From Bacteroidaceae bacterium (GTDB lineage: Bacteria > Bacteroidota > Bacteroidia > Bacteroidales > Bacteroidaceae), in contig JAFXAR010000040.1 in NCBI GenBank assembly GCA_017516885.1, forward strand, positions 1 to 35,424: a stretch of DNA of 35,424 bases, written 5' to 3'. Below are positions 1 through 35,424 of the stretch, in pieces. The stretch's first letter is position 1; the number at the start of each line of letters is the position of its first letter. The notes under the pieces were generated by a model. The model ran no database searches. It worked only from the letters and a program-made list of their open reading frames with translations, and was not told the origin of the DNA. A program made the position numbers and the translations under genes.

Positions 1-322
1 AGTATGCAGTGCCGTTCTCTTCAAATACGTCATATATCCTTATGATGTTCGTATTGTCAAATGATGCTATAAGCCCTGCTTCCTTAAGGAACTTCTGCTT
101 GAAGCGCTCAACCAAATCCTTGCTTCCTGCAGAACCCACAGAAACATGCGAGCCGTCATCGTCGCGGTTGCAGAGGTCTTTCATAAAGAACTCCTTGATT
201 GCCACCTTGCGGTTAAGCTTTACTTGCAGGGCAAGATATGTTATGCCAAAGCCGCCCTGGCCAAGCACTTCTATAATGCGGTAGTCACCTCTTTTAAGTT
301 CTGTTCCGTTTGTAAGCTGCAT
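1..322 (-). CDS. Serine/threonine protein kinase, N-terminal part (cut by window edge)
   Basis: The reverse strand from the ATG at 320-322 is open to the window edge (107 codons, no stop). The start is the kinase N-lobe: a glycine-rich loop GQGGFGITYLA at residues 21-31, then VAIKEFF with the presumed ATP-binding lysine at residue 43, and KEAGLIASFDNTNIIRIYDVFEENGTAY matching the C-helix region and the strand before the hinge. This is a Hanks-type (eukaryotic-like) protein kinase that would phosphorylate Ser/Thr in the cytoplasm. The catalytic loop, activation loop and any C-terminal sensor or membrane domain lie outside the window, so the substrate and localisation cannot be told. A promoter is visible directly upstream (342-371), so it is probably its own transcription unit. 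Confidence 0.88.
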   Translation of the reverse strand, partial: MQLTNGTELKRGDYRIIEVLGQGGFGITYLALQVKLNRKVAIKEFFMKDLCNRDDDGSHVSVGSAGSKDLVERFKQKFLKEAGLIASFDNTNIIRIYDVFEENGTAY

Positions 323-341
323 AGTGTGTTTTATTTAGTGG

Positions 342-371
342 CAAAGATAAGACATTAAGGGTGTTAACAAA
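342..371 (-). promoter_or_regulatory. Promoter of the Ser/Thr kinase gene
   Basis: Read on the minus strand, TATCTTTG at 349-342 is a perfect TAnnTTTG -7 box, and TTTG at 371-368 sits 18 bp upstream as a -33 box. A start site near 336 would give a short leader of about 15 bases before the ATG at 322. The -33 box lies in the T run that follows the upstream terminator hairpin. Confidence 0.6.
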
Positions 372-373
372 AA

Positions 374-410
374 AATAATCCCGCTTTTTGTATGAAATAG
401 CGGGATTATT
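374..410 (-). terminator. Rho-independent terminator of the efflux operon
   Basis: AATAATCCCGCT (374-385) and AGCGGGATTATT (399-410) form a perfect 12-bp stem with a 13-base loop. On the minus strand the hairpin is followed by a run of seven T (373-367 region), as in an intrinsic terminator. It lies downstream of the RND pump gene and just before the kinase promoter. There is no T run on the plus-strand side. Confidence 0.75.
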
Positions 411-658
411 GTATGAAATGGTTTGTTTCAGTGACAAGTTTGCTTTCATCTATTTTGATTGCGGGGTGAAGCTTTTCGATTTGCCTCCCGATGCTGCAAC
501 GCATAGGAATAATATAAAAAACGCCCTCTTCATAATAGTTAAGTTTTGCGCAAAACTATTAAAAAGGGGCGTGGTGATTTGTTAACGGCTGTTAAAACTG
601 AATTCTGAATTTACAAACGCCGTATTTTATTGCATGAAAACCAGTTATTTAAGAATGT
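411..658. other. Region between the pump gene and its terminator, with two inverted repeats
   Basis: There is no convincing large gene here. AGTTTTGCGCAAAACT at 542-557 is a perfect 16-bp palindrome. TTAAC/GTTAA at 582-595 forms a second small inverted repeat around GGCT. Both fall in the 3' leader-like stretch between the pump stop codon (659) and the terminator (374-410), so they may be transcript structures or protein-binding sites. A 27-codon reading frame at 450-533 is listed separately. Confidence 0.4.
450..533 (-). CDS. Possible 27-residue peptide (very uncertain)
   Basis: ATG at 533-531 opens a 27-codon frame ending in TAG at 452-450. It begins MKRAFFILFLCVAASGG, a basic start followed by a hydrophobic stretch and a cysteine, like a tiny signal peptide or lipoprotein, and ends KSKSFTPQSK. 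It lies between the pump gene and the operon terminator, so it would be transcribed with them. No ribosome binding site or homologue is recognised, and a chance frame is the likelier explanation. Confidence 0.2.
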   Translation of the reverse strand: MKRAFFILFLCVAASGGKSKSFTPQSK

Positions 659-3600
659 TTACACCCATCCTTTCCGTACAACCCATTTGTATACAATAGG
701 TATTATGTAGATATTAAGGAAGGTTGACGAAAGCAGTCCGCCTAAAACTACAACAGCCATTGGGCTCTGAATTTCATTGCCTGATGCCGAACCGTTCATA
801 ATCATTGGAACAAGCGCCAGCGCCGATGTGAAGGCTGTCATAAGTATTGGCGTAAGGCGGTCGGCTGAACCGTGCAGAACCGCCTCTTCAAGCGACACGC
901 CGTCTGCTCTCAGGTGCTGGTAGCGCGATACCAGCAGAATTCCGTTGCGGGTTGCAATGCCAAACAGTGTTATAAGTCCTATTATGGCAGGTATGCTCAT
1001 TACTGCCGATGTACAGTAGGTTGCTATTATGCCTCCAATCAGTGCCAGCGGCAAGTTTAGCAGTACCACGGCAGAGAGTGTTCCGCTGCGGAACTCGCTG
1101 TAAAGCAGCACAAATACAACAAGAATTGCCACAAGGGTAGTGAGCAGGAGCGTGCGCGATGCCGAATCGGCGCTCTCAAACTGCCCGCCGAACTCAAGGC
1201 GGTAGCCCTCCTCTAACTTTAGTTCCTTGTTCAGGTGTTCCCTGATGCGGTCAACTGTTCCGGCAACATCGCTGTTGGCAATGTTTGCCGATACAACTAC
1301 CTTGCGCTGTACATTCTCGCGGCTTATGCTTCCCGGGCCTCCGGCCGAAACAATTGATGCAACCTCTTCGAGTGCAACCTTTCCCTTCGGGGTGTCAATG
1401 AGTGCGCGCTTTACACCATCCACGCTTTCTGTGTATTCCTTGTTTAATCTTATAATAAGGTCGAAACTGCGCTCCTGTTCATATACGCTGCCCACTCTTT
1501 TTCCGGGGAATGCAGCATCAATGAAACTGTTGAACTCCTCCATGGTTATTCCGTAGAGAGCAAGTTTCTCGCGGTCGGCGCGTATCTGCAGCTGGGGTGT
1601 CTCCACCTGCTGCTCAACATTTACGTCTACCACCTCGGGGAAGGCCTTCAGCAGTTCCTTTATCTCAATTCCCTTGCGGAAGAGGGTGCTTAGGTCGGGC
1701 CCGAATATCTTTATTGCAAGGTCGGCCTGAGTGCCCGACACCATGTGGTCAATGCGGTGCTCAAGCGGCTGTCCCACAGAGGTTACAACTCCCGGGACTT
1801 TGGCAAGGCGGTCGCGCACGTCGGCAAGGAATTCGGCTTTGCTGCGGTTGGCGAGCTTGAAGTTTACATCAATCTCTGCGCCGTTAGAGGTCTGCGAGTG
1901 CTCGTCAAGCTCGCCGCGGCCAGTTCGGCGCGCTGTGCTTGTTACCTCTGGAATCTGCAGCAGTTCCTTTTCTATTACCGAACCAATTCTGTTGCTCTCC
2001 TCAAGCGATACTCCGGGGCGGGATACGGCCGCAATGGTAAGTGCATTCTCGTTGAATTCAGGAAGGAAACTGCGCCCCATCTGGGTAAACAGGAATATGC
2101 ACACTGCAAAAACCAGCATCAGCGTTCCCGCAAAAATCTTTGCATGGCTGAGCACGAATGATAGCGATGCGCGGTATCCCTTCAACATCCAGCGCTCAAC
2201 CCAGTTCTTCTTTTCGGCCTTTGCGAGATGCTTGTCGCCCGACAGCATCATCTTGCAGAGCAGCGGAGTAATAGTCATTGCCACTACAAGCGACATTACA
2301 AGAGCCACAAGGTATGCAATGCCAAGCGGCTTCAGCATTCTGCCCTCAAGTCCGCTAAGGAAGAAGAGCGGCATGAATGTTACCATTATTATAAGGGTTG
2401 CATGGATGATTGAGGCGCGTATTTCCGATGATGCCTCGTATACAACCGTGAAGGCCGCTTTTCTCTCCTCCTTGGGCAGGCGGTGGTTCTCGCGCAGTCT
2501 TTTATACACATTCTCCACGTCAATAATGGCATCGTCAACAAGAGAGCCAATGGCAATGCACATGCCGCCGAGCGTCATTGTGTTTATGTCCATGCCCAAA
2601 AGGTTAAGCACTATCACAGTGCCCAGCAGCGACATTGGTATGGCAAGCAGCGAGATGAATGTTGTGCGTATGCTTGTAAGAAAAAGGAACAGCACAAGTA
2701 TTACGCATATTGCGCCCTCAATGAGAGAGCGTCCCACATTGTTTACCGATGACTGTATATAGTCGGCCTGGCGGAAAATCTCCGTGTCTAACTTTACATC
2801 GGCGGGGAGCGATTTTGCTATCTCCTTGAGGTTCTGTTCAATGTTCGCGGTTACGCTGAGCGTGTTCACGCCAGGCTGCTTCGATATTGAGAGAATGATT
2901 GCCGGAGAACCGTTGAGCGAGGCGTATCCCTGCTTTACGGCTGGAGCGATGACAACATCGGCAACATCGGCAACGCGTATGCTCTTTTCGCCATCGGCCT
3001 TTACTACAGTGCTTCCAAGTTCATTGACGTTGTTGCTGCGCCCCATTCCGCGCAGATTATACTCGTTGCCATAGTCACGGAGAACGCCTGCGCCCATGTT
3101 TACGCTCATGGCCGATGCCGCGCTTTCAAGCTCAGCCATTGTAACTCCGTACATTTCCATTTTCACCGGGTCGGCAAGCACCTTGTACTGCTTGTAGTCG
3201 CCGCCTATTATGGTTACATTTGAAACTCCGCCGGTAGCAAGAATGGCCGGCTTTATTACCCAGTCGGCAAGAGTGCGCAGTTCCATCATTGAGGTGCTGT
3301 CGGCGCTCATGCCCACAAACATAACCTCTCCCATTACGCTTGACTGTGGCGCGAGCATGGGGATTATTCCATCGGGGAGCTGCCCCGACAGAAGGCTCAT
3401 TTTTTCACTTATTATCTGGCGTGCACGGTATATGTCCATGCCCCAGTCAAATTCAACCCACACGAAGGAGAATCCCTGTGACGATGAAGAGCGTACGCGG
3501 CGCACGTTTGTTGCACCGTTCACAGCGGTCTCAATGGGGAATGTGACAAGGCGCTCAACCTCTTCGGGCGCCATGTTGGGCGCGTCTGTGAGAATTACCA

Positions 3601-3739
3601 CTGTGGGCATTGTGAGGTCGGGGAATACGTCAACCTCTATGTTCTTTGCCGAATATGTTCCGCCAATGACTGTAAGTACAACAGCTAAAAGGATGAACAG
3701 CTTGTTGTTAAGCGAGAATTTTATTATTCTGTTTAGCAT
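659..3739 (-). CDS. Heavy-metal efflux RND transporter, CusA/CzcA-type inner-membrane pump
   Basis: This 1026-residue protein has the length and layout of the heavy-metal branch of the RND family: a first membrane helix at about residues 12-29, a large periplasmic loop beginning with EVDVFPDLTMPTVVI, a helix bundle at about 335-500, a second periplasmic loop, and a closing bundle at about 865-1020. The fourth-helix motif GSLVDDAIIDVEN (about 398-410) carries the acidic residues used for proton coupling in this branch. The family uses the proton gradient to drive metal ions or small toxic compounds out through an adaptor and an outer-membrane channel. The adaptor gene ends 11 bases upstream. 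The Cu/Ag versus Zn/Co/Cd specificity cannot be read with confidence, and the His-rich adaptor only hints at Zn, Co, Ni or Cu. No outer-membrane channel gene is present nearby. Confidence 0.9.
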   Translation of the reverse strand: MLNRIIKFSLNNKLFILLAVVLTVIGGTYSAKNIEVDVFPDLTMPTVVILTDAPNMAPEEVERLVTFPIETAVNGATNVRRVRSSSSQGFSFVWVEFDWGMDIYRARQIISEKMSLLSGQLPDGIIPMLAPQSSVMGEVMFVGMSADSTSMMELRTLADWVIKPAILATGGVSNVTIIGGDYKQYKVLADPVKMEMYGVTMAELESAASAMSVNMGAGVLRDYGNEYNLRGMGRSNNVNELGSTVVKADGEKSIRVADVADVVIAPAVKQGYASLNGSPAIILSISKQPGVNTLSVTANIEQNLKEIAKSLPADVKLDTEIFRQADYIQSSVNNVGRSLIEGAICVILVLFLFLTSIRTTFISLLAIPMSLLGTVIVLNLLGMDINTMTLGGMCIAIGSLVDDAIIDVENVYKRLRENHRLPKEERKAAFTVVYEASSEIRASIIHATLIIMVTFMPLFFLSGLEGRMLKPLGIAYLVALVMSLVVAMTITPLLCKMMLSGDKHLAKAEKKNWVERWMLKGYRASLSFVLSHAKIFAGTLMLVFAVCIFLFTQMGRSFLPEFNENALTIAAVSRPGVSLEESNRIGSVIEKELLQIPEVTSTARRTGRGELDEHSQTSNGAEIDVNFKLANRSKAEFLADVRDRLAKVPGVVTSVGQPLEHRIDHMVSGTQADLAIKIFGPDLSTLFRKGIEIKELLKAFPEVVDVNVEQQVETPQLQIRADREKLALYGITMEEFNSFIDAAFPGKRVGSVYEQERSFDLIIRLNKEYTESVDGVKRALIDTPKGKVALEEVASIVSAGGPGSISRENVQRKVVVSANIANSDVAGTVDRIREHLNKELKLEEGYRLEFGGQFESADSASRTLLLTTLVAILVVFVLLYSEFRSGTLSAVVLLNLPLALIGGIIATYCTSAVMSIPAIIGLITLFGIATRNGILLVSRYQHLRADGVSLEEAVLHGSADRLTPILMTAFTSALALVPMIMNGSASGNEIQSPMAVVVLGGLLSSTFLNIYIIPIVYKWVVRKGWV

Positions 3740-3750
3740 GGCATACGGAT

Positions 3751-5418
3751 TTAGTGTACATGGCCTGCATGCGGGTCAAGAGCCTCAGCGCCCTGGGATA
3801 GCTTCAGTGATACTGCGCCTTTAGTTACGATGCGCTCGCCGGCCTTCAGACCCTTTTCAATTCTCACTCTTATGCCATCGGTGCTTCCTGCCTCAACGGC
3901 GCGTTTCTCAAATGATATGGGGGAATTCTGCACAAAGACGAACAGATTGCCCATCTCCTCCACAAGTGCGCTGCGGGGGATTGTCACAGCGTGCTCGCCG
4001 CTTTCGGAAATAATATACAGCGTTACAATGCTTCCCGGTACAATATCCTGCATTTTGTCAACGGTTATTGTTATAGGCAGCATGTTGCAGCTGTTCGCTG
4101 AACTGCCAATGGCGGTGATTGAGCCTCCGCACTTGCTCATGGAGTATGTTGCGCCCGTGGGCAGTTCAATGTTAACGTCGCTGACGCTCTTAAGCTGTCC
4201 GGCAAAGCGCATTGGAAGTTCGGCGGTAATGTTCATGCGTCCGTCGGACTGCACTGTGGCAAGCGGTGTGCCCGGCTCTACATAATCGCCGTTGGAGACT
4301 GCGAGCGAGGCAATATATCCATCTCTTGCCGCTCTAAGGGTTACCTTGCCGCCGGAGAAACTGCGCTTCATGCTGTTGAATTTTGCTTCGGCCTGCCTGT
4401 AGAGTGCCTCTGCTGCCTGAAAGTCGCGCTCCGATACAACTTTTTCGTTGAAAAGGAGCTTTTTTCTTTCGTAGTCGGCTTTTGAAAGTTTATAGTTGCT
4501 CTCGGCCTCGGCATATTTCACTGCGGCATCGTTGTCGGTAACGTCACTGCCTTCAAGATAGAACAGCGGTTCGCCTTTTGATACCGTTTTTCCCTCTACT
4601 ACATTCCCGGCAAACTGCACCTTGCCGCTTGTGGTTGCTACAATTGTTGTGAAGTTCTCAGGTGCGGCGCTTGCCTTCGCTGCAATTTTTACAGCGCCGT
4701 TGAAGCGGCTCTCCTTGACTTCGGCCGTTGCAAAATCAATTTTCCAGCTCTGCTCCTTGCTGAATGCAATGTCGTTGGCCTTGCCTTCGGTAATCTCGCC
4801 ATGGCCTGTGTGCGAATGCTCTGCATGAGCGTGTCCATTAGCATGTTCATGCGTGTGGCTGTGCGAGTGCTCATGGGCTTCACCGTGGTTATGGTGCTCG
4901 TGATTATGATGTTCATGGCCGTGGGCCTCCTCGGCGTGGTTATGCCCATGGTCGTGGTCATGGCCGCCTTCGGAGTGATTGTGCGAGTGCCCATGATTGT
5001 GACCGTGGTTATCGCCTTCTGCCGATACTGCTATGTGGAAGTGCGCCTTGTCGCCGCCTGTCTCAAAAGCCAGAGTGCCCTCGCCGTTGGCCTCGGGAGT
5101 TATGTCAAAGTTGAAAATGCCGGGCTTTTGTGCTGTTGCTGTAACGCTCTGCACTTTTTCGCCCACCTTGAGTGTTGCCTTGGCCTCTTTGTGTGCCGTA
5201 GGCTTAAAGTTCTCAAGGTCTGTGACAAAAAGGGTTATGCATGCCTTTTTGCCGGCATGCATGCCTTCGTGCTGCATGAAGAACTCGTTGTTGCCTGTGT
5301 AGGCTGTGAAGCTGTGCACATGAACGTGTGCATGCTCTTCAGCGCTTTCCTCGTTGTGGCTGTGGCCGCAACCGAATAGGGCAATAGATATAATTGCTGA
5401 TAAAAGTATGTTTTTCAT
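3751..5418 (-). CDS. RND efflux periplasmic adaptor lipoprotein with a long histidine-rich insert
   Basis: This 555-residue protein is a membrane-fusion adaptor for the pump encoded next to it. Residues 1-17 are a lipoprotein signal (ALFGC, lipid Cys17). Residues 35-130 form an extra N-terminal domain. Residues 136-207 are a metal-binding-like stretch with about 30 histidines in about 70 residues, mostly HGH, HNH and HEH patterns. The adaptor fold follows: a half-lipoyl unit at about 262-290 (TTSGKVQFAGNVVEG), a coiled-coil hairpin at about 295-350, the second half-lipoyl at about 357-390 (LRAARDGYIASLAVSNGDYV), then the beta-barrel and membrane-proximal domains. The C-terminus again carries HAGHVH. 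It should sit in the periplasm, anchored by lipid. The His-rich region could chelate and pass on metal ions; that role is inferred. Confidence 0.9.
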   Translation of the reverse strand: MKNILLSAIISIALFGCGHSHNEESAEEHAHVHVHSFTAYTGNNEFFMQHEGMHAGKKACITLFVTDLENFKPTAHKEAKATLKVGEKVQSVTATAQKPGIFNFDITPEANGEGTLAFETGGDKAHFHIAVSAEGDNHGHNHGHSHNHSEGGHDHDHGHNHAEEAHGHEHHNHEHHNHGEAHEHSHSHTHEHANGHAHAEHSHTGHGEITEGKANDIAFSKEQSWKIDFATAEVKESRFNGAVKIAAKASAAPENFTTIVATTSGKVQFAGNVVEGKTVSKGEPLFYLEGSDVTDNDAAVKYAEAESNYKLSKADYERKKLLFNEKVVSERDFQAAEALYRQAEAKFNSMKRSFSGGKVTLRAARDGYIASLAVSNGDYVEPGTPLATVQSDGRMNITAELPMRFAGQLKSVSDVNIELPTGATYSMSKCGGSITAIGSSANSCNMLPITITVDKMQDIVPGSIVTLYIISESGEHAVTIPRSALVEEMGNLFVFVQNSPISFEKRAVEAGSTDGIRVRIEKGLKAGERIVTKGAVSLKLSQGAEALDPHAGHVH

Positions 5419-5470
5419 GATTCTTGTCTTTTTGGATTTTTAGATAGCCTCCCTTTGGTTAAGTATGTTG

Positions 5471-5484
5471 GAAACTGCAGTTTC
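5471..5484. promoter_or_regulatory. 14-bp palindrome upstream of the adaptor gene
   Basis: GAAACTGCAGTTTC at 5471-5484 is a perfect palindrome, 53 bases upstream of the adaptor start, in the 149-bp gap after the small His/Cys-rich gene. It could be an operator for a metal-responsive repressor or a small RNA hairpin. I see no clear TAnnTTTG box beside it, so any separate promoter for the adaptor and pump is unproven. Confidence 0.3.
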
Positions 5485-5567
5485 TTAATAACTTGATAGG
5501 GGGCTGTTTGACCTGAATCCGATATATTATACCGAACTCACGTTGTTTGAATGGTTCCTGTGAAGAA

Positions 5568-5993
5568 TCATGCAAAGGGCGGCGCTCTCAGCGGAGTGTC
5601 CGGTATTCCTATGTCGGGAATCTTGAGCTGGCAGTAACATGAATAGGAACTGCAAGTATGGCTTTTGTAAATAACAGGCTGCTCGTTTAGTATGAAGCAG
5701 CTGCTGTTGTGCGCAACGAACTTCTTTTCAACGTGGGCGTCGTTGCCGGCTGTTCTTATATATACCTTGGTGTCATCGCAGCAGTGGCTTTCGGAATGCT
5801 CATGCTGGCTGTCGCCATGGATTGCCGTGCACTCCTCGCACTTGCCGTAGCCAAAGTGGATAGTCTCCTTTACGGTGTGGCAGTGTTGTGAAACCTCTTC
5901 GCAGTGGTGGTGGGGCACAATGCTTTCGCTCATGAGCAGTGTCATTGCTATGAGTACCGAAAGATATGCCGTTCTTTTGAAGAGTGTTTTCAT
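5568..5993 (-). CDS. Small exported His/Cys-rich protein of the metal-efflux locus
   Basis: This 141-residue protein has an N-terminal hydrophobic segment (about 8-24, AYLSVLIAMTLLMSESIVP) directly followed by PHHHCEE. It then carries many His and Cys residues in the next 60 positions (QHCH, KCEEC, QHEHSESHCC) and ends SSYSCYCQLKIPDIGIPDTPLRAPPFA. It is probably exported to the periplasm and binds metal. Small proteins of this look occur beside cation-efflux genes in Bacteroidales, and a DUF family (possibly DUF6769) comes to mind, but I could not verify this. It lies 149 bp upstream of the adaptor gene and 28 bp downstream of the sugar kinase gene, on the same strand. The enzymatic role, if any, is unknown. 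Confidence 0.75.
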   Translation of the reverse strand: MKTLFKRTAYLSVLIAMTLLMSESIVPHHHCEEVSQHCHTVKETIHFGYGKCEECTAIHGDSQHEHSESHCCDDTKVYIRTAGNDAHVEKKFVAHNSSCFILNEQPVIYKSHTCSSYSCYCQLKIPDIGIPDTPLRAPPFA

Positions 5994-6021
5994 TGCTGTC
6001 CCTTTGCCGTATGTGATATTT

Positions 6022-6954
6022 TTAGAAGCGGCCTGAATATTCAGCAGCCCACTGCTTGTCTACATAGTTCTCAATGAGCGTGCATGCATGTGCGCTAAAG
6101 TCAAGCCCGCATCCTATTATGCCGTTCCATTGCTCCATGGTCACTGCGGGCAGATTGCTGCGCTCTATGCCCGCACGCGAAAGGCCGTATACAACTCCTG
6201 CATTGAAATTGTCTCCTGCGCCTACGGTGCTGACAACCTCAATCTTCTTCACCGGGTAGCGCTCACTGCCGTTGGCGGTGAACAGCCTTACATCGCCGTC
6301 GCCGCCGCTTGTGAATATGAAGTTGCGGCAGTAGAAACTGACTTTTTCCCTGTACACCTTTTCGCCGTCGGTCATGTCGTAGAGATAGTTGAAGTCGTCG
6401 GCCGAACCGCGTACAATGTCGGCAAGTTCAAGGTTCTCAATCAGCGCTTCCGACAGCTTTATCCGTTCGGGAATGTGTGTCTTGCGGAAATTTATGTCGT
6501 AGTAGAGCAGTGCACCCTGTTCGTGGGCATACTCAAGGAATGCCCTTGTCTTATGGCGAAGCACCGGGTTCAGCACAAAGTATGAACCGTAGAGCACAAT
6601 GTCACCGGGATTTATCGGCGGAAAATCTGCCTCAAGGCGGTTGTTTGGGTAATCTTTGTAGAAAAGGTACTCGGCATCGTTCCTTTCGTTGAGGAAAGCC
6701 AGTGAGAGCGGTGACTTGCCGCCTGAGAAACAGCATACTGATGATGCGTCAACACCGCTGTCGCGCAGATGCGAGAGAATCATTTCGCCCACTCTGTCGT
6801 CTCCCACCTCGCTTATGAATGAGGTTTCAAGTCCCATTCGCCCGAGCGAGATGATGCTGTTGTATACCGACCCGCCCGGAACAGCCTTTACCGGTTGTCC
6901 GTTCTTGAACAGGATGTCAAGAACAGTCTCTCCAATTCCGATTATTTTAGACAT
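6022..6954 (-). CDS. PfkB-family carbohydrate kinase (fructokinase/ribokinase-like)
   Basis: The 310-residue protein shows both PfkB signatures. The N-terminal one is PGGSVYNSIISLGRMG (26-41). The C-terminal one is STVGAGDNFNAGVVYGL (242-258), with the catalytic base Asp248 and the anion-hole GAGD. It would phosphorylate a sugar or sugar-like alcohol with ATP in the cytoplasm. The substrate cannot be fixed by reading; the overall look is nearest to fructokinase-type members. The start codon at 6954 overlaps the end of the LOG-family gene by 13 bases, so the two are co-transcribed and probably translationally coupled. The stop at 6022 is 28 bp from the next gene. Confidence 0.85.
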   Translation of the reverse strand: MSKIIGIGETVLDILFKNGQPVKAVPGGSVYNSIISLGRMGLETSFISEVGDDRVGEMILSHLRDSGVDASSVCCFSGGKSPLSLAFLNERNDAEYLFYKDYPNNRLEADFPPINPGDIVLYGSYFVLNPVLRHKTRAFLEYAHEQGALLYYDINFRKTHIPERIKLSEALIENLELADIVRGSADDFNYLYDMTDGEKVYREKVSFYCRNFIFTSGGDGDVRLFTANGSERYPVKKIEVVSTVGAGDNFNAGVVYGLSRAGIERSNLPAVTMEQWNGIIGCGLDFSAHACTLIENYVDKQWAAEYSGRF

Positions 6955-7502
6955 ATATCTTCAAATATAATTTCTTCAAGTTCCTCAATATTGTTTGCTA
7001 CGGCCAGCAGACTGTCGAAGTTGCCGCGTATAAAGCCGCCCTCCTTGAGCGTGCGCAGCGTTGACAGCAGGCTGTCCCAGAATCCGCCGGCGTTGTAAAG
7101 CACAACTTTCTTGCTGTGGTAGCCTATTGTTGCCGCGGCCATGACGTGGAAAATCTCGTCAAGAGTGCCTATTCCGCCCGGCAGGGCTACAAGAATATCG
7201 CTTCGCTGAAGCATTATATCCTTGCGGTCGCTCAGATTGCGGCAGTTAATCTTCTCGTCAATGAGCGTGCTCACTCTGCCGCGCTCCTCAAGAATCATTG
7301 GCACAACGCCTATTATATGCGCGCCGGCTGCTTTTGCTGCCTTTGCCGTTGCCTCCATGAGCCCGAAGCGCGCGCCGCCGTATACAAGAGCAGCGCCTCT
7401 GCCGCCAAGCATTCTGCCCACAGCCTCTGCTTCGGAAAAGTGGATTCTGTCAATATCTTCCGAGGCGGCACAAAAAACCGCTACACTTTTCATAGGCATC
7501 AT
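6942..7502 (-). CDS. LOG-family protein (nucleotide 5'-monophosphate phosphoribohydrolase-like)
   Basis: The 186-residue protein has the Rossmann-like fold of the LOG/TIGR00730 family: VAVFCAAS at the start, YGGARFGLMEATAKAA (41-56), and the active-site motif PGGIGTLDE (108-116) with the conserved Glu116. Characterised members remove the base from nucleoside 5'-monophosphates, including cytokinin ribotides in plants and some bacteria; the natural bacterial substrate is often unknown. The start at 7502 overlaps the ABC transporter stop by 4 bases (ATGA), a strong sign of translational coupling. A second Met at 7499 is possible. The gene overlaps the downstream PfkB kinase by 13 bases. Confidence 0.87.
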   Translation of the reverse strand: MMPMKSVAVFCAASEDIDRIHFSEAEAVGRMLGGRGAALVYGGARFGLMEATAKAAKAAGAHIIGVVPMILEERGRVSTLIDEKINCRNLSDRKDIMLQRSDILVALPGGIGTLDEIFHVMAAATIGYHSKKVVLYNAGGFWDSLLSTLRTLKEGGFIRGNFDSLLAVANNIEELEEIIFEDICLK

Positions 7503-9340
7503 AGTGACTGCATGTCGTTAAGGCGCTTGTAGAGTCCGTCAAGCTTGAGAAGCTCATCGTGCTTGCCGCGCTCTACTATCTCGCCGTCGCGAAGAACGCA
7601 TATCTCATCGGCGTTCTTAATGGTAGAGAGGCGATGGGCAATTGCAATTGTGGTGCGGGTCTTCATCAGGCGCTCAAGAGCCTCCTGTACAAGGCGCTCG
7701 CTCTCTGTGTCAAGAGCCGATGTGGCCTCGTCAAGAATAAGGATAGGCGGGTTCTTGAGTATGGCGCGGGCTATGCTTATGCGCTGGCGCTGTCCTCCTG
7801 AAAGAAGGCATCCGCGGTCGCCCACATTTGTGTCGTATCCGTTCTCAGTTGCCATTATGAAGTCGTGGGCATTGGCAATTTTGGCTGCCTCAATAACCTG
7901 TTCCATTGTGGCATTCTCCACGCCAAAGGTTATGTTGTTGTAGAAACTGTCGTTGAACAGGATTGCCTCCTGGTTTACGTTTCCTATCAGCCCGCGCAGG
8001 GATTTTACCTTCATATCCTTGATGTTGACGCCGTCAATGGTTATCTCGCCCTGCTCTACATCATAATAGCGGGGGATAAGGTCTACCATTGTGGATTTTC
8101 CGCTGCCCGATTGTCCTACCAGCGCCACGGTCTTGCCCTTTTCAATCTTCAGGTTTATGTTTTTGAGCACATTGCGTTCGCCATCGTATGAGAATGTAAG
8201 GTTCTTGTACTCTATGCCCTCGCGCATATCGGGAATTTCAACCCCCTTCTTGCCGTCGGTAATTGGGTTCTCTGCATTCAGTATTGCATCTATTCTCTCC
8301 ATTGATGCCAGTCCGCGCGGAATGTTATATGATGCTTTTGACAACTCTTTCAATGGGTTGATGATGCTGTAGAGAATGGTAAGATAATAGATGAAGGTGG
8401 CAGCGGATATTGGTGAGCTGTCGCCAAGGATAAGCGTGCCGCCGAACCAGAGAACAAGCACAATAATGCCTGTGCCAAGGAACTCGCTCACGGGGTGTGC
8501 CAGCGCCTGGCGCATTGTTACGCGCATGGTGGCCGAGCGCAGTTCGTCGCTGCACTTCCTGAAACGGCCGGACATCTTCTTCTCGGCAATGAAAGCCTTT
8601 ATTATTCTAAGCCCGCCAAGCGTCTCTTCCATCTGCGATGTGGTCTCGCCCAATTTCTGCTGGGCGACAAGAGACTTTGCCTTCAGCTTGCGGCCAATAG
8701 AGCCCATTATCCATCCAAGAACCGGAATTACAAATATTGTGAAGAGCGTAAGCTCCCAGCTTATGTAAAGCAGTGTTCCAAAATATATTACAATGAAAAT
8801 GGGGTTTTTTATCAGCATGTCGAGCGAGCTTACGATTGAGTTTTCCACCTCAGCAACGTCGCCCGTCATTCTTGCTATTATGTCGCCTTTTCTCTCCTTT
8901 GAGAAGAAGCCGATGGGCAGGCTTACAACCTTGTCATAAACCTGGGTGCGGATGTCGCGGACAATTCCTGTGCGCAACGGTATAATGGCTGCCGAAGAGC
9001 CAAAGTAGCATGCTGTCTTGAAGAATGTCATAACAACAAGGAACAGTCCCAGCAGCAGAAGCACCATTGATGCGCCATAGTCTTCGGTCATCTGGTTCAG
9101 ATAGAATGTTGCGTTGTTCATAAACACCTCTTTGATGTTCTCCGAGGTCATTTCGCTCCATGGAGTGAATGTTACGCCTGACGTGTCTGTAATCCCGAAC
9201 AGAATTTGCAGAATAGGGATTATCACCATGAACGAGAATACATTCAGCACTGCCGAAAGGAATGTGAATACAAGTGAAAATACAAGGTATTTCTTGTATG
9301 GCGGCACGAATCTCTTTAGAACCTTAAAAAACTCTTTCAT
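7499..9340 (-). CDS. MsbA-like ABC exporter (fused membrane and ATPase domains)
   Basis: The 613-residue protein is a half-size ABC exporter. Residues about 18-330 hold six membrane helices with the linker GFFSKERKGDIIARMTGD. The ATPase domain follows with Walker A GQSGSGKST (about 408-416), signature LSGGQRQR (about 512-519), Walker B ILILDEATSALD (about 526-537) and the switch His in IAIAHRLST. It should work as a homodimer in the inner membrane. MsbA-like members flip lipid A or related lipids, and others export drugs or peptides; reading alone does not separate these. It is the first gene of the operon that continues into the LOG-family and PfkB genes, and a promoter is visible 50 bp upstream. 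Confidence 0.9.
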   Translation of the reverse strand: MKEFFKVLKRFVPPYKKYLVFSLVFTFLSAVLNVFSFMVIIPILQILFGITDTSGVTFTPWSEMTSENIKEVFMNNATFYLNQMTEDYGASMVLLLLGLFLVVMTFFKTACYFGSSAAIIPLRTGIVRDIRTQVYDKVVSLPIGFFSKERKGDIIARMTGDVAEVENSIVSSLDMLIKNPIFIVIYFGTLLYISWELTLFTIFVIPVLGWIMGSIGRKLKAKSLVAQQKLGETTSQMEETLGGLRIIKAFIAEKKMSGRFRKCSDELRSATMRVTMRQALAHPVSEFLGTGIIVLVLWFGGTLILGDSSPISAATFIYYLTILYSIINPLKELSKASYNIPRGLASMERIDAILNAENPITDGKKGVEIPDMREGIEYKNLTFSYDGERNVLKNINLKIEKGKTVALVGQSGSGKSTMVDLIPRYYDVEQGEITIDGVNIKDMKVKSLRGLIGNVNQEAILFNDSFYNNITFGVENATMEQVIEAAKIANAHDFIMATENGYDTNVGDRGCLLSGGQRQRISIARAILKNPPILILDEATSALDTESERLVQEALERLMKTRTTIAIAHRLSTIKNADEICVLRDGEIVERGKHDELLKLDGLYKRLNDMQSL

Positions 9341-9388
9341 ACGAGCGGATATTATATCAATAAATTTATATTAAATATATACATGTTG

Positions 9389-9396
9389 CAAAGTTA
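9389..9396 (-). promoter_or_regulatory. -7 box for the ABC exporter operon
   Basis: TAACTTTG on the minus strand (9396-9389) matches TAnnTTTG exactly and is followed by C, as often seen. It lies 48 bp upstream of the exporter start codon in an AT-rich stretch. No clear TTTG -33 box is seen at the usual distance. Confidence 0.5.
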
Positions 9397-9491
9397 CTTA
9401 TTTTTTGTCATTTAATTGCTATTGCTGCTGTTTTTTAGCATCTCTTTGCCTAATCCTGCGCAGTATGGCAGTCCGGTTCGGATTTTATTGC

Positions 9492-9499
9492 TATTTTTG
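9492..9499 (+). promoter_or_regulatory. -7 box for the small plus-strand gene at 9531
   Basis: TATTTTTG at 9492-9499 matches TAnnTTTG. A start site near 9505 would place the ATG at 9531 about 25 bases downstream, which supports that start and rules out the in-frame ATGs further upstream. No good -33 box is seen. Confidence 0.45.
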
Positions 9500-9530
9500 C
9501 AGCCGATTCTTTACTCAAGAGCGGATTTTT

Positions 9531-9908
9531 ATGGGAAGAAAGAAATTTTCACAGCGCGAGATTGATATTATACGCAAATTATTGGGCCGCAAGATGGCCG
9601 GAAACCGTGCGGGACAGAAGATGGTCAGGCATACTCTCCGTATAGTATTTGAATTCAATATTTCCGATTTTAACATTCAAGGCAAGGCGTTTGGCCCGGC
9701 CGACCTTGACGAGTGCATAAAGCGCGGCAGAATCCACGTCCTTGATGAAGCTACCATTGAGACAATGAAACTGCGCTATGCCGAAAAGAAGGCGCACGAG
9801 AACTCCCTTGTGCAGGCCGAGGCAATAGCCAACGGCGAGGCAGTAGACTGGCAGAAGGTGCTTGAAGAGTGGAACGAGTACTATAAAAACAGCGACGGTG
9901 CGCAATAA
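9531..9908 (+). CDS. Conserved-looking small protein of unknown function
   Basis: The 125-residue product begins MGRKKFSQREIDIIRKLLGRKMAG, is strongly basic at the N-terminus and mostly helical, then carries FEFNISDFN and a C-terminal helix rich in Glu and Ala (TIETMKLRYAEKKAHENSLVQAEA). It has no signal peptide, membrane helix or cysteine motif. I chose the ATG at 9531 because a -7 box lies at 9492-9499 and the upstream in-frame extension to 9405 is Cys/Phe-rich and unlike a natural protein. It stands alone on the plus strand, between the exporter operon pointing away and the methyltransferase gene pointing towards it. The basic helical start would suit nucleic-acid or ribosome binding, but that is only a guess. 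Confidence 0.7.
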   Translation: MGRKKFSQREIDIIRKLLGRKMAGNRAGQKMVRHTLRIVFEFNISDFNIQGKAFGPADLDECIKRGRIHVLDEATIETMKLRYAEKKAHENSLVQAEAIANGEAVDWQKVLEEWNEYYKNSDGAQ

Positions 9909-9964
9909 GCCCTTCCTGGTTACTGTGCACCGCTGATTATGCTGGTTTTCCATAGTGGGTGCAA

Positions 9965-10507
9965 TCACTCCACCAGTCCTAATTTCTTTGCAAATTCCCA
10001 AATTACCATGCCTGCCGTAACCGATACGTTCAGGGAGTGCTTTGTGCCGAATTGCGGAATTTCAATTGCGCCGTCCGAAGCATCTACAACCGCTTGCTGT
10101 ACCCCCTTTACCTCGTTTCCTAAGACTACGGCATATCGCTCGCCGGGTACTGTCGCAAAATCCTGCAATGCAATGCTTCCCTGGCACTGTTCTATGGAGA
10201 AAACTCTGTATCCTTCCCTGCGTAGCGCTTCAACGGCATCCAATGACGATTCAAAATAGTGCCATTCCACCACATCCTCAGCACCAAGTGCGGTCTTGTG
10301 GATTTCTGTGCTTGGCGGAGTTGCTGTTATGCCGCAGAGCATGATGCTCTCAACGCGAAACGCGTCGCTTGTGCGGAACACTGAGCCAACATTATGCAAG
10401 CTGCGCACATTGTCAAGCACAATGGCCAAGGGCAGCTTCTGCGAGGCACGGAACTCCTCGCAGTTTATACGCCCCATTTCAGTGACAAGCTTCTTCCTGT
10501 TCATCAT
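9965..10507 (-). CDS. SpoU/TrmH-family RNA 2'-O-methyltransferase
   Basis: The 180-residue protein carries the three SPOUT motifs in order: motif 1 LDNVRSLHNVGSVFRTSDAF (31-50) with Asn39 and the catalytic Arg45, motif 2 VVLGNEVKGV (127-136) with Glu132, and motif 3 IEIPQFGTKHSLNVSVTAG (148-166). It uses S-adenosylmethionine to methylate the ribose of a tRNA or rRNA nucleotide; the knotted fold also forms the dimer interface. It lacks the extra N-terminal RNA-binding domain of the longer rRNA enzymes. The target nucleotide cannot be told. The start overlaps the CoA-transferase stop by 4 bases (ATGA), so the two are coupled. The gene converges on the plus-strand gene ending at 9908; no strong terminator is seen in the 56-bp gap. 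Confidence 0.88.
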   Translation of the reverse strand: MMNRKKLVTEMGRINCEEFRASQKLPLAIVLDNVRSLHNVGSVFRTSDAFRVESIMLCGITATPPSTEIHKTALGAEDVVEWHYFESSLDAVEALRREGYRVFSIEQCQGSIALQDFATVPGERYAVVLGNEVKGVQQAVVDASDGAIEIPQFGTKHSLNVSVTAGMVIWEFAKKLGLVE

Positions 10508-11991
10508 GCGAAAATGCTCCAGTCTGTTGTTCTCATATCTCCATTGCGCTCAAATGCCGCATGCATGCCAAGCGCCGCTGCTACGTTGTGCGATACATGT
10601 CCGCTCTTGGCTATCTTGAGATAGTCCCAAAGAAGGTTCCTGTAGTCGGGGTGTGCGCAGTTCTCAATGAGTGCCTTTGCGCGTTCATCGGGACATTTTC
10701 CGCGAAGGTCGGCAACGCCCCATTCTGTAACAACCACTCGCACGTCGTGCTCTGTGTGGTCGGCATGGGTAACCATTGGCACAATGGAGCTTATCATGCC
10801 GTTCTTCTGTGTTGACGGGCAAGTGAATATTGACACGAAGGCGTTGCGTGCAAAATCGCCCGAACCGCCGATGCCATTCATGAGGCGTGTGCCGCAAATG
10901 TGTGAAGAGTTAACGCAGCCGTAAAGGTCTGCTTCAATGGCTGTGTTCATGGCAATTATGCCCAAGCGTCTGATGACCTCGGGGTGATTGGATATTTCTG
11001 AAGGGCGCAATATCAGTTTGTCGCGGAAGAAGTCAAGGTTGTCGTATACATGCTTCAGGCACTCCTGGCTGAGTGACAGTGAGCATGTGCTGCCTGCCTT
11101 TACCCTGCCTAATTCCATCAGTTTTATAACTGAGTCCTGAAGCACCTCTGAATAGAGGTCGAGTGGCGGAATGCCGTCGCACTCCTCAAGTCCTTTGAGC
11201 ACGGCATTTGCCACGTTGCCGATGCCGCTTTGTATTGGCAGTCCTGTGGCGGGTATTGTGCCGCGTTTAATTTCGTTCTTTATGAAGTTTACCACATTTT
11301 CGCCAATCTTGCTTGTCACGGGGTCAAGCTCCTTGAATATGACCTGCTCGTTTGGCATGTTCACCTCAACGATGCCCACTACCTTCTTGGGGTCAACCTG
11401 CACATATGGCTTTCCAATTCGGTCCGACGCACTGAAGATAGGAATCTCCTTGCGGCAGGGCGGGTCAAGCGGCTCATATACGTCGTGCAGTCCCATTGTG
11501 TGGTGGTAGGTGTTGCGTTCGATGATTATCTTGTCGGCGAGGTTTGCCACGGTTTGTCCTATTCCGCCGGCAGTTGTTAGATATACTTTGCCGTCGGGGG
11601 TGATGTCTATGGCCTCAAGTATTGCCACATTAACCTTGCCCATATATCCGTAGCGCAGGTCTTGTGCCATGAGCGAGAGGTGGAGGTCGCAGTATGCCAT
11701 CTCCTTGCCATTGATTGCGTTGCGCACTGTGGGGTTTGAGATGAACGGCGCGCGGAAGCGTATTGCCTTTGCGCGGGTAAGCACTCCGTCGATTGCGTCG
11801 CCGGTAGATGCTCCTGAATAGAGGTCGATTTGGAACGGCTTTCCTGCTGCGTGCGCCTCCTCGGCGCGCTTGGCTACTTCGGGGAGAACTGTCTTGGGAG
11901 TGCCTGAGAGCGTGAATCCGCTAATGCCTACTCCGTCGCCGTGGTTTATATACGCTGCTGCCTCCTGGGCTGTAATTATACGGTAGTTCAT
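10504..11991 (-). CDS. Acetyl-CoA hydrolase/transferase family protein (succinyl-CoA:acetate CoA-transferase-like)
   Basis: The 495-residue length and layout fit the Cat1/AarC class of CoA transferases. Features seen are an N-terminal GDGVGISGFTLSGTPK, a central YSEVLQD whose Glu is the likely CoA-thioester-forming residue, GIGGSGDFARNA near the C-terminus, and TEWGVADLRGK close to the end. Such enzymes move CoA between succinyl-CoA and acetate (or propionate), and in succinate/propionate-forming anaerobes like Bacteroidales they save the thioester energy. The protein is cytoplasmic. The gene sits between a small membrane-protein gene (55 bp upstream) and the methyltransferase gene it overlaps. 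The acceptor acid is not readable from sequence. Confidence 0.87.
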   Translation of the reverse strand: MNYRIITAQEAAAYINHGDGVGISGFTLSGTPKTVLPEVAKRAEEAHAAGKPFQIDLYSGASTGDAIDGVLTRAKAIRFRAPFISNPTVRNAINGKEMAYCDLHLSLMAQDLRYGYMGKVNVAILEAIDITPDGKVYLTTAGGIGQTVANLADKIIIERNTYHHTMGLHDVYEPLDPPCRKEIPIFSASDRIGKPYVQVDPKKVVGIVEVNMPNEQVIFKELDPVTSKIGENVVNFIKNEIKRGTIPATGLPIQSGIGNVANAVLKGLEECDGIPPLDLYSEVLQDSVIKLMELGRVKAGSTCSLSLSQECLKHVYDNLDFFRDKLILRPSEISNHPEVIRRLGIIAMNTAIEADLYGCVNSSHICGTRLMNGIGGSGDFARNAFVSIFTCPSTQKNGMISSIVPMVTHADHTEHDVRVVVTEWGVADLRGKCPDERAKALIENCAHPDYRNLLWDYLKIAKSGHVSHNVAAALGMHAAFERNGDMRTTDWSIFA

Positions 11992-12046
11992 GTCGTTTGT
12001 TTTTTATGTTTGTGGTCAGTTTGGTTTATGGCCGCTTGGCCTTGCC

Positions 12047-12442
12047 TTATTGATATTTGCGGTTGAAAATTTCGTGATATATGATTGCACGCTTTGCATC
12101 GGATTTATTGCTGAACTTTATGCGTTCCTTCCTTTTCTCTGCGCTGCATTCGGCTTGTACCGCTGATGGTACTCCTGCTGTGGCGCGGCGCTGCTTGTCT
12201 TGTGCAGCTCTTATGCTGCCGTGTTCCTGTGCGGCTCTTTTCCTTGCGGGATTTGTGAACGCAGTTCCCGGCATAGCCTGCGGTTCATGCTCCTCTGCCT
12301 GCTCAAGAAGGTCAATAGAGGGAAATCCGTCATCCAAAACAGGATGGCGCTTGGTGTTGGTTGGCGTGGATACAAATCCTTTGATAACGTAAAATGCCGA
12401 GTATCCGAATCCAAGAATTACAAATAGCAGAATCAGTTCCAT
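12047..12442 (-). CDS. Small single-span membrane protein of unknown function
   Basis: The 131-residue product has one N-terminal membrane helix (about residues 2-22, ELILLFVILGFGYSAFYVI), then a basic, low-complexity middle rich in Arg, Ala and Gln. It closes with SDAKRAIIYHEIFNRKYQ; an ending of this type (RxAIIYxEIxNRKY) is one I associate with short Bacteroidales membrane proteins of unknown function. The body is probably cytoplasmic by the positive-inside rule. It lies 9 bp after the thioesterase gene and 55 bp before the CoA transferase gene, so it is in one operon with them. No function is proposed. Confidence 0.75.
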   Translation of the reverse strand: MELILLFVILGFGYSAFYVIKGFVSTPTNTKRHPVLDDGFPSIDLLEQAEEHEPQAMPGTAFTNPARKRAAQEHGSIRAAQDKQRRATAGVPSAVQAECSAEKRKERIKFSNKSDAKRAIIYHEIFNRKYQ

Positions 12443-12451
12443 AACTTTACT

Positions 12452-12853
12452 TTAAAGTATCTCTTTGAACATCTCGTCAAAAATCTCTCCGCGGGTAAGA
12501 CGCCCGTCCTTCAGGCAGATTACATCAACCTCGCCTTTTGCCGAAAGAGCCCCATCGGCAAGGTTGTAAATGTCCTGCATAAAAATGAGCTTTGCGCCCT
12601 TGCGCACAAGGTTTATGCCCACAACGAATTTCTCTCCGCCGCGAAGCGGGCGCTTGTATTCTATTGTTACTTTTGAAACCATTGGGTCGAATCCCTGGCC
12701 GTGCATGCTGGAAAAGCTTCCTCCGATTGACTCAAGGAATTCATGGCGGGCATGCTCAAGGTAGTGCTGGTAGTTGGCGTTGTTCACTACGCCTTGAATG
12801 TCGCACTCGTAGTCGCGCACCTTCATTTCCACTTCAAATATATAACCGTCCAT
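12452..12853 (-). CDS. Acyl-CoA thioesterase of the hotdog (4HBT, YbgC/FadM-like) family
   Basis: The 133-residue protein is a single hotdog domain. The hallmark segment RDYECDIQGVVNNANYQHYLEHAR (13-36) carries the catalytic Asp18 and the long helix that packs in the fold. The strand IEYKRPLRGGEKFVV then matches the family core. Members hydrolyse acyl-CoA or acyl-ACP thioesters in the cytoplasm. It is the first gene of the operon that continues to a membrane protein, a CoA transferase and an RNA methyltransferase; the CoA link to the transferase gene may be meaningful. A good promoter lies 35-63 bp upstream, back to back with mfd. Confidence 0.85.
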   Translation of the reverse strand: MDGYIFEVEMKVRDYECDIQGVVNNANYQHYLEHARHEFLESIGGSFSSMHGQGFDPMVSKVTIEYKRPLRGGEKFVVGINLVRKGAKLIFMQDIYNLADGALSAKGEVDVICLKDGRLTRGEIFDEMFKEIL

Positions 12854-12887
12854 AATGGTTTTTTGTTTTTATTTTTATTATAAGACG

Positions 12888-12916
12888 CAAATATACTGAA
12901 ATAAATTTGCCGACAA
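12888..12916 (-). promoter_or_regulatory. Promoter of the thioesterase operon
   Basis: TATATTTG on the minus strand (12895-12888) is a perfect TAnnTTTG -7 box, and TTG at 12916-12914 sits 18 bp upstream as the -33 box. The expected start site is near 12883, about 30 bases before the ATG at 12853. Confidence 0.6.
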
Positions 12917-12992
12917 GCTTTTTAAGGATTTTTAAATCCTTTTCAGATGGCAGTTTCTTCGCCCCCTTCTGTAAATTGTGCAATATTTTTTC

Positions 12993-13000
12993 TATCTTCG
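12993..13000 (+). promoter_or_regulatory. -7 box for mfd
   Basis: TATCTTCG at 12993-13000 matches TAnnTTTG with one change (C for T in the third base of TTTG). The same TAnnTTCG form occurs before the peptidase gene at 16417. A start site near 13005 would leave almost no leader before the ATG at 13009 or 13015. Confidence 0.45.
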
Positions 13001-13008
13001 CGGTGCAG

Positions 13009-16000
13009 ATGATTATGGAACCTAAGGAGATTCAGGACATATTCGCACAGCACCCAGGCGTGGATGCCTTGATGCGGTTGCGTGAAGAGGGGGGCAGGAA
13101 GCATGCTTCTCTTGAGGGACTATTTGGCAGCAGTGCGGCCATGGTGCTTTGCGGTTTAAGGCAGAGAGCGCCGGAGCAGACAATCCTTGCTGTGATGAAT
13201 GATGCCGAAGAGGCTGCGTATTTCTACCACGACATAGTGCAGACTGCCGGAGAAAGCACTACGCTGTTCTTCCCATCGTCATTCCGCAGGGCCATGAAAT
13301 ACGGTCAGGAGGATGATGCGAACCGCATTCTGCGCACTGAGGTTATGAGCCGTCTTTCCGGCAGACGCCGCAAGGAGGGATTGCTGGTGGTTACCAGTCC
13401 TGAGGCTTTGGCCGAAAAGGTTGCCTCGCAGAACGACCTTGAGGAAAAGACGCTCACGATAGCCGTAGGCGACAGAATTGGGCGCGACGAGGTGGAGAAG
13501 CGTCTTGGCGCCTTGAAGTTTAGAGAGACTACCTATGTTTACGAACCCGGAGAGTTCGCTGTGCGAGGCAGTATAATTGATATTTTCTCCTTTTCATCGG
13601 AATTTCCTTATCGCATCGACTTCTTTGGCGATGAAGTGGAGAGCGTGAGGACTTTTGAGGTCGAGAGCCAGCTTTCAAGGGAACGTGCCGATGAGGCTGT
13701 GATTGTTCCCAAGGTCACAGGAACGGAAAAGGTCGCCATTACATCTTTTTTGCCAAAAAACACCATTTTTGTAACCAAGGATATTGAATTTATTAAAGGT
13801 TGTGTGGAAAAGTTGCGCAGCGAGGGCTTTGCTCTCCAGGCAAGGCTTTCCGAAGACAAGCTGCCCGAAATGCCCGCGCTGATGAGCGCTGATGAGATTG
13901 ATGCCTTTGCAAAGAGCGTCAAGCATTGGGATTTGCACAAGAATGGCGCGGCGGGAACTGTGGTTAAGTTCAGCACCTCGCTGCAGCCTCTGTTCCATAA
14001 GGATTTTGACCTGGTAAGCCGTAATTTCAAGGAGTATATCGACAGGGGCTACCGTCTTTTCCTGCTTACCGATGACATGCATCAGGCCCAGCGCCTTAAG
14101 GCAATATTTGAGGAGAGGGGCGATGATATTCCCTTTACCCCGGTGGGGCGTACAATTCATGAGGGATTTTGTGACAATACATTAAAAATCGCCCTTTTCA
14201 CCGACCATCAGCTCTTTGGCCGCTTCCATAATTTCCGTCTGCGCAGTGACCGTGCCCGTAACGGAAAGGTAGCGCTTACAATCAAGGAACTCAAGGAGTT
14301 CGGCATTGGCGACTACATTGTACACATTGACCACGGAGTGGGCAAGTTCGGGGGTCTTGTGCGCATACCGAACGGCAACTCTACACAGGAGGCAATAAAG
14401 CTCATTTACAAGAACGATGATGTGGTGTTTGTGTCGATACACAACCTGCATAAAATCTCAAAATATCGCGGCAAGGAGGGCGAGCCGCCTACAGTGAACA
14501 AGTTAGGCACTGGTGCATGGGAGCGCATGAAAGAGCGCACAAAAAAGAAGATTAAGGACATTGCGCGCGACCTTATAAAACTCTACTCCCAGCGCAACAA
14601 GGAGGAGGGCTTTGCATTCTCTCCCGACAGTTATCTTCAGAATGAACTTGAGGCAAGCTTTATCTACGAGGATACTCCCGACCAGTTCAAGGCCACCAAT
14701 GAGGTAAAAAGGGACATGGAGAGAAAGCGTCCGATGGACCGCCTAATCTGCGGCGATGTGGGATTCGGAAAGACCGAGGTTGCCATAAGGGCTGCGTTCA
14801 AGGCCGCCGCAGACGGCAAGCAAGTTGCCGTCCTTGTGCCAACTACAGTGCTTGCCTATCAGCACTACCTTACCTTTAAAGAGAGGCTGAAGGATTTTCC
14901 ATGCAGTATAGAGTATCTTAGCCGTGCCCGCAGCAGCGCCGACACCAAGAAGGTGCTGGAAAATATAAAGGAGGGCAAGACTGACATTGTCATAGGCACG
15001 CACAAGCTGACAGGCAAGGATGTAAAATTCAAGGATTTAGGACTGTTGATTATTGACGAGGAACAGAAGTTCGGTGTGGCCGTGAAGGAAAAGCTCCGTC
15101 AGTTCAAGGTGAATGTGGATACGCTTACAATGACGGCTACCCCAATTCCGCGTACCTTGCAGTTCTCTATCATGGGCGCGCGCGACCTCTCCATGATACA
15201 GACACCGCCGCCCAACCGTTATCCGATACATACCGAAATTCATAATTTTGATGCAGAGGTCATAAAGGATGCAGTTGGTTTTGAGCTGAGCCGCAATGGC
15301 CAGGTGTTTTTTATTACAAACCGTATATCGGGAATGGATGAACTCGCCCGCCTTGTCAAGCGTCATGTGCCCGATGCGAGAGTATGCATAGGCCATGGGC
15401 AGATGGAGCCGGCAATGCTTGAAAAAACGCTTTATGAATTCATAAACCACGATTACGATGTGCTTATAGCAACTTCTATTGTGGAGAATGGCATTGATAT
15501 ACCCAACGTGAATACCATTATAATAAACCAGGCGCAGAATTTTGGCCTAAGCGACTTGCACCAGATGCGCGGTCGTGTGGGACGCGGCAAGCGCAAGGCA
15601 TTCTGCTATATGCTTACCCCGCCACGCGAGAGCCTTCCCGCCGATGCCCGCCGCCGCCTTGAGGCAATTGAGAGTTTCAGCGAGCTTGGCAGCGGAATGC
15701 ACATTGCTATGCAGGACCTTGACATACGCGGCGCAGGAAACCTTCTCGGTGCAGAACAGAGTGGCTTTATAGCCGACCTTGGTTACGAAACTTACCAGAA
15801 AATACTTGCCGAGGCTGTGCGTGAACTAAAGGATGAGGAGTTCAGCGATGTGCTTGCGCAAGAGGAAGACAACGGCAATGAGGCTGAGCGTTATGTGAAG
15901 GAGTGCTTTGTGGAGAGCGACCTTGAACTGCTGTTCCCTGCGCTGTATGTGCCCGACAGCAACGAACGCATTCTGCTTTACCGCGAACTTGACTCAATAA

Positions 16001-16362
16001 CAGAAGAACGTGATATAATTGCCTTTAAGTCGCGCATGAGAGACCGGTTCGGCAAAATCCCGCCCGAGGGGGAGGAACTCATACGCATGGTTTCATTACG
16101 CCGCAAGGCGCAGAGCCTTGGAGTGGAGAAAATCTATCTCAAGGGCGGCAAAATGAATCTGTTCCTTGTGGACACACGCAATGAGCGCTACTACACAAGC
16201 GAGACCTTCGGCGCTATAATGGCCTACATGCCGGCAAGCCCCTTTACATGCCATGTGCGTGAAGGTGACGGGCGCTGCATAATTACCGTTGAAAACGTGA
16301 AAAATGTAGAAACTGCGCTTGCTTTTGTTGAGGGAATCCAAAAGCATTCATTCCTGCAATAA
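13009..16362 (+). CDS. mfd: Transcription-repair coupling factor Mfd
   Basis: The protein (1117 residues from the ATG at 13009, 1115 from 13015) pushes RNA polymerase off DNA lesions and recruits UvrA. The N-terminal half has the UvrB-like region (RIDFFGDEVESVRTFEVES). The RNA-polymerase-interacting domain follows at about 435 (IGDYIVHIDHGVGKFGGLVRI). The RecG-like translocase has Walker A GDVGFGKTE (about 582), Walker B/DEEQ in LLIIDEEQKFGV (about 681), TATPIPRTLQF and RGRVGRGKRKAF. The C-terminal UvrA-binding/autoinhibitory domain ends near residue 1117. The in-frame ATG at 12907 is rejected because the -7 box (12993-13000) lies after it. The start MEPKEIQDIFAQHPGVDALM matches the usual N-terminus of Bacteroidales Mfd. 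Confidence 0.95.
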   Translation: MIMEPKEIQDIFAQHPGVDALMRLREEGGRKHASLEGLFGSSAAMVLCGLRQRAPEQTILAVMNDAEEAAYFYHDIVQTAGESTTLFFPSSFRRAMKYGQEDDANRILRTEVMSRLSGRRRKEGLLVVTSPEALAEKVASQNDLEEKTLTIAVGDRIGRDEVEKRLGALKFRETTYVYEPGEFAVRGSIIDIFSFSSEFPYRIDFFGDEVESVRTFEVESQLSRERADEAVIVPKVTGTEKVAITSFLPKNTIFVTKDIEFIKGCVEKLRSEGFALQARLSEDKLPEMPALMSADEIDAFAKSVKHWDLHKNGAAGTVVKFSTSLQPLFHKDFDLVSRNFKEYIDRGYRLFLLTDDMHQAQRLKAIFEERGDDIPFTPVGRTIHEGFCDNTLKIALFTDHQLFGRFHNFRLRSDRARNGKVALTIKELKEFGIGDYIVHIDHGVGKFGGLVRIPNGNSTQEAIKLIYKNDDVVFVSIHNLHKISKYRGKEGEPPTVNKLGTGAWERMKERTKKKIKDIARDLIKLYSQRNKEEGFAFSPDSYLQNELEASFIYEDTPDQFKATNEVKRDMERKRPMDRLICGDVGFGKTEVAIRAAFKAAADGKQVAVLVPTTVLAYQHYLTFKERLKDFPCSIEYLSRARSSADTKKVLENIKEGKTDIVIGTHKLTGKDVKFKDLGLLIIDEEQKFGVAVKEKLRQFKVNVDTLTMTATPIPRTLQFSIMGARDLSMIQTPPPNRYPIHTEIHNFDAEVIKDAVGFELSRNGQVFFITNRISGMDELARLVKRHVPDARVCIGHGQMEPAMLEKTLYEFINHDYDVLIATSIVENGIDIPNVNTIIINQAQNFGLSDLHQMRGRVGRGKRKAFCYMLTPPRESLPADARRRLEAIESFSELGSGMHIAMQDLDIRGAGNLLGAEQSGFIADLGYETYQKILAEAVRELKDEEFSDVLAQEEDNGNEAERYVKECFVESDLELLFPALYVPDSNERILLYRELDSITEERDIIAFKSRMRDRFGKIPPEGEELIRMVSLRRKAQSLGVEKIYLKGGKMNLFLVDTRNERYYTSETFGAIMAYMPASPFTCHVREGDGRCIITVENVKNVETALAFVEGIQKHSFLQ

Positions 16363-16392
16363 TCATCAAATTCCCTTTACAGCGGCGCATGC

Positions 16393-16424
16393 TTTGTATA
16401 TTTAATTTATTATCACTATATTCG
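16393..16424 (+). promoter_or_regulatory. Promoter of the secreted C1 peptidase gene
   Basis: TTTG at 16393-16396 and TATATTCG at 16417-16424 are separated by 20 bp, a fitting -33/-7 pair with one change from TAnnTTTG. The start codon at 16453 is 29 bases past the -7 box. Confidence 0.55.
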
Positions 16425-16452
16425 CCCAAAGAAACCAAATGCATTATATAAA

Positions 16453-17859
16453 ATGAACAAGACAAAACTTTTTGGCTGCATGGCAGCCGTGCTGCTGTCA
16501 ACAGGCGTTGCAGCGCAGGAGAACAAGGGCGGCATTGACGCTCAAATGCTCCAGGAACTGAAAGAGAGTTATGCGCCAACAGGCTCTGAAAAAGCTTTGC
16601 AGAACATCATGCTTGCAAATTCAGTAAAGGTGCTCTCTGTAAATCAGGAGAATCTGAATGAAATGGACACTCACTTTAGCCACAGCGTGAATTCTAAAGG
16701 CATTACCGACCAAAAATCATCGGGCCGCTGCTGGCTCTTTACAGGCATGAATGTATTGCGTGCAAAGATGATTGCGAGCGAGAATCTTGGCGCATTTGAA
16801 TTCTCCCAGGTGTATAACTTCTTCTATGACCAGCTGGAGAAATCAAACCTTTTCCTTCAGGGAGTGATTGATACCCGCAAGAAACCGTTCGATGACCGTA
16901 CCGTAGAGTGGCTTTTCAAGCACCCGCTCAGTGACGGCGGTACATTCACCGGTGTTGCCGACCTTATTGCCAAGTATGGTGTAGTGCCAAAGGGAATAAT
17001 GAAGGAGAGCTATACAAGTAACAACACAAGTGCTTTCTCGGCGCTGCTCATAACAAAGCTGCGTGAGTTCGGCCTTGATTTGCGCGAGGCTCATGCGAAG
17101 GGGGCAAAGGAGAAAAAGCTGCTTGAAATGAAGAAGGAGCAGCTGAAAACCGTTTACAAGATGCTTGCGCAGGTATATGGCGTTCCGCCAACAGAATTTG
17201 CATGGGCGCCAAAGGACGCAAACGGCAAATATCGCGAAGAGCCTCAAATGTACACCCCTCAGAGTTTCTATGAGAAATTCCTGGGCATAAACATGCAGGA
17301 CGACTATGTTATGTTCATGAACGACCCTACACGTCCTTATTGGAAGAGCTATGAGATTGAGTACGACCGTCATCTTTACGACGGACACAACTGGCTCTAC
17401 ATAAACCTTCCTCTTGACGAAATCAAGAAAATGGCCATTGCGTCTATCAAGGACAGCACCATGATGTATTTCTCATGCGATGTGGGCAAGTTCCTTGATT
17501 CAAAGCGTGGAACACTTGACCTTAACAACTACAGTTATGGCGAACTTTTCGGTGTTGAGTTTGGAATGGACAAGCGTGAAAGGGTAATGACCTTTGACAG
17601 CGGTTCGTCACATGCAATGACCTTGAAGGCTGTTGACCTTGACAAGGACGGCAAGCCGGTAAAATGGCAGGTGGAGAACAGCTGGGGTGCAAGTTCTGGT
17701 TTCCACGGGACGCTGATAATGACCGATGAATGGTTTGATGAGTATATGTTCCGTTTGGTTGTTGACAAGAAGTATATCCCGGCAAATATCCTCAAAGTGC
17801 TTGAGGAGAAGCCTACAATGCTTCCGGCTTGGGACCCCATGTTTACACCTGAAGAATAA
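16453..17859 (+). CDS. Exported C1B-family cysteine aminopeptidase (PepC/bleomycin hydrolase-like)
   Basis: The 468-residue protein has the papain-type triad of the bleomycin hydrolase family: Cys93 in SSGRCWLFTG, His387 in SSHAMTLKAVD and Asn409 in VENSWGASSG. Bleomycin hydrolase and PepC are hexameric peptidases that trim N-terminal residues from short peptides; most are cytoplasmic. This one starts with a signal peptide (about 1-21, KLFGCMAAVLLSTGVAAQ, cleavage after AA or AQ), so it probably acts in the periplasm, which suits a protein-fermenting gut or oral bacterium. It has its own promoter after mfd and ends 8 bases before a perfect palindrome that separates it from nadK. Confidence 0.9.
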   Translation: MNKTKLFGCMAAVLLSTGVAAQENKGGIDAQMLQELKESYAPTGSEKALQNIMLANSVKVLSVNQENLNEMDTHFSHSVNSKGITDQKSSGRCWLFTGMNVLRAKMIASENLGAFEFSQVYNFFYDQLEKSNLFLQGVIDTRKKPFDDRTVEWLFKHPLSDGGTFTGVADLIAKYGVVPKGIMKESYTSNNTSAFSALLITKLREFGLDLREAHAKGAKEKKLLEMKKEQLKTVYKMLAQVYGVPPTEFAWAPKDANGKYREEPQMYTPQSFYEKFLGINMQDDYVMFMNDPTRPYWKSYEIEYDRHLYDGHNWLYINLPLDEIKKMAIASIKDSTMMYFSCDVGKFLDSKRGTLDLNNYSYGELFGVEFGMDKRERVMTFDSGSSHAMTLKAVDLDKDGKPVKWQVENSWGASSGFHGTLIMTDEWFDEYMFRLVVDKKYIPANILKVLEEKPTMLPAWDPMFTPEE

Positions 17860-17867
17860 ACTATTCC

Positions 17868-17913
17868 CATATATTCTAAACGCCAGGCAGCTGCCTGGCG
17901 TTTAGAATATATG
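17868..17913. terminator. Perfect 46-bp palindrome between convergent genes, likely two-way terminator
   Basis: The 23-base arm 17868-17890 is exactly mirrored by 17891-17913. The core CGCCAGGCAG/CTGCCTGGCG is GC-rich and is flanked on both sides by TTTAGAATATATG when read outwards. It lies between the peptidase stop (17859) and the nadK stop (17927), where both transcripts must end. There is no pure T run, so the terminator role is an inference from position and stem strength. Confidence 0.6.
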
Positions 17914-17926
17914 CATTATAGCTGTT

Positions 17927-18799
17927 TTATTCTCTTATGTCCGCACCCCACATCAATTTCTCCTGTATGTTCTGGATGAACGAATGTTCGCGGCGGCGTA
18001 TAATCAGCTGCTTATAGGCTGCCTTGCGCACTGTAATTGTAACCCTCTCATCGCAGCTCTCATTGCGGCCGTCAATGGCAATAAGATAGTTTCCGCTGCG
18101 GCTGCTTACGCTTATTTCAATTGTGGCCTTGTCGCTAATGACCAAAGGGCGTGCGCTGAGACTGTGCGGTGCAATGGGGGTGAGCACAAGCACTTTTGCA
18201 TCGGGCGCTATTATTGGACCTCCTACACTCAGCGAATAACCTGTAGAGCCAGAGGGCGCGGCCACTATCAGACCGTCGGCCTGGTATGTAATCCTGTCGC
18301 AGCCGTCAAGCGTTACGTTTATGGTTATCATTGAGGAACTGTCGTGTTTCATTACTGCAATCTCATTGAGCGCGAACGGATAGTTCTTGAGTGTTCCGCC
18401 ATTCGTTACGGCCTCAATAAGGCTGTGCTTCTCAATATCGTATTCCCCTTTGTGGATTTTGTCTATAACGTAGTCAATATTATCGTTGGAGGTTGTTGTA
18501 AGGAATCCTAACCGTCCGGCATTTATGCCCAAAATGGGAATCTCCTTATTGCCTATTCTGCTTGCAGTGCGCAAAAGCGTGCCGTCGCCGCCGAAACTGA
18601 TGGCAATGTCGGCGCTGAAACTGTTGCCCTCAATAAATTCTGCCGGCGAGGGGATACTGAACCCATTTGAGAGCAGGAAATCGTAGAAGGGCTTGTCAAT
18701 GGCAAAGGTGTCGCCATGTGCGCCTATTGCGCCGAAGAGCTGTTCAATGCTCTTTGACTTCTTTGTCTGGTGCTTGTTGCCGAAGATTGCAAATTTCAT
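17927..18799 (-). CDS. nadK: NAD kinase
   Basis: The 290-residue protein makes NADP by phosphorylating NAD with ATP. It shows GGDGTLLRTASRIG (70-83), the catalytic GGDGT motif, then ILGINAGRLGFLTTT, and the second NAD-binding motif DGLIVAAPSGSTGYSLSVGG, all in the usual order. It is cytoplasmic and normally a homotetramer. The length is typical. It is divergent from pdxJ, has a well-formed promoter upstream (18829-18860), and is followed by the palindromic terminator region. Confidence 0.94.
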   Translation of the reverse strand: MKFAIFGNKHQTKKSKSIEQLFGAIGAHGDTFAIDKPFYDFLLSNGFSIPSPAEFIEGNSFSADIAISFGGDGTLLRTASRIGNKEIPILGINAGRLGFLTTTSNDNIDYVIDKIHKGEYDIEKHSLIEAVTNGGTLKNYPFALNEIAVMKHDSSSMITINVTLDGCDRITYQADGLIVAAPSGSTGYSLSVGGPIIAPDAKVLVLTPIAPHSLSARPLVISDKATIEISVSSRSGNYLIAIDGRNESCDERVTITVRKAAYKQLIIRRREHSFIQNIQEKLMWGADIRE

Positions 18800-18828
18800 A
18801 TTACCGCATTGCTTCTTAAATTACACTG

Positions 18829-18860
18829 CAAACTTACACAAAAGAGGCGAAATATACAAA
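18829..18860 (-). promoter_or_regulatory. Promoter of nadK
   Basis: On the minus strand TAAGTTTG (18836-18829) is a perfect -7 box, and TTTG (18860-18857) sits 20 bp upstream. The expected start site is near 18824, about 25 bases before the nadK ATG. Confidence 0.6.
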
Positions 18861-18867
18861 ACTTGCT

Positions 18868-18890
18868 ACTACAATTCACTACAATTCACT
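18868..18890. repeat. Short 10-bp tandem duplication in the nadK-pdxJ gap
   Basis: ACAATTCACT is present twice head to tail (18871-18890), with three matching bases before it, so the 10-bp period runs over 23 bases. It lies just upstream of the nadK -33 box. It could be a chance slippage product or a binding site. Confidence 0.4.
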
Positions 18891-18989
18891 GTGTGCGCGG
18901 GCATGCGGGTTTTGTGCTGCCTTTGGCATAAATTATCCCTGCCTGCTGCATATAAAATAAATTATTTAATATTTTTAGCATACAGTTTA

Positions 18990-19021
18990 TTGTAAAAAGT
19001 CTTTTATTTATGTTATTTTTG
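18990..19021 (+). promoter_or_regulatory. Promoter of the pdxJ-exbB-exbD-tonB run
   Basis: TTG at 18990-18992 and TATTTTTG at 19014-19021 are 21 bp apart and match the -33/-7 pattern. The pdxJ start codon is 60 bases downstream. The AT-rich leader (19022-19080) shows no obvious riboswitch. Confidence 0.5.
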
Positions 19022-19080
19022 CAGAAAATTCGGGGAATGATGTCCTTGAAAACGAATTGTTTAAACAGTTTTTTAATTGT

Positions 19081-19800
19081 ATGAGAACAAAACTGAGCGT
19101 GAATATCAATAAAGTTGCGACCATAAGGAATGCAAGAGGCGGGAACAATCCCGATATTATAAAAGTTGCCAAGGATTGTGAACTGTTTGGCGCTGACGGC
19201 ATTACGGTGCACCCGCGTCCCGATGAACGACACATTCGCCGTGCCGATGTGCCTATGCTCCAGGCTGTATTGCGCACTGAATTCAACATTGAGGGTTATC
19301 CTTCAAAGGAGTTCATGGACCTTGTTTTGCGTGTGCGCCCTTCCCAGGTAACCCTTGTTCCGGACAAGCCCGGGCAGCTGACGTCCAATTGCGGGTGGAA
19401 TACAGAGGCCGAGTTTGATTTCCTTCGCGATGTGCTTGGCGACCTCAGTGAAGCAGGTATCAGAACGTCTGTGTTTATAGATGCTGATGCCCGAATGGCT
19501 GAATTTGCGGCAAAGGCCGGGGCCGACCGTGTGGAACTCTACACCGGGCCCTATGCTCATGCTTATGCTGCTGATAGAGAAGCAGCAATAGCCCCTTTCC
19601 TTGAAACTGCAAAGAGAGTGAGGCAGCTTGGCATTGGGCTTAATGCAGGGCACGACCTCAGCCTGGAAAATCTGAAGTATTTTACTGACGTAATAACCTG
19701 GGTCGATGAGGTATCAATCGGGCATGCCCTTATATGCGATGCCCTTTACATGGGGCTTGAGGCAACAATTGCCGCTTACAAGAAATGTTTGACTAAATAA
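19081..19800 (+). CDS. pdxJ: Pyridoxine 5'-phosphate synthase
   Basis: The 239-residue protein (start at MRTKLSVNINKVATIRNARG) is the TIM-barrel enzyme that joins 1-deoxyxylulose 5-phosphate and 3-amino-1-hydroxyacetone 1-phosphate to make pyridoxine 5'-phosphate. Hallmarks are VNINKVATIRNARG, GADGITVHPRPDERHIR, a central ELYTGPYA and the closing GHALICDALYMGLEATI. I use the ATG at 19081 because the in-frame upstream ATG at 19057 would add MFKQFFNC, which is not part of the family. The gene ends 12 bp before exbB and probably shares its transcript. The enzyme is cytoplasmic and octameric in known members. Confidence 0.94.
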   Translation: MRTKLSVNINKVATIRNARGGNNPDIIKVAKDCELFGADGITVHPRPDERHIRRADVPMLQAVLRTEFNIEGYPSKEFMDLVLRVRPSQVTLVPDKPGQLTSNCGWNTEAEFDFLRDVLGDLSEAGIRTSVFIDADARMAEFAAKAGADRVELYTGPYAHAYAADREAAIAPFLETAKRVRQLGIGLNAGHDLSLENLKYFTDVITWVDEVSIGHALICDALYMGLEATIAAYKKCLTK

Positions 19801-19812
19801 AAATACGCTACT

Positions 19813-20922
19813 ATGAATTTTTTGACAGTGTTATTGGAGGGAGCACCGGTCCTGACACAGACTGCAGATAAAGCTGCAAATGAGAGTTTGAATATAATTG
19901 ACCTCGCCATGAAGGGCGGTTGGATAATGGTTGTGCTTGCATTGTTATCAGTTGTAGGCGCATACATATTTTTTGAGCGCTTTATGGCGCTTCGCAAGTC
20001 AATGGAGAAGGATGGGCGCTTGAATGACCGTGTGAAAGACAATCTCATGGAGAACGATGTGAAGTCGGCTTATAACTATTGCCAGAAACTGAATACACCG
20101 GTATCGCGCATGCTGGCAAAGGGCGTCAAGGATTTTAATCTTGATTCTCCTTCAATTCGCCAGGCTCTTGAGAATACCGCAGCTCTTGAGATTGCCAATC
20201 TTGAAAAAGGCTTGCCGTTCCTCTCTACAATTGCCGCCGTTGCTCCAATGCTTGGATTTCTTGGAACTGTAACCGGTATGGTGCAGGCTTTCTGGAATAT
20301 GTCCAATGCCGGAAACAATGTTGATATTTCGTTGCTCTCGGGTGGTATCTACGAGGCCATGATTACTACTGTGGGCGGTCTTATAGTTGGTATTATTGCG
20401 ATTTTTGCGTACAACTATCTTGTAACTCAAGTAGACAAAATGCAGAATCTTATGGAGGCTGAAATGATTGCTTTCCTTGAGATTGTCACAGAGTGCAAGG
20501 AGAATATTGCAAAAAAGACGGTTGCTCCCCAGCCGGTGGTTGCAGAACAGCCTGTTGTTGCTCCCCAGCCGGCAGTTGTTGAACAGCCTGTTGTTGCTCC
20601 CCAGCCGGTGGTTGTTGAGCAGCCTGTTGTTGCTCCCCAGCCGGTGGTTGCCCCTCAGCCTGCCGTTGCTCCCCAGCCGGTTGCTGTTGCTCAGCCGGCA
20701 CAGCCTGTCGCTCAGCCTGTGCAGCCTATTGCCCAGCCTGTGCAGCCGGTAGTAACTTCTGCCTCTTTTAATGCGGAAGCCCCAGTTACACCCTTGCCTG
20801 TGCAGCCGGTAACACCGAAACCTATTATTGCTCCTCTTCCGTCAAATGACGGTTCTGCTATATATACAGCAGTTGAGCAGCCGTCAAATGGGCAGAACCC
20901 TGAATCAACAAAGATTAGCTAA
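19813..20922 (+). CDS. exbB: ExbB/TolQ/MotA-family proton channel with a long Pro/Gln/Val-rich tail
   Basis: Residues 1-233 are an ExbB/TolQ protein: a membrane helix at about 36-53, the family core LSTIAAVAPMLGFLGTVTGMVQAF (137-160) and a third helix at about 184-204 (TTVGGLIVGIIAIFAYNYL). ExbB forms the pentameric channel that uses the proton gradient to drive TonB. Residues 234-369 are an unusual extra tail with four to five copies of a 12-residue unit like PVVAPQPVVVEQ, then QPAQP/VQP runs. By the known topology (C-terminus inside) the tail would be in the cytoplasm. The partners exbD and the tonB/tolA-like gene follow at once. The start at 19813 follows pdxJ by 12 bp. Confidence 0.92.
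   Translation: MNFLTVLLEGAPVLTQTADKAANESLNIIDLAMKGGWIMVVLALLSVVGAYIFFERFMALRKSMEKDGRLNDRVKDNLMENDVKSAYNYCQKLNTPVSRMLAKGVKDFNLDSPSIRQALENTAALEIANLEKGLPFLSTIAAVAPMLGFLGTVTGMVQAFWNMSNAGNNVDISLLSGGIYEAMITTVGGLIVGIIAIFAYNYLVTQVDKMQNLMEAEMIAFLEIVTECKENIAKKTVAPQPVVAEQPVVAPQPAVVEQPVVAPQPVVVEQPVVAPQPVVAPQPAVAPQPVAVAQPAQPVAQPVQPIAQPVQPVVTSASFNAEAPVTPLPVQPVTPKPIIAPLPSNDGSAIYTAVEQPSNGQNPESTKIS
20518..20748 (+). repeat. 36-bp coding tandem repeats in the exbB tail
   Basis: GTTGCTCCCCAGCCGG recurs at a 36-bp period about five times, encoding the 12-residue unit V-V-A-P-Q-P-V-V-V-E-Q-P and then degenerating into shorter QP-rich units. Such in-frame repeats can expand or contract between strains. Confidence 0.8.
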
Positions 20923-20945
20923 CAGTATAAACAGAAAGGGGAATT

Positions 20946-21362
20946 ATGATAAAGCGAAAGACTAAGGTAATAGATGTTTTCTCTATGTCATCAATGACGG
21001 ATATTATCTTTCTGTTGCTGATATTCTTCATGCTGACATCGACCATTGTGACACCGAATGCGTTGAAGGTGCTTTTGCCCGAAGGCAAGGAGCAGACTCA
21101 TGCAAAGCCAATGGCCCGCGTTTATATTACCGAGGAGAAGAAGTTTTATGTGCAGTGGGATAAGGAAGATGCTGCAAAGATAGATGATATTGCAGCTTTG
21201 ACAACCTTCCTGCTTGATTGCAAGCAGAAGGACAGCGAAATGTATGTTGCATTATATGCCGATATTAAAGTGCCTTATGGCGAGGTTGTCAAGGTGTTGA
21301 ATATTGCAAATGAAAATAAGTTCAAGATGGTGCTTGCAACAAGCCAGCCTTCTAACGAATGA
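20946..21362 (+). CDS. exbD: ExbD/TolR-family energy-transduction protein
   Basis: The 138-residue protein has a short cytoplasmic start, then one membrane helix preceded by SSMTDIIFLLLIFFMLTSTIV, in which the Asp is the conserved proton-path residue of ExbD/TolR. The periplasmic C-terminal domain (about 45-138) ends with ADIKVPYGEVVKVLNIANENKFKMVLAT, typical of the family. It works with ExbB and the next gene's product to power outer-membrane uptake. It lies 23 bp after exbB. Many Bacteroidales loci carry two exbD genes at this place; only one is here. Confidence 0.92.
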   Translation: MIKRKTKVIDVFSMSSMTDIIFLLLIFFMLTSTIVTPNALKVLLPEGKEQTHAKPMARVYITEEKKFYVQWDKEDAAKIDDIAALTTFLLDCKQKDSEMYVALYADIKVPYGEVVKVLNIANENKFKMVLATSQPSNE

Positions 21363-21392
21363 CTTACAGGTTCAAACAACGTCTAAAGGCAA

Positions 21393-22268
21393 ATGAAGAA
21401 TCTTTCAAAAGAACAAATATGGGGCATAGCAGGCTCTTTGCTGTTTCACTTGCTTGCGATTGCAATACTCTTCCTTTTGCAGCTTGATTATCCGGCTGTT
21501 GAAAAGGAGAAGAGTTATGTAGAGCAGTTTGGGTCGGCCGAGGACTTTGAAGGAAAGGAGTTCCTGGAGGAGGTCATGGAGCAAAACGAACCCGAAATAA
21601 ACAAGGAAGAGCCGGAGCAGCCTAAACCACAGCCAAAGCCTCAACCTAAGCCGCAGGCAAAGCCTGTTGTGTCGCAGACCGTGGAGAAAAGCCTTCCGGT
21701 TGATACTGTTCCTGTTATAAAGAAGGAAAAGAAACCATCTAAGGAGGAACTTAAGCGCAAGAGGGAGGCCGAGGAGAAGAAGAAGCGCGAGGAGGCTGAA
21801 CGCAAGAAGAAGGAAGCCGCTGAAAAGAAGAAGCGCGAAGAGAAGAAAAAGCAGGATGCAAGGAACAAACTCGCCGGCAATGCTTTCGGAAAGGCTCAGA
21901 AGATGAGCGCCGAGGGTAAAGGCAGCAGCGGCATCAATAAGGGAAAGGAGGCCGGTGGTTCCGGCAGCGGCGCTAAAGGCAAGAGCAGCGGAAATGGCAA
22001 GGTGTCGCCTAACCTTGAGAGTCGTGTAAATACACTTGTCTCGCCTCAGGGAAATATAACACAGCGCTCTTGTACTGTAGTGGTTAGGGTTGTTGTAGCG
22101 CCTGATGGCACAGTGCGTAGCGCCACAATTGCTCCGGGAACAAATACTTCTGATTCAAAAGTGCGCAATGCGGCACTGAAAGCGGCGAGGAGCAAAAACA
22201 ACTTCAAGGCTGTCAACAGTGTTGATAATGTTGAGGGTACAATTACCTATAGATTTAATGTAAATTAG
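21393..22268 (+). CDS. TonB/TolA-like energy transducer
   Basis: The 291-residue protein has one N-terminal membrane helix (about 11-30) with the SxxxH pattern (Ser15-LLF-His19) used by TonB and TolA to contact ExbB/ExbD. A Pro-rich run with PKPQPKPQPKP (about 75-90) and a charged coiled-coil of Lys/Glu/Arg (about 113-158, like TolA domain II) follow. Then come a Gly/Ser/Lys-rich linker and a C-terminal domain (about 205-291) ending VEGTITYRFNVN, related to TonB C-termini. It should span the periplasm and push on outer-membrane receptors. The long helix makes it look more like TolA, the tail more like TonB; I leave the symbol blank. It follows exbD by 30 bp. Confidence 0.85.
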   Translation: MKNLSKEQIWGIAGSLLFHLLAIAILFLLQLDYPAVEKEKSYVEQFGSAEDFEGKEFLEEVMEQNEPEINKEEPEQPKPQPKPQPKPQAKPVVSQTVEKSLPVDTVPVIKKEKKPSKEELKRKREAEEKKKREEAERKKKEAAEKKKREEKKKQDARNKLAGNAFGKAQKMSAEGKGSSGINKGKEAGGSGSGAKGKSSGNGKVSPNLESRVNTLVSPQGNITQRSCTVVVRVVVAPDGTVRSATIAPGTNTSDSKVRNAALKAARSKNNFKAVNSVDNVEGTITYRFNVN

Positions 22269-22273
22269 AGAAT

Positions 22274-22825
22274 ATGAGCAAGGTATATCTTTTTCTTGCC
22301 GACGGTTTTGAGACCGTTGAGGCGTTAGCACCGGTAGATGTGATGCGTCGTGCCGGCATTGAGGTGGTAACAGTTTCTGTTATGGGACGTCGCGAAGTTC
22401 TTTCGGCACAGGATGTGCCGGTACTTGCCGATGTGCTGTACAGTGATGTATGCTTTGCCGATGCTGAGGCGCTGGTTCTTCCTGGCGGCAGTGTGGGCAC
22501 TGAGAATATGTCGGCGCATGCCGAACTGTGTGCATTGCTGAAGTCAGAGGCTGCTAAGGGTGAAATCCTTTTGGCTGCTATCTGCGCAGCGCCTATGGTT
22601 TTAGGCCGTTGCGGCATACTTGAGGGCAAAAGGGCTACATGCTATCCGGGTTGTGAAGGCGACCTCTTTGGTGCAGAATATACTGCTGCAGCGGTGGAGA
22701 GGGACGGAAAGATAATTACTGCATGCGGTCCGGGAGCATCGTTTGACTTTGGCTTTGCCATTGTGGAGCATTTCTGCGGAGCAGAGACTGTTGAAGTCAT
22801 GCGTTCGCAGATGCAGTTCCGATAA
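22274..22825 (+). CDS. DJ-1/PfpI family protein (YajL-like)
   Basis: The 183-residue protein is a flavodoxin-like DJ-1 fold: FLADGFETVEALAPVDVMRRAG (7-28) with the conserved Glu16, LVLPGGSVGTENM (67-79), and the nucleophile-elbow Cys104 in LLAAICAAPMVLG. The end, ACGPGASFDFGFAIVEHFCG, matches the DJ-1/YajL branch rather than the PfpI peptidase branch. Roles proposed for this branch include redox sensing, chaperone activity and glyoxal/protein deglycation, and are still debated. It starts 6 bp after the TonB-like gene and so shares the transcript. Confidence 0.9.
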   Translation: MSKVYLFLADGFETVEALAPVDVMRRAGIEVVTVSVMGRREVLSAQDVPVLADVLYSDVCFADAEALVLPGGSVGTENMSAHAELCALLKSEAAKGEILLAAICAAPMVLGRCGILEGKRATCYPGCEGDLFGAEYTAAAVERDGKIITACGPGASFDFGFAIVEHFCGAETVEVMRSQMQFR

Positions 22826-22889
22826 TCCGCATTACGGCAGCAGAACTGTTTTTGTGTGTTTGAACAGTCTCAAATCAAAGGAGTATTGA

Positions 22890-23444
22890 ATGGAGTTTAC
22901 AGTTTTTGGAATAATTGTTCTGCCCATTGCGTTCTTTAGCGCAGCTTTTTTCCTGTTCTTCCTGTTCAGGTCGGGCATGTTGGGCGGGTACGCTGTGCGA
23001 AGCATGTGGCGTACTGTTGCAGGCAGTGTTGTTGCCGGTGTGGCAGTCGGTTCTGTAGCAGGGACAACATTGGCTTTTCTCCTCCCTACATATTACTATG
23101 TCAGGGGCAACACAAGCGAGCAGTGCTGTTCAAGATTTGTGTTCAATGGCAATCTGCTGAATGAAGCGGGAAAAAGGTTTGTTGTCAATGAAACCTCCGA
23201 AGCGTTTTGTCTTGTGGCAAAGATATATGGCGATGTGCGGCTTGAGGAAGGCGAGAAGGCTGTAACAACTGTTGAACCGGGCAAAATGCAGGTGCAGCAC
23301 GTTGTGAACGGCTTTTTTAAAAGCTTCCCTTTAACTGAGAGCGATGATGGCGAGGGAATAATATTGCGCTACATCATTGAACCGCGGCAGGTAAAGCGGG
23401 AATTAGAGAAAAAAGTAACTTTTGAATATGACCCCAATGATTAG
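22890..23444 (+). CDS. Unknown two-helix membrane protein
   Basis: The 184-residue product has two membrane helices near the N-terminus: about 5-28 (VFGIIVLPIAFFSAAFFLFFLFRSG) and about 45-70 (VAGSVVAGVAVGSVAGTTLAFLLP). A soluble domain of about 110 residues with two Cys (EQCCSRFVFNG) and a closing basic region follow. I do not recognise a family. AAAGGAG (22877-22883) is an unusually good ribosome binding site for this genome, seven bases before the ATG. It overlaps the next gene by 17-23 bases, so the two products may act together. The C-terminal domain would be outside or inside depending on the helix orientation, which is not clear. Confidence 0.7.
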   Translation: MEFTVFGIIVLPIAFFSAAFFLFFLFRSGMLGGYAVRSMWRTVAGSVVAGVAVGSVAGTTLAFLLPTYYYVRGNTSEQCCSRFVFNGNLLNEAGKRFVVNETSEAFCLVAKIYGDVRLEEGEKAVTTVEPGKMQVQHVVNGFFKSFPLTESDDGEGIILRYIIEPRQVKRELEKKVTFEYDPND

Positions 23445-23949
23445 TCGTGTTACAATACGCAGGCGGAACTTCTCTTCGCAGCCTTGTTATTGCTGCGGCA
23501 AGCCGGGCAGCCCTGATGCAGCGCTTCATGTAACAATGTTCAGGGATGATTCCAATGTGAGGGCAAAGGTGATTGTGCCGCGTTGCAGGCACTGCATGAA
23601 GGCCGAAGCTCCGGTGATAAAAATAGCCATTGCGTGCGCAATGTTTGTGGCTGCATGCGACCTGTTGATTATGAGCGGGATGAAACTTTGGATAATGGCT
23701 GCCCTGACGCTTATTACAGCCTTTTTGGCGTTTTTGCTGACATATATGTTTCTGCTCATAGCTTTCCGCATTGTTTATAAATCTTCAACGTCGGACTATG
23801 ATGTGGTGAGATATATGTCGGCGCAAGGGTGGATGCTAATCAATGACAGTGAAACATCGCCGGCCAAACAGCTCTCAAATGAGGAACTGGAAGAATTGCT
23901 GGCTGCCATTGGAAGGGATTGCGATTGCGAAATAGCAAAGGCCTCTTAG
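23428..23949 (+). CDS. Unknown membrane protein with a Cys4 zinc-ribbon-like start
   Basis: From ATG 23428 the product is 173 residues; ATG 23437 is possible. The TTG at 23422 is an unlikely start. Near the N-terminus CYCC and, 25-30 residues later, CRHC form a likely zinc-binding ribbon. Two membrane helices follow (about 60-80 and 86-110, AIACAMFVAACDLLI and ALTLITAFLAFLLTYMFLLIAF), then a polar C-terminal tail with DYDVVRYMSAQGWML and many acidic residues. It overlaps the previous gene, which also encodes two membrane helices. No function is recognised. Metal binding is inferred only from the spacing of the cysteines. Confidence 0.7.
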   Translation: MTPMISRVTIRRRNFSSQPCYCCGKPGSPDAALHVTMFRDDSNVRAKVIVPRCRHCMKAEAPVIKIAIACAMFVAACDLLIMSGMKLWIMAALTLITAFLAFLLTYMFLLIAFRIVYKSSTSDYDVVRYMSAQGWMLINDSETSPAKQLSNEELEELLAAIGRDCDCEIAKAS

Positions 23950-24004
23950 TGAAAAGCAATATTGTCCGTCATGTGCCGTAATGGCTTCGGCGGGCGCTTA
24001 TTAA

Positions 24005-24712
24005 ATGAATAGTATGAAAAAATATCTTATAGTAGTTGCGGGTGGAAAGGGTACCCGCATGGGTGGCGAGATGCCCAAGCAGTTTCAGTTGCTGGCAGGA
24101 AAGCCTGTAATAATGGTTACTCTTGAGAGGCTTTATGCAATAGACCCTTCAATGCAGTTCATTCTTGTGCTGCCCGAGGAGCATGTGGAACTTTGGACTG
24201 AACTTTGCCGCAAGCATGAATTTGTAGTTCCGCTCTCAATTGCCCATGGCGGTGCAACACGTTTCCATTCTGTCCAGAACGGATTAGCGCTGGTTGATGA
24301 CATTGACGATGCGCTTGTGGGCATACATGATGGTGTGCGTCCGTTCGTGTCGCGCCAGGTGGTTGATGACTGCTTCCGTGAGGCGTGGATACACGGTGCG
24401 GCAATTCCTATGGTTGATGTTCAGGACAGTCTGCGCCACATAGTAGGCGGAAACGGCGTTACAGAGGTTGTTCCGCGTGACCGCTACCGCCTTGTGCAAA
24501 CCCCGCAGGTGTTCAGGCTCTCAGTTATACGTCCGGCCTACGAGCAGCGCTATGTAGAGGGGTTTACCGATGACGCTTCGGTGGTTGAGGCTTTGGGAGG
24601 CAAGGTTGTTGCTGTGAACGGCAACCGTGAGAATATAAAGCTGACAACTCCGTTTGATTTGCAGATTGCAAAAACTCTTATTGAATGCTGGATACCACAG
24701 CAAGAAATATAA
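24005..24712 (+). CDS. ispD: 2-C-methyl-D-erythritol 4-phosphate cytidylyltransferase
   Basis: The 235-residue protein (232 if it starts at ATG 24014) is the CTP-dependent third enzyme of the MEP isoprenoid pathway. It has the nucleotide-binding N-terminus VVAGGKGTRMGGEMPKQF, then HGGATRFHSVQNGL, GIHDGVRPFV, TPQVF and FTDDASVVEALGGKV, all in family order. The cytoplasmic dimer makes CDP-methylerythritol. The start follows the unknown membrane gene by 55 bp, and its last 28 bases overlap the start of recG, so the two are translated in tandem. Confidence 0.93.
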   Translation: MNSMKKYLIVVAGGKGTRMGGEMPKQFQLLAGKPVIMVTLERLYAIDPSMQFILVLPEEHVELWTELCRKHEFVVPLSIAHGGATRFHSVQNGLALVDDIDDALVGIHDGVRPFVSRQVVDDCFREAWIHGAAIPMVDVQDSLRHIVGGNGVTEVVPRDRYRLVQTPQVFRLSVIRPAYEQRYVEGFTDDASVVEALGGKVVAVNGNRENIKLTTPFDLQIAKTLIECWIPQQEI

Positions 24713-26784
24713 AGTACCTTCCGGGTGTAGGCGAGCAGCGTGCCTCGCTTTTAGGCAGCGAACTGAAAATCCGTTCGCTGTACGACTTGTTGTACTATTT
24801 TCCTTATAAGTATATTGACAGAAGCCGAATCTACAAGGTAAATGAACTCGGCGGCACTCTTCAGCATGTGCAGCTCCTGGGCGAGATACGCTCCTTTGAG
24901 GAGATGGGCGAGGGCGCTTCGCGCCGTCTTGTAGCGCATTTTACCGATGGCACGGCCTTTGTTGACCTTGTGTGGTTCAAGGGAATAAAATATATAAGGA
25001 ACCGCTTGAAGCTTTCTACCCAATATGTAGTGTTCGGGAAACCTTCAATGTTTAATGGCAGGGTAAATATTCCGCATCCCGATGTTGACGATGCATCAAC
25101 CCTTCAGCTGAGCAGCATGGGGCTTCAGCCCTATTATAATACTACTGAACGGATGAAGCGGCATGGACTTAACTCCAATGCAATGGCTAAGCTGGTGCAG
25201 AATCTTCTTGGCTTGCTAAGGGAGGAGATTGAGGAGACGCTTTCGGCCGATATTATACAGAAGAACGGCTTGATGTCGCTTGACAATGCTCTAAGGATAA
25301 TTCATTTCCCTAAAAACAATGCAGAATTGCGCTTGGCGCAGGAGCGGCTGAAGTTTGAAGAGCTTTTCTATGTGCAGCTGAATATATTGCAGTATGCGCA
25401 GGAGCGGCAGATGAGGTACATAGGCCACCGCTTTGCGAAGGTGGGCGAGATATTCAACCGTTTCTACAGCGAGAATCTGCCGTTTGAACTTACCGGTGCG
25501 CAGAAGAGGGTGGTGAAGGAGATTCGTGCCGATGTTAACAGCAACAGACAGATGAACCGCCTTGTGCAGGGCGATGTGGGCAGCGGAAAGACACTTGTCG
25601 CCCTTCTCTCAATGCTTCTTGCGAAGGACAACGGCTATCAGGCCTGCATTCTCGCGCCAACGGAGATTCTTGCAGAGCAGCATTTTGCCACTCTCAGGAG
25701 AATGCTGGGTTCATTGCCGGTGCGCGTGGAACTGCTTACCGGAAGCACTAAGCAGAAGGAGCGCACGCCGCTTTTTGAGGCTCTTGCCAACGGCGGGGTG
25801 GATATTCTCGTTGGCACTCATGCCATTCTTGAGGATAATGTTGTGTTCTATAATCTTGGGCTTGTGGTAATTGATGAACAGCATCGCTTCGGTGTTGTGC
25901 AGAGGGCAAAAATGTGGACAAAGAATAACATTCCGCCGCATGTGCTGGTAATGACGGCAACGCCTATTCCGCGAACCCTTGCAATGACGCTTTATGGTGA
26001 CCTTGACGTCTCAGTCATTGACGAGCTGCCGCCCGGGCGCAAGCCAATAAATACTTCCCATATATTCCGTAACCGCGCCGACAGCATGTACTCATTTATC
26101 AAGCAGCAGCTGCAGGAGGGGCGGCAGGTATATGTGGTATATCCTCTTATAAGCGAGAGTGAGAAACTCGACCTGCAGAATCTGGAGGATGGTTACAGGC
26201 AGCTTTGCAATATTTTCTGCGATTACAGGCTGAGCAAGCTTCATGGCAAAATGAAGCCAAAGGAGAAGGACGATGAGATGCGGCGCTTTGCTTCGGGCGA
26301 GACGCAGATTCTTGTCTCCACAACTGTAATTGAGGTTGGTGTTGACGTGCCTAATGCATCGGTGATGGTTATTGAGAATGCCGAACGGTTCGGCCTTTCG
26401 CAGCTTCACCAGTTGCGCGGGCGTGTGGGGCGCGGTGCATCGCAGTCCTATTGTATTCTTGTAACCGATTACAAGCTTTCAGAGGAGACACGCAAGCGCA
26501 TGGAGATAATGACTGCCAGCAACGACGGCTTTGAGATAGCCGAGGCCGACCTCAAGCTCCGCGGGCCGGGCGACATTGAGGGCACTCAGCAGAGCGGAAT
26601 AGCCTTTGACTTAAAGATAGCCAATCTTGCCCGGGACGAGCGTCTGCTGCAATATGTAAGGGAGGTCGCCCGCGAAATTGTCAAGAGTGACCCGGAGCAG
26701 AGCAATCCTCTCTATCGGGTTATTTGGCGGCGTCTGCGCATGATAAAGGAGATGAACAACCGTAACTGGGGAGCAATATCATAA
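24685..26784 (+). CDS. recG: ATP-dependent DNA helicase RecG
   Basis: The 699-residue protein (family about 690) reverses stalled replication forks and moves Holliday junctions. The N-terminal wedge domain starts with IKYLPGVGEQRASLLGSELKI and has an OB-fold core. The helicase part has Walker A VQGDVGSGKTLVAL (about 294-307), DEQH in LVVIDEQHRFGVVQR (about 391-405), TATPIPRTLAMTLYGDLDVS and the motif VI RGRVGRGASQSYCILV. The C-terminal segment ends with NRNWGAIS. The start ATG lies inside the end of ispD (28-base overlap). A weak hairpin downstream may end the transcript. It resembles the translocase part of Mfd, also encoded in this window. Confidence 0.95.
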   Translation: MLDTTARNIKYLPGVGEQRASLLGSELKIRSLYDLLYYFPYKYIDRSRIYKVNELGGTLQHVQLLGEIRSFEEMGEGASRRLVAHFTDGTAFVDLVWFKGIKYIRNRLKLSTQYVVFGKPSMFNGRVNIPHPDVDDASTLQLSSMGLQPYYNTTERMKRHGLNSNAMAKLVQNLLGLLREEIEETLSADIIQKNGLMSLDNALRIIHFPKNNAELRLAQERLKFEELFYVQLNILQYAQERQMRYIGHRFAKVGEIFNRFYSENLPFELTGAQKRVVKEIRADVNSNRQMNRLVQGDVGSGKTLVALLSMLLAKDNGYQACILAPTEILAEQHFATLRRMLGSLPVRVELLTGSTKQKERTPLFEALANGGVDILVGTHAILEDNVVFYNLGLVVIDEQHRFGVVQRAKMWTKNNIPPHVLVMTATPIPRTLAMTLYGDLDVSVIDELPPGRKPINTSHIFRNRADSMYSFIKQQLQEGRQVYVVYPLISESEKLDLQNLEDGYRQLCNIFCDYRLSKLHGKMKPKEKDDEMRRFASGETQILVSTTVIEVGVDVPNASVMVIENAERFGLSQLHQLRGRVGRGASQSYCILVTDYKLSEETRKRMEIMTASNDGFEIAEADLKLRGPGDIEGTQQSGIAFDLKIANLARDERLLQYVREVAREIVKSDPEQSNPLYRVIWRRLRMIKEMNNRNWGAIS

Positions 26785-26805
26785 TGTGTTTTCCTGTGTC
26801 TGTTG

Positions 26806-26838
26806 AGCATAAATGCTTGTTTTATGGTTTTTTATGCT
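26806..26838 (+). terminator. Possible weak terminator after recG
   Basis: AGCATAAA (26806-26813) and TTTATGCT (26831-26838) can pair with a 17-base loop and are followed by TTT. The stem is AT-rich and the T run is short, so the call is tentative. Confidence 0.35.
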
Positions 26839-26868
26839 TTTAATCTCAAAACACCGGTTAAATTTTAC

Positions 26869-26876
26869 TATCTTTG
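26869..26876 (+). promoter_or_regulatory. -7 box for ndk
   Basis: TATCTTTG at 26869-26876 is a perfect TAnnTTTG box followed by C. The leader to the ndk ATG is about 94 bases. No good -33 box is seen 19-21 bp upstream. Confidence 0.5.
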
Positions 26877-26974
26877 CACCCGTTGCAATAAACATTTAGG
26901 CTGTTTCATGTTTTCCGCTAGTTTGTTACACTCTTTGCATGAAGGCATATTCTAAAACTTATAAAATAACCACT

Positions 26975-27448
26975 ATGGAAAGAACGCTTATTCTAATCAA
27001 GCCTAACGCTATTCAGCGTGGCATTATGGGTGACATCATTACACGTTTTGAGCGCAAGGGCCTTAAATTCGCAGGCATCAAGATGATGTTTATGACAGAC
27101 ACTATTGTAAATGAACACTATGCTCACCTGAAGGAACGTCCTTTCTTCCCCTATTTGAAGGCGTCAATGCAGGCCGGCCCTATAATTGCATGCTGTGTAG
27201 AGGGGGCAGAGGCTGTTGAGACAGTGCGTCTGCTTGTTGGTGCAACAAATTCGCGCAAGGCTCTTCCCGGCACAATACGCGGCGATTTTTCCATGAGCGG
27301 CGAGCAGAATGTTGTGCATGCTTCGGATTCTGTAGAGAACGCACTCATTGAGATTGGCCGTTTCTTTGCGCCCGAGGAACTGTACGACTACGAATCGGCC
27401 GTTACACGTTTTGAGTACGGCGGTGAGGAGAGCCAGAAATTCATGTAA
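26975..27448 (+). CDS. ndk: Nucleoside-diphosphate kinase
   Basis: The 157-residue protein balances NTP and dNTP pools by moving phosphate through an active-site histidine. It starts MERTLILIKPNAIQRG, has RPFFPYLKASMQAGPIIACCVEG, and carries the active-site motif NVVHASDSVENALIEI with the phosphorylated His. I use the ATG at 26975, as the upstream in-frame ATG at 26939 would add MKAYSKTYKITT, which is not part of the family. It is cytoplasmic and forms tetramers or hexamers. Confidence 0.94.
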   Translation: MERTLILIKPNAIQRGIMGDIITRFERKGLKFAGIKMMFMTDTIVNEHYAHLKERPFFPYLKASMQAGPIIACCVEGAEAVETVRLLVGATNSRKALPGTIRGDFSMSGEQNVVHASDSVENALIEIGRFFAPEELYDYESAVTRFEYGGEESQKFM

Positions 27449-27483
27449 TAACAGCCTCTAAATTAAGATTATAATAATATAAA

Positions 27484-28326
27484 GTGAAGAAGCTTAAGAA
27501 CCTTTTTGTCCTGCTGATGCTTGGCGCTCCAATTGCCGGAGCGCAGGCACAGGATATGCCAGTTGAGAAGGTCGTTGTGTGTGCCGAACTGGCAGCGCCT
27601 GATACCGTTGCCCTGCATAATATGCTCATGAATGAGGCGTATGTTATGCCGGCTATGGAACTATACCCAAATTGGGATAACTCAAGAGTGCATTTTGAAA
27701 GCAAGATGCCCGATTCGCTGCATATTGACCTCACTGGCTATGCTATGCCTACAAAGAACACAAAGATTACCGATGTGTTCGGCTATCGTCCACGCCGTCG
27801 CCGTGAACATAAAGGGCTTGACGTGAAGGTTCAAAAGGGTGATACAATTTATGCGGCATTTGACGGCAAGGTAAGAGTCGCTTCATATCAGAGACGTGGT
27901 TATGGCCATTACATTGTAATACGTCACAATAACGGCATTGAGACACTCTATGCCCATCTCTCAAAGAAACTGGTGGGCGTTAATGCCAATGTCAAGGCTG
28001 GACAGCCGATAGGCTTAGGCGGAAACACCGGGCGTTCAACCGGTTCGCACCTCCATTTTGAGACACTGCTTCTTGGCAAGAGCATTGACCCGGCTTTGAT
28101 GTTCGACTTCAAGAACCAGCGCATGACTGGCGACAGCTTTGTGTATCGCAAGTCAGAGGACAAGAGCCTGAGCCCGCGCGCTCCCAAGTATCATCGTGTC
28201 AGAAAAGGCGAGACAATAGCAAAGATTGCCCGCAAGTATGGCGTGTCGCAGCGTACAATACTAAAGTTGAATGGGCTAAAGGCAAGTTCGATAATACGGC
28301 CCGGACAAAGGCTTAGGTATCAGTAA
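27484..28326 (+). CDS. Exported M23 peptidase with LysM domain
   Basis: The 280-residue protein has a signal peptide (about 1-22, NLFVLLMLGAPIAGAQAQ). The M23 peptidase domain (about 97-220) carries the zinc ligands in HKGLD and HLHFE, with YGHYIVIRHNNGIETLYAHLSKK between them. A C-terminal LysM domain (about 238-280) holds YHRVRKGETIAKIARKYGVSQRTILKLNGL. It should bind peptidoglycan in the periplasm and cut peptide cross-links, as in cell division or growth. The start is GTG at 27484, placed directly at the signal peptide; no nearby ATG gives a complete signal. It follows ndk by 35 bp and ends at a good terminator. Confidence 0.9.
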   Translation: MKKLKNLFVLLMLGAPIAGAQAQDMPVEKVVVCAELAAPDTVALHNMLMNEAYVMPAMELYPNWDNSRVHFESKMPDSLHIDLTGYAMPTKNTKITDVFGYRPRRRREHKGLDVKVQKGDTIYAAFDGKVRVASYQRRGYGHYIVIRHNNGIETLYAHLSKKLVGVNANVKAGQPIGLGGNTGRSTGSHLHFETLLLGKSIDPALMFDFKNQRMTGDSFVYRKSEDKSLSPRAPKYHRVRKGETIAKIARKYGVSQRTILKLNGLKASSIIRPGQRLRYQ

Positions 28327-28368
28327 TAAAGGGGTGAAGCCATTGTTATTATTCATCTCCCACAAAGC

Positions 28369-28403
28369 GAGGGTGACTTCTGGGTCACCCTCATTTCTTT
28401 TTT
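28369..28403 (+). terminator. Rho-independent terminator after the M23 peptidase gene
   Basis: GAGGGTGAC (28369-28377) pairs with GTCACCCTC (28384-28392) over a six-base loop and is followed by TTTCTTTTTT (28394-28403). It stops plus-strand transcripts. The stop codon of the oppositely oriented AraC-type gene lies inside the stem. Confidence 0.8.
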
Positions 28404-28753
28404 AGGTACTCGCTGGGTGTCATGCCGTACTCTCTTTTAAATGTTCTGCGGAAAGAGAATGCATTGCGGAAACCGCATTTCTTTGCCAAAGAGTTGATAT
28501 TGCTCTTCTCTCTGTTGCTTTTCTGCTTCATGAAGTACGCTAATCTCAGCTTGCCTAACAGAACATAGAAACTGATGCCGAGTTCGCCGTTTACGAAGCG
28601 TGATGCATAGCTGCGGTTAGTCCCAAGGTCGGCAGCAAATTGTTCTATTGTGTAGTTGCTGTCGGTAAAGAACGGTGGTTCTGCTGCCAGCAATCTTACA
28701 TATCTGCTCTTGATTCTGTTCATTACATCCGCCATAAACCGTATGTTTTTCAT
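28391..28753 (-). CDS. Stand-alone AraC-type DNA-binding protein
   Basis: The 120-residue product (from ATG 28753) is almost only an AraC/XylS DNA-binding domain. A first helix-turn-helix is at about 34-57 (YTIEQFAADLGTNRSYASRFVNG). The second is at about 84-120, containing NSLAKKCGFRNAFSFRRTFKREYG and the typical ending MTPSEYLKKK. There is no sensor, receiver or membrane part. An in-frame GTG at 28798 is rejected because it lies upstream of the promoter. ATGs at 28735 and 28723 are also possible and would give a less extreme leader. Upstream are two direct repeats with 21-bp spacing at -33, the same layout as before the surface-protein gene at 31444, so it may regulate itself and that gene. 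It follows the hybrid sensor gene on the same strand (129-bp gap). Confidence 0.82.
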   Translation of the reverse strand: MKNIRFMADVMNRIKSRYVRLLAAEPPFFTDSNYTIEQFAADLGTNRSYASRFVNGELGISFYVLLGKLRLAYFMKQKSNREKSNINSLAKKCGFRNAFSFRRTFKREYGMTPSEYLKKK

Positions 28754-28763
28754 GTTTGTGCAG

Positions 28764-28820
28764 CAAAGTTGCCATGAAAAAGCATATTTCTTTTTCACTC
28801 AAAGGCTTCTGTTTTTCACT
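28764..28820 (-). promoter_or_regulatory. Direct-repeat operator and -7 box of the small AraC gene
   Basis: On the minus strand AGTGAAAAA occurs at 28820-28812 and again at 28799-28791, exactly 21 bp apart. After 19 more bases, CAACTTTG (28771-28764) stands at the -7 place (one change from TAnnTTTG). Two direct repeats 21 bp apart, with the nearer one in the -33 position, is the classical arrangement for an AraC-type activator. The layout repeats upstream of 31444. Confidence 0.6.
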
Positions 28821-28882
28821 TGAAGAACAATTTTAAGGTATAAATGGTTCTTTCAGGTTAAAGTTGTGCGCAGAAGATACAT

Positions 28883-31219
28883 TTACTGGTTCTTGCGGTA
28901 TTCGGTTGGTGTTATGTTGAATTCGGCCTTAAAGGCGCGGCTGAAGTAACTTGGTGTTTCAAAACCGCATACAGCCTGTATTTCGCCCATTGACATGTTG
29001 CTGTTCCGCAGCAGATATTTGGCTCTTGCGAGTTTTCGCTGGCGTATGTATATGGTGGTATTGCTTCCTGTTATGCTGTTTATCTTGCGGTTTAGCGTAG
29101 ATATGCTCATTATCATGTGGCTGGCAAGCATTGCTGCGTTCAGGTCGCAATCCATAATGTTGTCGTGAATATATTTATTTACCTGCATGATGAACTCTTG
29201 CTCGCTCCGTCTGATGCCTCTAATCGTATCGTTGTGGTCGGCGGTGTCGGCATCTTCTATCTGCTGGCTGTATTTTTTCTTTAGTATTTCTCTCTGTTCA
29301 AGCATCTTGCGAACCATTAGCAATAGTTCATCGGGGATGAACGGCTTGCCAAGATAAACTTCGGCGCCGGCATCAAAGCCTGCCAGGCGGTCATTGTTCT
29401 CTGTCCTTGCCGATACTACAATTATAGGCAGATGGCTGGTCTCCTTGTTTGCCTTTATTGCCTTTATAAGTTCAAGGCCATCTATTTCGGGCATCATAAT
29501 ATCGGTTATAACAAGCATGGGCTGCTTTTGTGCAATAAAATCCAGTGCTTCCTTGCCGTTCCCTGCCCAGCAGAAACTGTAGCCTTCGTTCTTCAGCATC
29601 TGGGTTATCAGCAGGGCAACATCCTTGTCGTCCTCTGCTACGAGAACATAATCCTGCAAGTCGCCCCCATGTATTTCGTTTATTGACAATGAATCATCTT
29701 TTGTGTGCATCTCCTGCCTGCTCTTGTTCAGCTCATTTATCTCCACTTCATCTCTCTCGCCTTTGTTGTATTCTATCATCTCGTTCACTAAGGTAAGCAG
29801 TTCGCCGCTTTTTCGTACAACCGCATCAAACTCCTTCTGTGCCACTTCGTTGTTGTTTGGGATGAACCGTTTGAGTTCATGTGTCATGCCAAGAACCACA
29901 GTAAGAGGCGTGCGCAGCTGGTGTGTTATTCCACGGTAAAAATCCTGGCGTTCGCGGTTTGTTTTTTCAAGCAGGGCGTTTGCCCTTTTGCGCAGAAGCG
30001 AGGCGCGTACCAATGTTGCAATGGCAATAAGGATAAGCAGCAGAACTACTATGCTGCTCCAAACGAAAATGTTGAACATTTCTTTTTCATGCTCGGCTTG
30101 CGCAAGAGCCTCTTCTACCTCCTTTTTCCTTTTTGATATTTCGTGGTTTAGACGGAGGTTCTGCATTTTTACTCGGTTGTCATCAATTTCGGCGCTGTCC
30201 TTGTATGCAATGGATTTTTTCTTGTTTTCAAGTGCTTTTTCAAAATCTCCGTTCCTCTCGTCTATTTGGGATTGCAATGAGTATATGCCGGAGAGACGTC
30301 CTTTTGCCTTTATTCTTAATGCGGTTTGCAGTGCCTCGCTGCAGTATTTTTCGGCATCCCTGATGTTGCCTTCCTTGAGGCTGAGTCCGGCAAGCGACAT
30401 GCATGGGTTTAGCCAATGCCATATATCTCCGGTCTCTAAACCAATATTGTAGCTCTTGATGTAATTGTTTCGTGCCTCGTTGTAATTGCCGGCAATCTCC
30501 TCTAATTCGCCTATATTCTGGTAGCAGAGGCTTATGCCTACGCGGTTGTTGCACTCTATGTTCTTTTCCATTGAAAGGCTGTAGCAGATGCGTGCAGAGT
30601 CCAAATTGCCTTGTATCTCCTTGATTGCGCCTATGTTGGCATAGTTGATTGCTTCCCCGGTTGCGCTGCCAAGTTCCCTTTCTCCTTTCAGGGCGCGGTG
30701 GAAAAGCTCTTCGGCAACCTCGTAATTTCCAAGTGACAGCATTACGTTCCCCAGTCCGTTAAATGTGCGTACCCTGTTCTTGCGTGCAGTATAAGAGGTG
30801 TCATTGGCCGTGCTTTCGCACAGGTCAAGTGCTGCATAATGATATATGCTTGCCTCTTCAAGGTCGCCTATGCGTCTGAAGTTTGTTCCCTGATTGTTCA
30901 ATGCAATTATAAGCTGAAGAGTATCCTTGAGTTCCTTTGCGCCCTTAATGCATTCTTCGTGTACTGCTATTGCCGAATCAAAGTCTGATTTGTTGCGGTG
31001 CATGCTCCCTAACTTTTGCCGTATGAGCAGCGATGCTCTTTTTTCGTTCAGCGAATCGTAATGCTCAATATATTTCTTTAGTTTTCCAATTTCCTTAATG
31101 CTGTCGGCAATAGCTGCGGCCTCTATGTCGCAATTATTGCTGCTTTCGGCGGTCTTTTCTCCGCATGAAATTTGTGCAAGCAGCAGTAATGCCGTGAATA
31201 TAAGATGTATTCTTTTCAT
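28883..31219 (-). CDS. Hybrid two-component regulator without an ATPase domain (TPR sensor, His domain, receiver, AraC domain)
   Basis: The 778-residue protein has an export or lipoprotein signal (1-19, LLLLAQISC), tetratricopeptide-like repeats in the periplasm (about 60-345), a coiled-coil, and a membrane helix (about 384-404). A dimerisation/phosphoacceptor domain with the H-box ITHQLRTPL follows (His433). A receiver starts at about 523 with acidic EDD, phospho-acceptor Asp573 in ITDIMMPEIDG, Ser603 and Lys625. An AraC-type domain (about 672-778) ends ITPTEYRKNQ. The histidine-kinase ATPase domain (N, G1, G2 boxes, about 110 residues or more) is absent: only about 38 residues lie between His domain and receiver. 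It therefore cannot phosphorylate itself as an ordinary sensor would. I use ATG 31219 (signal peptide, promoter at 31241-31270) rather than the upstream TTG. Confidence 0.88.
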   Translation of the reverse strand: MKRIHLIFTALLLLAQISCGEKTAESSNNCDIEAAAIADSIKEIGKLKKYIEHYDSLNEKRASLLIRQKLGSMHRNKSDFDSAIAVHEECIKGAKELKDTLQLIIALNNQGTNFRRIGDLEEASIYHYAALDLCESTANDTSYTARKNRVRTFNGLGNVMLSLGNYEVAEELFHRALKGERELGSATGEAINYANIGAIKEIQGNLDSARICYSLSMEKNIECNNRVGISLCYQNIGELEEIAGNYNEARNNYIKSYNIGLETGDIWHWLNPCMSLAGLSLKEGNIRDAEKYCSEALQTALRIKAKGRLSGIYSLQSQIDERNGDFEKALENKKKSIAYKDSAEIDDNRVKMQNLRLNHEISKRKKEVEEALAQAEHEKEMFNIFVWSSIVVLLLILIAIATLVRASLLRKRANALLEKTNRERQDFYRGITHQLRTPLTVVLGMTHELKRFIPNNNEVAQKEFDAVVRKSGELLTLVNEMIEYNKGERDEVEINELNKSRQEMHTKDDSLSINEIHGGDLQDYVLVAEDDKDVALLITQMLKNEGYSFCWAGNGKEALDFIAQKQPMLVITDIMMPEIDGLELIKAIKANKETSHLPIIVVSARTENNDRLAGFDAGAEVYLGKPFIPDELLLMVRKMLEQREILKKKYSQQIEDADTADHNDTIRGIRRSEQEFIMQVNKYIHDNIMDCDLNAAMLASHMIMSISTLNRKINSITGSNTTIYIRQRKLARAKYLLRNSNMSMGEIQAVCGFETPSYFSRAFKAEFNITPTEYRKNQ

Positions 31220-31240
31220 GTGCTTATGCTTTGTTCTTCG

Positions 31241-31270
31241 CAAATGTAACCAAAAAGAACTCTGTATCAA
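31241..31270 (-). promoter_or_regulatory. Promoter of the hybrid regulator gene
   Basis: On the minus strand TACATTTG (31248-31241) is a perfect -7 box and TTG (31270-31268) lies 19 bp upstream. The start site would be near 31236, about 17 bases before the ATG at 31219. Confidence 0.6.
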
Positions 31271-31337
31271 GATTTTTTTTCATTCCGCAGTCATATTTTT
31301 ATGTATTGTGCCCTTATGCACCCTTTCTTGCGCCTTG

Positions 31338-31394
31338 AGTTAAAAACAATGCTTTTTAAGTGAAAAAAACTTATGATTTGTCTAAATATATTTG
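31338..31394 (+). promoter_or_regulatory. Direct-repeat operator and -7 box of the surface-protein gene
   Basis: AGTTAAAAA (31338-31346) and AGTGAAAAA (31359-31367) are exactly 21 bp apart. After 19 bases follows TATATTTG (31387-31394), a perfect -7 box. No TTTG is present at -33; the nearer repeat takes its place. The repeat, its 21-bp period and the 19-base gap are the same as upstream of the small AraC gene (28764-28820), and the two 19-base gaps share TATG, TTT and TC at the same positions. Confidence 0.65.
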
Positions 31395-31443
31395 TGATTG
31401 CATAAATGCGCAAAAATTATATAATTTTTAAAATATTTGTGTT

Positions 31444-34400
31444 ATGAAAAAACAGTTGTTAACCCTGTTGCTTATGATGGTTGGGATAACCTCATTTGCG
31501 CAAAGCGGCTGGAGCGACCCTTCGGGGAATTACCAGGAGCAGACAGTTGTGTATGTGGCCGTCAATTGCGGTGACTACAACATCTACTCTGGTGTTACAG
31601 TACCCCAGGTGGCCGCTTTTATCGGTGATGAAATCCGTGCGTTGACTGAATCGTACCAGACGCTTGGCAATTACAAAGTCTATGCCATGCGAGTGGGCGG
31701 TACGAGCGACGACAATGGCAGTGTCATTGATTTCAAGCTCTTTGACCCTGTGAGCGGTCTTATCTATCCTCTTGAGATGACCGATGAGCAGTATGCGGCT
31801 GCCGAGATTACCTATATGGGCGATTTCACTTATCAGGAGGACCAGAGCATCAAGCTCTTTATCGGTTCTGCAACCCCTGCAAATACTATGAGATTCACCT
31901 ACAAAGATGCAGTACGCAATAGCATATTCATGAATGTGGGTGATGTGATGACCATTGAGGACGGCGGTTCTATTGAATACCTCTTCGTCAGGGAAACCGA
32001 TGGCTATGAAATGCCGGCAACAACCCCCGAGGCCACTCTTGAATGGGACCTCACTTCTGCATCGGACTATGTTTCAATTGAGGATAATGTCATTAAGGCC
32101 CTCAATTCAACTCCTAATGATGGCATTAATGTAACAGCCCGTGCAGGTAGTCTTGAAATGACTGTCAATATCTTTGTTTATCAGCCGGTAACAGAAATTG
32201 CAATTGCTGATGCCGAAATCTATCTCGGTGCAGACGGCTTTGCTCCCGAAGTTGTTTATAATGGTGGGGAATCAGAGCCGACTACACCCGGAGTTACATT
32301 GACTGTTGATAACGTGGAAGTTGTCCGGATTGACGGCGGTACCACAATTGTTCCGGTAGCAAAAGGTTCAGTTACTGTAACTGCTGTTGCCAATGACAAG
32401 CCCGAAGTTACTACAACATTCCAGGTGAATGTGATTTCTGCCCTTCAGGAGTTTACTTATGAAGGTGAAATAGAGTTTATTATACGCGACGAGAACTCCA
32501 AGAACATGATGGATTCCGTCAACCGCCCGATATTCGATTGGGTGATTGATGAGAACAGCGGTGCGCCTGTGGTTGAACCCAATGAGGAGTATACAATAGC
32601 CTCGGAAGATGAGTCGGTTGTTCGCGTAGAGTATGACGATACAGGTACAAAACTCGTTGCTGTCACTGCTGTAAAGAAGGGTGAAACAAACCTTGTGTTC
32701 ACAAGTAAGTACGACCCCACAATGAGTGTAAAGGTAAGGACCGTAATCAGGCAGGCTGTATATGGAGTGAACTTCCTGACAGTCAATAACGAGGATGTAA
32801 CCGGTGCAGAGACCCGTCCAAAGGCCGATGTATATGTCGGCGAGACTGTTACTGTTGTGGCAGAAATCAATCCGAAGGATGCCGACTATACCGATTTCTC
32901 ATTCCGTTTCGTTACATCGGATGGTGTGGAAATCCCAACTGAAACTATCGGAGTAGAAGTTGAAAACCCAAAGATTAGCGGCGGGCAGTGCATAATGGAC
33001 TTTGTGTTCAATACAATACCTGATGTTGAGGTATGCATTGAGGCTTATGCCGATAGCGTGAGGTCCGATAATGTGCTTCTCAACGTATATAACAGGGTAG
33101 AGAACATTTATGTATCATTGGAGGATGAGTATTGGATTGATAGCGACGGCGATAGCATTGAATTAAAATATTCGGTTGAACCGGGTAATGTGAAGAATGA
33201 AGAGTTTACGGTTGAATCTTCAAATCCTGAAGTTGCCGAGATTATCAAGAGCGATGTTGCCGGTGTCTGCCATTTGCATGCGTATGCTCCAGGCGAGGTT
33301 ACATTCACATTCAAAAGCGATGAAAACCCCGATGTGGCAGTTGAATATTATACCGTTATCAAGCGCACACCTACCGGCGTGAAGATTACAAGCATTGCCG
33401 GTCAGGAGCCCAGCCCCAACGGTATGACAGTTGCTGTAGGCCAGACAGTTAAGGCTGTTGCCGCTGTTGATCCCAGCGACGCAACAATAGAGTCGTTCGA
33501 GATGTCCATTGTAAATGGCGACGGCATGCCGGTCGGTGATGCCGAGGTTGAAATTGCCGAGGTTACGCTCAACGATGCAAAGACAGAGTGCAGCATCACA
33601 TTCCGCTTCATTACTGTACCTCAGGATCGTGTATTTGTCAAGGCTGCTGTAAACGAAACTATTACCGACCAGGTAAATCTGCTTGTAGTACAGTCGGTTA
33701 ATGAAATTCAGTTGTCCGAGACCGAAAAGACAATATGGTTCGGTAATGAGCTGATTGAATTCTCAATCGCCGCAACAGCTCTCCCCGAGGATGCTACAAA
33801 CAAGAATATCATTGTTGAGGTTGATGATAATGTTATAGTAGAGTATTTGGGTGTAAATGAGGCTACAGGTATGCATGATTTCCGCACAATGAACAAGGGT
33901 ACTGCTACCATCACCTTCACAAGCGAGGATAACCCATCTGTAGTTGCAAAGTGTGTTGTGAATGTAAAGAGAAAAGTGACTGAAATCGCTTTCGATGGTT
34001 TTAACGAACCGCTCTACAACGACGGCGTTGCACGCGAGGTTGCACTGATATTCTGGCCCGAGGATGCTGATTTCGATGCAAGTGCATTGAGCGTAAGGAT
34101 AGAGAGTACGCAGTTCAATTTCGATTACTATGGCTGGAATGTTGTCAAGGTAGAACAAGGTGAGGTTTCAGGCAATAGCGTAGCATTCGAGTTCACTCCA
34201 ATGGCACTCTGCCAGAATTCAAATGTGATATTTGAGTATGATGCAGCCAGCGTTGAGGGTGATTCTGAGATGCTTACAAGCAGCGGTATGGTAAGCGTTA
34301 TGGAAAAACTTACACTTGAGGGCGGCTGGAGCTGGATTTCATTGACATCGGCAATGTTTGCTCCCGAGGCAATTAAGGATGGTTTTGTAGAGGCACGCAG

Positions 34401-35334
34401 CCGCACCGACCTTGTCTTCAACGATGCAAAATGGGGCCCCTTCGGCTCTCTGACAATGTTTGACCAAAGTCAGGCATATAAGATAAAGATGCAGGATAAT
34501 ATTAAACCGGTTACTGTATATGCAACACTTGAGGGTGTCATGAACTATGACGGCGCTATCGAAAGCAAGGAGTTCATTAAGGGCTGGAACTGGGTATCTT
34601 ATCCTTATGAGTACCGCTATCCGGTTGAGGATATTTTCAATGCGGCAAACTTTGCCGAAGGTGACATTATCCTCTCAAAGAACGACGGCTTCGTTACATC
34701 GACCGGCGGTGTTTGGGCTGGCACACTCAGCCAGCTTGTTCCCAACGAGGGTTATATGATATACACAGCAAACGCATTTACTTGCGAGATGCCTAACCGC
34801 TTCTCTCTTGAGCAGGGTGAGTTTGAAGCTTCCGCCGGAACTGAAATTCCAGCTCCGGCCGGTGTTGCAGCAAGAGAGCGCAGTGTATGGGTTTATGACG
34901 GCAGCCGCTTCGCAAACTCAATGGCAGTTATTGCCAAGATTGATATTGAGGAGTGCGAGAAGTACACAATTGGTGCATTCGTGGGCGACGAGTGCCGTGG
35001 CGAGGGGCGCTTCATCAATGGTCTTGCATTCATTTCTGTTGCGGGTGAGGCCGATGAGAATGTAACATTCCGCTTATATAATAAGGTATCGGGCGAATTT
35101 ATTGACCTTGACCGTGAACTTCAGTTCGCAGGAATGGCCGGTTCTGTAAAGAACCCTGTTACAATGGGCACAATTGAGGGTACAACAGGCATTGACAATG
35201 TGAAAGGTGAAAACGGAAATGTGAAAGCTATCTATGACATTTCGGGCCGCAAGGTTGAGCAGATGACCGAGGGTGTCTATATAATAAAGGTACGCGAGGG
35301 TGACAGGATTGTAACAAAGAAAGTACGCAAGTAA
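31444..35334 (+). CDS. Large secreted Ig-like repeat protein with type IX secretion tail
   Basis: The 1296-residue protein has a signal peptide (1-20, LLTLLLMMVGITSFAQ). A module at about 35-145 contains AAFIGDEIRA and FKLFDPVSG. A series of Ig-like (Big_2-type) domains starts near residues 249, 333, 438, 552, 643, 752 and 845, with lead-ins such as VTEIAI, VENIYV, VNEIQL and VTEIAF. Two related modules follow: GGWSWISLTS (about 960) and KGWNWVSYPY (about 1045). A further module at about 1147-1245 (GAFVGDECRGEG, FRLYNKVSG) resembles the N-terminal one. The C-terminus from about 1249 has IYDISGRKVEQMTEGVYIIKVREG and ends TKKVRK, a type A sorting signal of the type IX secretion system. It is probably displayed on the cell surface. 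Binding target and function are unknown. Its promoter carries the 21-bp direct repeats. Confidence 0.88.
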   Translation: MKKQLLTLLLMMVGITSFAQSGWSDPSGNYQEQTVVYVAVNCGDYNIYSGVTVPQVAAFIGDEIRALTESYQTLGNYKVYAMRVGGTSDDNGSVIDFKLFDPVSGLIYPLEMTDEQYAAAEITYMGDFTYQEDQSIKLFIGSATPANTMRFTYKDAVRNSIFMNVGDVMTIEDGGSIEYLFVRETDGYEMPATTPEATLEWDLTSASDYVSIEDNVIKALNSTPNDGINVTARAGSLEMTVNIFVYQPVTEIAIADAEIYLGADGFAPEVVYNGGESEPTTPGVTLTVDNVEVVRIDGGTTIVPVAKGSVTVTAVANDKPEVTTTFQVNVISALQEFTYEGEIEFIIRDENSKNMMDSVNRPIFDWVIDENSGAPVVEPNEEYTIASEDESVVRVEYDDTGTKLVAVTAVKKGETNLVFTSKYDPTMSVKVRTVIRQAVYGVNFLTVNNEDVTGAETRPKADVYVGETVTVVAEINPKDADYTDFSFRFVTSDGVEIPTETIGVEVENPKISGGQCIMDFVFNTIPDVEVCIEAYADSVRSDNVLLNVYNRVENIYVSLEDEYWIDSDGDSIELKYSVEPGNVKNEEFTVESSNPEVAEIIKSDVAGVCHLHAYAPGEVTFTFKSDENPDVAVEYYTVIKRTPTGVKITSIAGQEPSPNGMTVAVGQTVKAVAAVDPSDATIESFEMSIVNGDGMPVGDAEVEIAEVTLNDAKTECSITFRFITVPQDRVFVKAAVNETITDQVNLLVVQSVNEIQLSETEKTIWFGNELIEFSIAATALPEDATNKNIIVEVDDNVIVEYLGVNEATGMHDFRTMNKGTATITFTSEDNPSVVAKCVVNVKRKVTEIAFDGFNEPLYNDGVAREVALIFWPEDADFDASALSVRIESTQFNFDYYGWNVVKVEQGEVSGNSVAFEFTPMALCQNSNVIFEYDAASVEGDSEMLTSSGMVSVMEKLTLEGGWSWISLTSAMFAPEAIKDGFVEARSRTDLVFNDAKWGPFGSLTMFDQSQAYKIKMQDNIKPVTVYATLEGVMNYDGAIESKEFIKGWNWVSYPYEYRYPVEDIFNAANFAEGDIILSKNDGFVTSTGGVWAGTLSQLVPNEGYMIYTANAFTCEMPNRFSLEQGEFEASAGTEIPAPAGVAARERSVWVYDGSRFANSMAVIAKIDIEECEKYTIGAFVGDECRGEGRFINGLAFISVAGEADENVTFRLYNKVSGEFIDLDRELQFAGMAGSVKNPVTMGTIEGTTGIDNVKGENGNVKAIYDISGRKVEQMTEGVYIIKVREGDRIVTKKVRK

Positions 35335-35342
35335 ATCTCAAG

Positions 35343-35386
35343 AGCAATGCCTCCTCTCCCCATCAGGGGAGGGGAGCAGCATTGCT
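35343..35386. terminator. Long hairpin after the surface-protein gene
   Basis: AGCAATGC + CTCCTCTCCCC (35343-35361) pairs with GGGGAGGGGAG (35366-35376) and GCATTGCT (35379-35386), with a four-base loop and a two-base bulge. It is strong but lacks a T run, so it may be a terminator without the usual tail, an mRNA stabiliser or part of an interspersed repeat. Confidence 0.5.
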
Positions 35387-35387
35387 T

Positions 35388-35424
35388 AAACTGAAAACTG
35401 AAAACTGAAAAATGAAAACTGAAA
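35388..35424 (+). repeat. Heptamer tandem repeat reaching the window end
   Basis: AAACTGA occurs five times in a row (35388-35422; the fourth copy reads AAAATGA) and continues into the last two bases. The array may be longer outside the window. No protein is encoded in it. Confidence 0.85.

Follow-up and report, generated by a model that had tools for sequence, protein, structure and literature searches.

Two genes in a Bacteroidaceae genome, one encoding a small AraC-type protein and the other a large surface protein, are each preceded by a pair of direct repeats, and a long gene with an AraC-type domain of its own lies between them. This arrangement, carried on a contig of 35,424 nucleotides (JAFXAR010000040.1, analysed over its whole length and hereafter called the window), raises the question of which protein acts on the repeats, and with what effect on the two genes. 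We propose, with a probability of roughly 0.7, that the product of the long gene (the regulator) binds the repeats, here named operator 1, as a dimer and activates both the surface-protein gene and the small AraC gene in the manner of a class II activator. The features on which the argument turns are as follows.

28391..28735, minus strand: small standalone AraC-type gene, 114 amino acids from its conserved start, with HTH_18 and HTH_AraC
28764..28771, minus strand: −7 box of the small AraC gene, CAACTTTG, 19 bp past operator 1
28791..28820, minus strand: operator 1 before the small AraC gene; the family consensus stretches the site to about 28829
28883..31219, minus strand: regulator gene, 778 codons, with TPRs, HisKA, REC and HTH_AraC
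31338..31367, plus strand: operator 1 before the surface-protein gene, two half-sites with a 21-bp period; by the family consensus it starts at about 31329
31387..31394, plus strand: −7 box of the surface-protein gene, TATATTTG, 19 bp past operator 1
31444..35334, plus strand: large surface-protein gene, 1296 amino acids, with a Big_2 domain

Direct reading and pattern search both placed AGTKAAAAA-N12-AGTKAAAAA before each of the two genes. The minus-strand site reads AGTGAAAAA-N12-AGTGAAAAA from 28820 to 28791, followed after 19 bases by CAACTTTG (28771-28764), and the plus-strand site reads AGTTAAAAA-N12-AGTGAAAAA from 31338 to 31367, followed after the same interval by TATATTTG (31387-31394). 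The sequence-only reading that first described these repeats, each at 19 bp from a −7 box, was thus right about their presence and position; it had called them identical, and they are near-identical, with G or T as the fourth base of the half-site. Its remark that the two 19-base gaps agree at 10 positions holds in this genome but does not describe a conserved feature: across 10 genomes the agreement ranges from 4 to 10 of 19 positions, and we rejected the likeness between the gaps as a signal.

With up to three mismatches allowed, operator 1 occurs twice in the window, against 0.17 occurrences expected in shuffled sequence. A scan of the whole assembly (2,313,520 bases in 75 contigs, 86.8% complete) with at most one mismatch returned two matches, both at the locus, and none for the reversed control, so near-exact copies are not scattered through this genome. 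At up to three mismatches the same scan gave 25 matches against 38 for the reversed control; background dominates at this threshold, and only near-exact matches carry meaning. When a bare repeat of the 21-bp type was sought within each site's own intergenic stretch, the small-AraC site was reached by 2 of 200 shuffles and the surface-gene site by 25 of 200, the latter without significance.

Across 44 genomes of the genus, a scan allowing at most one mismatch found operator 1 at 27 places in 15 genomes. Every exact match (13 of 13) precedes the surface gene or the small AraC gene; the one-mismatch matches divide into six at these two genes and eight elsewhere, against nine for the reversed pattern, and we treated the eight off-locus sites (G031, G007, G019, G015, G063 twice, G004 and G002), some of which fall in genomes lacking the regulator, as background. 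Chance as the origin of operator 1 is rejected by the shuffles, the whole-assembly scan and this 44-genome scan. A pattern with free spacing, TTTTMACT-N(4-24)-TTTTMACT, matched 31 times in the 44 genomes, 21 times at a period of 21 and four times at 22; by a tally made partly by hand, 22 of these 25 precede the two genes and three lie off the locus (G036, G015 and G004). The reversed control of this pattern gave 32 matches against 31 over all spacings, a comparison of totals and not spacing by spacing.

Selection by position at the two genes, with up to two mismatches (exact matches only for a 22-bp period), yielded 29 sites from 16 genomes: the divergent gene contributed 15 and the small AraC gene 14. 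Their period is 21 bp in 25 sites and 22 bp in four, these being the small-AraC sites of G014, G015, G032 and G063. G-T and A-A-A-A are invariant in both half-sites of all 29, partly as a result of the selection, which likewise makes the core columns of the logo partly circular; over the 29 sites the half-site stretches to about TGTYNTTTnAGTKAAAAA. Checked in relatives, the motif is therefore kept at both genes. Between clade representatives (one per clade, five at the surface gene and four at the small AraC gene, with clades set by eye), identity is 74–76% in the half-sites at the surface gene, 72–74% in those at the small AraC gene and 75–83% in the −7 box, and it is 39–40% in the 19-base gap and 27–37% in the upstream and leader sequence.

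Two genomes depart from the usual layout. The divergent gene of G034 encodes a BspA-type LRR protein (L138 7613-11530) and stands behind a two-mismatch copy of operator 1. In G036 a regulator piece, the surface gene and the small AraC gene are found on three contigs, the sites of the last two near contig ends; we set this genome aside as a case of unlinked targets, as it may be one broken-up locus.

The promoters behind operator 1 share a strict geometry. The consensus described for Bacteroidota promoters is TAnnTTTG at −7 and TTTG near −33 (PMC7366714). The distance from operator 1 to the −7 place, which played no part in the choice of sites, is 19 bp at all 29, so that the spacing seen in the window held throughout the relatives. 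At the divergent-gene promoters the −7 place reads TAnnTTTG in 12 of 15, the other three having TATCTTGC or TACCTTGC, a poor match; at the small-AraC promoters it is CAnnTTTG instead of TAnnTTTG in 14 of 14. The −33 place is held by an A-run, not TTTG, at 29 of 29 sites, which makes these promoters look activator-dependent and, by a further step, points to activation through operator 1.

What kind of protein is encoded between the sites? It had been described as a gene with an AraC domain. A Pfam scan bore this out and corrected the picture: TPR repeats, HisKA, a receiver and an AraC-type domain, the last at about residues 660-778, lie in one chain. Neither the window regulator nor any of four relatives included in the scan (L134, L137, L157 and the split L140) gave a match to HATPase_c, and nine full-length rows of the regulator alignment have no room for it between HisKA and REC; the regulator relative of the outgroup G030 carries it. 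Judged by its domains, the regulator is a hybrid two-component (HTCS-like) protein without an ATPase domain, and given this absence its signal would arrive without kinase activity of its own. The N-terminus is lipoprotein-like by eye, with Cys19 invariant in all 11 aligned rows, and one membrane helix was likewise read by eye; the TPRs may form a periplasmic sensor. H433 of the H-box and D573 of the receiver are kept in 10 of 11 rows, the exception being G029, which has Arg and no receiver. The REC–DBD part matches a solved chain, 12aw, named as a hybrid two-component system protein (E 1e-42). In register with 12aw, the S/CHIP-DK contact motif of the window regulator reads SHLP, then E673 and K712; in the 10 rows that have a receiver, the first position is Asn in six, Ser in two, Ala in one and Cys in one, the D place is Glu in nine and Asp in one, and the K place is Lys in eight and Arg in two. 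The G029 form (L143 1077-2015) is reduced to 312 amino acids, with the AraC domain kept and neither TPRs nor a receiver, and two other frames, those of G020 and G031, break between HisKA and REC. Separately, the regulator frame of G005 is broken between receiver and AraC domain (L136 11722-11755).

The target genes differ in kind. The end of the surface protein resembles a type IX sorting tail, but its Por_Secre_tail score of 16.5 bits (E 0.01) falls short of the 27-bit cut-off, and the protein has no NCBIfam match at E 0.001; the genome contains a match to SprA (TIGR04189) and, at other places, six TIGR04183 tails over the cut-off. The SprA match, the −7 boxes and best database matches that are mostly to Bacteroidota point to membership of that phylum. 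For the small AraC gene, the open frame runs to 28798 and the start Met at 28735 is invariant in 14 aligned rows. This gene is present in 14 of the 44 genomes, and its HTH is strongly conserved. In G014 it follows the end of a transposase-like frame (by eye; L159 1-100) on a contig other than that of the regulator.

Operator 1 stands at the two genes in 15 of 15 genomes with the regulator. Among the remaining 29, 28 have neither and one (G010), whose contig ends inside the regulator gene, has operator 1. These sets were assembled by hand; the reduced form in G029 and the broken-off piece in G036 were taken as the regulator and the relative in the outgroup G030 was not, and two-mismatch sites were sought within the locus stretches retrieved. 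In G012 (82% complete) a relative of the surface gene is kept, with no match to the regulator or the small AraC and no site at up to three mismatches. In the outgroup no match to operator 1 was found at up to one mismatch, and the recognition helices of its regulator relative differ from those of the family. Repeats of 20–23 bp before the divergent secreted gene of the outgroup did not rise above shuffles (165 of 200), a weak test, since the surface-gene site of the window failed it too (25 of 200).

On the model that we prefer, the membrane-anchored regulator, with its TPR sensor, HisKA-type dimer stalk, receiver and AraC-type domain, would bind as a dimer to the tandem half-sites, which are spaced by about two helical turns. 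The nearer of them would fill the −33 place, and from there the regulator could recruit RNA polymerase to the −7 box, 19 bp further downstream. Two promoters would respond to it: that of the surface-protein gene, which is divergent, and that of the small AraC gene, which lies behind the regulator gene.

The co-occurrence could also mean that the small AraC binds operator 1 and activates its own gene and the surface gene, with the long regulator controlling something else. One operator 1 site lies directly in front of the small AraC gene, all 14 genomes with this gene have operator 1, and its HTH is, as noted, strongly conserved. The genome that separates the two candidates is G029 (85% complete), in which no match to the small AraC was found, yet a two-mismatch operator 1 site with the 19-bp distance is kept before the surface gene, and the recognition helices of the reduced regulator match the family (TLNRK and SPSYFSRAFKAEF kept). 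This one genome, with its degenerate site, favours the long regulator over the small AraC as the binder. In addition, a short AraC domain without a dimerisation part would seem better suited to a single site than to a 21-bp direct repeat, and a separate single element, operator 2 (described below), accompanies the small AraC. We therefore consider binding by the small AraC unlikely. The idea that a single AraC domain serves both genes, as the sequence-only reading had it without choosing between the two, is supported, since the conditions it had named for its own refutation went in its favour wherever sequence could decide them, and the long protein is the better candidate for the role.

That both proteins bind, in competition or cooperation, would agree with their common AraC type and with the two half-sites of operator 1, but their recognition helices differ and no finding calls for both; we regard joint binding as very unlikely. 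Repression by the regulator through operator 1 would fit the overlap of the nearer half-site with the −33 position, and at least one HTCS, BT2391, is reported as a repressor (PMC11253607); against this, the A-run in place of TTTG at −33 gives the promoters their activator-dependent look, and repression has in our estimate a slim prospect. Finally, the A-tracts, 21 bp apart with a T-run in between, could be phased and serve as an UP-like or bent-DNA element that needs no specific protein, but we reject bending as the sole explanation and hold this reading to be hardly tenable: all 58 half-sites have G and T ahead of the A-run, an invariance that is in part a product of the selection, and no exact match in the 44 genomes lies away from the two target genes of the regulator.

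The preferred reading, regulator-mediated activation from operator 1, has close parallels. Escherichia coli AraC binds 17-bp half-sites at araI1-araI2, a direct repeat 21 bp apart with the nearer half-site at −35. Operator 1 resembles this arrangement in its 21-bp direct repeat and in the placing of the nearer half-site at the upstream box of the promoter; E. coli AraC, unlike the regulator here, is soluble, binds arabinose and acts on another promoter type. Closer still are the HTCSs of Bacteroides, which are described as single chains that join a sensor to HisKA, a receiver and an AraC-type domain, and as adjoining their targets (PMC3878776, PMC11253607). For 16 HTCSs of B. thetaiotaomicron, the motifs published in PMC3878776 are direct repeats at an average distance of 21 bp, and the locus shares this trait, with repeats about 21 bp apart at the genes adjoining the regulator; on that account operator 1 is a new example of an established design. 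The locus differs from known HTCSs in the missing ATPase domain, by which the regulator is HTCS-like and lacks that feature of HTCS membership, in its TPR sensor, in having as targets a surface-protein gene and, behind a copy of the same operator, a small AraC gene, and in operator 2. BT4236, with Gln at the kinase phosphorylation site, has been taken as a hint of phosphorylation-independent HTCS action (PMC11253607), and the account in PMC3404733 is of an ordinary HTCS. FimS of Porphyromonas gingivalis is described as a periplasmic TPR sensor kinase that, with FimR, exerts positive control of fimbriae (PMC11053733); it has a separate response regulator, whereas our regulator carries an AraC domain in its own chain and has no ATPase domain. 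Among the 25 of 133 NCBIfam matches listed for the window regulator FimS does not appear; it does appear among those listed for the outgroup protein. In the open-access literature searched, we found no hybrid regulator without HATPase, or one tied to type IX secretion or TPRs.

A second element lies upstream of the regulator gene itself, where AARGGMACAWTWCRTAAAAAT was found with its core at 31295-31312 on the minus strand of the window.

31241..31248, minus strand: −7 box of the regulator gene, TACATTTG, read in the sequence
31295..31312, minus strand: proposed operator 2, GGCACAATACATAAAAAT, 64 bp upstream of the −7 box of the regulator

Operator 2 is present in 15 of 15 genomes with this type of regulator promoter, namely G010 and the 14 that have the small AraC; among them are G063, with no surface gene within the 3.5 kb upstream examined, and G036, whose regulator piece lies on another contig than the surface gene and whose regulator promoter reads TAATATTG at the −7 place. 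It occupies the equivalent place in L131-L141, L156, L157 and L030. Its distance to the −7 place is 63–67 bp (64 in eight of 15, 65 in four, and 63, 66 and 67 in one each), and an upstream position that varies so little suggests activation. Of 161 loci examined, 27 contain the pattern RGMACAWTWCRTAAA, a single time in each case, and every one of them is a copy of this locus. A looser form gave five matches in the window alone against 3.35 expected, which is not significant, so the case for operator 2 rests on conservation. Operator 2 is absent in front of the regulator genes of G029 and G030, the two relatives whose genomes gave no match to the small AraC. Going by this co-occurrence, the small AraC is the putative binder of operator 2. 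Single DNA-binding domains of the MarA/SoxS type, which the small AraC resembles as a small standalone AraC domain, bind the mar box; operator 2 is likewise one asymmetric site with GCAC or GAAC and an A-run downstream.

The regulator gene is also where homopolymeric tracts gather. In 401,370 bases (the window and L131-L161) there are only six G or C runs of at least seven bases, measuring 7–8, and all are at the regulator gene. Three are coding G-tracts between the HisKA and receiver parts (G004, G020 and G031; L134 9711, L139 1652 and L140 12323), with the frame open in G004 and lost in G020 and G031, the second piece staying an open frame. The other three are promoter tracts, 10 bp upstream of the −7 box of the regulator (G010, G014 and G032; L132 2532, L133 8094 and L156 55); the G015 promoter has a run of six, and the species of the window only GGGGGC at this place. 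Such runs are uncommon genome-wide (8–72 overlapping 7-base matches per genome in nine genomes). The six tracts amount to two events in two clades and are not independent, the test was framed after they had been seen, and assembly errors could contribute; within these limits, they suggest phase variation as a possibility.

More tentatively, and with greater doubt than confidence, the two operators could be joined in a feedback switch. The kinase-less regulator would turn on the small AraC and the surface protein through the direct-repeat operators, and the small AraC would turn on the regulator through the single operator 2 at its near-fixed distance from the promoter. The G-tracts, whether in the promoter stretch that separates operator 2 from the −7 box or at the HisKA/receiver junction, would make this switch phase-variable in two clades. 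Loss of the ATPase domain, accompanied in G029 by loss of the sensor repeats, the receiver and the H-box His, might then trace a path from a two-component system to a membrane-tethered one-component activator. Operator 2 and the G-tracts together suggest switch-like display of the large surface protein.

The locus thus offers a testable pairing of operator and targets for a TPR-type hybrid regulator, obtained from sequence alone, in which the neighbours of the regulator are a surface protein and a small regulator, not a polysaccharide locus. It also provides a natural series of species in which the regulator has no ATPase domain, and once no receiver, and the operator is retained; with this series it becomes testable whether a hybrid two-component protein can control DNA without phosphotransfer. 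Elsewhere in the window, at 659-5418 on the minus strand, an RND-type efflux pump gene lies beside that of a membrane-fusion-type protein with a long His-rich stretch (read by eye), and the pump possibly serves metal export.
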